The notes below the pieces were generated by a model. The model made no database searches and was not told the DNA's origin. It was given only the letters and a program-made list of their open reading frames with translations. Positions 1 through 64,000 of a stretch of DNA of 64,000 bases are shown in pieces. The DNA is from Conexibacter arvalis (lineage in GTDB: Bacteria > Actinomycetota > Thermoleophilia > Solirubrobacterales > Solirubrobacteraceae): the NCBI RefSeq assembly GCF_014199525.1, contig NZ_JACHNU010000007.1:62001-126000 (forward strand), read 5' to 3'. The position numbers were made by a program, and so were the translations under genes. Each line of letters opens with the position of its first letter. Positions within the stretch are counted from its first letter, which is position 1.

Positions 1-1
1 C

Positions 2-760
2 GTTCAGTCGAACCAGCCCAAGGGCGTCCCGCCGCTGGAGCTGACCGGCGAGCGCACCCTGCCCGACGTGCCGGAGGAGAACTACTGGTACCGCCGGCAC
101 CTCGTCGTCTACGAGTGGATCGCGGCGCGCACGATCGGGCAGCGGGTGGTCGACATGGCCTGCGGCGAGGGCTACGGCAGCGAGGTGCTGTCACGCGGCG
201 CCCGCTCGGTCGTCGGCGTCGACGCCAACCCGGAGGCGCACGAGCACGCGCGGCTGCGCTACAGACGGCCGAACCTCCGCTTCGAGCGCGATCTCGTCGA
301 GCGCTTCTCCGAGCCGTGCGACGCGGTCGTCTTCCTGCAGACGATCGAGCACGTGCAGAACCCGGGCGAGATCCTCGAGCACTTCAAGTCGATGCTGTCG
401 CCGGGCGGCGTCGCCTACGTCTCCACCCCGAACCTGCTGACGCTCGCGCCCGCGGGCGCCGAGAAGTCCGAGAACCCGTGGCACGTGAAGGAGTACCGCG
501 TCGAGGAGTTCCGCGCGCTGTGCGCGGCGCACTTCCCGCAGGTCGAGCTGCACGGCCTCTTCCACGCCCGCAAGCTGGCCGTCCACGAGTTCGCGATCAG
601 ACGGCTCGGCTGGGACGCGATCCACAGACGGCTCGGCTTCACGAGAGCGTTCTACGACCGCTTCACACCGGCGATCTCGGCGCGCGACTTCGCGCTGCGC
701 GAGGGCGACGACGCGCTGCTGGCGCGCGCGCTCGACTTCGTCGCCGTCTGCCGCGCGTAG
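2..760 (+). CDS. Class I SAM-dependent methyltransferase, 5'-partial
   Basis: The reading frame is open from the left window edge. The first in-frame start inside the window is a GTG at 68, but conserved sequence lies upstream of it (ELTGERTLPDVPEENYW), so the true start is probably outside the window. SAM-binding motif I reads VVDMACGEGYGSEVL and a post-I acidic motif reads VVGVDANPEA; a TPN segment follows the central strand. This is a methyltransferase-11/23-type Rossmann enzyme. The substrate is not readable. The downstream branching enzyme, 9 nt away, suggests a glycan or cell-surface role, but that is inference. The stop codon TAG forms part of a -10-like TAGGGT just before the next gene. 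Confidence 0.8.
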   Translation, partial: VQSNQPKGVPPLELTGERTLPDVPEENYWYRRHLVVYEWIAARTIGQRVVDMACGEGYGSEVLSRGARSVVGVDANPEAHEHARLRYRRPNLRFERDLVERFSEPCDAVVFLQTIEHVQNPGEILEHFKSMLSPGGVAYVSTPNLLTLAPAGAEKSENPWHVKEYRVEEFRALCAAHFPQVELHGLFHARKLAVHEFAIRRLGWDAIHRRLGFTRAFYDRFTPAISARDFALREGDDALLARALDFVAVCRA

Positions 761-769
761 GGTTCGGGC

Positions 770-2362
770 ATGACCGGGGCCGACCGCGGCGAGCTGGCGC
801 TCGTCCTCCACACGCACATGCCCTACGTCGAGGGCTACGGGACGTGGCCGTTCGGCGAGGAGTGGCTGTGGGAGGCGATCGCGACCTGCTACCTGCCGCT
901 GCTCGACGCGCTCGACGCCCACGGCGGCGGCAACGTGACGGTGTCGCTGACGCCGGTGCTCGCCGACCAGCTCGCCGCGCCCGGCGTCGCCGACCGCTTC
1001 GCCGCCTTCCTGCGCGACGTGCGGCGCGAGACCCACCGGCTCGACGTCGAGGGCTGCCGAGCGGGCGGCAAGGAGGCGTGGGCGCGCGAGCTGGAGCGGG
1101 CGGCCGGCGACTACGAGCGCGCGCTGGCGCGGACCGCGGCGCTCGGGGGAGACCTGCTGTCGGCGTTCGCGCCGCACGCTGCCTGGACCTCGTCGGCGAC
1201 CCACGCCGTCCTGCCGCTGCTGGCGACCGACGCCGGCGTGCGCCTCCAGCTCGACACCGGCATCGCATCGCACCGCGCCCGCTTCGACGGGACGGTCGTC
1301 CCGACGTCCGGCGCCGGGCGCGCCGGCGCGGCCGCGTCCGGCGCCGCCGCGCACGCCGGCGCCTCCGCGGTCGGCACCGCCCCGGCGACGGCACGGCCCG
1401 GCGCCGCCCCCGCCCGCGAATGGCGCGGCGGCTTCTGGCTGCCCGAGTGCGCCCACGCGCCGTGGCTCGACCCGCTGCTGCAGGAGGCCGGCGTCCACGC
1501 GACCTGCGTCGACCTGACCGACGTGCTCGGCCGCGGCGCCGCCGCCCAGCTGACGCCGCTCCAGAGCGCCGACGGCCCGCTGCTCGTGCCGATCGACCGC
1601 GCGACGATCGAGCTGGTCTGGAGCGACGCCGGCTACCCGGCGCACGGCCTGTACCGCGACTACCACGCCTTCACGGTCCATCACCACCGCGTCTGGAACA
1701 ACGCCGGCGGGACCTACGATCCGGCCGCCGCGCGGGCGCAGGTGCGCGTCGACGCCGCGGACTTCGTCGCCCGCACGATCGCCCGCCTCGACGCCGGCGC
1801 CGCGGAGCTGGGCCGCCCGGCGCTGGCGGTCTGCGCGATCGACACCGAGCTGCTCGGCCACTGGTGGTACGAGGGCGTCGACTGGCTCGTCGCGGTGCTG
1901 GAGGAGGCCGAGCGCCAGGGCCTCGCGATCGCCCACCTCGACGACGCGCTGGAGCGCCATCCGCCGATCCCGGTCACCGACGCGCTCGCAGCCGCCCCGG
2001 CTGCCGCCGCCGCCCGCGCGGCGGCCCGGCCCGCCGGCCAGCCGCGCGAGCTGCCGACGACCACCTGGGGCACCCCGCGCGACCTCTCCACCTGGGACGG
2101 CCCGCAGGTCGCCGATATCGCCTGGCGGCTGCGCGCGCTGGAGCTGCGCACGCTCGCCGGCCCCCGTCGGCCGGGGCCGCGCGCGCTGCGCGAGCTGCTG
2201 GCGCTCCAGGCGAGCGACTGGGCCTTCCAGGTCACCCGCGAGCTGTCGGGCCCCTATCCGCGCGAGCGCTCCGCCGGCCACGCCGCCGCGCTGGAGGCGG
2301 CGCTGGCCGGCGAGGAGGGCGACGGCACCGTCCGCGCCCTCGCCCCGTACCTGGCGCGCTGA
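770..2362 (+). CDS. GH57 family 1,4-alpha-glucan branching enzyme
   Basis: GH57 enzyme predicted to form alpha-1,6 branches in glycogen-like alpha-glucan in the cytoplasm. Conserved region 1 is HTHMPYV (residues 14-20). The nucleophile region is GGFWLPECAH, with Glu226 as the expected nucleophile. The acid/base region is AIDTELLGHWWYEG, with Asp358 expected as the acid. The C-terminal helical part resembles the DUF1957 domain of Thermus/Thermococcus branching enzymes. At 530 aa it has the family's length. An Ala/Gly/Pro-rich insertion around residues 180-215 precedes the nucleophile, so the residue numbers run about 40 higher than in family members such as TK1436. The GT4 synthase downstream fits a glycogen operon interrupted by a DUF3800 gene. 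A different GH57 specificity cannot be excluded. Confidence 0.85.
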   Translation: MTGADRGELALVLHTHMPYVEGYGTWPFGEEWLWEAIATCYLPLLDALDAHGGGNVTVSLTPVLADQLAAPGVADRFAAFLRDVRRETHRLDVEGCRAGGKEAWARELERAAGDYERALARTAALGGDLLSAFAPHAAWTSSATHAVLPLLATDAGVRLQLDTGIASHRARFDGTVVPTSGAGRAGAAASGAAAHAGASAVGTAPATARPGAAPAREWRGGFWLPECAHAPWLDPLLQEAGVHATCVDLTDVLGRGAAAQLTPLQSADGPLLVPIDRATIELVWSDAGYPAHGLYRDYHAFTVHHHRVWNNAGGTYDPAAARAQVRVDAADFVARTIARLDAGAAELGRPALAVCAIDTELLGHWWYEGVDWLVAVLEEAERQGLAIAHLDDALERHPPIPVTDALAAAPAAAAARAAARPAGQPRELPTTTWGTPRDLSTWDGPQVADIAWRLRALELRTLAGPRRPGPRALRELLALQASDWAFQVTRELSGPYPRERSAGHAAALEAALAGEEGDGTVRALAPYLAR

Positions 2363-2363
2363 G
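2333..2363 (+). repeat. Left copy of 31-bp direct repeat (branching-enzyme 3' end)
   Basis: The last 30 nt of the GH57 gene plus one base recur at 3344-3374 with 29 of 31 positions identical (differences at 2344 and 2348). Both copies read ALAP(Y/H)LAR-stop in the same frame. The pair brackets the DUF3800 gene. Confidence 0.85.
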
Positions 2364-2379
2364 CTGGCTCGACTGATAT

Positions 2380-2405
2380 TCTGACCGGGTCAGACATGAC
2401 ATGTC
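2380..2405. promoter_or_regulatory. Two overlapping perfect palindromes (possible operator)
   Basis: TCTGACC-G-GGTCAGA (2380-2394) is followed, with a two-base overlap, by GACATG-A-CATGTC (2393-2405). They lie about 75-100 bp upstream of the DUF3800 gene and directly after the branching-enzyme stop. An operator or recombination site is possible; no function is proven. Confidence 0.5.
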
Positions 2406-2432
2406 GCCGAACCGGTGCACCGGGCGGCAATC

Positions 2433-2459
2433 CTACGACCACAGTCACTGTGGTCGTAG
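2433..2459 (+). terminator. 27-bp perfect inverted repeat, probable terminator
   Basis: Arms CTACGACCACAGT and ACTGTGGTCGTAG flank a single C at 2446 and are followed by TTGTTTT. This fits an intrinsic terminator for the branching-enzyme gene (stem 11, loop 5). It ends 19 nt before the DUF3800 start, so it could also be an operator for that gene. Confidence 0.55.
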
Positions 2460-2478
2460 TTGTTTTCGGGGCCAGGGA

Positions 2479-3309
2479 ATGCACATCTGTTACGTGGACG
2501 AGGCCGGATGCACTGGGCGGCTGCCGACCGCTTCGTCACCGATCCAGCCGGTTCTGGTCATCGCTGGCATCGTCGTTGCTCACGACAGGCTGCGAGGCCT
2601 GACGAGCGACTATCTCGAACTCAAGCGGCACTTCTTTCCTGAACTGGCGCCTCGCAGTGGACTCGCGCTCGATGGAGTCTTGGAGGAGATCAAAGGCAAC
2701 CGCCTGCGAGGAAGCGTCCGCAGCACGAGTCGACGGAAACGACGGCATGCGATCGGCGTGCTCGACACCTTCGTGTCGATTCTGGAACGTCACGAGGCGC
2801 GGATCCTGGGGCGGGTGTGGATCAAAGGGATAGGCAGGGAGTTCCGCGGAAGGCCGGTCTATACCTCGTCGATCCAGAGAATCTGCGAGTACCACCAGCG
2901 GTACATGGTTGAGCAGGACAGCGTCGGAATCGTGATCACCGACAATCGCAAAGAGGTGCTCAACGTCCCCGTTGCGCATTCCGTGTTCACGCAGAAGAAC
3001 AGGATCGCGGGAGACCCCTACGGTCGCGTGGTCGAGATCCCCACCTTTGCTCACAGCCAGTGCGCGGTGGGGATCCAGATGAGCGACGTCTTGTGTTCCG
3101 CGATGCTGTTCCCACTTGCCACATACGGCTACTGCCTCGGGCACGTCGAGAGCATCCACGTGAGCTCGCGGTACGAAGAGCTGAAGACCCGGTTCGGCGA
3201 TCGTCTCGAGAGACTGCAGTTCCGGTATCGCGACAACGGACGGTGGCGAGGCGGAATCACCGTGTCCGATGCGATCGCACAGCGGTCCAGCGTCCTCCTG
3301 TTTCGCTGA
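2479..3309 (+). CDS. DUF3800 domain-containing protein
   Basis: A 276-aa protein of the DUF3800 family, whose members have a predicted RNase H-like fold and often occur near mobile or defence genes. The family signature is at the N-terminus: MHICYVDEAGCTG carries the paired acidic residues Asp7/Glu8. A conserved C-terminal element, GIQMSDVLCSA, matches the family's 'lQlaDlla' motif. I chose the ATG at 2479 because the signature always lies within about 10 residues of the start; a longer reading from 2401 would put it at residue 33. The codon use and base composition are visibly less GC-extreme than in the neighbours. The gene sits between two glycogen-type genes and is bracketed by the 31-bp repeat. 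These points favour acquisition by transfer. The molecular function is unknown. Confidence 0.8.
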   Translation: MHICYVDEAGCTGRLPTASSPIQPVLVIAGIVVAHDRLRGLTSDYLELKRHFFPELAPRSGLALDGVLEEIKGNRLRGSVRSTSRRKRRHAIGVLDTFVSILERHEARILGRVWIKGIGREFRGRPVYTSSIQRICEYHQRYMVEQDSVGIVITDNRKEVLNVPVAHSVFTQKNRIAGDPYGRVVEIPTFAHSQCAVGIQMSDVLCSAMLFPLATYGYCLGHVESIHVSSRYEELKTRFGDRLERLQFRYRDNGRWRGGITVSDAIAQRSSVLLFR

Positions 3310-3343
3310 CGTGAACGACGGGCGCCAGCGGTCGCTGCCCGCG

Positions 3344-3374
3344 CGCGCCCTCGCGCCGCACCTGGCGCGCTGAG
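3344..3374 (+). pseudogene. Duplicated 3' end of the branching-enzyme gene (right repeat copy)
   Basis: Encodes ALAPHLAR-stop and matches 2333-2363 at 29 of 31 positions. The frame is open back to a GTG at 3311, but those codons do not match the GH57 protein. This looks like a leftover gene end: the original 3' end displaced by an insertion, or one carried in with the cassette. Confidence 0.7.
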
Positions 3375-3448
3375 ATGCCCGGCGCCAACCCTTCACGGCT
3401 CCACTAGACTCCGCGCGTCCGGTCAGGTTGGCCGGCGAGCCAGCCCCC

Positions 3449-4651
3449 ATGGCCGCGACCCGCATCCTCATCCTGTCCTGGGAGTACCCGCCGCTGATCG
3501 AGGGCGGTCTCGCGCGGCACGTGCGCAAGCTCTCCGAGCAGCTGGTGCAGCGCGACGTCGAGGTCCACGTGCTGACGCGCGGCGACGGCGTCAGCCCGAT
3601 CGAGCAGGAGATGGTGGGCGTCCACGTCCATCGCGTCAGCGAGCCGCGCAAGCCGGCCGACCTCGACGAGTTCCTCAGCTGGATCGAGCAGATGAACGGC
3701 GACATGGTCGCCGCCGGCATCGAGCTCGGCGCGCGGATGTCGTTCGACCTCGTCCACGGCCACGACTGGCTCGTCGCGACGGCCGGCGAGGAGCTGTCGC
3801 GCAGGCTGCGCTGCCCGTGGGTCGTGACGATCCACGCGACGGAGTACGGCCGTCACCAGGGCTGGGTCGACAAGCATCCGCAGTCGCACATCCACGGCGT
3901 CGAGACGTGGATGGCCAACCGGGCCGACGCCGTCATCACCTGCTCGCACTACATGCGCGACCACGTCAGCGACATCTACGGCCTCGACGACCAGCGCGTC
4001 GCGGTGATCCCGAACGGGATCGACCCGCTCGACCTGCAGCCGGTCGAGGACCTCGACGCGCTGCGCGCCCGCTTCGCGGCGCCGCACGAGCGGCTGGTCC
4101 TCCTGGTCGGGCGGCTCGTCTACGAGAAGGGCTTCCAGATCGCGCTCGAGGCGCTCCCGGGGGTGATCGAGCGGCTCGGCGACGTGCGCTTCCTCGTCGC
4201 CGGCTCCGGCACCGCCGAGACCGAGCTGAGGGAGCAGGCCGAAGCGCTCGGGCTGCTCGATCACGGCACCTTCATGGGGTGGATCGGCGACGACGTGCTC
4301 CACTCGCTCTACCGCATCGCCGACCTGACGGTCGTGCCGTCGATCTACGAGCCGTTCGGGCTCGTCGCGCTGGAGGCGATGGCCTCCGGCTGCCCGACGA
4401 TCGTCGCCGACACCGGCGGCCTGCGCGAGGTCGTCCCGAACGAGGAGGTCGGCCTCCGCTTCCGCTCGCGCGACCCGCGGTCGCTCGCGACGATGATGGA
4501 GCGGGTGCTGTCGGACGGCGCGCTGCGCGACCGCCTGATCGCCGAGGCGAGCGAGCACGTGCTGCGCTTCGACTGGGCCGACATCGCGCGCCAGACCGTC
4601 GCGGTCTACGGCGAGCTCGGCGAGCTGCGCCGCGGCCCGCTCGCGGTCTGA
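3449..4651 (+). CDS. glgA: GT4 family glycogen synthase / alpha-glucan glycosyltransferase
   Basis: A 400-aa GT-B fold glycosyltransferase of family GT4, the type used as actinobacterial glycogen synthase or maltose-1-phosphate synthase (GlgA/GlgM). The N-terminal donor/acceptor loop is EYPPLIEGGLARHV. The GT4 EX7E motif is in VVPSIYEPFGLVALEAMASG, and LVGRLVYEKGFQ is the typical linker to the second Rossmann domain. The ATG at 3449 gives the family-typical N-terminus (MAATRILILSWEYPP); an in-frame TTG at 3428 would add seven residues. It would elongate glucan with ADP- or UDP-glucose, or make maltose-1-phosphate; the sequence does not separate these. The upstream branching enzyme supports glycogen metabolism. 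Confidence 0.8.
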   Translation: MAATRILILSWEYPPLIEGGLARHVRKLSEQLVQRDVEVHVLTRGDGVSPIEQEMVGVHVHRVSEPRKPADLDEFLSWIEQMNGDMVAAGIELGARMSFDLVHGHDWLVATAGEELSRRLRCPWVVTIHATEYGRHQGWVDKHPQSHIHGVETWMANRADAVITCSHYMRDHVSDIYGLDDQRVAVIPNGIDPLDLQPVEDLDALRARFAAPHERLVLLVGRLVYEKGFQIALEALPGVIERLGDVRFLVAGSGTAETELREQAEALGLLDHGTFMGWIGDDVLHSLYRIADLTVVPSIYEPFGLVALEAMASGCPTIVADTGGLREVVPNEEVGLRFRSRDPRSLATMMERVLSDGALRDRLIAEASEHVLRFDWADIARQTVAVYGELGELRRGPLAV

Positions 4652-4685
4652 GGCGCGGGCGCGGCGGAGCGGCGGAGCGAGCGGC

Positions 4686-4711
4686 GGAGCGGCACCCGCG
4701 GGCGCCGCTCC
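4686..4711. terminator. Hairpin between convergent glgA and ahpD
   Basis: GGAGCGGC (4686-4693) pairs with GCCGCTCC (4704-4711) around a 10-nt loop. It lies between two convergent genes and could terminate both. There is no T-tract, as is common at this GC content. Confidence 0.45.
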
Positions 4712-4724
4712 ACCGTGAGCGTCC

Positions 4725-5267
4725 TCAGGCGAGCGACGCGGCGCCGAGCGTCGCGTCGATCTCGACCGCCTGCGCGACGCCGGCGACGACCGCCGCGACG
4801 CGCAGCGCGTCGAAGACCTGCTCGCGCGTCAGGCCGGCCTCGCGCACGACCTGCTCGTGCGACTCGAGGCAGGCGCCGCAGCCGTTGATCGAGGAGACGG
4901 CCAGCGACCACAGCTCGAAGTCGACTCTGTCGACCCCGGGCTTGCCGATGATCTGCATCCGCAGGGAGGCGCGCAGGTCGTCGTAGGCGCCGTGCAGCAG
5001 GTGCTTGGCGCGGTAGAAGACGTTGTTCATCCCCATGATCGAGGCCGCGCCGAGCGCCGCGTCGAACGCCTCCTCGGAGAGGTGCTCGCGCGCCTCCTCG
5101 GCCAGCTCGGCCAGCGTCCGCTGCGAGCGGGTCGCGGCGGCGCTGGCGAGCACGGTCCCCCACAGCTGCTGCTCGGAGAGCGTCGAGCTGGAGGTGACCG
5201 AGCCGATGTTGAGCTTCAGGTCCTTCGCGTAGGCGGGCAGCGACCCGCGCAGCGTCTCGAGCGCCAT
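4725..5267 (-). CDS. ahpD: Alkyl hydroperoxide reductase D (AhpD)
   Basis: A 180-aa carboxymuconolactone-decarboxylase-fold protein that passes electrons to AhpC in actinobacteria and has weak peroxidase activity itself. The CxxC...H active site is [12 protein letters not shown] with Cys130, Cys133 and His137, and Glu118 lies upstream. These numbers match those reported for M. tuberculosis AhpD. The start codon overlaps the ahpC stop (TGATG on the minus strand), so the two are translationally coupled. Expression should follow ahpC under OxyR control. Confidence 0.93.
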
Positions 5268-5848
5268 CAGGCGGCGCTCATCAGGGCGCCGGCGTCGATC
5301 GTCGCCTCGCCCTTCTTCCAGTTGCAGGCGCACAGCTCGTCGCTCTGGAGCGCGTCGAGCACGCGCAGGACCTCGTCGACGTTGCGGCCGACCGAGCCGG
5401 CCGTGACCATCGCGAACTGGATCTCGTTGTTCGGGTCGACGAGGAAGGTCGCGCGGTCGGCGACGCCGTCGGCGTTGAGGACGCCGAGCGCGCTCGTCAG
5501 CTCGCGCTTGAGGTCGGAGGCCATCGGGATCGCGAGGTCGCGCAGGTCCTCGTGGTCGCGGCGCCACGCGTAGTGGACGAACTCCGAGTCGGTCGAGACG
5601 CCGATCACGTCGCAGTCGCGGTCGTCGAACTCCTCGGCGAGGCGGCCGAAGGCGGCGATCTCGGTCGGGCAGACGAAGGTGAAGTCCTTCGGCCAGAAGA
5701 AGACGACCCGCCAGCGGTCCTCGCCGACGTTCTGGCTGCTCACCGTCGTGAAGTAGTCCTCCGGCTGCTTGGCGTCGACGGAGGAGAGATCGCCGGGGAT
5801 GACGGCCGTCAGCTCGTAGGCGGGGAACTGGTCACCGATGGTCAGCAT
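5267..5848 (-). CDS. ahpC: Alkyl hydroperoxide peroxidase C (AhpC), 2-Cys peroxiredoxin
   Basis: A 193-aa typical 2-Cys peroxiredoxin that reduces H2O2, organic peroxides and peroxynitrite in the cytoplasm. The peroxidatic cysteine is Cys60 in [10 protein letters not shown]. The C-terminal resolving cysteines are Cys173/Cys175 in [10 protein letters not shown]; this extra-cysteine arrangement is found in actinobacterial AhpC. The ATG at 5848 gives the family N-terminus ([13 protein letters not shown]). It is divergent from oxyR across a 104-bp gap and coupled to ahpD. Confidence 0.95.
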
Positions 5849-5879
5849 GCGTGCTCCAACTGGTTCGAATCGAAGGGGG

Positions 5880-5901
5880 ATACGACTGCGGGCAACCGTA
5901 T
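5880..5901. promoter_or_regulatory. Candidate OxyR operator between ahpC and oxyR
   Basis: ATACG-N12-CGTAT dyad in the 104-bp divergent intergenic region. LysR-family regulators typically bind interrupted dyads between the divergent gene and their own, so this is a good candidate OxyR site. It is a single match with no consensus comparison made. Confidence 0.4.
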
Positions 5902-5952
5902 GAGAGCGGCGCTGAGCTGAGAAATCGGCCAATCCGTCACAGTGTGTTCGCG

Positions 5953-6924
5953 ATGACCGATCGAACTGCCCAGATCTCCCGCAAACACGGGAGATCCGCG
6001 CCGACGCTGGCGCAGTTGCGCGCCTTCGTGGCGGTCTGTGAGATGCGTCACTTCGGACGTGCGGCGGAGCGGCTCGGGATCGGCCAGTCGACGCTCTCGC
6101 AGGCGGTCGCGGCGCTGGAGGCCAACGCCGGCGCCCAGCTGGTCGAGCGCAGCACCCGGCATGTCGTCGTGACCGCCGTCGGGCGGCGGCTGCTGGCGCA
6201 TGCGCGCGCCGCCGTCGCGGCCGCCGACGCCTTCGCCGAGGAGGCGGCCGGAGCCGGCGGGCTGCTGTCCGGGCCGCTGCGGCTCGGCCTGATACCGACG
6301 GTCGCGCCGTACCTGCTGCCGGCGCTGCTGTCGTGCGCGGCGCGCGAGGCGCCGGAGCTGGAGCTTGCCGTCCACGAGGAGCAGACCGAGCCGCTCGTCG
6401 CGGCGCTGCGCGCCGGCGAGGTCGACGCCGCGGTGCTGGCGCTGCCGCTGGAGGAGAGCGACCTGCGCGAGCTGCCGCTCTACGACGAGGAGCTGGTCGT
6501 GCTCGTCCCGTCCGGCCACGCCTGGGCCGGGCAGACCGGCCTCGCGCCCGAGGCGGTCGGCGAGGCCGGCCTGCTGCTGCTGGAGCCCGGCCACTGCCTG
6601 CGCGATCAGACGCTCGCGCTCTGCGGCGAGCAGGCCGCGGCGCGCGGCGCGGGGGCGGCGGCGAACGCGATCTCGCTGCCGACGATCGTCCAGCTCGTCG
6701 CCGGCGGGCTCGGCGTCACGGTCGTCCCGGCGACCGCCTTGCGGGTCGAGGCGCGCCGCGCGAGGGTCGCGACGGCGAGACTGGCCGGCGACCCGCCGCC
6801 CCGCCGCCGCGTCGGGCTCGCCTGGCGGGCCTCCTCGGCGCGCGAGGAGCAGTACGCCGAGCTGGCGGCGCTGCTGCGGCGCGGCGTCCGCAGCGCCCGC
6901 CTGCCGGTCCGCGCCGCCCGCTGA
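5953..6924 (+). CDS. oxyR: Hydrogen peroxide-sensing LysR regulator OxyR
   Basis: A 323-aa LysR-type regulator. The N-terminal winged helix-turn-helix (residues about 17-75) contains LAQLRAFVAVCEMRHFGRAA and the recognition-helix segment QSTLSQAVAALE. The effector domain carries the OxyR redox pair in GHCLRDQTLALC, Cys215 and Cys224. The nine-residue spacing equals Cys199/Cys208 of E. coli OxyR. I used the ATG at 5953; an earlier in-frame start would run into the divergent ahpC promoter. Divergence from ahpC-ahpD gives its probable target: activation of the peroxidase operon on oxidation. Confidence 0.92.
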   Translation: MTDRTAQISRKHGRSAPTLAQLRAFVAVCEMRHFGRAAERLGIGQSTLSQAVAALEANAGAQLVERSTRHVVVTAVGRRLLAHARAAVAAADAFAEEAAGAGGLLSGPLRLGLIPTVAPYLLPALLSCAAREAPELELAVHEEQTEPLVAALRAGEVDAAVLALPLEESDLRELPLYDEELVVLVPSGHAWAGQTGLAPEAVGEAGLLLLEPGHCLRDQTLALCGEQAAARGAGAAANAISLPTIVQLVAGGLGVTVVPATALRVEARRARVATARLAGDPPPRRRVGLAWRASSAREEQYAELAALLRRGVRSARLPVRAAR

Positions 6925-6932
6925 CGGCCGCC

Positions 6933-7745
6933 TCAGTCGATCAGCCGTACGCGCAGCCGCCAGATCGCCAGCCGCCACATCGCGACGCCGAAGGCGATCA
7001 GGAAGGCGAGGTGGCCGAGGTCGGGCAGCGGGTCGATGCCCATCACGACCAGGTCGCGCACGAGCTGGACGCAGTGGTAGAGCGGGTTGACCTGCGCGAT
7101 CGCCTGGATCGCGTCGGGCAGCCCGTCGATCGGGAAGAAGGTGCCGGCGATCAGGAACAGCGGCGTCAGCAGGCCGCTCTGGACGTAGTTGAAGTTGTCG
7201 ATCGAGCCGGCGATCGCGGCGATCGCGACGCCGAAGGCGGCGAAGCCCGCGCCGGTCACGAAGCAGACGATCGGGACCAGCAGCGCCGTCCATTTCGGCG
7301 ACAGCCCGAAGGCGATCGCGACCAGCAGCGGCGCGTTGCCGTAGACGCCGGCGCGCAGCCCGATCCAGAGGATCTCGGAGGTGGCGATCTCGTCGACGTC
7401 GACCGGCGCGGCGAGGAAGGCGTCGTACGTTCTCTGGAAGCGGTACTTGATGAAGGTCCCGTACATCGCCGGGAAGGCGGAGGAGAAGAGGACCGCCGTG
7501 GCGACGATGCCGGTGCCGATGTACTCCTTGTAGTCGAGCCCGTTGACGCTCGAGACGAGCGCGCCGAAGCCGAAGCCGAAGGCGAGCAGGTAGATCGTCG
7601 GGTCGACGACCGAGGAGAAGGTCGTCGTCTTCCAGTAGCGCGTGAAGATCGTCGCGTCGCGGCTCATCACCCCGAGCAGGGCGGTCGGCTCGATCCGCCG
7701 CATCCGGCGACGGCGCTTCGGCCGCGGCGGCGCTGCGACGCTCAT
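6933..7745 (-). CDS. ABC-2 type transporter permease
   Basis: A 270-aa integral membrane permease of the ABC-2 (NodJ/DrrB-like) class. About six hydrophobic segments can be seen, including one around VDPTIYLLAFGFGFGALV and one around LLTPLFLIAGTFFPIDGLP, the latter containing the conserved late-domain sequence. An Arg-rich cytoplasmic N-terminus precedes the first segment. The ATG at 7745 leaves 82 nt after the ATPase stop; a longer in-frame start at 7808 adds a less convincing basic stretch. With the upstream ATPase it forms an exporter, and with the upstream acyltransferase a three-gene operon. The cargo (drug, glycolipid or polysaccharide) is not evident. Confidence 0.88.
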   Translation of the reverse strand: MSVAAPPRPKRRRRMRRIEPTALLGVMSRDATIFTRYWKTTTFSSVVDPTIYLLAFGFGFGALVSSVNGLDYKEYIGTGIVATAVLFSSAFPAMYGTFIKYRFQRTYDAFLAAPVDVDEIATSEILWIGLRAGVYGNAPLLVAIAFGLSPKWTALLVPIVCFVTGAGFAAFGVAIAAIAGSIDNFNYVQSGLLTPLFLIAGTFFPIDGLPDAIQAIAQVNPLYHCVQLVRDLVVMGIDPLPDLGHLAFLIAFGVAMWRLAIWRLRVRLID

Positions 7746-7827
7746 GCGCCGGCCTCCCAAGCAGCCGGGAGAATGAGCCGCCAGGCGAGTTCTCCCAATG
7801 GAAGGCAAGCCCTCTGGGCGCAGCTTT

Positions 7828-8742
7828 TCACTCGATCTCCTCCCCGGTCAGCGTCACGAAGGCGTCCTCGAGCGTCGCGGCGCGGCGCTCGCCGTCGGGC
7901 AGCCCGCCGTTGTGGCGCTCGGCGTGGAGGATCGCGAGCGCCGGCCCGGAGCGGCGCGTGACCCAGCCCTCGCGCGCGGCCTGCTCGCGCAGCTCGGCGA
8001 GCCTCGCGGGCGAGCCGTAGACCTCGTGGGCCTCGCGGCCGGCGTGCTCCAGCACGAGCTCGGCAGGGCGGCCCTGCGTGACGATGCGGCCTCTCGACAT
8101 GACCGCGACGGTGTCGGCGAGCCGCTCGGCCTCCTCGATGTAGTGGGTCGACATCAGCACGGTGGTGCCCTCGCTGCGGAGGTTGTCGATCAGCGACCAC
8201 AGCTCCTGGCGCACCTGCGGGTCGAGCCCGACGGTCGGCTCGTCGAGCAGCACCAGGCGCGGCCGGTGGACGAGGCCGCGCGCGATCAGCAGCCGCCGGC
8301 GCATGCCGCCGGAGAGCAGGTCGACGCGCGTGTCGGCGCGGTCGACGAGGTTCGCGATCTCCAGCGCCCGCCGCACGGCGGCGGCGCGATCGCCCTTCGG
8401 CACGCGGTAGAGCCGTGCGAAGACGGTCAGGATCTGGCGGCAGGTCAGCTCGACGTCGAGGTTGTCGAGCTGCGGCACGACGCCCATCTCGGCGCGCGCC
8501 TGCTTGGAGCTCTCCGGCAGCTGGTAGCCGAGCACCTCGATCGCGCCCTCGGTCGGGATCGTCTGCGAGGTCAGCATCCGCATCGTCGTCGACTTGCCGG
8601 CGCCGTTCGGACCCAGCAGGCCGAGGCAGATGCCGCTCGGGACCTCGAGGTCGAGCCCGGCGACCGCGGTCAGCGCGCCGAATCTCTTGACGACGCCCCG
8701 CAGCGCGATCGCGACGCCGTGCTCCTCGCCCGCGCCGCTCAT
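7828..8742 (-). CDS. ABC transporter ATP-binding protein (DrrA/NodI type)
   Basis: A 304-aa ATPase. Walker A is GPNGAGKST, the Q-loop lies near VVPQLDNLD, the signature is LLSGGMRRRL, Walker B is LVLLDEPTVGLDP and the switch His is in MSTHYIEEAE. The C-terminal about 70 residues form the DUF4162-like extension of this subfamily. Its ATG overlaps the stop of the upstream acyltransferase by four bases (ATGA). It powers export through the downstream ABC-2 permease; the substrate is unknown. Confidence 0.9.
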   Translation of the reverse strand: MSGAGEEHGVAIALRGVVKRFGALTAVAGLDLEVPSGICLGLLGPNGAGKSTTMRMLTSQTIPTEGAIEVLGYQLPESSKQARAEMGVVPQLDNLDVELTCRQILTVFARLYRVPKGDRAAAVRRALEIANLVDRADTRVDLLSGGMRRRLLIARGLVHRPRLVLLDEPTVGLDPQVRQELWSLIDNLRSEGTTVLMSTHYIEEAERLADTVAVMSRGRIVTQGRPAELVLEHAGREAHEVYGSPARLAELREQAAREGWVTRRSGPALAILHAERHNGGLPDGERRAATLEDAFVTLTGEEIE

Positions 8743-9419
8743 GCCCACCGCATCCTCCTCGGCGCCTCGCGACGGCGGATCTCGCGCGCCGGGGCGCCCA
8801 CCACGACGGCGTCGTCGGCGACGTCGCGCGTGACGACCGAGCTGGTCCCGACGATCGCGTTGTCGCCGACCGTGACGCCGCGCAGCAGCGCCGCGCCGTA
8901 GCCGATCCAGACGTTGTTGCCGACGCGCACGTCGCGCTTGTAGATCCCCTGAAGTCGGATCGGCCGCTCGACCTCGACGACGCCGTGGTCGAAGTCGATC
9001 AGCATCACGCGGTCGGCGATGATGCACTCGCGGCCGATCGAGACGTGCTGGTAGCTGGAGATCGTGCACTCCTGGCCGAGCACCGACTTGGCGCCGATTC
9101 GCACCTCGCCCTCGTGCGCGCGCACCTTCGTGCCGTGGCCGAGCCACGACCAGCGGCCGAGCACGACCTTCGCGTCCCTGCCGATCTCGAATCTGACGCC
9201 GGGGCAGACGAAGGCGATGCCGTCGGTCTGGAGCCGTCCGCGCCACCGCAGCTTCAGCCACGCCAGCCGCAGGAAGAGCACGGCGTAGCGGTGGTTGAGC
9301 ATGCCGTTGCGGCGCACGAACCGCAGCAGCGCGCGCGGCCCGCCGGACAGCGGCGGCGGCTCTCCTCGCAGCTCGAAGACGGGAACGTCGACGTCGGTCG
9401 GCGCCATGACGGGCTCCAT
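8739..9419 (-). CDS. Left-handed beta-helix (hexapeptide) acyltransferase
   Basis: A 226-aa protein with imperfect hexapeptide repeats from about residue 75 onward, ending in the family's typical VVVGAPAREI. The C-terminal catalytic region resembles maltose/CysE-type O-acetyltransferases (VWIGYGAALLRGVTVGDNA). It probably O-acylates a sugar or glycan. The start is the ATG at 9419; ATG 9407 is an alternative. It is coupled to the ABC ATPase by an ATGA overlap, so the exporter may move a product that this enzyme modifies (inference). Confidence 0.8.
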   Translation of the reverse strand: MEPVMAPTDVDVPVFELRGEPPPLSGGPRALLRFVRRNGMLNHRYAVLFLRLAWLKLRWRGRLQTDGIAFVCPGVRFEIGRDAKVVLGRWSWLGHGTKVRAHEGEVRIGAKSVLGQECTISSYQHVSIGRECIIADRVMLIDFDHGVVEVERPIRLQGIYKRDVRVGNNVWIGYGAALLRGVTVGDNAIVGTSSVVTRDVADDAVVVGAPAREIRRREAPRRMRWA

Positions 9420-9492
9420 CGCCGGGATGCTAATGGGGCGGGGCGCCGATCGGGTCCGTCCGCGCGCGGCTCCTGCGATGATCCGCCGTCGC

Positions 9493-10467
9493 ATGGCGCA
9501 GGATGAACGGACGCTCGCCCAGCGGCTGCTCGCGGGCGACAAGCGCGCGCTGGCGCGCGCGATCACCTTGGTCGAGGACGACCGCCCCGAGGGCTGGGAG
9601 CTGGTCAGGGAGATCTACCCGCACACGGGCAGAGCGGCGGTCGTCGGCTTCACCGGCCCGCCCGGCGTCGGCAAGTCGACGCTGCTCGGCGCGCTGACGA
9701 GAGCCGAGCGCGCACGCGGGCGGACGGTCGGCGTGCTGTCGATCGACCCCTCGTCGCCGTTCACGCAGGGCGCGCTGCTCGGCGATCGCATCCGCCTCAC
9801 CGAGCACTTCCTCGACGCGGGCGTCTTCATCCGCTCGATGGCCAACCGCGGCGCGCTCGGCGGGCTGTCGGAGGCGGCGCTGCAGGGCGCGCTGCTGATG
9901 GACGCCGCCGGCCGCGACGTCGTCTTCGTCGAGACGGTCGGCGTCGGCCAGGCGGAGGTCGACGTGATCGACCACGCCGACACGGTCGTGCTGGCGCTGA
10001 TGCCCGGCTCGGGCGACTCGATCCAGGCGCTGAAGGCCGGCGTGATGGAGATCCCCGACGTGATCGTCGTCAACAAGGCCGACCACCCGCTGACCGACAC
10101 GATGGTGCGCGAGATCCGCGGCGTCCTGTCGCTCGGCCCGCAGAAGGGCTGGCGCGTGCCGATCGTCAAGACGCAGGCGGCCTTCGGGATCGGGATCGAC
10201 GAGCTGGCCGAGAAGCTGGAGGAGCATCGCGCGTACATCCAGGCCGAGGGCACGCTGCTGGAGCGCCGCCGCCGCAACCTGATGAACGAGGTCGTCGCGA
10301 TCGCGACGGCGCGGATGCGCCGCCAGCTGGAGGCGTCGATCCGCGACGACGCCGGCGTGCAGGAGCTGCTCGACGAGGTCTGCGAGCGGCGCCTGGACCC
10401 GGCCAGCGCCGCGACCGAGATCCTCGCCCGCAACGCGGGCGCGGTCGAACGCCAGCACGACGGCTGA
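9493..10467 (+). CDS. meaB: Methylmalonyl-CoA mutase-associated GTPase MeaB
   Basis: A 324-aa G3E-family (MeaB/ArgK) GTPase that protects and reloads B12-dependent acyl-CoA mutases. Walker A is GFTGPPGVGKST (about residues 52-63), Walker B/switch is VFVETVGVGQAEVDV and the base-specificity motif is VVNKAD. An N-terminal helical extension and a C-terminal dimerisation arm give the family length. The ATG at 9493 was chosen; ATG 9478 would add five residues. A B12-binding mutase subunit is encoded 4 kb downstream (14277-14687). It runs convergently with the HAD gene, 8 nt away. Confidence 0.93.
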   Translation: MAQDERTLAQRLLAGDKRALARAITLVEDDRPEGWELVREIYPHTGRAAVVGFTGPPGVGKSTLLGALTRAERARGRTVGVLSIDPSSPFTQGALLGDRIRLTEHFLDAGVFIRSMANRGALGGLSEAALQGALLMDAAGRDVVFVETVGVGQAEVDVIDHADTVVLALMPGSGDSIQALKAGVMEIPDVIVVNKADHPLTDTMVREIRGVLSLGPQKGWRVPIVKTQAAFGIGIDELAEKLEEHRAYIQAEGTLLERRRRNLMNEVVAIATARMRRQLEASIRDDAGVQELLDEVCERRLDPASAATEILARNAGAVERQHDG

Positions 10468-10475
10468 GCGTCCGC

Positions 10476-11333
10476 TCAGCGCAGCCAGCGAACGCGCGAC
10501 GGCGGGGGAGCGGGCGGCGCGCCGCGCCGTCGGCCGACCATCAGGCTGCCGGCACCGCCGATCGCGACCGCCGCGACCGCCGTGCCGGCGAGCGCGAGCC
10601 GCCTGCCGAGCCGCTCGAAGCGCAGCACCTGCCAGCCCTCCTCGCGCGCGACCCGCCCCAGCTCGGCGTCCGGGTTGACCGCCACCGGATGGCCGACGAC
10701 GCGCAGCATCGGCAGGTCCGACTCGGAGTCCGAGTAGGCCCAGGAGGCGGCGAGGTCGATCCCCTCGCGGGCGGCGAGGGCGCGGATCGCCTCGGCCTTG
10801 CCCTCGCGGTAGGTGAAGGGCCCGTCCGGGCGGCCGGTGTAGCGGCCGTCGGCGATCTCCGATCTGGCGCCGAGCCCGCCGTCGAACGTCAGCACCTGCG
10901 CCAGCACCTCCGCCAGCTCGTGCGCCGCGGCGGTGACGATGTAGACCGGGCGGCCGGCGTCCTGGTGCTCGTAGGCGACGCGCAGCATCTGCGGGTAGAC
11001 GCGCGGCAGGATCCCGGCGAGCACCTCGGGCCCGAGCCGCATGACGTCGCGGACCGGCACGTCGCGCATCAGGTCGAAGATCTGGGCGCGGACGGCGTCG
11101 GTGCCGGCGTCGGTCGAGCCCTGGAGGCGGAACTTCACGTTCGCCCACGCGCCGGCGGCGAGCTGGCGGCGGGTCAGGATCCCCTGCCGGTAGGAGGCGC
11201 GCGCGAACTCGAACGCGGAGGAGCCGGCCATCAGCGTCCGGTCGAGGTCGAAGAAGGCGGCGCCGCGCCCGGCGCCGCCCTCGTCCGCGCCCGCCCCGGC
11301 GGGCGCGGAGCCGCTGTCGGGCGGCTGGGTCAG
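10476..11333 (-). CDS. HAD-superfamily IB phosphatase, membrane-anchored C-terminus
   Basis: HAD-IB hydrolase. The catalytic motif AAFFDLDRTL lies in frame upstream of the first ATG (11231), so a protein starting there would lack the nucleophile Asp. No ATG, GTG or TTG precedes the motif after the thiolase gene. The only plausible start is a CTG at 11333, overlapping the thiolase stop as CTGA. Motif II is VYIVTAAAHEL, the Lys motif is YREGKAEAI and motif III is AYSDSESDLPML. Near the C-terminus a hydrophobic stretch (LALAGTAVAAVAIGGAGSL) may anchor it in the membrane. Length from CTG is 285 aa. A sequencing frameshift or loss of the start is an alternative. Substrate unknown. Confidence 0.72.
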   Translation of the reverse strand: MTQPPDSGSAPAGAGADEGGAGRGAAFFDLDRTLMAGSSAFEFARASYRQGILTRRQLAAGAWANVKFRLQGSTDAGTDAVRAQIFDLMRDVPVRDVMRLGPEVLAGILPRVYPQMLRVAYEHQDAGRPVYIVTAAAHELAEVLAQVLTFDGGLGARSEIADGRYTGRPDGPFTYREGKAEAIRALAAREGIDLAASWAYSDSESDLPMLRVVGHPVAVNPDAELGRVAREEGWQVLRFERLGRRLALAGTAVAAVAIGGAGSLMVGRRRGAPPAPPPSRVRWLR

Positions 11334-12514
11334 GACTTCGGGACCTCCAGGATGACGGCGTCGCCCTGGCCGCCGCCCGAGCAGATCGCGGCGACGCCGA
11401 TGCCGCCGCCGCGGCGCTGCAGCTCGAGCGCCAGCGAGCCGAGTATGCGGGCGCCGGAGGCGCCGATCGGGTGGCCGAGCGCGACCGCGCCGCCGTTGAC
11501 GTTGACCTTGTCCTCATCGATGCCGAGCATGCGGATCGAGTTGAGGGTGACAGAGGCGAACGCCTCGTTGATCTCCCACAGGTCGACGTCCGCGGGCGAG
11601 AGGCCGGCCTTCTTCAGCGCGGCGAAGGCGGCGTTCGCCGGCGTTCTCGCGAGGTAGGCGAACTCCTCGGCGATCTGCGCCTGGCCGACGATCGTCGCGA
11701 TCGGCCTCTTGCCGTTGGCCTGCGCCCAGTCGCTGGAGGCGAGCACGAGCGCGCCGGCGCCGTCGTTGACGCCGGGGGCGTTGCCGGCGGTGTGGGTGCC
11801 GTCCTTGACGAAGATCGGCTTCAGCGCGGCGAGCGCCTCCAGCGTCGTGCCGGGGCGCGGCGCCTCGTCGGTCTCGACGACGGTGTCGCCCTTGCGACCC
11901 TTGACCGTCACCGGGACGATCTCCTCCGGCAGACGGCCCTCGTCGGTCGCCTTCAGCGCCAGCTCGTGCGAGCGGACGGCCCAGCGGTCCATGTCGGCGC
12001 GGGTCATCTCCAGCTCGGCGGCGACCTCGCTCGCCTCGTGGGCCATGTGCTTGCCGCTGAACGGGTTGGTGAGGCCGTCGTTGATCATCGCGTCGAGCGC
12101 CTTGCCGTCGCCCATGCGGTAGCCGAAGCGGGCGCCCTTCAGCAGGTACGGCGCGTTGCTCATCGACTCCATGCCGCCCGCGACCGCGACCTCGACGTCG
12201 CCGGCGCGGATCGCCGCGTCGAGGATGCCGGCGGCGCGCACGCCGGAGGCGCAGACCTTGTTGATCGTCTCCGAGGAGACCTCCTTCGGGATGCCGCCCT
12301 TGATCTGCGCCTGGCGCGAGGGGATCTGCCCCTGGCCGGCCTGCAGGACCTGGCCCATCACGACGTGCTCGATCTGCTCGGGGGCGACGTCGGCGCGCTC
12401 GAGCGCCGCCTTGATCGCGATGCCGCCGAGCTCGGTGGCGTCGAGCGACGAGAGGCCGCCGCCGAGCTTGCCGATCGGCGTGCGCGCGGCGCTGAGGATC
12501 ACGGTTCTGGGCAT
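11330..12514 (-). CDS. Acetyl-CoA acetyltransferase (thiolase)
   Basis: A 394-aa thiolase that interconverts two acetyl-CoA and acetoacetyl-CoA. The nucleophile is Cys88 in INKVCASGVRA. The catalytic segments NEAFA, GGAVALGHPIGASGAR and the C-terminal CSGGGQGDA are all present. The length matches biosynthetic thiolases (AtoB/PhaA type). Adjacent MeaB, the B12 mutase subunit and the ETF genes suggest acyl-CoA or branched-chain degradation. It is upstream of and overlapping with the HAD gene. Confidence 0.93.
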   Translation of the reverse strand: MPRTVILSAARTPIGKLGGGLSSLDATELGGIAIKAALERADVAPEQIEHVVMGQVLQAGQGQIPSRQAQIKGGIPKEVSSETINKVCASGVRAAGILDAAIRAGDVEVAVAGGMESMSNAPYLLKGARFGYRMGDGKALDAMINDGLTNPFSGKHMAHEASEVAAELEMTRADMDRWAVRSHELALKATDEGRLPEEIVPVTVKGRKGDTVVETDEAPRPGTTLEALAALKPIFVKDGTHTAGNAPGVNDGAGALVLASSDWAQANGKRPIATIVGQAQIAEEFAYLARTPANAAFAALKKAGLSPADVDLWEINEAFASVTLNSIRMLGIDEDKVNVNGGAVALGHPIGASGARILGSLALELQRRGGGIGVAAICSGGGQGDAVILEVPKS

Positions 12515-12650
12515 CGGGTGATCTCCGTTCCGGGGTGAAGGGCTCCAGCCGTGCGACGGCCGTGATCCGATCGTAGAGCGCGTCAGCGCCGACGGACGCC
12601 GATCGGCCGGCTCGCTCGGCGTCGTGCAGCCCGCGGGCAGCAACGACGAT

Positions 12651-12721
12651 GCGGGTCGCGAGCTCCCGCGACCGCTGCGCAGGGCCGGCTGGCCGCCGTG
12701 GAACTCGCAATGCGAAGCACG
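12651..12721. repeat. Diverged copy of the palindromic repeat found at 41967-42102
   Basis: The outer arms GCGAGCTCC (12658-12666) and GGAACTCGC (12700-12708) form a hairpin. The right end, 12697-12721, is identical over 25 bp to 42015-42039. The interior differs from the 42-kb copies. The element ends inside the pepA promoter region. The rest of the 219-bp gap before pepA holds nothing else I recognise. Confidence 0.7.
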
Positions 12722-12727
12722 TAGGCT
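12722..12727 (+). promoter_or_regulatory. -10-like TAGGCT for pepA
   Basis: TAGGCT lies 6 nt before the pepA ATG, placing the transcription start at or next to the start codon. No clear -35 is seen. The hexamer directly follows the conserved repeat end. Confidence 0.35.
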
Positions 12728-12733
12728 GGCCCG

Positions 12734-14179
12734 ATGAACATCGAGGCCACGACGAAGGCGCCGCTGGAGAGCGGCGCGGACACGATCGCGGTCGGGGTCT
12801 TCGACGGCGAGGACATCGCCCACGACGTCGCCGACGGCACGCTCCAGCGCCTGTTGGACTCCGGGGAGGCCCGTCGCGCCTTCAAGCACCTCGCCGTCGC
12901 CCACGCCGAGGGACGCCGCTGGATCGTCGTCGGCCTCGGCGACCGCGCCCGCTTCGACGGCGACCGCGCCCGCGTCGCGGCGGCCGCCGTCCACGCGCGG
13001 GCACGCGAGCTGAGCGCCGCCGCGCTCTGCTGGGAGGTGCCCCACCACCTCGACGACACGCGCGTCGCCGCGCTGGTCGAGGGGACGGTGCTCGCCGGCT
13101 ACCGCTTCGACCGCTACCGCAACCACCCGGAGGAGGACGGCGCGCTCGAGCGGCTCGTCGTCAGCGCTCACCATCCGATCGACGCCACCGTCGAGGCCGC
13201 GGCCGTCGTCGCCGCGGCCCAGAACCGCGCGCGCGACCTGCAGAACACGCCGAGCAACGAGCTGACTCCCGAGCGGCTCGCCCACCGCGCCCAGGAGCTG
13301 GTCGCCGAGGCCGACGGCCTGTCGCTGGAGGTGCGCGGCGAGGAGGAGATCGGCGCGCTCGGGATGGGCGCCTTCGCCGCCGTCGCGCGCGGCTCCGAGC
13401 AGGATGCGCGCCTGATCGAGCTGAGATACGACGGCCCCGGCGCCGACTCGGCCGGCCCGCTGCTGGCGCTCGTCGGCAAGGCGGTGACGTTCGACACCGG
13501 CGGCATCTCGATCAAGCCGGCGATGAGAATGTCGGAGATGAAGTTCGACATGTCGGGCGGCGCCGCCGTGCTGGAGGCGATCGGCGCGATCGCGCGGCTG
13601 CGGCTGCCGATCCGCGTGCTCGGCGTGATCGGCGCGACCGAGAACATGCCGAGCGGGCGCGCCGTCAAGCCCGGCGACATCGTGCGCGCCTCCAACGGCA
13701 CGACGATCGAGGTCGTCAACACCGACGCCGAGGGCCGTCTCGTGCTCGCCGACTGCCTCGCGCACGCGGTCAACCACGGCGCGCAGCGGATCGTCGACGT
13801 GGCGACGCTGACCGGCGCGATCGTCACGACCTTCGGCGCCAGCCACGCCGGCCTGATCGCCAACGACGACGAGTGGGCGGCGGCGGTCGAGGCGGCCGGG
13901 CGCGCCAGCGGCGAGCTCGTCTGGCGGCTGCCGCTGCACTCCGACTACGCCGACGCGATCAAGGGCCGCTACGCCGACGTCGTCAACTCGACCGAGAACC
14001 GCAAGGCGGCCTCGATCACGGCCGGCGAGTTCCTCCGCCGGTTCGTCGGCGAGGTCCCGTGGGCGCATCTCGACATCGCCGGCACGGCCAACGACACCGG
14101 CCGCCAGCCGACGCCGTCGGGGGGCTCGGGCTACGGCGTGCGGCTGCTGGTCGAGCTGGCCCGGCGGCTGGCCGCCTGA
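12734..14179 (+). CDS. pepA: Leucyl aminopeptidase (M17)
   Basis: A 481-aa cytosolic M17 aminopeptidase with a dinuclear metal site. The C-terminal catalytic domain contains [17 protein letters not shown], the metal/Lys site around [17 protein letters not shown] and the family signature [12 protein letters not shown]. The N-terminal macro-like domain occupies about residues 1-170. It releases N-terminal residues during peptide turnover. The ATG at 12734 is preceded by only 6 nt after a -10-like hexamer. It stands as a single gene. Confidence 0.94.
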
Positions 14180-14205
14180 GCGCGCGCTTACCTACTGCAC
14201 TCCTT

Positions 14206-14240
14206 CGCGGCGGGGCTTCCCTACTATTCGCCCCGCCGCG
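14206..14240 (+). terminator. Hairpin downstream of pepA
   Basis: CGCGGCGGGG (14206-14215) pairs perfectly with CCCCGCCGCG (14231-14240) across a 15-nt loop. The loop contains TACTAT (14222-14227), a -10-like hexamer, so the same DNA may end pepA transcription and start that of the next gene with a leader of about 43 nt. Confidence 0.5.
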
Positions 14241-14276
14241 ACGCCGTCGTCCCCAACCCGGTGCGCGGACACCGAG

Positions 14277-14687
14277 ATGTCCTCAACAACAGAGCGAAAG
14301 ATCCGCGTCGTCGTCGCCAAGCCCGGGCTGGACGGCCACGACCGCGGAGCGAAGATCATCGCCCGCGCCCTCCGCGACGCCGGCATGGAGGTGATCTACA
14401 CCGGTCTGCACCAGACGCCGGAGCAGATCGTCGAGACCGTGATCCAGGAGGACGCCGACGCCGTCGGGCTGTCGATCCTCTCGGGCGCGCACATGACGCT
14501 GGTGCCGCGCGTCGTCGAGCTGCTGCGCGAGCAGGACGTCGACGACGTGCTGGTCTGCGTCGGCGGGACGATCCCGGCCGACGACATCCCCCAGCTCAAG
14601 GAAGTCGGCGTCTCCGAGGTCTTCACGCCGGGTGCGCCGACGCAGGACATCATCGACTTCATCCGCGGCGCGGTCCGCGCAAGCTGA
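14277..14687 (+). CDS. Cobalamin B12-binding subunit of an acyl-CoA mutase
   Basis: A 136-aa stand-alone B12-binding domain. The lower-ligand histidine motif is [12 protein letters not shown] (DxHxxG form) and the second loop is [10 protein letters not shown]. The C-terminal glycine region is VGGTIPADD. It matches the C-terminal domain of methylmalonyl-CoA mutase, or the small subunit of two-component mutases such as isobutyryl- or 2-hydroxyisobutyryl-CoA mutase. No catalytic large subunit is present in the window; MeaB is encoded 4 kb upstream. The exact substrate cannot be told. Confidence 0.85.
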
Positions 14688-14743
14688 CGGGTCCCGTCCC
14701 GCTCAGGCGGGGCGCATGCGGTGTCGCACGGCCACCCATGCGA

Positions 14744-14771
14744 TTGACTGGTCAGTCAACGGAGGTATCAT
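14744..14771 (+). promoter_or_regulatory. etfBA promoter with embedded TetR-type operator
   Basis: TTGACT (14744-14749), 16 nt, then TATCAT (14766-14771) make a near-consensus sigma-70 promoter. Its -35 is half of the dyad TTGACT-GGTC-AGTCAA (14744-14759), a form typical of TetR-family fatty-acid regulators. A repressor bound there would block the -35. The transcript would start about 50 nt before etfB. Confidence 0.6.
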
Positions 14772-14828
14772 GCCGCGCATCACATCGCCACGAACGTTCG
14801 TTTGGCTCTTTCTGAGGAGGCACCCGAG

Positions 14829-15620
14829 TTGAAGATTTGCGTCCTGGTCAAAGAGGTGCCGGACGCCGCCGTCGAGAAGCGCATCGACCCCTCGACGGGG
14901 CGGATGGACCGCAGCGGGGAGAAGAACCTCAACCCGTACGACACGCACGCCATCGAGGCTGCGATGCAGCTGAAGGAGGGCGGCGCCCTCCAGGTCGACG
15001 AGATCGTCGCCGTGACGATGGGCCCGGAGTCCGCCGTGCGCGCGCTCCACAAGGCCGTCTCGCTCGGCGCCGACCGCTCGATCCACCTGACCGACGCCGC
15101 GCTCGCCGGCTCTGACGTCGCCGCGACGGGCTACGCGCTCGCGAAGGCGCTCGAGAAGGAGCAGCCCGACGTCGTCCTGCTCGGGCAGCAGTCCGACGAC
15201 GGCGAGTGCTACACGATCGGCGCGGTCGTCGCCGAGCACCTGAAGGCGCCGTCGCTGACCCAGGTGATCAAGCTCGACGTCGTCGACGGCGGCCTGCGCT
15301 GCGAGCGCCAGGCCGAGTACGGCTACGACACCGTCCAGGTCTCGCTTCCGGCCGTGATCTCGGTCGGCGACGCGATCAACGAGCCGCGCTACCCGTCGCT
15401 GAAGGCGATCATGGGCGCGAAGAAGAAGCCGCTGGAGACCGCCTCGGCGGCCGACGCCGGCATCGACGCCTCGCTGGTCGGCGGGGACGGCTCGCGCGTG
15501 CAGTGCGGCGAGTTCAAGGCGCCGCCCGCGAAGGCCGCCGGCACGATCATCGAGGACGAGGACACGGACGCGACCGTCGAGCAGATCGTCGCGTGGCTGG
15601 ACGAAAGGAAGCTGATCTGA
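14829..15620 (+). CDS. etfB: Electron transfer flavoprotein beta subunit
   Basis: A 263-aa ETF beta subunit. With EtfA it accepts electrons from acyl-CoA and related dehydrogenases. The N-terminus KICVLVKEVPDAA is diagnostic, and the ETF-beta recognition segment lies around INEPRYPSLKAIMGAKKKP. The start is a TTG at 14829: a GAGGAGG Shine-Dalgarno at 14814-14820 lies 8 nt before it. An upstream in-frame TTG (14802) would place that site inside the gene. etfA follows after one base. The strong promoter and TetR-like dyad upstream suggest control by acyl-CoA supply. Confidence 0.94.
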   Translation: MKICVLVKEVPDAAVEKRIDPSTGRMDRSGEKNLNPYDTHAIEAAMQLKEGGALQVDEIVAVTMGPESAVRALHKAVSLGADRSIHLTDAALAGSDVAATGYALAKALEKEQPDVVLLGQQSDDGECYTIGAVVAEHLKAPSLTQVIKLDVVDGGLRCERQAEYGYDTVQVSLPAVISVGDAINEPRYPSLKAIMGAKKKPLETASAADAGIDASLVGGDGSRVQCGEFKAPPAKAAGTIIEDEDTDATVEQIVAWLDERKLI

Positions 15621-15621
15621 G

Positions 15622-16599
15622 ATGGGCGGGATTCTCGTCTACGTCCTGCATTACGAGGGCGCGCTCAACAAGAACTCGCTCGGTGCCGTCTCGGAGGGCG
15701 CGAAGCTCGCCGGTGAGCTCGGCGTCGACTGCGACGCCGTCGTCGTCGGCGGCGGCGACCTGACGAACGAGCTGCTCGGCACGCTCGGCAGCTACGGTGC
15801 GAAGAAGGTCTACCGCGCCGAGGGCGCCGAGGGCCTCGCGCAGCCGGTCATCGACGTGATCGACAAGGTCATCGCCGACAACGGCCACAACTACGTGATC
15901 TTCGGCGGCGGCCTGCTCGGCTTCGAGATCGGCGCCGGCCTCGCCGCGCGTCGCAACGCCGGCGTCACGATGGAGGTCACCAACGTCGTCGTCGAGGGTG
16001 GCAAGCTGATCGCCGAGCGCCCGATCCTCGGCGACTCGCAGATCTCGCGCTCCCACTACAAGGGCGACCTCGGGATCATCATCGGCCGCATCAACGCCTT
16101 CGAGGTCAAGGAGACCGGCGGCGGCGCGGCCGAGGTCGTCGACGTCCAGGTCGACTACTCGCCGTGGTCCAACCAGGCGACGATGGTCCAGCGCGGCGAG
16201 CAGCGCGGCGCGGACGTCAACATCGAGGACGCCGACGTCCTCGTCGCCGGCGGCCGCGGCCTCGGCAAGGCCGAGGGCTTCCAGCTGTGCGAGGACCTCG
16301 CGGGCGTGCTCGGCGGCGCCGTCGCCGCGACGCGCGCGGTCGTCGACGCCGGCTGGTACCCGTACGCGGCCCAGATCGGCCAGACCGGCAAGTCGGTCGC
16401 GCCGAAGCTCTACCTCGCGGCCGGCATCTCCGGCGCGATCCAGCACAAGGTCGGCATGCAGGCCTCGGAGCACATCGTCGCGATCAACAAGGACGCGAAC
16501 GCTCCGATCTTCGAGTTCAGCGACCTCGGCATCGTCGGGGACCTGAACAAGATCCTGCCGAAGCTGACGGAGGCCGTGAAGGCCAAGAAGGGCGGTTGA
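15622..16599 (+). CDS. etfA: Electron transfer flavoprotein alpha subunit
   Basis: A 325-aa ETF alpha subunit. The C-terminal FAD-binding domain contains VAGGRGLGKAEGF, ATRAVVDAGWYPYAAQIGQTGK and LYLAAGISGAIQHKVGM, the family's adenine/ribityl-binding motifs. The N-terminal domain (residues 1-190) packs against EtfB. It is one base from etfB and 4 nt before the ETF dehydrogenase gene, giving a complete route from acyl-CoA dehydrogenases to the quinone pool. Confidence 0.95.
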   Translation: MGGILVYVLHYEGALNKNSLGAVSEGAKLAGELGVDCDAVVVGGGDLTNELLGTLGSYGAKKVYRAEGAEGLAQPVIDVIDKVIADNGHNYVIFGGGLLGFEIGAGLAARRNAGVTMEVTNVVVEGGKLIAERPILGDSQISRSHYKGDLGIIIGRINAFEVKETGGGAAEVVDVQVDYSPWSNQATMVQRGEQRGADVNIEDADVLVAGGRGLGKAEGFQLCEDLAGVLGGAVAATRAVVDAGWYPYAAQIGQTGKSVAPKLYLAAGISGAIQHKVGMQASEHIVAINKDANAPIFEFSDLGIVGDLNKILPKLTEAVKAKKGG

Positions 16600-16603
16600 T
16601 CGA

Positions 16604-18343
16604 ATGGCCGGCAGCAGCAACGGCCGGGTCGTCCCGGCGGCGTATCCGCCGCCGGTCGACTCGCCGAGAGAGTTCATCAAGCGCGGCCTCGATCCCGAGG
16701 ACGAGCTGATCGAGGTCGGCGTCGCGATCGTCGGAGGCGGCACGGCAGGTCTCGCGGCCGCGAACCGGCTGTTGCAGCTGCTGGCCGACGATCCGGAGCT
16801 GATGGAGAGCCTCGGCGAGGTTCCCGTCGCCGTGCTCGAGAAGGCGAAGACCTGCGGCGGCCACACCCTCTCGGGCGCGGTCGTCCGCCCCGAGCCGCTC
16901 CAGGAGCTGTACCCGGACATGACCCGGGAGGACTGGCGCAAGGAGGGCTTCGCCTTCGGCGAGGTGACCAAGGAGGCCGTCTACCTCACGCCGACGAGCA
17001 AGGCGAAGGTGCGGATCCCGACGCCGCCGAACTTCAAGAACCACGGCAACGAGGTGATCTCGGTCGCGGCGCTCGCCCGCTACCAGCAGCGGATCGCCGA
17101 GGAGCAGGGCGCCTACATCCTCACCGAGACCTCCGCGACCCAGCTGATCGTCGACGAGGGCCGCGTCGTCGGCGTCCGCTCCGGCGACAAGGGCCGCGGC
17201 AAGGACGGTCAGCCGCTCGGCAACTTCGAGCCGGGCACCGACATCAAGGCGAGATACGTGATCCTCGCCGAGGGCTGCTGGGGCTCGCTCACCGGCGCCG
17301 CGATCCGCGAGTTCGACCTCGACAGGGACCGCGAGCCGCAGGTGTGGGAGCTGGGCGTCAAGGAGGTCTGGAAGGTCCCGAGACCGCTCGACCGCCTGAT
17401 CCACACGATGGGCCCGTGGCCGCTGAAGCTGTCGTCGAAGTACGGCCAGGTCGGCGGCACGTGGATCTACCCGATGAAGGACGAGAGAACCGGCGACGAC
17501 CTCGTCTCGATCGGCTTCGTGATGGAGCTGGAGTACGCCGACGCGACGACGTCGGTCCACGACATGCTCCAGCTGTTCAAGCTGCACCCGCTGGTGAGAG
17601 GGATCCTCGAGGGCGGCGAGCGCGTCGCGTGGGGCGCGAAGGCGCTGCCGGGCGGCGGCTACTGGTCGATGCCGAAGCTGTCGATGCCGGGCGCGCTGCT
17701 GGTCGGCGACGCCGCCGGCATGGTCGACACGATGGCGCTGAAGGGCGTCCACCACTGCATCAACTCCGGCAAGATCGCCGGCGAGGTGATCTACGACGCG
17801 CTGAAGGCCGGCGAGGACTCGATCGAGATCTACGAGGAGAAGATCGAGAACTCGATCACCGGCAGAGAGCTGTACGAGGTCCGCAACGCCCGCCAGCCGC
17901 TCCAGCAGGGCATGATCAAGGCCGGTCCGGCGATCGGCATGTCGATCCTGTCGAAGGGCAAGCTGCCCCCGGGCCGTCTGAAGTGGCACAAGAACGACGA
18001 GAAGGGGATGTTCATCGGCAAGACCGCCGAGATCTACCCGAGACCGGACAACAGATACACGTTCGACAAGCTCTCGTCGGTCTTCATCACCGGCAACGCG
18101 ACCCGCGACGACGCGCCCAACCACATCCGCGTGCGCAGAAACGTCCCGCGCGAGGTGGCGGAGACGTGGAAGTGGATGTGCCCCGCCGGCGTCTACGAGA
18201 TCCCCGAGGACGCGCCGGAGAGCGGCAACGTCGACGTGATCGTCAACTACACCAACTGCGTGCAGTGCGGTGCGATCACGGCGAAGGGCGGTCGCCTCAC
18301 GACCCCCGAGGGCGGCGACGGGCCGCTCTACACGATCACCTGA
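16604..18343 (+). CDS. Electron transfer flavoprotein-quinone oxidoreductase (ETF dehydrogenase)
   Basis: A 579-aa flavoprotein of the FixC/ETF-QO family that passes electrons from reduced ETF to the membrane quinone. The FAD-binding motif is VAIVGGGTAGLAAANRL (about residues 41-57). ALLVGDAAGMVD and KGVHHCINSGKIAGE are the conserved FAD/quinone-side segments. The C-terminal ferredoxin-like domain has CPAGVYEI and NCVQCGAITAK. Most ETF-QO proteins carry four cluster cysteines (one in CPAGVY, three in CxxCxxC). Here the last is Ile, leaving three. Cluster assembly may therefore differ. It is the third gene of the etf operon. Confidence 0.88.
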   Translation: MAGSSNGRVVPAAYPPPVDSPREFIKRGLDPEDELIEVGVAIVGGGTAGLAAANRLLQLLADDPELMESLGEVPVAVLEKAKTCGGHTLSGAVVRPEPLQELYPDMTREDWRKEGFAFGEVTKEAVYLTPTSKAKVRIPTPPNFKNHGNEVISVAALARYQQRIAEEQGAYILTETSATQLIVDEGRVVGVRSGDKGRGKDGQPLGNFEPGTDIKARYVILAEGCWGSLTGAAIREFDLDRDREPQVWELGVKEVWKVPRPLDRLIHTMGPWPLKLSSKYGQVGGTWIYPMKDERTGDDLVSIGFVMELEYADATTSVHDMLQLFKLHPLVRGILEGGERVAWGAKALPGGGYWSMPKLSMPGALLVGDAAGMVDTMALKGVHHCINSGKIAGEVIYDALKAGEDSIEIYEEKIENSITGRELYEVRNARQPLQQGMIKAGPAIGMSILSKGKLPPGRLKWHKNDEKGMFIGKTAEIYPRPDNRYTFDKLSSVFITGNATRDDAPNHIRVRRNVPREVAETWKWMCPAGVYEIPEDAPESGNVDVIVNYTNCVQCGAITAKGGRLTTPEGGDGPLYTIT

Positions 18344-18357
18344 GCGAACCCTCCTGA

Positions 18358-18388
18358 GGGCCGTGCGCGCCGCCGGCGCGCGCGGCCC
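18358..18388 (+). terminator. Terminator after the etf operon
   Basis: 14-bp arms starting GGGCCGTGCGC and ending GCGCGGCCC around a 3-nt loop, with one G-U pair. It directly follows the ETF dehydrogenase stop. There is no U-tract. Confidence 0.6.
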
Positions 18389-18421
18389 CCGTCGCTCCGG
18401 CCGTCGTCACCTGCGGTGGGG

Positions 18422-18437
18422 TGTGAACACGGTCACA
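18422..18437. promoter_or_regulatory. Perfect CRP/FNR-type site TGTGA-N6-TCACA
   Basis: TGTGA-ACACGG-TCACA matches the consensus half-sites of CRP-family regulators exactly. A -10-like TTATAG lies at 18466-18471, 8 nt before the secreted-protein start, so the site is centred about 48 bp upstream of the likely transcription start, close to an activating position. No Crp gene is in the window. Confidence 0.5.
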
Positions 18438-18479
18438 TCCACGCAACTTCTCTCGCCGGGCGTGGTTATAGCGGTCACC

Positions 18480-19340
18480 ATGAGACGCGCAGGCACGATC
18501 ACGCGCGTCCTCCCGGCCTTGCTGACCCTCGCGCTGGCCGCCGGCATCCCGGCGACCGCGGCGTCGGCGGCGACCGCCGGGACGACGGCGAAGAGAACCC
18601 GGGCGATCCCGCCGCCCCCATCCAAGAGCGGCTCCAAGCCGGCCTACTCGGCGCGGCTGCTCCAGTGCAGACGGTCGCCGCAGACGGCGAGCCGCACCGC
18701 GACGGTCAGCGCCGTCATGCGGCCGACCGCCGCGGGCAGAAGACTGTCGCTGCGCGTCGCCCTGTATCAGCGCCCGCTCGGCGGCGGCCGCTGGGCGCTG
18801 CGCGCCGACGTCCCCGGGCTGAGCGAGTGGACCAGCCCGAGCGATTCGTCGATCGGCAGCCGCGCCGCCGACGTCTACCGCTACCGCCAGGCGGTCGGGC
18901 GGCTCGCCGTCCCGTACGCGTACCGCTTCAGAGTGACCTTCCGCTGGAGCGACGCGAACGGCCGCCCGGTCGCGGAGGCCGTCGTCAACACGGCGACCTG
19001 CCGGGAGCCCGACCTGCGGCCCGACCTCGTGCTGACGAGAGCGGTCGCCGACCCCCTCCTGCCCGGCCAGACGAGCGCGCGCTACATCGTCACGGTCCGC
19101 AACGTCGGCCGCGCCGCCGCCACCGGCGTGCAGGTCGCGGCGACCTTCTCCTCGCCGACGCGCACCGTCCGCAAGCTGGCGCCGTCGGAGAGCGCCGACC
19201 TCGTCTTCTGGGGCCCGCCGTGCGGCGGCGCCGAGCCGGCGCCGAGCTTCCTCGCCGATCCCTCCAACCTGATCGACGAGGCGCGCGAGACCAACAACAG
19301 CCTCGTCGCGACCTGCCCGGCTACACTGGACGGACCATGA
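18480..19340 (+). CDS. Secreted CARDB-domain protein
   Basis: A 286-aa exported protein. The N-terminus has a signal peptide (RR, hydrophobic core [13 protein letters not shown], cleavage near ATAASAA). Residues about 180-275 form a CARDB-like beta-sandwich: [19 protein letters not shown], then [16 protein letters not shown], then [12 protein letters not shown], the typical 'E.NETNN' end. Cysteines at four places could form disulfides. CARDB modules mediate adhesion or protein contacts at the cell surface; the partner is unknown. The stop overlaps the rpmE start (ATGA), and the rpmE promoter lies inside its 3' end. A CRP-type site lies upstream. Confidence 0.78.
19322..19327 (+). promoter_or_regulatory. 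-10-like TACACT for rpmE inside the upstream gene
   Basis: TACACT lies 9 nt before the rpmE ATG, within the last codons of the CARDB gene. It would give rpmE its own near-leaderless transcript. Confidence 0.35.
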
Positions 19341-19555
19341 AGCCCGACATCCACCCCAACTACGTCGAGTCGCACGTCCGCTGCACGTGCGGCAACACGT
19401 TCACGACCCGCTCTGTGGAGCCGACGATCAACGTCGAGATCTGCTCGGCGTGCCACCCGTTCTACACCGGCAGACAGAAGCTCGTCGACACCGGTGGACG
19501 TGTGGAGCGCTTCCAGCGCCGCGCCGCGAAGCGCGCCGCCAAGGCCGGCGCCTGA
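19337..19555 (+). CDS. rpmE: Ribosomal protein bL31 (zinc-binding form)
   Basis: A 72-aa bL31 of the large subunit. The N-terminus [10 protein letters not shown] is typical. The zinc-ribbon cysteines are in RCTCGNTF and [12 protein letters not shown], so this is the Cys-containing (C+) paralogue. The basic C-terminus ([11 protein letters not shown]) fits RNA binding. It is followed by prfA, as in mycobacteria. Confidence 0.95.
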
Positions 19556-19617
19556 CGCATACCGTGCCGCTCGCCGCCGCCCGCTGAGCCGCGGCGAGCT
19601 CGCACCCGCTGCTGCCT

Positions 19618-19623
19618 TACACT
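19618..19623 (+). promoter_or_regulatory. -10-like TACACT for prfA
   Basis: TACACT lies 7 nt before the prfA ATG; no ribosome-binding site fits between them. This suggests a leaderless prfA transcript. Confidence 0.35.
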
Positions 19624-19630
19624 CGACCCC

Positions 19631-20680
19631 ATGATCGAGCAGCTCGTCGAGCAGATCGAGTCCCGGTTCGAGGAACTCGAGCAGCAGATGTCGGATCCCG
19701 AGGTGATCGGGGACCGTGAACGCTACGCCGAGACGGGCCGCCAGTACCGCGACCTCGAGGAGGCGGCGCGCCTCGCCGCCGAGTGGCGCCGCGCCGCCGA
19801 CGACGCCGCCGGCGCGCGCGAGCTGCTGGAGGAGGACGGCGACGACCCCGAGCTGCGGGAGCTGCTGTCGAGAGCGAGAGAGCGGCTCGACGCGCTCGAC
19901 GAGGAGATCCGCCTCGCGATGGTCGAGAAGGATCCCAACGACGACAAGAACGTGATCGTCGAGATCCGCCCCGGCGCCGGCGGCGACGAGGCCGGCCTGT
20001 TCGCCGGCGACCTCTACCGCATGTTCACCCGCTACGCCGAGCGGCGCGGCTTCAAGACCGAGCCGATGGCGGAGAGCGACGGCCAGTTCACCTTCGCGGT
20101 CAAGGGCGACGGCGCCTACTCGGTCTTCAAGTTCGAGGGCGGGACCCATCGCGTCCAGCGCGTCCCGGAGACCGAGTCGCAGGGCCGCATCCACACCTCG
20201 ACCGCGACCGTCGCGGTGCTGCCGGAGGCCGAGGAGGTTGACGTCGCCGTCGACCCCAACGACCTTCAGATCGACGTCTACCGCTCGTCGGGGCCCGGCG
20301 GGCAGTCGGTCAACACGACCGACTCGGCGGTCCGCATCACGCACAGACCGTCGGGGATCGTCGTCTCGATGCAGGACGAGAAGTCGCAGCTGCAGAACCG
20401 CGAGAAGGCGATGCGGGTGCTGCGCGCGCGGCTCTACGAGGCGGCGCTCGCCGAGCAGCAGGCGGAGCTGTCGGCCAACCGCCTCGCGCAGGTCGGCAGC
20501 GGCGAGCGGGCCGAGAAGATCCGCACGTACAACTTCCCCCAGGGCCGTGTGACCGACCACCGCATCAAGCTGACGGTCCACAACCTCGACGCCGTGCTCG
20601 CCGGCGAGCTCGACGAGGTCTCCGACGCGCTGCAGGACGATGAGAAGCGGCGTCGACTCCAGCAGCAGGCAGAGGCCTGA
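19631..20680 (+). CDS. prfA: Peptide chain release factor 1
   Basis: A 349-aa class I release factor for UAA/UAG. The codon-recognition tripeptide region is [14 protein letters not shown] (PxT form). The catalytic GGQ is in [19 protein letters not shown]. The N-terminal coiled domain and C-terminal [14 protein letters not shown] are standard. The Gln of GGQ is the target of the methyltransferase encoded by the overlapping prmC gene. Confidence 0.96.
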
Positions 20681-21590
20681 GGCCGGCGCGGCCGCGCCGG
20701 CGGGCGACGCGACGGCGGCCTCGCCCGGGACCGGCTCGGCGCCCGATCCGGAGGGGTGGGCCTTCGCCGACGGTCCCTCGGTGCGGATGTCGCTCGCGAT
20801 CGCGACCGCCGACCTGCGCGAGGCCGGCTGCGACAACCCGCGGCTCGACGCCGAGCTGCTGCTCGCCGACGCGCTGCGCGCGACGCGGACCTCGCTCCAT
20901 CTGCACCCGGAGCGGATCCTCGCCGCCGACGAGAGCGCGCGCTTCGCGGCGGCGGTCGCCCGCCGCCGCGCCCGCGAGCCGGTCGCCTACATCCGCGGCA
21001 CGCGCGGCTTCCGCCACATCGACCTGATCGTCGACCGGCGCGTGCTCGTGCCGCGGCCGGAGACCGAGCTGCTGGTCGAGGTCGCGCTGCGCCTGCCGCG
21101 CGGCGCGCGCGTCGCCGACGTCGGCACCGGCAGCGGCGCCGTCGCGCTCGCCCTCAAGCACGAGCGGCCCGACCTGCAGGTGGTGGCGACCGACGTCAGC
21201 GCCGACGCGCTCGCCGTCGCGCGGGCCAACGCGGAGGCGCTGCGGCTCGACGTCGCCTTCGTACAGGGCGACCTGCTCGACGCCGTCGCGGGGCCGCTCG
21301 ACGCCGTCCTCTCCAACCCGCCGTACGTCCCCGACGGCGACCGCGACGGGCTGGAGCCCGAGGTTGCGGTCCACGAGCCCGCGCTGGCGCTGTTCGCCGG
21401 CGGCGACGGGCTCGACGTGCTGCGCCGCCTCGCCCGCGCCGCCGCGGCCCGGGCGCCGTTCGTCGCCTTCGAGCTGGGGCAGGGGCAGGCCGGCGCCGTC
21501 GCGGAGCTGCTGCGGGAGGCGGGGATGAGCACGGTCGCCGCCCATCGCGACCTCGCCGGGATCGAGCGGGTCGTCGTGGGGGAGCGGTGA
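20640..21590 (+). CDS. prmC: Release factor N5-glutamine methyltransferase
   Basis: Methylates the GGQ glutamine of RF1 and RF2. The N-terminal helical domain begins at about [20 protein letters not shown]. The SAM motif is [15 protein letters not shown] and the catalytic motif is [10 protein letters not shown]. From the ATG at 20640 (41-nt overlap with prfA) the protein is 316 aa with a 47-residue Ala/Gly/Pro-rich N-terminus absent from the family. GTG 20781 gives a compact start that fits the family better, so the true start is uncertain. It is coupled to tsaC by GTGA. Confidence 0.9.
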
Positions 21591-22258
21591 GCGGCCGCGC
21601 GCTGACCGCGGCCGACGCCGACGCCTTCTCCGCCTGCCTCGCCGGCGGCGGCGTCGCCGTCTTCCCCACCGACACGGTCTACGGACTGGCCGCCCGCGCC
21701 GGCGACGAGGCGGCCGTCGCGCGCATCTACGCGCTGAAGGGCCGCGCGCCGGACAAGCCGGCCGCGACGATGTGGTTCGACCGCGACGTCGCGCTGGCCG
21801 CGCTCGAGGCCGAGTCGCCGCTCGGCCCGCGCCTTCGCGCCGCCTGCGAGGCGCTGCTGCCCGGCGGCGTCACGCTGCTGCTGCCGGACATCGCCGCCTC
21901 CGCGGGCGGCGTGCCGCGCTCGCCCGCGGGGCGAGAGCCGGATCCGCAGTCTCCGGCGCAAGCGCCGGCGCGCGGGGTGCGCGTGCCGCGGCTGGAGGGA
22001 CCGTTGGCGGCGCTGGCGGTGGTGCCGCATGCCGTGACGCAGTCGAGCGCCAACCTCGCCGGCGGGCCCGACCCGCGCACCGTCGCCGAGATCCCCGCGG
22101 CGATCCGCGCCGGCGCCGACCTCGTGCTCGACGCCGGGCCGCTGCCCGGGACGCCGTCGACCGTCGTCGACCTGCGCCGCTACGAAGCCGACGGCAGCTG
22201 GGCGATCGTGCGCCGCGGCGCGGTGGCGGAGGCGGCGGTCGCGGCGGCGCTCGGCTGA
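21587..22258 (+). CDS. tsaC: L-threonylcarbamoyladenylate synthase (TsaC/Sua5 family)
   Basis: A 223-aa YrdC-domain protein that makes threonylcarbamoyl-AMP for t6A37 tRNA modification. Recognisable segments are FPTDTVYGLAARAGDE, IYALKGRAPDKP, AVTQSSANLAGGPDP and the terminal STVVDLR. The GTG at 21587 overlaps the prmC stop. An insertion of about 30 residues rich in Pro/Ala/Arg (near SPAGREPDPQSPAQAPARG) sits between two core strands and is not typical. Confidence 0.88.
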   Translation: MSGRALTAADADAFSACLAGGGVAVFPTDTVYGLAARAGDEAAVARIYALKGRAPDKPAATMWFDRDVALAALEAESPLGPRLRAACEALLPGGVTLLLPDIAASAGGVPRSPAGREPDPQSPAQAPARGVRVPRLEGPLAALAVVPHAVTQSSANLAGGPDPRTVAEIPAAIRAGADLVLDAGPLPGTPSTVVDLRRYEADGSWAIVRRGAVAEAAVAAALG

Positions 22259-22313
22259 GCGCCGCGCCGCGGCCGGGTGCGGCGAGTGCCGTTGGTACTC
22301 TCGTGCGGCCGCC

Positions 22314-22757
22314 ATGAAGATCGCCATCGCCTCAGACCACGCCGGCTTCGCGCTGAAGTCGCATCTCGCCGCGGCGCTCGCCGCCGCCGGCCACGACGTC
22401 GCCGACCTCGGGACCGACGGCCCCGACTCGGTCGACTACCCGCAGTTCGCCGAGCCGGCCGCCGAGCTCGTCGGGAGGGGGGAGGTCGACCGCGGCGTGC
22501 TCGTCTGCGGCTCCGGCAACGGCGTCGCGATCGTCGCCAACAAGGTCCACGGCGTCCGCGCGGTCAACGCCCACGACGTGGAGGAGGCCGAGATGTGCCG
22601 GCGCCACAACGACGCCAACGTCGTCACCCTGTCGGGCGCGCGCCTGACGCCGGACGCGGCCGACGCGATCGTCGCCGCGTTCCTCGCCACCGACTTCGAC
22701 GGCGGTCGCCACGCCCGCCGCGTCAACCAGATCACCGCGATGGAGACGCCCGCATGA
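22314..22757 (+). CDS. rpiB: Ribose-5-phosphate isomerase B
   Basis: A 147-aa RpiB/LacAB-family isomerase (ribose-5-P to ribulose-5-P). The N-terminus [12 protein letters not shown] and the active-site Cys65 in [12 protein letters not shown] are diagnostic; [11 protein letters not shown] is the phosphate-side segment. A TACTCT -10-like box is at 22296-22301. Its stop overlaps the glyA start (ATGA), a linkage also seen in other bacteria. Confidence 0.95.
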
Positions 22758-24049
22758 CCGACCTTCCCGCCGACTTCTTCAACAAGCCGCTCGCCGAGGT
22801 CGACCCGGAGATCGCGGACGCGCTCCAGCGCGAGCTGGAGCGCCAGCAGCGAACGCTGGAGATGATCGCCTCGGAGAACTTCGTCCCGCAGGCGGTCCTC
22901 GACTGTCAGGGCAGCGTGCTGACGAACAAGTACGCCGAGGGCTACCCCGGCCGCCGCTACTACGGCGGCTGCGAGTGGGTCGACGTCGCCGAGCAGCTGG
23001 CGATCGACCGCGCCAAGGAGCTGTTCGGCGCCGAGCACGCCAACGTCCAGGCGCACTCCGGCGCGCAGGCCAACACCGCCGTCTACCACGCCCTGCTGCA
23101 GCCGGGCGACACGATCATGGGCCTCGAGCTGGCCCACGGCGGCCATCTCTCGCACGGCATGAGAATCAACGTCTCCGGCCGCCTGTACGACATCGCCCCG
23201 TACCAGGTGCGGCGCGAGACGAGCCTGATCGACATGGACGACGTCGAGCGGATCGCCAAGGAGCGCAAGCCGAAGCTGCTGCTCGCCGGCTGGTCGGCCT
23301 ACACGCGCCAGCTCGACTTCGCCCGCTTCCGCGAGATCGCCGACGCGGTCGGCGCCCTCCTGATGGTCGACATGGCGCACTTCGCCGGCCTCGTCGCGGC
23401 CGGCCTGCACCCGAACCCGGTGCCGTACGCCGACGTCGTCACGACGACGACGCACAAGACGATCGGCGGCGGCCGCGGCGGCCTGATCCTCTGCAGAGAG
23501 GAGCACGCCAGAAAGATCAACTCGGCGATCTTCCCCGGCCAGCAGGGCGGTCCGCTGGAGCACGTGATCGCCGGCAAGGCGGTCGCGTTCAAGATCGCGA
23601 TGAGCGACGCCTTCAAGGAGCGCCAGCGGCGCACGATCGCCGGCGCGCAGGCGCTCGCGACGGAGCTGCTGGAGGGCGGCGCCGAGCACGGCGTCAGCGT
23701 GCTGACGGGCGGCACCGACGTCCATCTCGTGCTCGCCGACCTGCGCGAGTCCGAGCTCGACGGCCAGCAGGCGGAGGACCGCCTCCACGAGGTCGGCATC
23801 ACCGTCAACCGCAACGCCGTCCCGTTCGACCCGCGTCCGCCGATGGTCTCCAGCGGCCTGCGGATCGGCTCGCCGGCGCTCGCCACGCGCGGCTTCCAGG
23901 TCGACGACTTCCACGAGGTCGGCAAGGTGATCGCCGCGACGCTGTCGCCGGCCTTCGAGACGCGCAAGGCCGAGCTCGCCGAGCGCGTGAGCGCGCTGGC
24001 CGACAAGCACCCGCTGTACGCGCACCTGGGCACGCCGACGCCCGCCTAG
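22754..24049 (+). CDS. glyA: Serine hydroxymethyltransferase
   Basis: A 431-aa PLP enzyme that interconverts serine and glycine and charges tetrahydrofolate with one-carbon units. The PLP lysine is Lys235 in [14 protein letters not shown]. Other family markers are [25 protein letters not shown] and [10 protein letters not shown]. It is coupled to rpiB. The loop after the lysine reads GGGRGG rather than the common GPRGG, a conservative change. Confidence 0.96.
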
Positions 24050-24112
24050 CGGCACGGCCCGGACCGCGGCAGGCGCCGCGGTCCACCGGCCCTGCCACAC
24101 TCTGTCCCCGGC

Positions 24113-25339
24113 ATGAACGAGCTCGACGCCGTCTTCGCCTTCCTCGTCGCCCTGGCCGTGGCAGCGATCACGACCCCGCTGGCGGCGAGGCTGGCCTTCC
24201 GGATCGGCGCCGTCGACGAGCCGCGGGAGCGCGGCCTCGCCGCGCGCGCGACGCCGCTGCTCGGCGGCCTGGCGATCCTCGCGGGGGTCCTCGTCGCGGC
24301 GGCGATCTGGCTGCCGCTCACCGACGAGACGCGCGGGATCCTGCTCGGCGCCGCGCTGATCGCGCTCGTCGGCGCGATCGACGACGTGATCGACCTGCCG
24401 CCGCAGTGGAAGCTGCTGGGGCAGGTCGCGGCGGCGGTGATCCCGGTCGCCGCCGGCGTGCGGGTCGAGAACATCACGCTGCCGTTCCTCGGCGCCGTCG
24501 ACTTCGGCGAGCTCGGCGGCGTGCTGACGGTGATCGGCCTCGTCGGCTTGATGAACGTCGTCAACTTCTCCGACGGCGTCGACGGGCTCGCCGCCGGCGT
24601 CTGCGCGATCAGCGCCGTCGCCTTCTCGATCATCGCCTTCGACCTCGGGCGCGACGGCGCCGGCGTGCTCGCCGCGATCGTCGCCGGCGCCGCGCTCGGC
24701 TTCCTCTTCCACAACTTCCACCCGGCGTCGATCTTCATGGGCGACTGCGGCGCGCTGCTGCTCGGCTTCCTGCTCGGCTGCGTCGCCGTGCAGGGCACGC
24801 TCAAGACCAACGCGCTGATCGCGCTCGTCGGGCCGCTGGCGATCCTCGCCGTGCCCTTCCTCGACACGAGCTTCGTCGTCGCGCGACGGCTGAAGTACCG
24901 CCGCGCGCCGTGGTCGGCGGACGCGCAGCACTTCCACCACCGGCTGGCGCGGGTCGGCTTCAGCCAGCGTCGCACGGTGCTCTACCTGTACGCCTGGACG
25001 ATCCTGCTCGCCGGGCTCGCGGTCGCGCTGCGCTTCATCCCGTACACGGACAACCACGGCAACTTCAACCTCGGCTGGACGCTGCTGCTCGGCGCCGTCG
25101 CGCTGTTCGTCGCCGGCGCCAGCGTCTACCTCGTGATGGTGCTGGAGATCCTCAAGCTGAAGCGGCTGCGGGCGTGGCAGATGCGCCGCGCCGACCCGAC
25201 GACGACCGAGCACGAGATCGTCGCGCAGGTCGAGAGCGACCTCGAGACGGGCGAGTTCGCCGCCGTCGAGGAGGGCGGCTCCGGCCAGCGGCGGTCGGGG
25301 CAGCCCCCGGCGCCGGCCTCTCAGCGCGGCGCGCCGTAG
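24113..25339 (+). CDS. wecA: Undecaprenyl-phosphate GlcNAc-1-phosphate transferase family (WecA/TagO)
   Basis: A 408-aa polytopic membrane enzyme of the MraY/WecA family that loads a sugar-1-phosphate onto the lipid carrier. Conserved elements are the Asp-rich loop GAIDDVIDLPP, the catalytic NFSDGVDGLAAG, HPASIFMGDCGALLLGF and the His-rich DAQHFHHRLARVG. About 11 hydrophobic segments are visible. The last 60 residues are a hydrophilic cytoplasmic tail. In Mycobacterium the same gene (rfe, Rv1302) lies just before atpI. The 3' end overlaps the convergent TetR gene by 19 nt. Confidence 0.9.
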   Translation: MNELDAVFAFLVALAVAAITTPLAARLAFRIGAVDEPRERGLAARATPLLGGLAILAGVLVAAAIWLPLTDETRGILLGAALIALVGAIDDVIDLPPQWKLLGQVAAAVIPVAAGVRVENITLPFLGAVDFGELGGVLTVIGLVGLMNVVNFSDGVDGLAAGVCAISAVAFSIIAFDLGRDGAGVLAAIVAGAALGFLFHNFHPASIFMGDCGALLLGFLLGCVAVQGTLKTNALIALVGPLAILAVPFLDTSFVVARRLKYRRAPWSADAQHFHHRLARVGFSQRRTVLYLYAWTILLAGLAVALRFIPYTDNHGNFNLGWTLLLGAVALFVAGASVYLVMVLEILKLKRLRAWQMRRADPTTTEHEIVAQVESDLETGEFAAVEEGGSGQRRSGQPPAPASQRGAP

Positions 25340-25944
25340 ACGGCCGACAGCCAGATCCGCAGCAGCGCGTCGACGAACGGCTGCTCCGGCACGCTGCCGG
25401 GCTGGACCAGCCGCTCGTAGGCGCTGCGCTCGGTCATCCACACGAGCGCGAAGGCGGTGGCGTGCGCGGGGACCGCGGGGTCGGCGTTCCCGTCTGCCTG
25501 CTCGCGCTCGATCCGCTCGCGCGTCGAGTCGACGAAGCGGCCGACGAGCGCGCGCCAGAAGACGGCGACCTCCTCGTCGTAGGCGGCCGCCTCGACGATC
25601 GCCCGCAGCAGCGCCGGATGGCGGTGGTAGATGCCGACGATCTTCGCGATCGCGTCCCTCAGCTCGGCGCGGCCGTCGCCGTCGCCGGCCCACCAGCGCT
25701 CGGCCTCGCCGAACAGCTCGTCGGCGACGCCCGCGGTCAGCCGCCTCAGCAGCTCGCGCTTGTCGCGGAAGTAGAAGTAGAAGGCGGTGCGGGAGATGCC
25801 GGCGCGCGTCGCGATCCGCTCGATCCCCAGCTCCGAGTAGGCGGCGCCCTCCTCCAGCAGCGCCTCGGTCGCCTCCAGCACGCTCGCCTCGACGGCCGCC
25901 CGCTTGGAGCTCTGCGCCTCGGTCCGTCGGCTCAGCGATGCCAT
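25321..25944 (-). CDS. TetR-family transcriptional regulator
   Basis: A 207-aa TetR-type repressor. The N-terminal HTH (about residues 14-60) ends in the recognition segment RAGISRTAFYFYFRDKRELL. The C-terminal ligand domain is EthR-like in pattern (SAYERLVQPGS near the end). The ATG at 25944 gives the family N-terminus; an upstream in-frame start at 26046 adds an Arg-rich stretch and is rejected. It is convergent with wecA and divergent from the atp operon. Target and ligand are unknown. Confidence 0.87.
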   Translation of the reverse strand: MASLSRRTEAQSSKRAAVEASVLEATEALLEEGAAYSELGIERIATRAGISRTAFYFYFRDKRELLRRLTAGVADELFGEAERWWAGDGDGRAELRDAIAKIVGIYHRHPALLRAIVEAAAYDEEVAVFWRALVGRFVDSTRERIEREQADGNADPAVPAHATAFALVWMTERSAYERLVQPGSVPEQPFVDALLRIWLSAVYGAPR

Positions 25945-26125
25945 CCGGGCCAGCCTATCGCCCGCGCAGACCCTCCGCCGCAGGCGCCGGCGGCCGTCGG
26001 CCGGGGGCCGCGGCGCCCGCGGCGACGGCGTCGATCTCAGACCCAAAACCGACTCGCGCGCGGGCCGGCCCGTCTATCGCGCGGGCGCGTGCGCGTGTAG
26101 AAACCGAGTGGCGACTGTCACTAAG

Positions 26126-26155
26126 TTGTTACAAGCCGGCACGAGTCGGTAAGCT
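26126..26155 (+). promoter_or_regulatory. Candidate promoter of the ATP synthase operon
   Basis: TTGTTA (26126-26131), 18 nt, TAAGCT (26150-26155), in a locally AT-rich stretch (about 26095-26165) that stands out in this genome. The transcript would start near 26162, leaving a leader of about 120 nt. Confidence 0.5.
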
Positions 26156-26199
26156 CTTCATAAGCCCGCAGGCAAAGCGTCTTCCGCCAGGCCCGCGGA

Positions 26200-26227
26200 G
26201 ACCCGCCCCGCCGGTGCGGGTCCTTTT
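26200..26227 (+). terminator. Terminator-like hairpin in the atp operon leader
   Basis: GACCCGC (26200-26206) pairs with GCGGGTC (26216-26222) over a 9-nt loop, followed by CTTTT. It lies between the candidate promoter and the first atp gene, so it could act as an attenuator. The rest of the 341-bp gap 25945-26285 shows nothing else I can name. Confidence 0.5.
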
Positions 26228-26285
26228 CATGTCTTGGCGGTGACGCCCGCAATGTGTTCCCCCGACTTCCCCGAGCCGCAATCCG

Positions 26286-26480
26286 ATGACGAACGACCGC
26301 CCGCCGACGCGGGGGGCCGTCGCCGGCTCGATCATGCTCGCCGCGACGCTGCTGTGCGCCGGCGTCGGGCTTGGGGTCGGAGCGCTCGTGGGCGCGACTG
26401 TGCCGCTCTTGATCGTCGGCTTGGGCGTAGGCTTCGCCGCCGGCATCGCGCTCGTGCGTGCGCACTTCGGTGACCTCTGA
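26286..26480 (+). CDS. Small two-helix membrane protein, AtpZ/AtpI-like
   Basis: A 64-aa protein with two predicted transmembrane helices (AGSIMLAATLLCAGVGLGVG and TVPLLIVGLGVGFAAGIAL). Its position, first in the ATP synthase operon and 10 nt before the atpI-like gene, and its size match AtpZ-type accessory proteins, proposed to act with AtpI in c-ring assembly or ion uptake. The sequence alone is too short for a firm family call. Confidence 0.7.
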   Translation: MTNDRPPTRGAVAGSIMLAATLLCAGVGLGVGALVGATVPLLIVGLGVGFAAGIALVRAHFGDL

Positions 26481-26490
26481 CAACTGACTG

Positions 26491-26852
26491 ATGATCTTCC
26501 TCCGTCAACTCGACGTCGTGCTGCTCTTGCTCGCGCTGCCGATCTTCCTCGCGGCCGACCAGCCGCCGCTCGGCTGGGCGGCGACGACGATCGCGTGGAT
26601 CGGCCAGAAGGCGCTGCAGGCCGCGCTCGAGCGCAAGGCCGCCAACTCTGAGGACCCGAAGCACTTCTTCCGCTTCATGGCCGGCTCGCTGATCGGACGT
26701 TCGTGGCTGCTTGCCCTTACGATCTTCGCCGTCGGCATCGTCGATCGCGACGCCGGGCTCGCCGCAGCCGTGCTCGCCCTCGTCGTCTTCACCTGTTACC
26801 TCGCCATCTCACTCATCATGCGTGCCCCGCAGAACCACTCGGAGCGTCCCCT

Positions 26853-26856
<4 letters not shown>
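26491..26856 (+). CDS. atpI: ATP synthase I-like membrane protein
   Basis: A 121-aa membrane protein with about four hydrophobic segments, encoded directly before atpB. AtpI proteins help assemble the c-ring of the F1Fo synthase. The stop overlaps the TTG start of atpB. Identification rests on position, length and topology more than on sequence. Confidence 0.72.
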
Positions 26857-28068
<1,212 letters not shown>

Positions 28069-28072
28069 GCCG

Positions 28073-28660
28073 ATGTTCGCCGCAATCGACACCATCGCGG
28101 CGCCCCTCGTCCTGGCCGCGACCACTGAGGACGACGGGCTCAACCCGCTCGTCAAGGTCGTCCCCGGCCTGATGATCTGGACGCTGCTGGCGTTCCTCGT
28201 CGCCCTCCTGCTGCTGCGCAAGTACGCGTGGCCGCAGATCACGAGAATCCTCGACCAGCGCCAGCACCAGATCGAGGAGTCGATCGACGCGGCCGAGCGC
28301 ACCCGGGCCGAAGCCGACGAGCTGCTCGCCGAGTACCGGCAGCGGCTCGCGGACGCCCGCGCTCAGGCCGACGAGATCGTCGCCAAGGCCGAACGTGCCG
28401 GCGAGGTCGCCGAGCGCGAGGGCCTCGAGGCGGCGAAGGTCAAGCGCGAGGAGCTGCTGGAGCAGACCCGCCGCGACATCGAGGGCGAGACCCGCCGCGC
28501 GATCCAGGAGATCCGCCGCGAGGTCGCCGACCTCACCGTCCAGGCGACCGAGAAGGTCACCAAGAAGACCCTGTCCGCCGACGACCAGAAGCGGCTCGTC
28601 GAGGAGGCGCTGTCCGAGCTGGACTTCAGCGCGCTCTCCGGCGAGAACCGGAGGAACTAG
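28073..28660 (+). CDS. atpF: F1Fo ATP synthase subunit b
   Basis: A 195-aa peripheral-stalk subunit. A single transmembrane helix (VPGLMIWTLLAFLVALLLL) is followed by a long charged coiled coil (residues about 55-170) rich in Glu/Arg/Ala. It dimerises and holds F1 static against the rotor. It lies 4 nt after atpE. Confidence 0.95.
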   Translation: MFAAIDTIAAPLVLAATTEDDGLNPLVKVVPGLMIWTLLAFLVALLLLRKYAWPQITRILDQRQHQIEESIDAAERTRAEADELLAEYRQRLADARAQADEIVAKAERAGEVAEREGLEAAKVKREELLEQTRRDIEGETRRAIQEIRREVADLTVQATEKVTKKTLSADDQKRLVEEALSELDFSALSGENRRN

Positions 28661-28666
28661 GTCCCG

Positions 28667-29197
28667 ATGGAAGAGATCGCCCAGGTCTACTCGCGCGCGC
28701 TGTTCGAGGTTGCCAAGGAGCACGGCAAGCTCGACGTCGCGCGCGAGCAGCTCGGCCAGTTCGCCGACGCGTTGGAGCAGAACCGCGACCTCGCGGTCTT
28801 CTTCTTCTCGCCGTACTTCTCCACCGAGGAGAAGAAGGACGGCCTGCGCAGAACGGTGGAGGGCGCCGACCCGACCGTCCTCAACTTCCTCGAGACGCTG
28901 CTCGAACGTCACCGCATGCCGGCCGTCTACCGCATCCGTGCGGAGTTCGACCGGATGTGGGACGAGGAGAACAAGCTGCTGCCGGTCGAGGTCACGAGCG
29001 CGATCGACCTCGACGAGGCGACCGTCAAGAGCCTCGGCGACCGCATCGGCCAGCAGACCGGCCAGCGCGTCGAGCTGACGAGCAAGGTCGACCCCTCGAT
29101 CCTCGGCGGGATCGTGCTGCGCGTCGGGAACCAGATCCTCGACGCCTCGATCAAGCACCGACTCGACCAACTTCGCAAGCACGTCGCGCAGGCATAG
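28667..29197 (+). CDS. atpH: F1Fo ATP synthase subunit delta
   Basis: A 176-aa OSCP/delta subunit linking the stalk to the top of F1. The N-terminal helical bundle begins [17 protein letters not shown], and the C-terminal signature is [20 protein letters not shown]. It is separate from subunit b, unlike the b-delta fusion of mycobacteria. Confidence 0.95.
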
Positions 29198-29225
29198 GCC
29201 TGTCATAGGAGCCAAGACCACCACC

Positions 29226-30830
<1,605 letters not shown>

Positions 30831-30863
30831 CGCCCCGCGCGACCAGGACGAGCAGCTCAGACC

Positions 30864-33240
<2,377 letters not shown>

Positions 33241-33250
33241 GGCGGCGCTC

Positions 33251-33667
33251 GTGGCCCGGACCAAGTTCCACGTCGAGGTCCTCACCCCTGAGGGGGAGGT
33301 CTTCAACGACGACGTCGAGATGATCGCGACGAAGACGGTCGGCGGCTCGATCGGCATCCTCGCGCATCACCAGCCGCTGCTGGCGATGCTCGACCCGGCC
33401 GAGCTGCGCCTGTACCGCTCCGAGAGCGAGACGGTGCGCTTCGCGCAGGGCGAGGGCTACCTCCAGGTCGCCGGCGACGGCAGCGTGCTGATCCTCGTCG
33501 AGGACGCGCACGACCCGACGACGCTCGACACGGCCGAGCTGGCCGAGCAGCTGCGGGCTGCCGAGGACGCCTTCGCGAAGGCCGACTCGCACTCCGAGGA
33601 GCAGCGCGTCGCCGCGCGCGACAAGCGCCGGCTGGAGGCGTTCCAGCGGATCGCCGAGGGCGGCTGA
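33251..33667 (+). CDS. atpC: F1Fo ATP synthase subunit epsilon
   Basis: A 138-aa subunit with the N-terminal beta-sandwich (FHVEVLTPEGEVF...GSIGILAHHQPLLAML) and a complete C-terminal helical pair (TAELAEQLRAAEDAFAKA...RRLEAFQRI). The full-length C-terminal domain can in principle inhibit reverse ATPase activity. The start is a GTG at 33251, 10 nt after atpD. Confidence 0.95.
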   Translation: MARTKFHVEVLTPEGEVFNDDVEMIATKTVGGSIGILAHHQPLLAMLDPAELRLYRSESETVRFAQGEGYLQVAGDGSVLILVEDAHDPTTLDTAELAEQLRAAEDAFAKADSHSEEQRVAARDKRRLEAFQRIAEGG

Positions 33668-33697
33668 GCACGGCTCGCCGTCACACCCGCTTCACGT

Positions 33698-33728
33698 CGA
33701 AGGGCCCGCTCGCCGAGCGGGCCCTTCG
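33698..33728 (+). terminator. Terminator of the atp operon
   Basis: Perfect 15-bp inverted repeat, CGAAGGGCCCGCTCG (33698-33712) and its complement (33714-33728), around one C. It lies 31 nt after the atpC stop. No T-tract follows. Confidence 0.75.
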
Positions 33729-33836
33729 CCGTTGCGGCGGCGTGGGGCGCAGGTGTCGCACGCCGGGCCGCGAGAGGGCCGATCGCCGCCCCCGCCGGCC
33801 GGCCGGTCCTGCCCGATCTCTATCCTTCTCCCGACC

Positions 33837-34976
33837 GTGGTCGACGAACGCGCGCTCGCCGAACGCCTCATCACGTACGACACGTCGCGCGCCGAGGAGC
33901 TGGCGGCCGCGGCGGCGTTCGTGCGCGGCTGGCTGGAGGCGCGCGAGATCGAGGTGCGTGAGCACACCCACAACGGCCTGCCCGTGATCGTCGCTGACGT
34001 CGGGCCGACCGACGCGCCGACGGTCGTCTTCCACGGCCACCTCGACGTGGTGCCCGGCCTCCAGGAGCAGTACGAGCCGCGGACCGAGGGGGACAGGCTG
34101 ATCGGCCGCGGCGCCTACGACATGAAGGGCGGCCTCGCGGCGATGATGTGCGCGCTGAAGGACTGCGCCGCGCAGGACAGGGTGCGCGTCCGCTTCATCT
34201 GCGTGCCCGACGAGGAGGCCGAGGACGTCGACGCCCGCTCGACCGACGAGCTGGTCGCCTCCGGCATGAGCGCCGACTTCGCGATCACCGGGGAGCCGAC
34301 CGACCTGCACATCGGCGTGCAGGCGAAGGGGGTGCTGGCGATGAGGATCGACGTCGCCGGCCGCTCGGCACACGGCTCGACCCCGTGGCTCGGCGACAGC
34401 GCGGTGCTGAAGGCGTTCGACGTCTTCCGCCGGATCGAGGCGCTGCCGTTCGCGCGCGAGTCCTCCGAGCTGTTCGACCGGCCGTCGATCAACCTCGGCC
34501 GGATCCAGGGCGGCGACGCCTTCAACAAGGTCCCCGACCGCTGCGAGATGGTCGTCGACGTGCGGTACCTGCCCGGGCAGGACCCCGGCGCGATCCTCGC
34601 CGACATCCGCGCGATCGACGACGTGACGGTGACGCGCACGCTCGTGCGGGCGCCGGCGTACGTCTCGCGCAGCCACCCGTACGTGCGGGCGCTGCGCGAC
34701 GCGATCGCCCGCACGCTCGAGGACGAGGCGGTCAGCGTCGGCCGCGACGGCGCCTCCGACGCGATCTCGTTCCTGGAGGCGGGGATCCCGGCGGTCGAGT
34801 TCGGGCCGTCCGGCAGCGGTCACCACGGGCCCGACGAATGGGTGTCGATCGCCTCGCTGCAGCGCTACCGCCGCGCGCTCGGCGACTTCGTCCGCACGTT
34901 GCCCGAATGGCTGGAGCGCGACCGCGCGGGCGAGCCCGGCGGCGGACTGCACGCGATCGAGGGAGGACTGGCGTGA
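33837..34976 (+). CDS. M20-family peptidase / deacylase (DapE/ArgE-like)
   Basis: A 379-aa co-catalytic zinc amidohydrolase. Metal-site motifs are VFHGHLDVVPG, GRGAYDMKGGLAAM (bridging Asp), VPDEEAEDVD (catalytic Glu pair) and a C-terminal His in GSGHHGPDEWV. The dimerisation domain lies at about residues 175-285. Possible substrates are succinyl-diaminopimelate, acetylornithine or N-acyl peptides; the sequence does not decide. The GTG at 33837 follows a TATCCT -10-like box (33821-33826). The GTGA overlap with the next gene suggests a link to the cell envelope. Confidence 0.85.
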   Translation: MVDERALAERLITYDTSRAEELAAAAAFVRGWLEAREIEVREHTHNGLPVIVADVGPTDAPTVVFHGHLDVVPGLQEQYEPRTEGDRLIGRGAYDMKGGLAAMMCALKDCAAQDRVRVRFICVPDEEAEDVDARSTDELVASGMSADFAITGEPTDLHIGVQAKGVLAMRIDVAGRSAHGSTPWLGDSAVLKAFDVFRRIEALPFARESSELFDRPSINLGRIQGGDAFNKVPDRCEMVVDVRYLPGQDPGAILADIRAIDDVTVTRTLVRAPAYVSRSHPYVRALRDAIARTLEDEAVSVGRDGASDAISFLEAGIPAVEFGPSGSGHHGPDEWVSIASLQRYRRALGDFVRTLPEWLERDRAGEPGGGLHAIEGGLA

Positions 34977-36535
34977 GCCACCACGTTCCGGGGCCGGACG
35001 ACTACGAGTTCCCCTCGCGCGGACGCGCCGGGATGTGGATCCGCTACATCGTCGCGGCGGTCGTCGTGATCGTGCTGACGGCCGGCGCGACGGCGACCGC
35101 GGGCCTGCTGGAGGTGCAGAACTTCGTCGACGACCTGCGCGCCGGCGGCACGATCAGGGGCACCGAGAGAGCGATCACCCGCGCCGACGCGGGCGACCCG
35201 CGGACGATCCTGCTGATCGGCTCCGACCACCGCTTCGGCGACGACGGGAGAAACGCGCGCTCGGACACGATGATGCTCGTGCGGATCGACCCGGACGCGG
35301 AGGCGACGACGGTGCTCTCGATACCGCGCGATCTGAGAGTCTCGTTCAGAGACAGAGACGGCGGGTTCCATCCCGACACGAAGATCAACGAGACGTACAC
35401 GCTCGGCGGCGAGGCGCTGACGGCAGAGGTCATCAGCGAGACGTTCGGGATCGACATCAACCACATCGCGAACGTCAACTTCAGAGGCTTCCGCGAGGCG
35501 ATCGACGCGATCGGCTGCGTCTACGTCGACGTCGACCGCCGCTACTACCACTCGAACATCGGCGTCCCGATCGGCCAGCAGTACGCCGAGATCGACATCA
35601 TGCCGGGCTATCAGATGATGTGCGGGGAGAGAGCGCTCGACTACGTCCGCTACCGGCACGAGGACAACGACCTCGTGCGCGGCGCGCGCCAGCAGGACTT
35701 CCTGCGCCAGATCCGCTCGCAGTACGACGCCCGCGACTTCATCGACGACCCGCACAAGCTGACGAAGGTGATCGGCAGACGGATGCAGACCGACAAGGGG
35801 CTGCAGTCGAAGGAGGCGCTGATCGACCTCGGCACGCTGATCGCGTTCTCGGCCAGCAAGCCGATCCAGCAGGTCGCGATCAGACCGCTCTACACCAGAG
35901 GCGTCAACGGCGCCTCCTACGTCGAGATGGCGCCGGGGGAGGTCGAGCGGGTGAGGCAGGAGTTCCTCAACCCGGCGGCCGCGCCGAAGGCGCCGAAGCC
36001 GAAGCGCAGAGGCGGCCGCCGCGGCGGCGGGCGCAGAAAGCAGCAGGCGCCGAGCGGCAACGACGGCCTCTTCGACATGGGCGAGACCGGCAAGCAGTAC
36101 GCGCTCCAGCTCGGCTTCATCAGGATCCCGGTCTACTATCCGCGCTGGATCCCCAACCCCAACGGCTACATGACGCCCAACGGCGGTGCCGAGGGCGGCT
36201 ACCCGCTCAGATACCGGATGAAGTCCGGCGACGGCCCGATGAAGGCCGCCTACCGCTTCGTCGTCAACGTCGGCGGCGACGCCTATCCCGGCAACTACAT
36301 GGGCGTGCAGGGCCTCGCCTGGACCGATCCGCCGATCCTCAAGAACCCCTCCTCCGACAGCCGCACGATCAACGGCAAGAAGCTCGACCTCTACTACGAC
36401 GGCACGAGACTGCGCCTCGTCGCCTGGAGGACCCCCAGAGCGGTCTATTGGATCTCCAACACGCTGGAGAAGCGGCTCACCAACGACCAGATGCTGAGAA
36501 TCGCCGGTTCGCTGACACGCCTCGGCGGGCGCTAG
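34973..36535 (+). CDS. LytR-CpsA-Psr (LCP) family cell-wall glycopolymer transferase
   Basis: A 520-aa membrane-anchored enzyme. After a short cytoplasmic end, one transmembrane helix (residues about 22-46) leads to the extracellular LCP domain. That domain has TILLIGSDHR, the arginine/aspartate-rich RNARSDTMMLVRID, VLSIPRDLRV and KINETYTLGG. LCP proteins attach lipid-linked polymers to peptidoglycan. A basic Arg/Lys/Gly linker (near PKPKRRGGRRGGGRRK) separates a C-terminal domain of about 150 residues not found in minimal LCP proteins. At least 16 AGA arginine codons are used. The adjacent UDP-glucose dehydrogenase and nucleotidyltransferase could supply polymer precursors. Confidence 0.88.
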   Translation: MSHHVPGPDDYEFPSRGRAGMWIRYIVAAVVVIVLTAGATATAGLLEVQNFVDDLRAGGTIRGTERAITRADAGDPRTILLIGSDHRFGDDGRNARSDTMMLVRIDPDAEATTVLSIPRDLRVSFRDRDGGFHPDTKINETYTLGGEALTAEVISETFGIDINHIANVNFRGFREAIDAIGCVYVDVDRRYYHSNIGVPIGQQYAEIDIMPGYQMMCGERALDYVRYRHEDNDLVRGARQQDFLRQIRSQYDARDFIDDPHKLTKVIGRRMQTDKGLQSKEALIDLGTLIAFSASKPIQQVAIRPLYTRGVNGASYVEMAPGEVERVRQEFLNPAAAPKAPKPKRRGGRRGGGRRKQQAPSGNDGLFDMGETGKQYALQLGFIRIPVYYPRWIPNPNGYMTPNGGAEGGYPLRYRMKSGDGPMKAAYRFVVNVGGDAYPGNYMGVQGLAWTDPPILKNPSSDSRTINGKKLDLYYDGTRLRLVAWRTPRAVYWISNTLEKRLTNDQMLRIAGSLTRLGGR

Positions 36536-36551
36536 TAGGGTTCGCCGCCGC

Positions 36552-37847
36552 ATGAGCCAATCCCAGCGCGAACCGATCGCCGTGATCGGCACCGGCTACG
36601 TCGGACTCGTGACCGCTGCCGGCTTCGCCGAGCTCGGCAACGAGGTCTGGTGCGTCGACATCGACGCGTCCAAGATCGACCTCCTCAACCGAGGCGAGAT
36701 CCCCATCTACGAGCCCGGCCTCGCCGAGTCGATCGCCGCCAACCGCGAACGACTCCACTTCTCGACCGAGCTCGGCCCGGCGCTCGAGCATGCGCGCCTG
36801 CTGTTCGTCGCCGTCGGGACCCCGCCGACCTACTCGGGCGACGCCGACCTCAGCGCCGTCCACGCCGTGGTCGACGCGATGCCGGCCTCCGACCGCCACG
36901 CGCTCGTGATGAAGTCGACGGTGCCGGTCGGCACCGGCGACTCGATCAAGCGCGCCTTCGCCACCCGCGGCAAGGACGGCTTCCGCTACGTCTCCTGCCC
37001 CGAGTTCCTCAAGGAGGGCTCGGCGCTGGCGGACTTCCGCCATCCCGATCGCGTCGTCGTCGGCGACGACGGCGACTGGGCCGGCCAGGCGGTCGTCGAC
37101 CTCTACGCGCCGCTCGGCGCGCCGCTCGTGCGCACCGACATCCGCAGCGCCGAGATGGTCAAGCTCGCCTCCAACGCCTTCCTCGCGACGAAGATCTCGT
37201 TCATCAACGAGATCGCCAACGTCTGCGAGGAGACCGGCGCCGACGTCGAGGAGGTCGCGCGGGGGATGGGCCTCGACGCGCGCATCGGCGAGAAGTTCCT
37301 GCGCCCCGGCATCGGCTACGGCGGCTCGTGCTTCCCGAAGGACGTCAGCGCGCTGAAGCTGCTCGCCGGCAACTCGGGCTACCACTTCCAGCTGCTGAAC
37401 GCGGTGATCGAGGTCAACGAGCTGCAGAAGCGGCGCGTGATCAGAAAGCTGCAGAAGCATCTCGGCACGCTCGTCGGCAAGCGCGTCGCGCTGCTCGGGC
37501 TCGCCTTCAAGGCCAACACCGACGACATGCGCGAGGCATCGTCGCTCGTGCTCGCGTCGCGCCTCCAGGGCGAGGGCGCGCTCGTCAGCGCCTACGACCC
37601 GCTCGCCGAGACGGAGGCGCGCAAGCTGATGACCGGCGTCGACTTCGCCGACTCGGCGCTCGGCGCGCTCGAGCAGGCCGACGCGGTCGTGCTCGTGACC
37701 GAATGGGCGGAGTTCAAGGAGCTCGACTGGAAGGCGGCCGCCGAGCGGATGGCCGGCACGGTCGTGATCGACGGCCGCAACCACCTCGACGCAGGCGAGC
37801 TGGCCGCCGCCGGCTTCACCTACGAGGGCGTGGGGCGCGGGACGTGA
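36552..37847 (+). CDS. ugd: UDP-glucose 6-dehydrogenase
   Basis: A 431-aa enzyme that oxidises UDP-glucose to UDP-glucuronate with two NAD+. The N-terminal Rossmann motif is VIGTGYVGLVTAAGF. The catalytic Cys260 lies in GYGGSCFPKDV. The C-terminal UDP-binding domain begins at LLGLAFKANTDDMREA. A close relative, UDP-ManNAc dehydrogenase, is less likely from the length and active-site string. A TAGGGT box (36536-36541) precedes the ATG by 10 nt. Confidence 0.92.
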   Translation: MSQSQREPIAVIGTGYVGLVTAAGFAELGNEVWCVDIDASKIDLLNRGEIPIYEPGLAESIAANRERLHFSTELGPALEHARLLFVAVGTPPTYSGDADLSAVHAVVDAMPASDRHALVMKSTVPVGTGDSIKRAFATRGKDGFRYVSCPEFLKEGSALADFRHPDRVVVGDDGDWAGQAVVDLYAPLGAPLVRTDIRSAEMVKLASNAFLATKISFINEIANVCEETGADVEEVARGMGLDARIGEKFLRPGIGYGGSCFPKDVSALKLLAGNSGYHFQLLNAVIEVNELQKRRVIRKLQKHLGTLVGKRVALLGLAFKANTDDMREASSLVLASRLQGEGALVSAYDPLAETEARKLMTGVDFADSALGALEQADAVVLVTEWAEFKELDWKAAAERMAGTVVIDGRNHLDAGELAAAGFTYEGVGRGT

Positions 37848-37881
37848 CAGACGGCCGCGGAATGCCGACAGGGGACGCCAG

Positions 37882-38982
37882 ATGCAGGCGCTGATCCTCG
37901 CCGGCGGCCAGGGCACCCGGCTGCGGCCGCTGACCGCGACGGTGCCGAAGCCGGTCGTGCCGCTGGTCGACCGGCCCTTCATCGCGTTCATGCTCGACTG
38001 GCTGCGCGGCCACGGCGTCGACGACGTCGTCATCTCCTGCGGCTTCCTCGCCTCGGGCGTGCGCAACGTGCTCGGCGACGGCAGCAGCTGGGGCGTCAGA
38101 CTGCGCTACGTCGAGGAGCCGAGACCGCTCGGGACCGGCGGCGCGGTCAAGTTCGCCGAGCCGCTGCTCGACGAGCGGGTGCTGATCCTCAACGGCGACG
38201 TGCTGACCGACATCGACCTGACCGCGCAGCTCGCGCAGCACGAGCGCACCGGCGCGCGGCTGACGCTGGCGCTGATCGGCGTCGACGACCCGTCGGCCTA
38301 CGGGCTCGTGAGACTCAACGACGACGACAGCGTCTGCGCCTTCCTCGAGAAGCCGAGCCCCGACCAGATCGACACCAACCTCGTCAACGCCGGCGCCTAC
38401 GTGCTCGAGCGCGAGGTGCTCGACGCGATCCCGCCGGGACGCAACGTCTCGATCGAGCGCGAGGTCTTCCCGACCCTCGTCGACAACGGCCTCTACGGCT
38501 GCTCCGCAGATGCCTACTGGCTCGACATCGGCACGCCCGAGCGCTACCTCCAGGCGACCCACGACATCCTCGACGGCGCCGTGCGCACGTCGGTGCCCGA
38601 CGGCTACGACGGTCGCAACGTCGCGCTCGCCGCCGACGCCGAGGTGCGCGGCCGGGTCGTCGGACCGGCGCATGTCGGCAGCGGCGTGCGCGTCGCCCAG
38701 GGCGCGCTCGTCAGCGGCCGCACGGTGCTCGGCCGCAACGTCGAGATCGGCCCCGGCGCCCACGTCGACGGAGCGGTCGTGCTCGACGGCGCCGTCGTCG
38801 GCCCGCACGCGACCGTGACGAACGCGATCGTCGGCCCCGGCGTGCAGCTCGGCGCCCGCTGCCGCGTCGGCGAGGGCGTCGTGCTCGGCGAGGGCGTCGT
38901 GCTCGGCGACGAGAACCACCTCGACGCGGGCGCGCGCGTCTTCCCGAACGTCTCCCTTCCCGATGGAGCGATCAAGTTTTGA
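37882..38982 (+). CDS. Sugar-1-phosphate nucleotidyltransferase with beta-helix domain
   Basis: A 366-aa protein. The N-terminal nucleotidyltransferase domain has LILAGGQGTRLRPLTATVPKP, the product-metal Asp in LILNGDVLTDIDL and EKP in FLEKPSP. From about residue 245 a left-handed beta-helix follows (VVGPAHVGSGVRVAQGALV...). This is the architecture of mannose-1-phosphate guanylyltransferases and glucose-1-phosphate thymidylyl/uridylyltransferases of the ManC/RmlA type. The next gene, a phosphoglucose/phosphomannose isomerase, favours GDP-mannose synthesis, but the substrate is not proven. Confidence 0.85.
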   Translation: MQALILAGGQGTRLRPLTATVPKPVVPLVDRPFIAFMLDWLRGHGVDDVVISCGFLASGVRNVLGDGSSWGVRLRYVEEPRPLGTGGAVKFAEPLLDERVLILNGDVLTDIDLTAQLAQHERTGARLTLALIGVDDPSAYGLVRLNDDDSVCAFLEKPSPDQIDTNLVNAGAYVLEREVLDAIPPGRNVSIEREVFPTLVDNGLYGCSADAYWLDIGTPERYLQATHDILDGAVRTSVPDGYDGRNVALAADAEVRGRVVGPAHVGSGVRVAQGALVSGRTVLGRNVEIGPGAHVDGAVVLDGAVVGPHATVTNAIVGPGVQLGARCRVGEGVVLGEGVVLGDENHLDAGARVFPNVSLPDGAIKF

Positions 38983-40028
38983 GCGACCTCACCCGTGAAG
39001 CGATCGAAGCGGTCGACCTCTCCAAGCAGGTCGACGACATCCTTGGCACCCCCGACCACCTGCGCGACGCGCTGTGGCGCGTCGAGTCGGCGAGCCTGAC
39101 GCCGCACGACGCCCCGGGCGGCTTCATCGTCGCCGGCATGGGCGGGTCGGCGATCGGCGGCGCCCTGGCGGCGAGCGTGCTCGGCGACCGCGCGTCGCGG
39201 CCGATCGCCGTGGCGCGCGACTACGGCCTGCCGGCCTGGACGACGCACGAGGCGACCGTCCTCTGCGCGAGCTACTCCGGCAACACGGAGGAGACGCTCG
39301 CCGCCTACGAGGCGGCCGGCGTGATCGGCGCCCAGCGGATCGTCGCGACGACCGGCGGCAAGCTCGCCGCGGCCGCGCGTGCGGACGGCGTGCCGGTGAT
39401 CCCGCTGCCGGGGATGTTCCAGCCGCGCGTCGCCGTCGGCTACATGCTCGTCGTCGCGCTCGAGGTCGCCGCGCTGTGCGGCGCCGCCGAGTCGCTGCAC
39501 TCCGAGATCGACGTCGCCGCCGCTCACACCGAGGCGCTCGTCGCCGAGTGGGGGCCTGACAGCGCCGAGGACAGCCTGGCGAAGCAGATCGCGCGCGGCA
39601 TCCACGGGACGATCCCGCAGATCGCCGGCGCCGGCCTGACCACGCCGATCGCCTACCGCTGGAAGACGCAGCTCAACGAGAACGCGAAGGTCCCGGCCTT
39701 CGCCGCCGAGCTGCCGGAGCTCAACCACAACGAGCTCGTCGGCTGGCAGGGCGCCGCCGACCTCGCCCGCTTCAGCGCCGTCTTCCTCGACGACTCCGAC
39801 CTGCACCCGCGCGTGCGGCAGCGGATCGAGCTGACGCGCGGGCTGATCAGCGCGACCGCTGCCAGCTCCTTCCGCGTCGAGGGCCGTGGCGAGACGCGCA
39901 CCGAGCGCCTCGTCTCGCTCGTCCTGCTCGGCGATCTCGTCTCGCTGTACGCCGCGGTCCTGCGCGGCATCGACCCGACCCCGGTCGACGCGATCGAGCG
40001 CTTCAAGACGGTGCTGGCCGGCGGCTGA
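38979..40028 (+). CDS. Bifunctional phosphoglucose/phosphomannose isomerase family
   Basis: A 349-aa SIS-domain isomerase. The sugar-phosphate-binding segments are VAGMGGSAIGGALA and CASYSGNTEETL. The catalytic His/Glu region lies around PELNHNELVGWQG. The TTG at 38979 overlaps the upstream stop (TTGA). It would convert fructose-6-P to glucose-6-P or mannose-6-P. A related protein (TobH/Rv3256c) lies near manA, manB and sahH in mycobacteria, and ahcY follows here too. Confidence 0.85.
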   Translation: MSDLTREAIEAVDLSKQVDDILGTPDHLRDALWRVESASLTPHDAPGGFIVAGMGGSAIGGALAASVLGDRASRPIAVARDYGLPAWTTHEATVLCASYSGNTEETLAAYEAAGVIGAQRIVATTGGKLAAAARADGVPVIPLPGMFQPRVAVGYMLVVALEVAALCGAAESLHSEIDVAAAHTEALVAEWGPDSAEDSLAKQIARGIHGTIPQIAGAGLTTPIAYRWKTQLNENAKVPAFAAELPELNHNELVGWQGAADLARFSAVFLDDSDLHPRVRQRIELTRGLISATAASSFRVEGRGETRTERLVSLVLLGDLVSLYAAVLRGIDPTPVDAIERFKTVLAGG

Positions 40029-40036
40029 CGCTGGGC

Positions 40037-40074
40037 GTTCCGCGCCGCGGGCGGTCCGCGGACCGCCCGCGCGG

Positions 40075-40077
<3 letters not shown>
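40037..40077 (+). terminator. Long GC hairpin after the sugar-isomerase gene
   Basis: Outer arms GTTCCGC (40037-40043) and GCGGAAC (40071-40077) enclose an inner perfect stem GCGGGCGGTCC/GGACCGCCCGC (40047-40070) with a 3-nt bulge. It begins 8 nt after the stop. Its right edge touches the MerR operator. Confidence 0.7.
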
Positions 40078-41965
<1,888 letters not shown>

Positions 41966-41966
41966 A

Positions 41967-42102
41967 GACCCGCAGAACGCGAGTTCCCCGGGCGCCCCGG
42001 ACTCGGGGCGCCGTCGTGGAACTCGCAATGCGAAGCACGACCCGCAGCACGCGAGTTCCCCGGGCGCCCCGGACTCGGGGCGCCGTCGTGGAACTCGCAA
42101 TG
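41967..42102. repeat. Tandem 72-bp palindromic repeat, about 1.9 copies
   Basis: The unit 41967-42038 is repeated from 42039 to 42102 with one mismatch (41976 A, 42048 C). Each copy folds into a composite hairpin. The outer arms are GCGAGTTCC and GGAACTCGC (41979-41987 with 42018-42026). The inner arms are GGCGCCCCG and CGGGGCGCC (41991-41999 with 42004-42012), with loop GACT. A diverged copy is at 12651-12721. The element starts 2 nt after the ahcY stop and runs into the 5' end of the second ahcY-like gene. It resembles REP/BIME elements but I know no named family. Confidence 0.85.
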
Positions 42103-42182
42103 CCGAGCTCGCTCGGCACGACGTCGCCGACCTCGGCCTGGCCGAGGTCGGCGCGGCGCGGATCGCGTGGGCCGACGCCGAG

Positions 42183-43367
42183 ATGCCGGTCCTGCGCTCG
42201 ATCCGCGAGCGCTTCGCCGTCGAGCGCCCGCTCGACGGCGTCCGCGTCGGCGTCTGCCTCCACGTCACGACCGAGACGGCCAACCTCGTCCGCACGCTGA
42301 TCGCGGGCGGGGCGCAGGTGGCGCTCTGCGCCGCCAACCCGCTCGACACGCAGGACGACGTCGCCGCCGCGCTGGTCGACCGCCACGGCGCCGAGGTCCA
42401 CGCCATCCACGGCGAGGACATGGCGACCTACTACGACCACATCGAGGCGGTGCTCGCCACCCGCCCGCAGCTGACGATGGACGACGGCGCCGACCTCGTC
42501 TCGCGCGTCCACAGCCATCGCACCGAGCTGCTCGGCGAGATCGTCGGGGGGACCGAGGAGACGACCTCGGGCGTCGTGCGGCTGCGCGCGCTGGAGGCGC
42601 AGGGGAAGCTCGGGTTCCCGATCGTCGCCGTCAACGAGGCGCAGACCAAGCACCTCTTCGACAACCGCTACGGCACCGGACAGTCGGTCCTCGACGGCAT
42701 CCTGCGCGCGACCAACATGCTGCTCGCCGGCCGCGTCGTCGCCGTCTTCGGCTACGGCTGGTGCGGCCAGGGGATCGCGCTGCGGGCGAAGGGCGCCGGC
42801 GCCCACGTCGTCGTCTGCGAGGTCGACCCGGTGCGCGCGCTGGAGGCGAAGCTCGACGGCTTCGAGGTGACGCGCGGCGCGCTCGCGGCGGCGAGAGCCG
42901 ACGTGCTGATCGCGGCGACCGGCGGCCGCGACGTGATCGGCGCCGAGCACTACGACGCGCTGAGAGACGGCGCGGTGCTCTGCAACGCCGGCCACTTCGA
43001 CGTCGAGCTCGACCTGCCGTCGCTGTACGAGCGCGCCGCCGAGCGCCGCGAGGTGCGGCCGCACGTCGAGCAGTTCGTCTTCGCCGACGGCCGGCGCGTC
43101 CACCTGCTGGCGAGAGGCCGCGTCGTCAACCTCGCCGCGGCGGAGGGCAACCCCGCGGCCGTGATGGACCTGTCGTTCGCCAACCAGGCGCTGGCGGCCG
43201 AGCACCTGGTCCGCTCCGCGGGCGCGCTCGAACCGCGCGTCCACGACGTCCCGCGCGCGCTCGACGCCGAGATCGCGCGGCTCAAGCTGGCCTCCCTCGG
43301 CGTCGAGATCGACACGCTCACCGACGCCCAGCGCGACTACCTCACCAGCTGGGAGATCGGCACGTAG
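42183..43367 (+). CDS. Second S-adenosylhomocysteine hydrolase-like protein, short (archaeal/Thermotoga) type
   Basis: A 394-aa paralogue distinct from ahcY. Active-site strings are kept: CLHVTTETANL, TMDDGADLV, GTEETTSGVVRL, NEAQTKHLFDNRYG. The NAD motif GYGWCGQGIALRAKG and the C-terminal SWEIGT match the short archaeal/Thermotoga form. The conserved frame continues upstream of the ATG at 42183 (DVADLGLAEVGAARIAWADAE matches the family N-terminus). However, no ATG, GTG or TTG exists there before the repeat element, so about 20 residues are either lost or translated from a non-canonical codon (CTG 42138). A 23-bp palindrome (42128-42150) lies in that segment. It may act on S-adenosylhomocysteine or a related nucleoside such as S-inosylhomocysteine. 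Confidence 0.83.
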   Translation: MPVLRSIRERFAVERPLDGVRVGVCLHVTTETANLVRTLIAGGAQVALCAANPLDTQDDVAAALVDRHGAEVHAIHGEDMATYYDHIEAVLATRPQLTMDDGADLVSRVHSHRTELLGEIVGGTEETTSGVVRLRALEAQGKLGFPIVAVNEAQTKHLFDNRYGTGQSVLDGILRATNMLLAGRVVAVFGYGWCGQGIALRAKGAGAHVVVCEVDPVRALEAKLDGFEVTRGALAAARADVLIAATGGRDVIGAEHYDALRDGAVLCNAGHFDVELDLPSLYERAAERREVRPHVEQFVFADGRRVHLLARGRVVNLAAAEGNPAAVMDLSFANQALAAEHLVRSAGALEPRVHDVPRALDAEIARLKLASLGVEIDTLTDAQRDYLTSWEIGT

Positions 43368-43403
43368 ACGCACGCCGGCGGCGGGTCGTCCACAATCCGC
43401 TGC

Positions 43404-43862
43404 GTGCGCATCTCCGCGAAGACCGACTACGCCGTGCGAGCGGCCGTCGAGCTGGCCGCCCACGGCGACGAGCACCCGCTCAAGAGCGAGCGCATCGCGC
43501 AGGCGCAGGGGATACCGCTGCGCTTCCTCGAGAACATCCTCGTGCAGCTCCGCCAGGGCGGGATCGTCGTCTCCCGCCGCGGGGCCGAGGGCGGCTACCG
43601 GCTCGCGGAGCCAGCCGACTCGATCACCGTCGCCGACGTGATCCGCGCGATCGACGGCCCGCTCGCCGCCGTCGCGGGCGAGCGCCCCGAGAAGCTCGGG
43701 TTCGAGGGGACTGCCGAGCCGCTGCGCGACGTGTGGGTGGCGGTGCGCGCGAGCCTCCGCGACGTGCTCGAGCACGTGACGCTCGCCGACCTCGCCTCCG
43801 GCGAGCTGCCGGACGCGGTGAGAGCGCGTACGGCCGATCCGGACGCCTGGCTCACCCGATAG
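43404..43862 (+). CDS. Rrf2-family transcriptional regulator
   Basis: A 152-aa Rrf2 protein. The winged HTH starts RISAKTDYAVRAAVELAAHG and includes IPLRFLENILVQLRQGGIVVSRRG. The family's three iron-sulfur cysteines are absent, so it is not IscR/NsrR-like and is nearer the cysteine-free CymR type, which controls sulfur metabolism. The GTG start at 43404 is 36 nt after the second ahcY-like gene. A CACAAT -10-like sequence lies at 43391-43396. Regulation of sulfur amino-acid genes is inference. Confidence 0.85.
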   Translation: MRISAKTDYAVRAAVELAAHGDEHPLKSERIAQAQGIPLRFLENILVQLRQGGIVVSRRGAEGGYRLAEPADSITVADVIRAIDGPLAAVAGERPEKLGFEGTAEPLRDVWVAVRASLRDVLEHVTLADLASGELPDAVRARTADPDAWLTR

Positions 43863-43915
43863 TGGATCGGGCGCGCGTGGCGCTCGCCCGCGCGGACGCG
43901 CTAGGGTCCGCCCCG

Positions 43916-44905
43916 ATGAAAGCCATGGTCCTCGCCGCGGGTCTCGGTACGCGCCTCCGCCCGCTCACGTACGAGATCCCCAAGCCGATGGTCCCGGTCC
44001 TCGACCGGCCCGTGATGGCGCACATCGTCGATCTGCTCGAACGCCACGGCTACGAGGAGATCGTCGCGAACCTCCACTACTTCCCGGACACGATCCGCCG
44101 CTACTTCGGCGATCGGATCGTCTACCGCGAGGAGCCGGAGCTGCTCGGCACGGCCGGCGGCGTCCGCAACTGCGCCGACTTCTTCGGCGACGAGACCTTC
44201 CTGATCATCTCGGGCGACGCGCTCACCGACATCGACCTGTCGCGCTTCGTCCAGCGCCACCGCGAGGCCGGCGGCGTCGCGACGCTCGCCGTCAAGCGGG
44301 TCGCCGACACGCGCGAGTTCGGCGTCGTGCTGCACGACGACAAGGGCCGCATCACCGGCTTCCAGGAGAAGCCCGAGCCCTCCGAGGCGCTGTCGGACCT
44401 CGGCAACTGCGGCATCTACCTGTTCGAGCCGCAGATCTTCGACTACTTCCCCGACCAGCCGTTCGTCGACTGGGCCAACGACGTCTTCCCGGCGCTGCTC
44501 GCCCAGGACGTGCCGTTCCACATCCACGAGATCGACGAGTACTGGAACGACGTCGGCTCGCTGACGGAGCTGAAGGAGGGGACCTTCGACGCGCTGCGCG
44601 GCCAGCTGCAGCTCGAGGTCGAGGGCGACGTCGTCGCCGAGGACGTGATCGCGGGCGAGGGCACGACGCTCGACGGCGCGACGCTGATCGAGCCGCCGGT
44701 CTGGATCGGCCGCGACGTGCGGATCGGCAGAGACGTACGGCTCCAGGGCCCGCTCGTGATCGGCGACGGCGCCGCGATCGCCGACGGCGCCGCGCTGAAG
44801 GACGCGATCGTGCTGCCCGGCACCGAGGTCGCCGCCGGCGGCATCCTGATCGGCGCGATCGCCGGCAACACCGGCATCGTCGAGCGGCTGCGCCCGCGGC
44901 GCTGA
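43916..44905 (+). CDS. Sugar-1-phosphate nucleotidyltransferase (ManC/RmlA-like)
   Basis: A 329-aa enzyme. The nucleotide-binding motif is LAAGLGTRLRPLTYEIPKP, the metal Asp is in LIISGDALTDIDL, and FQEKPEP and DVGSLTEL mark the sugar site. A beta-helix tail follows from about residue 235. It is paralogous to the protein at 37882-38982, and the pair may make two different NDP-sugars. A TAGGGT box (43902-43907) lies 8 nt before the ATG. Confidence 0.87.
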   Translation: MKAMVLAAGLGTRLRPLTYEIPKPMVPVLDRPVMAHIVDLLERHGYEEIVANLHYFPDTIRRYFGDRIVYREEPELLGTAGGVRNCADFFGDETFLIISGDALTDIDLSRFVQRHREAGGVATLAVKRVADTREFGVVLHDDKGRITGFQEKPEPSEALSDLGNCGIYLFEPQIFDYFPDQPFVDWANDVFPALLAQDVPFHIHEIDEYWNDVGSLTELKEGTFDALRGQLQLEVEGDVVAEDVIAGEGTTLDGATLIEPPVWIGRDVRIGRDVRLQGPLVIGDGAAIADGAALKDAIVLPGTEVAAGGILIGAIAGNTGIVERLRPRR

Positions 44906-44955
44906 GCCGGGCGCCCGCGACGCTGAGCGGAGGCGGCCGCGGCGCCGAGAGCGGG

Positions 44956-44979
44956 GGCGGCCGCGCCGGCGCGGCCGCC
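44956..44979. terminator. 24-bp perfect palindrome between convergent genes
   Basis: GGCGGCCGCGCC followed directly by its complement, located between the nucleotidyltransferase and the CtaG-like gene. It could terminate both. Confidence 0.55.
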
Positions 44980-44981
44980 GC

Positions 44982-45896
44982 CTACGCGGCGGGTCCCTCG
45001 CCCGGCCGGGCCGGGGCCGGCTGACCCTTCGGCACCTCGATCACGCCCGGATGGGGTCCGGGCGCCGCCTGGACCTTCGCCGCGCGCTCCTCGGGCGTGC
45101 CGTAGCGCTCCTCGCGCTGGTCGCGCTTCTCCGATTCGTCGAGCATCCGCATGAACAGGTACGCGATGGCGATGCCCATCACGAGCGCCTGCTCGATCGC
45201 CATGATCGCGCCGGCCATCGCCTGGTCGGAGAGCGGCGAGAGGCCCCAGTACTCCGGCTGCTCCTTGTAGTAGTCGTAGACCGCAACGGGCGCGAAGGTC
45301 ATCGCGATCCCGAGCAGGCCGACGGTGGCCTTCGTGCTGGCCATGTAGACGATCGGCGTCATCCCCTCGCGGCGCAGGCGGGTCGAGACCGGCGAGAGCA
45401 GATGCCACCAGTAGAGGAAGCCGGCCGTGCCGAAGGTGAGGTGCTCGGCGAGGTGGACGGTGCTGTTCTCGGCGGCGGCGTCGTACAGCGCCGGGACGTG
45501 CCAGAACCACATCGCGAGGGTGTAGAAGAGGATCGCGAACAGCGGCGAGGCGATGAAGCCGACGCGCCGCTCGACCCAGTGGATGCGGCGGGTCGCCGGG
45601 CGCAGCAGCACCTTGGTGAAGCCAAGGATGATCAGCACCGGCGCGATGTCGAGCAGCAGCACGTGCTGGACCATGTGCATCGAGATGATCTGCTCGCCAA
45701 GGATGTCGATCGGCGAGACCAGCGCCGCGAACAGCGCCGTGACCCCGAGCAGGAACGAAGCCAGCCGCCAGCGGCTGGGCGGATGGGGCTCGGATCCGAC
45801 GCGGCAGTCGCGCCAGCGCCACACGTAGACGCCGACGTAGACGGCCAGGCCGATGAGGATCCCCGGCGCGAAGTTCCACGATGCATCAGGAGACAT
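44982..45896 (-). CDS. CtaG-like cytochrome c oxidase assembly membrane protein
   Basis: A 304-aa polytopic protein of the CtaG/caa3-type assembly family (DUF1404-like). About seven to eight hydrophobic segments carry conserved histidines in SMHMVQHVLLLDIAPVL, FWHVPALYD and STVHLAEHLTFG, suggesting copper or heme handling. The cytoplasmic C-terminus is charged and Pro/Ala-rich. The ATG at 45896 was chosen. Its role in delivering copper to cytochrome oxidase is known for the family; no oxidase genes are nearby. Confidence 0.8.
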   Translation of the reverse strand: MSPDASWNFAPGILIGLAVYVGVYVWRWRDCRVGSEPHPPSRWRLASFLLGVTALFAALVSPIDILGEQIISMHMVQHVLLLDIAPVLIILGFTKVLLRPATRRIHWVERRVGFIASPLFAILFYTLAMWFWHVPALYDAAAENSTVHLAEHLTFGTAGFLYWWHLLSPVSTRLRREGMTPIVYMASTKATVGLLGIAMTFAPVAVYDYYKEQPEYWGLSPLSDQAMAGAIMAIEQALVMGIAIAYLFMRMLDESEKRDQREERYGTPEERAAKVQAAPGPHPGVIEVPKGQPAPARPGEGPAA

Positions 45897-45958
45897 GCGA
45901 GCCGATTGTGGCAGTCGCGGGGTGGCGAGGCCGCGACGGTGTCGGCGAGGCTGCCGCG

Positions 45959-46681
45959 ATGGCACGCCGCGACTCCGCTTTGGGCGGCGCAGAGCTGCTG
46001 CGCCGCGTCGCCGCCGAGCTGCTGGCGGCGCTGGTGCCGCCGGCCTGCCTCGCCTGCCGCGCCCCGCTGCGCGACGCGGGCGCGCGGCTCTGCGCCGGCT
46101 GCCGCCGGGCGCTGCCGTGGCTGACCGGCCCGCGCTGCGAGCGCTGCGGCCTGCCGTCGCCGTGCGGCGCGACCTGCCCGGCCGCCGGCGCCGCCTTCGA
46201 GCGGTCGTGGGCGCCGCTGGCGCACGACGGACCGGCGCGGGCGCTCGTCGCGGCGCTGAAGTTCCGCGGCGCGCTGCCGGTCGCCGACCTGATGGCGGCG
46301 CAGATCGCCGCCGGCGCTCCGGCCGCCCTGCTCGACGGAGCCGTGCTCGTGCCCGTCCCGTCGCACCCGGCCCGGCGTCGCGCCCGCGGCTTCGACCAGG
46401 CTGAGCTGATCGCGGCCGCGCTCGCCCGTCGCCGCGGGCTGCCGCTCGCCGCCTGCCTGCGGCGGGGCGGCGCCGCCACGCGGCAGCTCGGCGCCTCGCG
46501 CGACGCGCGGCTGGCGCGCGGCCGGCTCGCGCTCGCCGCCGCCGGCCGGGCGCCGGCCCGCGCGCTGCTGGTCGACGACGTCCACACGACCGGCGCGACG
46601 CTCGACGCCTGCGCGCGAGCGCTGCGCGCGGCCGGCGCCGAGCGGGTCGCGGCGGTCGCCTACGCGCGTGCGCTGCCATGA
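45959..46681 (+). CDS. comF: ComF-family phosphoribosyltransferase-like protein
   Basis: A 240-aa ComF protein. The N-terminal zinc finger has paired cysteines (PPACLACRAPL, LCAGCRRAL, RCERCGLPS). The C-terminal PRTase fold has the PRPP motif LLVDDVHTTGATLDAC and the segment VPVPSHPARRRARGFDQAELIA. ComF is involved in DNA uptake or in single-strand DNA handling during natural transformation; its enzymatic role is unclear. It is divergent from the CtaG-like gene. Confidence 0.88.
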   Translation: MARRDSALGGAELLRRVAAELLAALVPPACLACRAPLRDAGARLCAGCRRALPWLTGPRCERCGLPSPCGATCPAAGAAFERSWAPLAHDGPARALVAALKFRGALPVADLMAAQIAAGAPAALLDGAVLVPVPSHPARRRARGFDQAELIAAALARRRGLPLAACLRRGGAATRQLGASRDARLARGRLALAAAGRAPARALLVDDVHTTGATLDACARALRAAGAERVAAVAYARALP

Positions 46682-46706
46682 CGTCGACGTGCCAGCGGCC
46701 GGCGCC

Positions 46707-46723
46707 GTCCGGAGGCTCCGGAC
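46707..46723 (+). terminator. Short hairpin after comF
   Basis: GTCCGGA-GGC-TCCGGAC followed by ATTTCGT. It lies between comF and a TACTAT -10-like hexamer (46765-46770) that probably serves hpf. Confidence 0.45.
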
Positions 46724-46809
46724 ATTTCGTCCAGCCCTTTTTCCGATCCCGCCTCCGCGGGGACTACTATCGAGGTACACCACGTGCCCACCCAGAGAAG
46801 GGGGAGCCC

Positions 46810-47166
46810 ATGCGCATCGAGGTCAAGGGACGCAACACGTCCGTCACCCAGGCCCAGCGGGAGCAGATCGAACGTCGCTTCCGCAAGATCGCGCGGCAGG
46901 TGTCGGAGCTGGCGCAGCTCGAGGTCGAGCTGATCGAGGAGAGCAACCCCTCGATCGCCGAGGCGCAGATCGCCGAGGCGACGCTCAAGCTCAAAGGCGT
47001 GACGTTGCGAGCAAGGGCCTCGGCCGCGGACATGGGGCACGCGATCAACCTCTGCGAGGACCAGCTCGCGGTCCAGGTCAAACGCCACCGGGACAAGCGC
47101 CGCAAGCGGCGCGAGACGCGCGCGGCGCAGCAGGCGGCCGCATGGGGTGCGCAGGCGCAGACGTAG
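46810..47166 (+). CDS. hpf: Ribosome hibernation factor, short HPF/RaiA type
   Basis: A 118-aa S30EA-domain protein that binds the decoding centre of idle ribosomes. It starts MRIEVKGRNTSVTQAQREQI and has the beta-alpha-beta-beta-beta-alpha pattern; the end of the domain is very basic (VKRHRDKRRKRRETRAA). The C-terminal dimerisation domain of long HPF is missing, so it would not by itself form 100S dimers of the long-HPF kind. AAGGGGAG is the ribosome-binding site. secA follows after a terminator, the common bacterial order. Confidence 0.9.
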   Translation: MRIEVKGRNTSVTQAQREQIERRFRKIARQVSELAQLEVELIEESNPSIAEAQIAEATLKLKGVTLRARASAADMGHAINLCEDQLAVQVKRHRDKRRKRRETRAAQQAAAWGAQAQT

Positions 47167-47202
47167 CGCCGCGCCGGAAGATATTTAATCGCCCTTTAGC
47201 AA

Positions 47203-47237
47203 CCGCTCCGCAGGCCCGGAAACCGCCTGCGGAGCGG
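47203..47237 (+). terminator. Terminator between hpf and secA
   Basis: CCGCTCCGCAGGC (47203-47215) pairs perfectly with GCCTGCGGAGCGG (47225-47237) around a 9-nt loop, followed by GGTTTG. Confidence 0.75.
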
Positions 47238-47298
47238 GGTTTGCGGGCATCAGTCTGAACCATCACACGAGGGTTGCATTCGGCCCCTTTGCCGATGC

Positions 47299-47304
47299 TA
47301 CGCT
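47299..47304 (+). promoter_or_regulatory. -10-like TACGCT of secA
   Basis: TGCTACGCT (extended -10 form) lies 6 nt before the secA ATG, with TTGCAT at 47274-47279 (19-nt spacer). No ribosome-binding site fits, so a leaderless secA mRNA is likely. Confidence 0.4.
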
Positions 47305-47310
47305 AGCCCC

Positions 47311-50226
<2,916 letters not shown>

Positions 50227-50255
50227 GCGCGCCGCTCGTCTGAGCGCCGGCGCGC
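50227..50255 (+). terminator. Terminator after secA
   Basis: GCGCGCCG (50227-50234) pairs with CGGCGCGC (50248-50255), with an inner CTC/GAG stem, starting at the secA stop. Confidence 0.6.
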
Positions 50256-50311
50256 CAGCTGTGGTCGCTTCGCCGACCTCGGCCTACCCTTCGGCGTGAC
50301 CTTTCCGTCGC

Positions 50312-50338
50312 CGCCGCCTCTTCCCATGCGAGGCGGCG
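50312..50338 (+). promoter_or_regulatory. Hairpin in the leader of the secreted basic-protein gene
   Basis: CGCCGCCTC (50312-50320) pairs with GAGGCGGCG (50330-50338) around a 9-nt loop. It lies 39 nt before the ATG at 50378, downstream of a TACCCT hexamer (50285-50290). It may be a leader structure or a terminator remnant. Confidence 0.35.
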
Positions 50339-50377
50339 CCGACGGCGTCGCGCCACAGACGGAGACGAGGAGGACGG

Positions 50378-51007
50378 ATGAACGGCCGAACGACACGGAT
50401 CGCCCAGGTCGCGATGGTGGTGGTCGCGCTGCTGCTCGGCACCGCGACCGCGACGGCGCTGGCGCGCCATGGCGCCGACGACGGACCGGGCGGCACGACC
50501 GGGACGACGCAGACCGGCACGACCGGCACGACGACGACGCCCGCGCAGGCGCCCGCGAGACGGATCCGCGTCGTCGGGATCGTCACCGCACGCGACGAGG
50601 CGGCGAGAAGCTTCACGCTCGAGGCGAAGAACCGCAAGCCGGTCGCGAAGACGGCGAAGCAGCGCCGCAAGGTGGCCAAGCACGGGCGCAAGCACCGCGC
50701 GACGCGCACCTACACCGTGCTCGCCGGCGAGCTGGCGATCCCCGCCGTCGGTCGACAGGTGCTCGTGAAGGGCACGGTCGAGGGCACGACGATCACCGCG
50801 ACGCGCGTCAAGGTGCTGCGCGGCGACGACAACCCGCATCGCCGCGGACCGGTCGGCGACCGTGACGGCGACGACGGCGGCCGCGGGCCGCACGGCGGCG
50901 ATCGCGGCCGCGGACGCGGCGGCGAGGAGCGCGGCGCCGACCGTGGCCGGGGGCGCGGTGGTGACGGCGAGCGCGGCGGCCGCGGCCGTGGCGGCGACGA
51001 CGACTGA
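50378..51007 (+). CDS. Secreted DUF5666-like protein with Gly/Arg/Asp-rich tail
   Basis: A 209-aa protein. The N-terminal hydrophobic segment (residues about 9-29, AQVAMVVVALLLGTATATA) is a signal peptide or anchor. A Thr/Gly linker (TTGTTQTGTTGTTTT) leads to a small OB-like domain (RIRVVGIVTARDEAARSFTL...VLVKGTVEGTTITATRVKVL) resembling DUF5666. The last about 55 residues are a low-complexity GRG/GGD/DRD tail. That tail matches in composition the extracellular part of the sigma factor encoded 30 nt downstream. Function is unknown; a target or partner of the sigma factor is plausible (inference). Confidence 0.7.
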   Translation: MNGRTTRIAQVAMVVVALLLGTATATALARHGADDGPGGTTGTTQTGTTGTTTTPAQAPARRIRVVGIVTARDEAARSFTLEAKNRKPVAKTAKQRRKVAKHGRKHRATRTYTVLAGELAIPAVGRQVLVKGTVEGTTITATRVKVLRGDDNPHRRGPVGDRDGDDGGRGPHGGDRGRGRGGEERGADRGRGRGGDGERGGRGRGGDDD

Positions 51008-51037
51008 TCTCCACTCCGGCGGGCGGGAGTCGAGGCG

Positions 51038-52693
51038 GTGAAGCCGCGGCTCTCCGACGCGCTGCTGAGGACGCAGACCGACGAGCGGCTCGTCGCGCTG
51101 ACGCGCGCCGGTCATGAGCGGGCGTTCGCGGCGATCGTCGATCGCTACCGCAGGCCGCTCGTCGCCTTCGCGCGCCGGATCGCGCCCGACAGCCGTGCCG
51201 AGGACGTCGTCCAGCAGGCGCTGACCAGCGCCTGGGCGGCGCTCGCCGCCGGCGCGGAGGTGTCGCACCTGCGCGGCTGGCTGCATCAGATCGTCCGCCA
51301 CGAGGCGATCCGCGTCGCCAAGCAGGAGGGATTGGCCTACGCCGACCCGCTGGAGGAGGCCGCGATGCGTCGCCGCGCCGCGACGGGCTCCGCCGCGCTC
51401 GCGGGCCGGGACGCCGCGGCGGCCTCGGAGGAGCGCGAGCGGCTGCGCGCGGCGCTCTCCGGCATCGCGGAGCTGCCCGCGCATCAGCGCGACGCGCTCG
51501 TGCAGACGACGCTCGCCGGGCGCAGCCGCCGCGAGGTCGCCGCCGCGCTCGGCTTGAGCGAGGGGGCGGTCCGCCAGCTCGTCCACCGCGCCCGCACCGC
51601 GCTGCGAACGGCCGCGACGGCGCTCACGCCGCTGCCGCTCGCTTCGTGGGCTGCCGGTCTCGGCGGCGCGGCCGGCCCCGGAATCGCCGGGCTCGGCGGC
51701 GCCGCCGGTCCAGGGCTCGCCGACCTCGCCGTCGGTGCCGGCGGCGCTACGCTCGCAGGGACCGTGCTGAAGGCCGGTGCCGTCGTCGTCGCCGGCGGCG
51801 CGATCGCCGCCGGCGTGACCGCCGGCAGAGGGCGCCCCGACGATCCGGTGCCGGCGCCGGTGCGTCAGAGCGGGCTCGCCGGACCAGGGGCGAAGAGCGG
51901 CGGAGGAGGACCAGGAGCGGAGACCGGCCGCGGTGGAGCGCCCGCCGTGCCTGTCAGGGGGATCGCGCTCGGCGACCACGCGCGACGCGGCGGGCAGGAG
52001 CGCGACGGCCGTCGGCGCGACGACGCCGACCGACGCGGCCGCGGCGACGGCGACCGCCGGGACCGTCGCTCCGGAGACGGTCGCCCGCGCGGCGGAACCG
52101 GCCAGCGCGACGACGAGGGCCGCGGCGGTCGCGTCGAGGACCGTGGCGCCCATGGGCGCGGACGCGGCGGTGGGCGCGGCGGCACGGCACGCGGCGGGGA
52201 GCGCGGCAGCGAGGGACGCGGCGGGCAGGACGACGGCCGCGGCGATCCAGGGCGCGGCCGCGGCGCCGAAGGGGTCGGCAGGGCTGCTGATGGAAGCGGC
52301 GGTCGCGGGCGCGGCGGCGACGCCGCTGGCGGGCGCGGCCAGGGCCGCCGCGACGACTCCGGCGGCGGCGTCTCCAGCGCGAGCGGCCGCGCACAGGGGC
52401 GGGCCGGCGACGACGGCGCCGGCGGCTCCCCGGGCGCCGGCTCGCCGGGCGGCGCGGGCGGCAGCAGCTCGCACGGCCAGAGCGGAGACTCGTCCGGCGC
52501 GGGCGGCGGCGGCAGCTCGCACGGGCAACGCGGAGACTCGTCCGGCGCGGGCGGCAGCGGCGGCTCGCACGGCCAGAGCGGCGACTCGTCCGGCGCGGGC
52601 GGCAGTTCGGGCTCGTCGGGCCCGGTTGGCTCCTCGCGCGGCTCGGGCTCCTCCGGGCGTGGAGAAGGATCGGGGCGGCCGTCCGGCGACTGA
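51038..52693 (+). CDS. ECF sigma factor with transmembrane helix and 287-residue extracytoplasmic tail
   Basis: A 551-aa fusion. Residues about 22-95 are a sigma-70 region 2 (AFAAIVDRYRRPLVAFARRI, AEDVVQQALTSAWAAL). Residues 141-192 are region 4 (LPAHQRDALVQTTLAG, LGLSEGAVRQLVHRARTAL). A Gly/Ala-rich hydrophobic helix (about 236-264, LKAGAVVVAGGAIAAGV) follows. The rest is Gly/Arg/Asp-rich, then Gly/Ser-rich, with three 16-residue repeats. Ordinary ECF factors are about 160-200 aa and soluble. This one seems tethered to the membrane with a tail outside, so it may sense an external signal without a separate anti-sigma factor; none is encoded nearby. The start is a GTG at 51038. The long tail frame is supported by an unbroken reading frame and G/C-ending codons, but other frames are also open there. 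Confidence 0.75.
   Translation: MKPRLSDALLRTQTDERLVALTRAGHERAFAAIVDRYRRPLVAFARRIAPDSRAEDVVQQALTSAWAALAAGAEVSHLRGWLHQIVRHEAIRVAKQEGLAYADPLEEAAMRRRAATGSAALAGRDAAAASEERERLRAALSGIAELPAHQRDALVQTTLAGRSRREVAAALGLSEGAVRQLVHRARTALRTAATALTPLPLASWAAGLGGAAGPGIAGLGGAAGPGLADLAVGAGGATLAGTVLKAGAVVVAGGAIAAGVTAGRGRPDDPVPAPVRQSGLAGPGAKSGGGGPGAETGRGGAPAVPVRGIALGDHARRGGQERDGRRRDDADRRGRGDGDRRDRRSGDGRPRGGTGQRDDEGRGGRVEDRGAHGRGRGGGRGGTARGGERGSEGRGGQDDGRGDPGRGRGAEGVGRAADGSGGRGRGGDAAGGRGQGRRDDSGGGVSSASGRAQGRAGDDGAGGSPGAGSPGGAGGSSSHGQSGDSSGAGGGGSSHGQRGDSSGAGGSGGSHGQSGDSSGAGGSSGSSGPVGSSRGSGSSGRGEGSGRPSGD
52466..52609 (+). repeat. Three tandem 48-bp repeats inside the sigma-factor tail
   Basis: Units at 52466-52513, 52514-52561 and 52562-52609 each encode a variant of SSHGQSGDSSGAGGGG. 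The reading frame is kept, which supports this frame as the coding one. Confidence 0.85.
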
Positions 52694-52797
52694 GCGTGCC
52701 CGACGCGCGGACCGGTGCCTTCGGGCGGACGCGCGATGACGGCGCGGAGCCCGCCCGCGCCGCGCGGCCGGACCCCACTCGGCTAGCCTGGAGGGGT

Positions 52798-53916
52798 ATG
52801 GCTGCCACGCCCCCCGCCGCATCCTCAGAGCCGATCCCGCAGCGTCTGGCGGCGATCCGCAGACAGCTGTCGCTGCTCGACGACTACATCGACCCGAAGA
52901 GCCTCGAGGCGCGGGTCGGCGAGCTCGAGCAGGAGATGGGCGAGCCCGGTTTCTGGGACAACCAGGAGAAGGCCGCGAAGACGAGCGCCGAGCACGCGCG
53001 CGCGGCGCGCAAGCTCGAGGCGTACACGACGCTGTCGACCGACGTCGAGGATCTCGAGCCGCTCGCCGAGATGGCGCAGGAGGATCCCGACCTCGAGCAG
53101 GAGCTGGCCGAGCAGATCGCCAGCGTCGAGCAGCGGCTCGCGCAGCTGGAGGAGGAGCGCCTCTTCTCCGGCAGATACGACGCCGGCGACGCGCTCGTCA
53201 CCGTCAACGCCGGCGCCGGCGGCACCGACGCCCAGGACTGGGCGGAGATGGTGCTGCGGATGGAGATGCGCTGGGCCGAGAAGCGCGGCTTCGACGTCGA
53301 GCTGCTGGAGGCGAGCCCGGGGGAGGAGGCCGGCATCAAGTCGGCGACCTTCCTCGTCAGAGGCGAGAACGCCTACGGCCTCTACGGCGCCGAGAAGGGC
53401 GTCCACCGGCTCGTCCGCCTGAGTCCCTTCGACAGCCAGAACCGCCGCCAGACCTCGTTCGCGGGGCTCGAGGTCGCGCCGGTCGTCGAGGACGCCGCCG
53501 AGGTCGCGATCGACGACGACGACCTCCAGGTCGACACCTACCGCGCCTCCGGCGCCGGCGGCCAGCACGTCAACAAGACCGACTCGGCCGTCCGCATCAC
53601 GCACAAGCCGACCGGCATCGTCGTGCAGTGCCAGAACGAGCGCTCGCAGTCGTCCAACCGCGCGACCGCGCTGGCGATGCTCCGCTCCAAGCTCGTCGAG
53701 CTGGAGGAGAGAAGACGCCAGGAGGAGATCGCGCGCGAGAAGGGCGAGGCGCAGGACGTCAACTTCGGCTCGCAGATCCGCTCCTACGTCCTGCACCCGT
53801 ACTCGATGGTCAAGGACCACCGCACCGAGTTCGAGGTCGGCGACACCGGCCGCGTGCTCGACGGCGACCTCGACGGCTTCGTCCGCGCCTACCTGCTCCA
53901 GGCGGCGGCCAAGTAA
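52798..53916 (+). CDS. prfB: Peptide chain release factor 2
   Basis: A 372-aa class I release factor for UGA/UAA. The codon-recognition SPF tripeptide is in VRLSPFDSQNRRQTSFA and the GGQ is in [19 protein letters not shown]. The frame runs unbroken from the ATG at 52798, so there is no programmed +1 frameshift as in E. coli. A TAGCCT box (52784-52789) and GGAGGGG precede the start. Confidence 0.96.
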   Translation: MAATPPAASSEPIPQRLAAIRRQLSLLDDYIDPKSLEARVGELEQEMGEPGFWDNQEKAAKTSAEHARAARKLEAYTTLSTDVEDLEPLAEMAQEDPDLEQELAEQIASVEQRLAQLEEERLFSGRYDAGDALVTVNAGAGGTDAQDWAEMVLRMEMRWAEKRGFDVELLEASPGEEAGIKSATFLVRGENAYGLYGAEKGVHRLVRLSPFDSQNRRQTSFAGLEVAPVVEDAAEVAIDDDDLQVDTYRASGAGGQHVNKTDSAVRITHKPTGIVVQCQNERSQSSNRATALAMLRSKLVELEERRRQEEIAREKGEAQDVNFGSQIRSYVLHPYSMVKDHRTEFEVGDTGRVLDGDLDGFVRAYLLQAAAK

Positions 53917-53921
53917 GCGCG

Positions 53922-55424
53922 ATGGCGCGGCCGGCTCCTGACGGACGTCAGCCGACCGCGCCATACCTCGACGCGCTCGTCGCGCACGGCTTCCGCGGCT
54001 CGACCCGCTTCCACGTCCCCGGCCACAAGGGCGGTGAGGGCGCCGATCCCGGCCTGCTGCACGCGATCGGCGAGAACGCGCTGCTGCTCGACCTGCCCCA
54101 GGACACCGAGGGGATCGACATCGGGCCCTCGCCGACGCCGTACGAGCTGGCCGAGCGGCTCGCCGCCGAGGCCCACGGCGCCCGCCGCACGTGGTTCCTC
54201 ACCAACGGCGCGACGCAGGGCAATCACGCGCTCTGCCTCGCGCTGGCGCCGCTCGGCGCGCCGGTCGTGCTGCAGCGCAACGCGCACGCGTCGATGGTCG
54301 ACGGGCTGGTCCTCTCGGGCGGGGTCCCCAGCTTCGTCGCACCCGAGTACGACGCCGAGCTGGGGATGGCCCACGGCGTCACGCCGGAGGCGCTCGCCGC
54401 GGCGCTGACGCGGACGCCCGGGGCGACGGCCGCCTTCATCGTCTCGCCGACGTACTACGGCCTTGCCGCCGACGTCGAGGGCTGCGCGAAGATCGCCCAC
54501 GAGGCCGGCGCCGCGCTCGTCGTCGACCAGGCGTGGGGGCCGCACTTCGGCTTCCACCAGGAGCTGCCGGCCTCGGCGCTCGCGCTCGGCGCCGACGCCG
54601 TCATCACCTCGACCCACAAGATCGTCGGCAGCCTCACCCAGTCGGCGATGCTCCACCTCGCCCACGACGGCCGCGTCGAGGAGGCGCGGATGGCGCGGGC
54701 GGTGCGGCTGGTGCGCTCGACCAGCCCGAACGCGCTGCTGATCGCCTCGCTCGACGGCGCCCGCCGGCAGCTCGCCGTCCACGGCGAGGCGCTGCTGTCG
54801 CGGACGCTGCGCGCCGCCGAGCGCGCCCGCGCGGCGATCGACGCGACGCCCGGCTGCGCGGTCGTCGGCGACGGGCTGGTCGGCACGCCCGGCGTCGCCG
54901 GCTGGGACCCGCTGCGGATCGTGATCGACGTGCGCGGCAGCGGCCGCAGCGGCTACGAGGTCGCCGGGGCGCTGAGGGCCGCCTACGACGTCCACGTCGA
55001 GCTGGCGACCCACGCGACGCTCGTGCTCGTGCTCGGGCTCGACCAGCCGCCCGACGCGCTCGAGCGGTTCGCCCACGACTTCGCCGAGACGATCGCCCGC
55101 ATCGCGCGTCCCGGCGGGGAGGCCGCGGCGCTGACGCGCCCGCCGGCGGCGCTCCAGCACGAGCTGGCGGCCTCTCCGCGCGAAGCCTTCCTCGGCGACT
55201 CGGAGGCGATCGCGGTCGACGACGCGATCGGGCGCGTCTCGTGCGAGGCGATCGCCGGATACCCTCCCGGCATCCCCGCCCTGCTGCCCGGCGAGCGCGT
55301 CACCGCCGAGGTCGTCGCCTATCTGCGCGAGCTCGTCACGGCCGGCGCGCGGCTGCACGGCGCCAGCGACCCCGCCTTCGAGACGATCCATGTCCTCCGA
55401 ATCCACCCCGATCCAGCCGGCTGA
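53922..55424 (+). CDS. Orn/Lys/Arg decarboxylase-family PLP enzyme
   Basis: A 500-aa fold-type I decarboxylase of the group III (SpeA/CadA-like short) family. The N-terminal FHVPGHKGG and the PLP site SPTYYGLAADVE, DQAWGPHFGFH and TSTHKIVGSLTQ (Schiff-base Lys) are diagnostic. The C-terminal part has YPPGIPALLPGERV. It makes a polyamine or cadaverine; arginine, lysine and ornithine cannot be told apart here. The 3' end overlaps nadC by 35 nt. Confidence 0.86.
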   Translation: MARPAPDGRQPTAPYLDALVAHGFRGSTRFHVPGHKGGEGADPGLLHAIGENALLLDLPQDTEGIDIGPSPTPYELAERLAAEAHGARRTWFLTNGATQGNHALCLALAPLGAPVVLQRNAHASMVDGLVLSGGVPSFVAPEYDAELGMAHGVTPEALAAALTRTPGATAAFIVSPTYYGLAADVEGCAKIAHEAGAALVVDQAWGPHFGFHQELPASALALGADAVITSTHKIVGSLTQSAMLHLAHDGRVEEARMARAVRLVRSTSPNALLIASLDGARRQLAVHGEALLSRTLRAAERARAAIDATPGCAVVGDGLVGTPGVAGWDPLRIVIDVRGSGRSGYEVAGALRAAYDVHVELATHATLVLVLGLDQPPDALERFAHDFAETIARIARPGGEAAALTRPPAALQHELAASPREAFLGDSEAIAVDDAIGRVSCEAIAGYPPGIPALLPGERVTAEVVAYLRELVTAGARLHGASDPAFETIHVLRIHPDPAG

Positions 55425-56289
55425 TCGCAAGGACCGCGACCGCCGCGCCCCCGCACTCGACCCCGCGCTGCTCGACGAGCTGGTGGCGCGCGCGCTGGCG
55501 GAGGACGTCGGCGACGGCGACGCGACCGCGGCCGTCACCGTCGACCCCGGCGCCCGCGCGCGGGCGCGGGTCCGCCAGAAGGCGCCGGGCGTCGTCTACG
55601 GCTTCGCGCTCGCCGAGCGTGCACTGCGCGCCTGCGATCCGGACGTGCGGATCGAGCGCAAGGTGGAGGAGGGGATCTGGCGCGAGGAGGGGCCGGTGCT
55701 GGAGGCGGAGGGCACCGCCCGCGCGCTGCTGACAGCCGAGCGCACGGCGCTCAACTTCCTCGGTCGACTGTCGGGCGTGGCGACGCTGACGGCCCGCTGC
55801 GTGCGGGCGTTGGAGGGGACCGGCGCGCGCGTGCTCGACACGCGCAAGACGACGCCGGGGCTGCGGATGGTCGAGAAGGCGGCCGTCCACGCCGGCGGCG
55901 GCGTCAACCACCGCATCGGCCTGTTCGACGAGATCCTCATCAAGGAGAACCACGCCGCCGCGGCCGGCGGCGTGGGGGAGGCGGTGCGGCGGGCGCGCGC
56001 GGCGCGGCCCGACCTGCCGATCGAGGTCGAGGTGACCGACCTCGCCGAGCTCGAGGAGGCGCTGGCCGCCGGGGCGCGGCGCGTGATGCTCGACAACATG
56101 GACCTCGCGACGATGCGCGAGGCGGTCGCGCGCACGGCCGGGCGCGCCTCGCTGGAGGCGAGCGGCGGCGTGACGCTCGACGGTTTGAGAGCGATCGGAG
56201 CGACCGGCGTAGACTTCATCTCAGTTGGGGCGTTGACGCACTCGGCCCCGGCACTCGATCTGTCCCTCCTCTTGGAGACCGTCACATGA
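55390..56289 (+). CDS. nadC: Nicotinate-nucleotide pyrophosphorylase (quinolinate PRTase)
   Basis: A 299-aa enzyme that converts quinolinate and PRPP to nicotinate mononucleotide. Active-site strings are [38 protein letters not shown] and the PRPP region RVMLDNMDL, plus [15 protein letters not shown]. The first 20 residues are variable. It is coupled to nadA by an ATGA overlap, in the order nadC-nadA. Confidence 0.95.
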
Positions 56290-57323
56290 GCCTCCCCATG
56301 GTGCAATCACCAAGTGCGAACAGCGGCGCCCAGGCCCCCGTCGCGCCGTTGATGCTGGAGAACATCCCCGCCTTGCAGGCAGAGGTGCGCGCGCTCGCCG
56401 ACGAGCGCGGCGCCAAGATCCTCGCCCACAACTACCAGCTGCCGGAGATCCAGGACATCGCCGACTACGTCGGCGACTCGCTGGGCCTGTCGCAGTGGGC
56501 GGCCAGAACCGACGCCGAGACGATCGTCTTCTGCGGCGTCCACTTCATGGCCGAGACGGCGTCGATCCTCTCGCCCGAGAAGACCGTGCTGATCCCCGAC
56601 GTCGACGCCGGCTGCTCGCTCGCCGACTCGATCACGGCCGACCAGCTGCGGGCGTGGAAGGCCAAGCATCCCGGCGCGATCGTCGTGATGTACGTCAACA
56701 CGACCGCCGAGGTGAAGGCGGAGACCGACTACTGCGTGACCTCCTCCAACGCGGTCAGAGTGGTCGAGCACATCCTCGCGGAGCACGGCCCGGAGACGGA
56801 GATCCTCTTCGGCCCCGACATGTTCCTCGGCGCCTACGTCGAGAAGCGGATCGGCCGCAGGCTGCACGTCTGGGACGGCGAGTGCCATGTCCACGCCGGG
56901 ATCCGACCGGACGACATCTCCGCGGTCCGCGCCGCCAACCCCGGCGCCGACTTCCTGATCCACCCCGAGTGCGGCTGCTCGACGAGCGTGATGGAGTATG
57001 TCGTCTCCGGGGACGTCGACGCCGCCGGCGTCCACATGCTGTCGACCGGCGGGATGCTCAGATACGCCGAGCAGCACCGGGGCTCCGACAAGCCGGTGAT
57101 CGTCGCGACCGAGACGGGGATGCTGCACCCGCTGCGCGAGGCGGCGCCCGACCTCGACTTCATCGCGGCCAACGAGCGCGCCTCGTGCCGCTACATGAAG
57201 ATGATCACGCTGCCGAAGCTGCGCGACGCGCTGCGCGAGAACCGCACCGAGGTGAAGGTGCCCGAGGCGATCGCCGAGCGCGCCCGCATCCCGATCGAGC
57301 GGATGGTCGCGATCAACGCGTAG
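56286..57323 (+). CDS. nadA: Quinolinate synthase A
   Basis: A 345-aa [4Fe-4S] enzyme that condenses iminoaspartate with dihydroxyacetone phosphate. Likely cluster ligands are Cys150 (DYCVTSSNA), Cys229 (HPECGCSTS) and Cys301 (ASCRYMKM). The substrate motif [14 protein letters not shown] is near the N-terminus. nadB (aspartate oxidase) is not in the window. Confidence 0.96.
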
Positions 57324-57335
57324 GCCGAGTCGCGG

Positions 57336-57394
57336 CGGGCGGCGCCCGCGTGCGCCGCCCGTCAGCGTGCCGGCCGCAGGCGCCGGCCGGCACG
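57336..57394. terminator. Two back-to-back hairpins between convergent nadA and marR
   Basis: CGGGCGGCGC/GCGCCGCCCG (57336-57361, 6-nt loop) and CGTGCCGGCC/GGCCGGCACG (57366-57394, 9-nt loop), one presumably serving each direction. Confidence 0.7.
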
Positions 57395-57859
57395 TCAGCC
57401 GCGCGCCCGCCGCTCGTCGCGCCGCGCGACGACGCGCTCCAGCAGGCGCGTCAGCTCCTTCCGCTCCGTCGCGGTCAGCGGCGACAGCAGCTCCTCCTGC
57501 GCAGCGGCGATCCCGTCGTCCAGCTGCGCCAGGGTGCGCTCGCCGTCGGCGGTGATCGTGACGACGTTGCGGCGGCGGTCGCCGGCGTCTCGCCGACGCG
57601 CGACCGACCCGTCGCCCTCCAGCGCCGCGACGACGGCTGCCATGTCCTTGCGGTCGATCCCCAGCCTGCGGCCGAGCGCGGCCTGGCTCGCAGGGCCCGA
57701 CTCCCGCAGCGCCAGCAGCACCGAGTAGTGATGCCGTCTGGCGCCGGCCCGCGCGAACGCGTCGGCGGTCAGCTCGTGGGCGGCCTGCGCGGCGCGGTTG
57801 AGCTGCCAGCTCGGCAGCGCCCTCAGCCGCTGCGGCGGGTCGTAGTCGCGCTCGTCCAC
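57395..57859 (-). CDS. MarR-family transcriptional regulator
   Basis: A 154-aa winged-helix regulator. The DNA-binding core is ASQAALGRRLGIDRKDMAAVVAALEGDG with the wing RRRDAGDRRRNVVTIT. I prefer the GTG at 57859: a TACGCT -10-like box lies 7 nt upstream (57867-57872 on the opposite strand). The longer TTG start at 57901 would put the first operator inside the gene. It is divergent from a SnoaL-like gene, with three operators between them, so it most likely represses both. The ligand is unknown. Confidence 0.86.
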   Translation of the reverse strand: MDERDYDPPQRLRALPSWQLNRAAQAAHELTADAFARAGARRHHYSVLLALRESGPASQAALGRRLGIDRKDMAAVVAALEGDGSVARRRDAGDRRRNVVTITADGERTLAQLDDGIAAAQEELLSPLTATERKELTRLLERVVARRDERRARG

Positions 57860-57880
57860 GGGGCGGAGCGTAGCGAATTC

Positions 57881-57938
57881 GTTGGCGACTCCAACGCTCA
57901 AGTGCTATGTTGGTTGAACCAACGTTGGGTGTGCCAAC
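57881..57938. promoter_or_regulatory. Three GTTGG-N5-CCAAC operators between marR and the SnoaL-like gene
   Basis: Identical half-sites occur at 57881-57895, 57909-57923 and 57924-57938; the last two abut. The first overlaps a TTGGCG -35 and the second a TATGTT -10 (57906-57911) of the rightward gene. This is the layout of a MarR-type repressor controlling a divergent pair. Confidence 0.8.
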
Positions 57939-57963
57939 AAATCACGGGAATGGAGCGTGTGCG

Positions 57964-58497
57964 ATGACCACGACGGCGAACCGCGACGAGACCGGACCGG
58001 TCGAGGGGGCCGCTGCGGACCGGGTGGCTGCCAAGCTGGCGCTGCTGCGTGACCACGTCGAGATCGACCAGCTGATCTCGAAGTTGGGGCGATGGCTGGA
58101 CGGAGGCGAGTTCGAACCGCCGCGCGACGTGATGGCGGAGGAGATCGCGATCGCGACCGAGGGCGGCGCGACGGCCGGCATCGAGCCGGTCGCAGCCCAG
58201 GCCGCGCGCAATCACGGCGCGTACCGCACCCAGCACGTGATCACCGACCGGCTGATCGCGATCGACGGCAGTCGCGCGACCGTGACCGCCAACTCGATCG
58301 TCCGATTCGACCCGGTCGCGGCGGACGCGGCCGCGCCATTCACGCTCGGCGGCCGCTACCGCTTCGAGGCCGTTCGCGGCGAGGCGGGGTGGCGGCTGAC
58401 GCGGATCGAGATCGCGGCGCACTGGCGGGACCCGGCCGACGCGCTGGAGCGGGCGGCGGCCGCACGACAGTTGCGCGAAAGAAACACTGTTGTCTAA
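57964..58497 (+). CDS. SnoaL-like / NTF2-fold protein
   Basis: A 177-aa small alpha+beta protein. The N-terminal helix (LRDHVEIDQLISKLGRWLDGGEF) and the beta-sheet part with HVITDRLIAIDGSRATVTAN and GGRYRFEAVRGEAGWRLTRIEI match SnoaL_4-type NTF2-fold proteins, which include enzymes and binding proteins for aromatic or polyketide ligands. The ATG at 57964 places the three operators upstream; GTG 57907 would overlap them. Regulation by the divergent MarR protein suggests response to a small aromatic compound (inference). Confidence 0.8.
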   Translation: MTTTANRDETGPVEGAAADRVAAKLALLRDHVEIDQLISKLGRWLDGGEFEPPRDVMAEEIAIATEGGATAGIEPVAAQAARNHGAYRTQHVITDRLIAIDGSRATVTANSIVRFDPVAADAAAPFTLGGRYRFEAVRGEAGWRLTRIEIAAHWRDPADALERAAAARQLRERNTVV

Positions 58498-58610
58498 AGT
58501 GCCATCTGCGCCACTTGGTCGCAGGCAGCGAGGCGCGTGACGACTCCCCCGGACTGCTCGGCCGTCGCCGGTCGAGCGGCTGGTCGCTGCCTTGATGAGA
58601 GAGAGGTCGG

Positions 58611-60944
58611 ATGCACTGTTCCTTCAGGCCCCGAAGGAGGGTCACGCCCGCGCTCGCGGCGGCGGCGGCGCTCGTCGGCGTCGTCGCGCACGCGGCGCCG
58701 GCCGTCGCCGTGCCGCCGCCGGCGCCCTGCCCCAACGACGCGGTCCGCGAGCAGCAGGGATCGACGCGGTTGCCCGACTGCCGCGCCTACGAGCAGGTCT
58801 CGCCGGTCGACAAGAACGGCGGCACGATCGCGGCCGGGCTGACGGCCCGCGCCCAACCTGGCGCGGTCGCCTTCTGGTCGACCGGCGCCTTCGCCGGAGC
58901 TGCGAGCAACATGTCGGCGAACTACCGCGCGATCCGCGGCGAGGACGGCTGGGTCACGAGCCCGCTCAACCCGCCGACTCCGGGTCGCAACCCGGTCCTG
59001 ATGGACCAGCCGTACCTCGTCGCGCTGTCGGGCGACTTCTCGCGCGCGCTGATCGCGACCCGCTACCCGGTCGGCCCCGACGACCAGGGGACCGGCGCCG
59101 GGGCGAACGCCGGCTACGGCGACGTGCTGCGCACCACCGGCGACGGCCGCTTCGAATGGCTGACCCAACCGCCGACGCTGCCCGACACCGCGAACAAGGA
59201 CGCCGACTTCGGCGCCGCGACCGACGACCTCGGCGTCGTCGCCTTCAACAGCTTCAAGCACCTGACCGTCCCGTTCCCGAAGCCCGACGACGCGACCCAG
59301 CAGGTCTACGTGCGCGCCGGCGACACGACGCGCCTCGTCAGCGTCGCACCGGACGGGACGCTCGGGCCCGACGACCAGCCGCTGCCGGCGGGCAGCCCGC
59401 TGCCCGGCGGCGCGACCGTCGGCAGCGGCGCCAACACGTCGACCTCGGGTTCGACCGTCGGCGGCGGCAGCCGCAACGAGCTCTCCGACGACGGCTCGAC
59501 GGTCTGGTTCACGTCGTACAGAACGACCTCCAACCCGCAGCTGTACGTGCGCGTCGACGCGCTCGGCCCCGACGCCGAGACGCGGCGGGTCTCGCGCTCC
59601 CGCGTGACCGGCGCCGCGGCCGGCGACGGCTGCACCGCGACGGTGACCTTCCTCGCCGCGACGGCCGACGGCTCGCGCGCGTGGTTCGCCTGCCCGACGA
59701 GACTGACCGACGACGCGGCCTCCGACGGCGGCGTCTACGTCTACGACCGCGACGGCGACGAGCTGCGCTTCATCGCGTCGACCGCCGGCGCCGGCCTGTT
59801 GCCGTCGCCGATCGTCGCCGACGACGCCGTCGACCACCTGTGGTTCAGCTCGCGTACGAAGCTGACCGACGACGCCGTCGCCGGCGGGGTCAACGTCTAT
59901 GTGCTGACCGGCGACGACGTCCGGCACGTCGCGACCGTCAGAGACGCGACGCTGCAGCCGCAGATGCTCGCGCTCTCGCCCGACGGGACGCGCCTCGCCT
60001 TCGAGTCGCGCGGCGCCCTCGACCCGCGGGCCGGCAGCCATCCGCAGGTCTACAGCCTCGACTTCGGCGCCCCGGAGGACGGCGTCGTCTGCGTCTCCTG
60101 CCGTCCCGACGGCAGCGACTCGGAGGCGCTCGCCGACCTCCACAACGCCGGGCTGTCGGCGTTCGTCCCGCCGAACCGGGTCCCGCCGTCGGGCGCGATC
60201 GACGACGACGGCCGCGTCTTCTTCACCAGCGCCGACAAGCTCCTCCCCGAGGACGAGAACGGCACCGCCGACGTCTACCAGTACCGCGACGGCGAGCTCA
60301 CGCTGATCTCGTCCGGCAAGGACCCCGGCGGAGCCGTCTTCGCCGGCGCCTCCGCCGACGGCACCGACGTCTTCCTGATCACCGGCGAGCGGCTGGCGCC
60401 GCAGGACACCGACAACGGGGTCGCCGACATCTACACCGCGCGCGTCGGCGGCGGCTTCCTCGCGCCGACGCAGCCGCCGGTCTGCGGCGAGGACTGCCAG
60501 GGCCCGCCGCCGCCCGGATTCCTCGCGCCCGAGCCCGAGAGCGGACGCTTCACCGGGCCCGGCGATCTCGACGACCCGGTGCCGCCGCGGGCGCCGACCT
60601 TCGCGGTCGGTGCGATCGGCAAGCGGCAGCGCGCCGCGTGGGCGAGACGGGGTCGCACGACGCTGGTCGTGCGCGCCTCCCACGCCGGCAGGGTGCGGGC
60701 GACGGTCGGCGGCCGGATCGGCCGCCGCACGGTCCGCGTCGCGGCGGCCTCGCGGCAGCTCGCGAGAGGCGGCCGCGTGAGGCTGACGCTGCGCCTCTCC
60801 AAGCGCGCCCGCGCCCACCTGGCGCGCCACCGGGCGCTGCGCGTGACCGTGACCGTGCGGCACTCGCGCGTCAGGGGCGCGAAGCGCACGACCGTGACGT
60901 TGCGCAAGCCCGCTCCGAAGACGACGAAGGGAGGCCAGCGGTGA
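58611..60944 (+). CDS. Large secreted beta-propeller-like protein
   Basis: A 777-aa exported protein. A signal peptide (basic start, core ALAAAAALVGVVA, cleavage near APAVA) precedes CPNDAVREQQGSTRLPDCRAYE, a Cys-containing start common to large secreted proteins of this bacterial group. Repeated segments such as VAFWSTGAF, VWFTSYRTTSNPQLYVRV, AWFACPTRLTDDA, LWFSSRTKLTDDAV and VFFTSADKLLPEDENG look like PD40/WD-type beta-propeller blades. The last about 110 residues are very basic (RVRLTLRLSKRARAHLARHRA). Function is unknown; surface binding or structural. It is coupled by GTGA to the next large secreted protein. Confidence 0.72.
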   Translation: MHCSFRPRRRVTPALAAAAALVGVVAHAAPAVAVPPPAPCPNDAVREQQGSTRLPDCRAYEQVSPVDKNGGTIAAGLTARAQPGAVAFWSTGAFAGAASNMSANYRAIRGEDGWVTSPLNPPTPGRNPVLMDQPYLVALSGDFSRALIATRYPVGPDDQGTGAGANAGYGDVLRTTGDGRFEWLTQPPTLPDTANKDADFGAATDDLGVVAFNSFKHLTVPFPKPDDATQQVYVRAGDTTRLVSVAPDGTLGPDDQPLPAGSPLPGGATVGSGANTSTSGSTVGGGSRNELSDDGSTVWFTSYRTTSNPQLYVRVDALGPDAETRRVSRSRVTGAAAGDGCTATVTFLAATADGSRAWFACPTRLTDDAASDGGVYVYDRDGDELRFIASTAGAGLLPSPIVADDAVDHLWFSSRTKLTDDAVAGGVNVYVLTGDDVRHVATVRDATLQPQMLALSPDGTRLAFESRGALDPRAGSHPQVYSLDFGAPEDGVVCVSCRPDGSDSEALADLHNAGLSAFVPPNRVPPSGAIDDDGRVFFTSADKLLPEDENGTADVYQYRDGELTLISSGKDPGGAVFAGASADGTDVFLITGERLAPQDTDNGVADIYTARVGGGFLAPTQPPVCGEDCQGPPPPGFLAPEPESGRFTGPGDLDDPVPPRAPTFAVGAIGKRQRAAWARRGRTTLVVRASHAGRVRATVGGRIGRRTVRVAAASRQLARGGRVRLTLRLSKRARAHLARHRALRVTVTVRHSRVRGAKRTTVTLRKPAPKTTKGGQR

Positions 60945-63703
60945 AGCCGTTCCTGACACTCCTGCTCGCGGCGCTGGCCGCATGCGCGCTGGCGAGCCCC
61001 GCGAGCGCGAAGTTCGGGATCGCCCCGGGCTTCTCGGCGACGATGCACGATGCGAGCGGCGACGACGTGACGCAGGCGGGCGCGCACCCGAACGCGACGG
61101 TTCACTTCATGCTGAGAACCGCGCTCGACGCGGACGGCAAGACCGTCCCGGACGAGTCGCTCAAGGACGTCACGGTCGAGCTGCCGCGCGGCGTCATCGG
61201 CAACCCGATGGCGACCCCGCGCTGCCGCCACCAGGAGTTCAAGGCGATGAGATGCGGGCCGGAGTCGATCGTCGGGGTCGAGACGCTGCACTTCGCACCG
61301 ATCCCGGGGGTCCCGAGACCGATCGACGCGGCGGTGCCGGTCTACAACCTCGTGCCGCCGGAGGGCGTCGCCGCGCGCTTCGCCTTCCAGGTCACGTCGG
61401 TCGTCGTGATGATCGACGCGCGGGTGCGCAGCGACGGCGACTACCACCTCGTCACCGACCTGCGCGACATCTCGACGGCCCTGCAGGTCTACGGCTCGAC
61501 GCTCACGCTGTGGGGCGTGCCGGCCGACATGAACGGCCCCGGGCCGTTGCGCTTCTACGGCGGCTCGCTCACCTACGGCGGCCCCGGGAGCGGTCCGCGC
61601 AGAGCGTTCCTGAGCAACCCGACCGAGTGCGGGGCGCCGCCGGTCACGCGGATCCGCGTGAGATCGTGGCAGAACCCGCTGCGCAGCACCGGCGCGCTGT
61701 TCGAGGCGGCCGACGGCGTCGACGGCTGCGAGCGGCTGTCGTTCTCCCCGTCGCTCGACCTGCGGCCCGAGAGCCCGCGCGCGGGCGTCGGCTCGCCCTA
61801 CGGCGTGACGATCGAGGTGCCGCAGTCCGACGACCCCGACGGCCTGGCGACGCCGGCCGTCCGCGACGTGTCGGTGACGCTGCCCAAGGGCGTCGCGGTC
61901 TCGCCCTCCTCGGCGCATGGCCTGGTCGGCTGCACCGACGCGCAGGCGGCTCTCGGCAGCCTCGCGCAGCCCGCATGCCCGGCCGCGTCGAAGATCGGCA
62001 CGGTCTCGATCGAGACGCCGCTGCTGGAGGGGCCGCTGACCGGCGCGATCCACCTCGGGCAGCCGAAGTCGATGGACGCGCAGACCGGCGAGATGCTGCG
62101 GACGCTGCTGATCGCCAGCGGCTACGGGGTGACCGTGAAGCTGGAAGGCAAGATCACGCCCGACCCGGTCACCGGTCGGCTGAGAGCGGTCTTCGCCGAC
62201 AACCCGCAGCTGCCGTTCTCGAAGCTGCGGCTGCGCTTCCAGGGCGGTGACCGCGCGCCGCTGACCAACCCGCAGACGTGCGGGACCCACACCACGAGCG
62301 CGACGATCACGTCGTGGGGCGGCCAGAGCGTCACCTCCGACAGCTCGTTCGAGATCACGCAGGACGCGAACGGCGATCCCTGCGCGCCGCTCGGGTTCGC
62401 CCCGTCGTTCAGCGCCGGGACGGCCAGCGCGCAGGCGGGCGCCTTCACGCCCTTCACGCTCACGTTCGGCCGCGACGACGCCCAGCAGGATCTCGGCGAC
62501 CTGACGGTGCAGCTGCCGCCGGGTTTCACCGGCATGCTGGCGAGCGCCGAGCTGTGCGCCGAGGCGCAGGCCGCCGCCGGCACCTGCGGCGAGGCGTCGC
62601 GGATCGGCAGCGCGAGCGTGACCGCCGGAGCGGGCGCGAGCCCCTACCAGCTGTCGGGCCGCGTCTACATCACCGGGCCGTACAGGGGCGCGCCGTTCGG
62701 GATGTCGATCGTCGTGCCGGCACAGGCGGGCCCGTTCGACCTCGGGACCGTCGTCGTCCGCGCCGCGATCGCGGTCGACCGCACGACGGCGGCGCTGCGC
62801 GTCACCTCCGACCCGATGCCGACGATCCTGCAGGGCATCCCGCTGCGGGTGCGGACGGTCTCGATCGCGATCGACCGGCCCGGCTTCATGCTCAACCCGA
62901 CGTCGTGCTCGGAGAAGCGCGTCGAGGCGACGATCCGCTCGGCGCAGGGCGCGGCGGCGAGCGTCGGCTCGCGCTTCCAGGTCGGCGGCTGCCGCGCGCT
63001 TCCCTTCAAGCCGAAGCTCGGGCTGCGGATCGGTGCGAGAGGCCGCACGCGCGGCGGGATCACGACGCCGTTCGCCGCGCGGCTGACGACGCGCCCCGGC
63101 GACGGCAACCTGAGAGCGGTCACGGTGAAGCTGCCGCGGACGCTCAACGCGCGGCTGAACGTCGTCAACGACGCCTGCACGCTCGAGCAGTTCCGTGCGG
63201 GCGAGTGCACGAAGCGGGTCGGCACGGGGACGGCGGTGACGCCCCTGCTGAGAGCGCCGCTGAGCGGACCGGCCTACTTCGTCAGAAACCCGGAGCGCAG
63301 AATCCCCGACCTGATGGTCGCGCTGCGCGGCGAGGTCGAGATCGACCTCACGGGCAGGGTGACGATCCCGCGCGACCTGACGATCAAGACGGCGTTCGAC
63401 ACGATCCCCGACGTCCCGATCACGTCGTTCGCGCTGAGACTGGTCGCCGGCAGACGCGGCCCGCTGTCGACGATCCCGAACATGTGCACGGTCAGATCGA
63501 GACGGGCCTCGCTCGCGACGGTCGACTACCGCGCGCAGAGCGGCAGGTTGATCCGCCGCAGACAGCGGATCGCGGTCGACGGCTGCCCCAAGGCGACGGC
63601 GAAGGGCAAGCGGGACGCCAAGGCGAAGGGCAAGCGGGACGCCAACGCGAAGGGCAGGCGGGACGCCAAGGCGAAGGGCAGGCGCGACGCCAAGGGCCGG
63701 TAG
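60941..63703 (+). CDS. Large secreted repeat-containing protein
   Basis: A 920-aa exported protein with signal peptide MKPFLTLLLAALAACALASP (cleavage after SASA-type residues near 23). The body consists of several related beta-rich modules. Each has a 'DVTVELPRGVIGNP' / 'DVSVTLPKGVAVSP' / 'DLTVQLPPGFTG' / 'AVTVKLPRTLNA' strand followed by a Cys pair and a 'KIGTVSIETPLLEGPLTG'-type segment, so the protein is an internal repeat array of about four units. The C-terminus ends in four 8-residue Lys/Arg repeats. The start is a GTG at 60941, overlapping the upstream stop. No enzymatic motif was seen; a cell-surface structural protein is likely. Confidence 0.72.
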   Translation: MKPFLTLLLAALAACALASPASAKFGIAPGFSATMHDASGDDVTQAGAHPNATVHFMLRTALDADGKTVPDESLKDVTVELPRGVIGNPMATPRCRHQEFKAMRCGPESIVGVETLHFAPIPGVPRPIDAAVPVYNLVPPEGVAARFAFQVTSVVVMIDARVRSDGDYHLVTDLRDISTALQVYGSTLTLWGVPADMNGPGPLRFYGGSLTYGGPGSGPRRAFLSNPTECGAPPVTRIRVRSWQNPLRSTGALFEAADGVDGCERLSFSPSLDLRPESPRAGVGSPYGVTIEVPQSDDPDGLATPAVRDVSVTLPKGVAVSPSSAHGLVGCTDAQAALGSLAQPACPAASKIGTVSIETPLLEGPLTGAIHLGQPKSMDAQTGEMLRTLLIASGYGVTVKLEGKITPDPVTGRLRAVFADNPQLPFSKLRLRFQGGDRAPLTNPQTCGTHTTSATITSWGGQSVTSDSSFEITQDANGDPCAPLGFAPSFSAGTASAQAGAFTPFTLTFGRDDAQQDLGDLTVQLPPGFTGMLASAELCAEAQAAAGTCGEASRIGSASVTAGAGASPYQLSGRVYITGPYRGAPFGMSIVVPAQAGPFDLGTVVVRAAIAVDRTTAALRVTSDPMPTILQGIPLRVRTVSIAIDRPGFMLNPTSCSEKRVEATIRSAQGAAASVGSRFQVGGCRALPFKPKLGLRIGARGRTRGGITTPFAARLTTRPGDGNLRAVTVKLPRTLNARLNVVNDACTLEQFRAGECTKRVGTGTAVTPLLRAPLSGPAYFVRNPERRIPDLMVALRGEVEIDLTGRVTIPRDLTIKTAFDTIPDVPITSFALRLVAGRRGPLSTIPNMCTVRSRRASLATVDYRAQSGRLIRRRQRIAVDGCPKATAKGKRDAKAKGKRDANAKGRRDAKAKGRRDAKGR
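63599..63694 (+). repeat. Four tandem 24-bp repeats encoding a basic tail
   Basis: Units 63599-63622, 63623-63646, 63647-63670 and 63671-63694 encode AKG(K/R)RDA(K/N). They end the large secreted protein and would give it a strongly cationic C-terminus. Confidence 0.85.
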
Positions 63704-63713
63704 CCCGCGCGGC

Positions 63714-64000
63714 TCAGTCGCCCGGCGCCTGGCCGGCGGCGAACAGGTCGATGCCGCGCTCGGCGGCGTCGCGGACGGGGCGCAGCGCCTCGCGCTTGCG
63801 CTCGAACTCGGCCGGCGTGTACGCGTGCACGTCGGCCGCCGCGCCCATCTCGGAGGCGTCCCACAGCGAGCCCGCCTGGTACACGCGCTCCAGCCACGGC
63901 ACGCCGTCGAAGAAGCTGGAGATCAGCACGACGACCCACTCCGGGCCGCGCTCGCGCTGCGGCAGCGCGCCGTGCGCGTCGTCGACGCGGGCGCCGCCGA
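63714..64000 (-). CDS. Nucleotidyltransferase-domain protein, 5'-partial (C-terminal end)
   Basis: The frame is open to the right window edge. The visible 94 residues include EWVVVLISSFFDGVPWLERVY and AADVHAYTPAEFERKREALR, a pattern found in the C-terminal part of small nucleotidyltransferase (MNT/pol-beta-like) proteins. The catalytic N-terminus lies outside the window. An internal ATG at 63929 is not the true start. It is convergent with the large secreted protein, 10 nt away. Confidence 0.6.
   Translation of the reverse strand, partial: GGARVDDAHGALPQRERGPEWVVVLISSFFDGVPWLERVYQAGSLWDASEMGAAADVHAYTPAEFERKREALRPVRDAAERGIDLFAAGQAPGD

What the first reader, a model, noticed from the sequence alone, without database searches (positions are those of the whole stretch)
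51038..52693. Membrane-tethered ECF sigma factor with a long extracytoplasmic low-complexity tail
Seen: sigma regions 2 and 4, then one hydrophobic helix, then 287 Gly/Arg/Asp/Ser-rich residues including three 16-residue repeats. No anti-sigma gene is adjacent. Family knowledge: ECF factors are normally soluble and held by a separate anti-sigma factor. Inference: this may be a one-piece signal transducer in which the outside tail senses wall or surface state and the sigma domain is released by proteolysis or acts at the membrane.
Basis: partly seen in the sequence, partly recalled or inferred. Interest (0 to 1): 0.7.

Follow-up and report, generated by a model that had tools for sequence, protein, structure and literature searches.

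The report
Membrane-anchored sigma factor with secreted partner
A soil actinobacterium encodes a gene-switching protein (ECF sigma factor) fused to a probable membrane anchor and a long floppy outside tail; the same layout recurs across its bacterial order, often next to a gene for a secreted protein, so it is probably a lineage-specific one-piece sensor, related to known anchored sigma factors but without their built-in inhibitor domain.

Summary
Window 51038-52693 encodes ECF sigma regions 2 and 4, an Ala/Gly/Val-rich hydrophobic helix, and a 287-residue Gly/Arg/Asp/Ser-rich tail with three 16-residue repeats. It is not a one-off: about 75 distinct relatives, confined in these samples to one order (Solirubrobacterales and near kin), share this architecture. 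The helix is conserved with an invariant Lys/Arg before it; tails are always low-complexity but diverge freely. A sister branch, with two members in this genome, inserts a zinc-finger anti-sigma motif before the membrane segment, as published groups ECF48/52/53 do; the query branch lacks it.

A secreted protein gene (50378-51007 here; signal peptide, DUF5666-like small beta domain, in many species TSP3-like Asp repeats) sits directly beside the sigma gene in 33 of 74 query-branch loci and 0 of 18 zinc-finger loci. And the sigma gene occupies a conserved neighbourhood (S41 protease-FtsX-FtsE-M16-sigma-nadA-nadC-prfB-secA).

Best model: a membrane-held sigma factor released by proteolysis, with the secreted protein as outside partner. 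Architecture and linkage are shown computationally; membrane insertion is likely but marginal; release, signal and targets are inferred. New variant of a known kind.

The parts
51038..52693 (+). sigma-helix-tail gene (551 aa, GTG start)
   Evidence: start position matches ATG of the closest relative L011
51137..51322 (+). sigma region 2 (residues 34-95)
   Evidence: Pfam PF04542 E 3.4e-9; AF2 pLDDT above 95
51461..51604 (+). sigma region 4 (residues 142-189)
   Evidence: Pfam PF08281 E 2.3e-10
51617..51661 (+). conserved post-sigma4 motif TALTPLPLASWAAGL (residues 194-208); no zinc finger follows
   Evidence: P198 98%, P200 88%, W204 69% in 51 relatives
51764..51826 (+). hydrophobic helix, probable single membrane span (about residues 243-263), K245 before it
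   Evidence: Kyte-Doolittle 1.78; K/R at 245 in 100% of 51 relatives; AF2 helix 239-260 at low confidence
51830..52690 (+). low-complexity Gly/Arg/Asp/Ser-rich tail (residues 265-551)
52450..52605 (+). 48-bp (16-residue) tandem repeat, 3.3 copies
   Evidence: TRF, 88% match
50378..51007 (+). candidate partner: secreted protein with signal peptide, DUF5666-like beta domain (about residues 62-144) and Gly/Arg/Asp tail; probably co-transcribed with the sigma gene (30-nt gap)
   Evidence: ortholog in L011 matches Pfam DUF5666 E 1.6e-4, below cut-off
50296..50324 (+). non-coding footprint GTGACCTT-N15-TCTTCC, candidate promoter/control element of the pair
   Evidence: one match per genome in three congeners, always before the pair; control 0
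47311..50226 (+). secA (upstream neighbour; synteny marker)
   Evidence: synteny
52798..53916 (+). prfB (downstream neighbour; synteny marker)
   Evidence: synteny

Best explanation
A membrane-tethered ECF sigma factor working as a one-piece transducer. Shown computationally: sigma2-sigma4, short linker, conserved hydrophobic helix with K/R before it, and a long disordered tail, conserved in an order-specific family with no zinc-finger anti-sigma domain and usually no adjacent anti-sigma gene, often paired with a secreted DUF5666-like protein gene. Inferred: the helix inserts in the membrane with the sigma domain inside and the tail outside; tethering keeps the sigma domain away from promoters or RNA polymerase; an extracytoplasmic event, in which the secreted partner takes part as ligand, shield or co-receptor, exposes the tail to a CtpB/Prc-like S41 protease, and a site-2 protease (M50) then frees the sigma domain.
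For: Architecture in 22 of 61 nearby genomes at strict E-value and about 75 distinct loci in all. Helix above 1.6 in 57 of 65 query-branch proteins, never a second one; K/R at 245 invariant. Sigma fold confirmed; top PDB matches are sigmaE-RseA and AlgU-MucA. Secreted partner adjacent in 33 of 74 query-branch loci against 0 of 18 zinc-finger loci; signal-like N-terminus in 33 of 35 partner ORFs; independently adjacent in 11 of 21 genomes of the class sample that carry the sigma. Partner type follows sigma phylogeny. Tail and partner residue make-up correlate across 30 pairs (0.27, permutation p 0.0002; not corrected for phylogeny). S41-FtsX-FtsE-M16 directly precede the sigma gene in relatives; the only S41 protease of this genome lies 19 kb away on the same contig and M50 proteases are present. 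Precedent: IutY is activated by Prc (S41) and RseP (M50); truncated SCO4117 (ECF52) is still partly active (PMC8999054, PMC5826349).
Against: The helix is weakly hydrophobic and Gly-rich; insertion is not proven. The query tail is Arg-rich (net +11) and tail charge varies from -38 to +40, which argues against a specific charge-based sensor. More than half of the query-branch loci show no detected partner (some have short flanks). The S41 gene sits in a general prfB-ftsEX-smpB neighbourhood and may be unrelated. No targets are known in this genome. A few query-branch ORFs end soon after the sigma domain (L074, L094, L098).
Confidence: 0.5

Rival explanations
1. The sigma factor is tethered but works at the membrane or is always on; the tail is a passive stalk tolerated because GC-rich low-complexity DNA expands easily, with no sensing role.
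For: Tail sequence, length and charge vary widely; 48-bp repeat expansion; the neighbouring secreted protein has a similar tail, so drift of this kind is common in this genome.
Against: A long tail of disorder-type composition is kept in nearly all intact members of an order-wide family, and a partner gene is linked.
Confidence: 0.2
2. The hydrophobic segment is not a membrane span; the whole protein is cytoplasmic and the RGG-like, Arg/Gly-rich tail binds nucleic acid or RNA polymerase, or drives clustering.
For: Segment only moderately hydrophobic; AF2 confidence low there; query tail Arg-rich.
Against: Helix and preceding K/R conserved; tails in 47 of 71 members are net negative, unlike RGG tails; linkage to a secreted protein gene.
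Confidence: 0.15
3. It is held by an anti-sigma factor encoded elsewhere, possibly in trans by the zinc-finger domain of a paralogous sigma factor; the anchor only co-localises them.
For: Two zinc-finger paralogs in this genome; in L017, L056, L060 and L071 a zinc-finger-branch sigma gene lies directly beside the query-branch gene, convergent.
Against: Not adjacent in the window or in most loci; no direct evidence of interaction.
Confidence: 0.15

Closest known systems
ECF52 (SCO4117 of Streptomyces coelicolor), ECF48, ECF53
   Same: Actinobacterial ECF sigma domain fused to a membrane span and a long extracytoplasmic low-complexity extension; release by proteolysis proposed (PMC8999054, PMC5826349).
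   Different: Those carry a zinc-finger anti-sigma (ZAS-like) domain between sigma4 and the membrane, and ECF52 ends in a carbohydrate-binding module; the query branch has neither. The two zinc-finger paralogs in this genome (L002, L003) are closer to that layout.
IutY of Pseudomonas putida (ECF243)
   Same: Sigma domain at the N-terminus of a single membrane-anchored polypeptide, activated by Prc (S41) then RseP (site-2) cleavage (PMC8999054).
   Different: IutY carries a full anti-sigma domain and an outer-membrane-receptor-facing periplasmic domain; here only a short linker and a disordered tail, in an actinobacterium.
Canonical ECF sigma / membrane anti-sigma pairs (sigmaE-RseA, SigW-RsiW)
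   Same: Sigma domain fold; extracytoplasmic-to-cytoplasmic signalling by regulated proteolysis would be the same principle.
   Different: No separate anti-sigma gene adjacent.
DUF5666 (PF18914) and TSP3_bac (PF18884) secreted proteins
   Same: Partner of the window clade resembles DUF5666; many other partners carry DxDxDG repeats, one matching TSP3_bac.
   Different: All Pfam matches are below the curated cut-off; the C-type partner has a low-complexity insert between two conserved cysteines; no PDB fold match.

Membership tests
ECF sigma factor (sigma-70 family, regions 2 and 4 only) | Sigma70 regions 2 and 4 present, other sigma regions absent | tested here: met
   Pfam PF04542, PF08281 and NCBIfam TIGR02937 above cut-off; Foldseek to sigmaE
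ECF48/ECF52/ECF53 (membrane-fused actinobacterial ECFs) | Zinc-finger (ZAS-like) domain after sigma4 | tested here: not met
   No H-x3-C-x2-C after sigma4 in the window protein or the query branch, while the sister branch has it
ECF48/ECF52/ECF53 (membrane-fused actinobacterial ECFs) | One or two membrane helices after the sigma domain | tested here: inconclusive
   One conserved hydrophobic helix, marginal strength
ECF52 | C-terminal carbohydrate-binding module | tested here: not met
   No Pfam domain after residue 195 above cut-off
ECF48/ECF52/ECF53 | Placement in the published ECF group phylogeny/HMMs (Casas-Pastor 2021) | not tested
   Paper and HMMs not held
IutY-type sigma/anti-sigma hybrid | Anti-sigma domain fused C-terminal to sigma | tested here: not met
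   Only a short, largely disordered linker between sigma4 and the helix
IutY-type sigma/anti-sigma hybrid | Release by Prc (S41) and RseP (M50) proteolysis | not testable with these tools
   S41 and M50 genes present, S41 linked; cleavage needs an experiment

The most novel reading that the evidence does not exclude
The family is a sensor in which membrane tethering alone replaces the anti-sigma domain: a disordered outside tail together with a separately encoded secreted beta-domain (in many species TSP3-like, possibly calcium-binding) protein controls when an S41 protease linked to the FtsEX cell-division cluster trims the tail and releases the sigma factor, coupling envelope or division state to transcription.
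Probability: 0.2. Interest if true: 0.75.

Novelty: new variant of a known kind. Interest (0 to 1): 0.48.

Why it matters
Membrane-fused ECF sigma factors without any recognisable anti-sigma domain would show that an anchor can be the whole off-switch. The linked secreted protein and the conserved FtsEX/S41 neighbourhood give concrete, testable partners for ECF factors that have no anti-sigma gene nearby, a point a review names as open (PMC8103513). The family is widespread in a little-studied order of soil bacteria, some of which (Solirubrobacter, Conexibacter) are cultured.

Tried and rejected
Frameshift or early end after residue 235: rejected by codon-position substitution pattern through the helix and by open in-frame tails in relatives; local codon bias alone was ambiguous. 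Anti-sigma next door: none found. Autoregulatory ECF promoter: CGAACC-N14-TGCGTA lies just upstream of the sigma gene in six relatives of two sub-clades (one with a single mismatch) and also before secreted cupredoxins, a secreted sugar-dehydrogenase-like protein and a different ECF sigma gene; it has no match in this genome or G003, and the other ECF could own it, so no regulon is claimed. The footprint GTGACCTT-N15-TCTTCC occurs once per genome, so it is not a regulon motif. Partner fold: six-stranded small beta model, mean pLDDT 81, but the other four models near 62-66 and no PDB match; OB-fold not claimed. First DUF5666-profile searches for the window partner found few distant relatives; the C-type profile was needed. 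Several paper searches found nothing on this family.

Full report
What is there. The ORF at 51038-52693 encodes 551 residues: sigma region 2 (34-95), region 4 (142-189), a Gly/Ala-rich linker, one hydrophobic helix (about 243-263) and a 287-residue tail. The tail has an Arg/Asp/Gly-rich first part and a Ser/Gly-rich second part with three 16-residue repeats, seen in the DNA as a 48-bp tandem repeat of 3.3 copies. A structure prediction from 51 relatives gives a confident sigma2 and sigma4, a disordered linker and a low-confidence helix at 239-260; the PDB matches are ECF sigma factors such as sigmaE and AlgU.

Is the tail frame real. GC by codon position is distorted in the tail because Gly, Arg and Asp fix positions 1 and 2. 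A codon-preference score is best in the annotated frame over the whole tail, though not in every sub-window. Comparison settles the helix region: between the window and two congeners, differences in linker+helix fall mostly on third positions (7/4/22 and 13/8/29). For the tail, relatives keep an open, hydrophobic-poor frame while the other two frames carry stops in 60 and 66 of 79 cases (both branches pooled). The closest relative, L011 (84% identical in the sigma part), keeps the same order of a charged stretch followed by a Ser/Gly stretch.

A family, with two branches. Searches of near relatives, of a genome collection and of class and phylum samples found the same layout in about 75 distinct loci. 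In the phylum sample it occurred in 9 of 396 genomes, all in the query's order. In the class sample the strongest hits were again all in that order. A tree of 100 sigma domains puts the zinc-finger proteins in one clade (99/95); the query-type proteins lie outside it, with deep forks unresolved. The zinc-finger branch has H-x3-C-x2-C after sigma4, then one or two hydrophobic helices and an Ala/Pro/Thr-rich tail; this genome has two of them (L002, L003). The query branch has instead a conserved TAxTPxPLxxW motif, a linker and the helix with an invariant K/R before it. In four loci (L017, L056, L060, L071) both kinds are adjacent and convergent.

Membrane insertion. The helix scores 1.78 in the window and above 1.6 in 57 of 65 query-branch proteins, against 1.06-1.32 for five soluble proteins of the window and 2.2-2.3 for the partner's signal sequence and a multi-span membrane protein. 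This is a real but marginal candidate span. Insertion, with the sigma domain inside and the tail outside, is an inference that rests on helix conservation, the K/R, and the linkage to a secreted protein.

The partner. Immediately upstream, at 50378-51007, is a secreted protein with a signal sequence, a DUF5666-like domain (sub-threshold in the L011 ortholog) and its own Gly/Arg/Asp tail. Profiles of this and of a second, cysteine-bearing type find such a gene next to the sigma gene in 33 of 74 query-branch loci with usable flanks and in 0 of 18 zinc-finger loci. All hits in those loci lie within about 0.8 kb of the sigma gene, upstream or downstream, nearly always on the same strand. The class sample gives the same picture from coordinates alone: the cysteine type is adjacent in 11 of 21 genomes that carry the sigma. 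The DUF5666-like type occurs only in the clade that includes the window. Signal-like N-termini are present in 33 of 35 partner ORFs and many carry DxDxDG repeats resembling TSP3. Residue make-up of partner and tail correlates over 30 pairs (mean 0.27, p 0.0002), but shared ancestry is not removed.

Neighbourhood. In relatives the order is S41 protease-FtsX-FtsE (one strand), M16 protease-sigma-partner (other strand), then nadA-nadC-decarboxylase-prfB-secA; in the Conexibacter-like congeners (window, G003, G001) the pair sits between secA and prfB. In this genome M16, FtsE, FtsX, the sole S41 protease and an M50 ORF lie 14-23 kb downstream on the same contig. The S41 protein has a PDZ domain and a weak match to the CtpB N-terminal domain.

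Mechanism. The best-supported reading is a tethered sigma factor released by proteolysis. Published precedents are IutY, processed by Prc (S41) and RseP, and the proposed release of ECF48/52/53 (PMC8999054); a truncated SCO4117 lacking its extension retained activity (PMC5826349). Here the built-in anti-sigma domain is missing, so tethering itself, or a partner in trans, must be the off-switch, or the protein is always on. The S41 link is suggestive only, because prfB-ftsEX-smpB is (from general knowledge) a common actinobacterial cluster.

Novelty. Membrane-fused ECF factors are known, so the kind is not new. The zinc-finger-less layout and its pairing with a secreted protein were not found in the papers searched, but the main ECF classification paper was not held, so a published group covering this family cannot be excluded.

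Noticed in passing
G000:C2:632055-632612 (L002) and G000:C1:1434593-1435129 (L003): Two paralogous sigma genes in the same genome with a zinc-finger motif, hydrophobic segment(s) and a 200-270 residue Ala/Pro/Thr-rich tail; members of a separate clade.
   Followed up: partly
L128, L138, L142, L145 and other loci: Candidate ECF promoter CGAACC-N14-TGCGTA upstream of the sigma gene in several relatives, and also before secreted cupredoxins, a secreted sugar-dehydrogenase-like protein and another ECF sigma gene; 29 matches in six genomes against 4 for the reversed control.
   Followed up: partly
L026, L028, L069, L072, L080, L087, L088, L097: Partner proteins with DxDxDG (TSP3-like, possibly calcium-binding) repeats and His-rich stretches after the signal peptide.
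   Followed up: partly
L017, L056, L060, L071: A zinc-finger-branch sigma gene lies directly downstream and convergent to the query-branch sigma gene.
   Followed up: no
L074, L094, L098: Query-branch-like sigma ORFs that end soon after the sigma domain, with no helix or tail.
   Followed up: no
window 50003-52822, minus strand: A 939-aa antisense ORF runs across the partner and sigma genes; explained by very high GC, not treated as a gene.
   Followed up: partly
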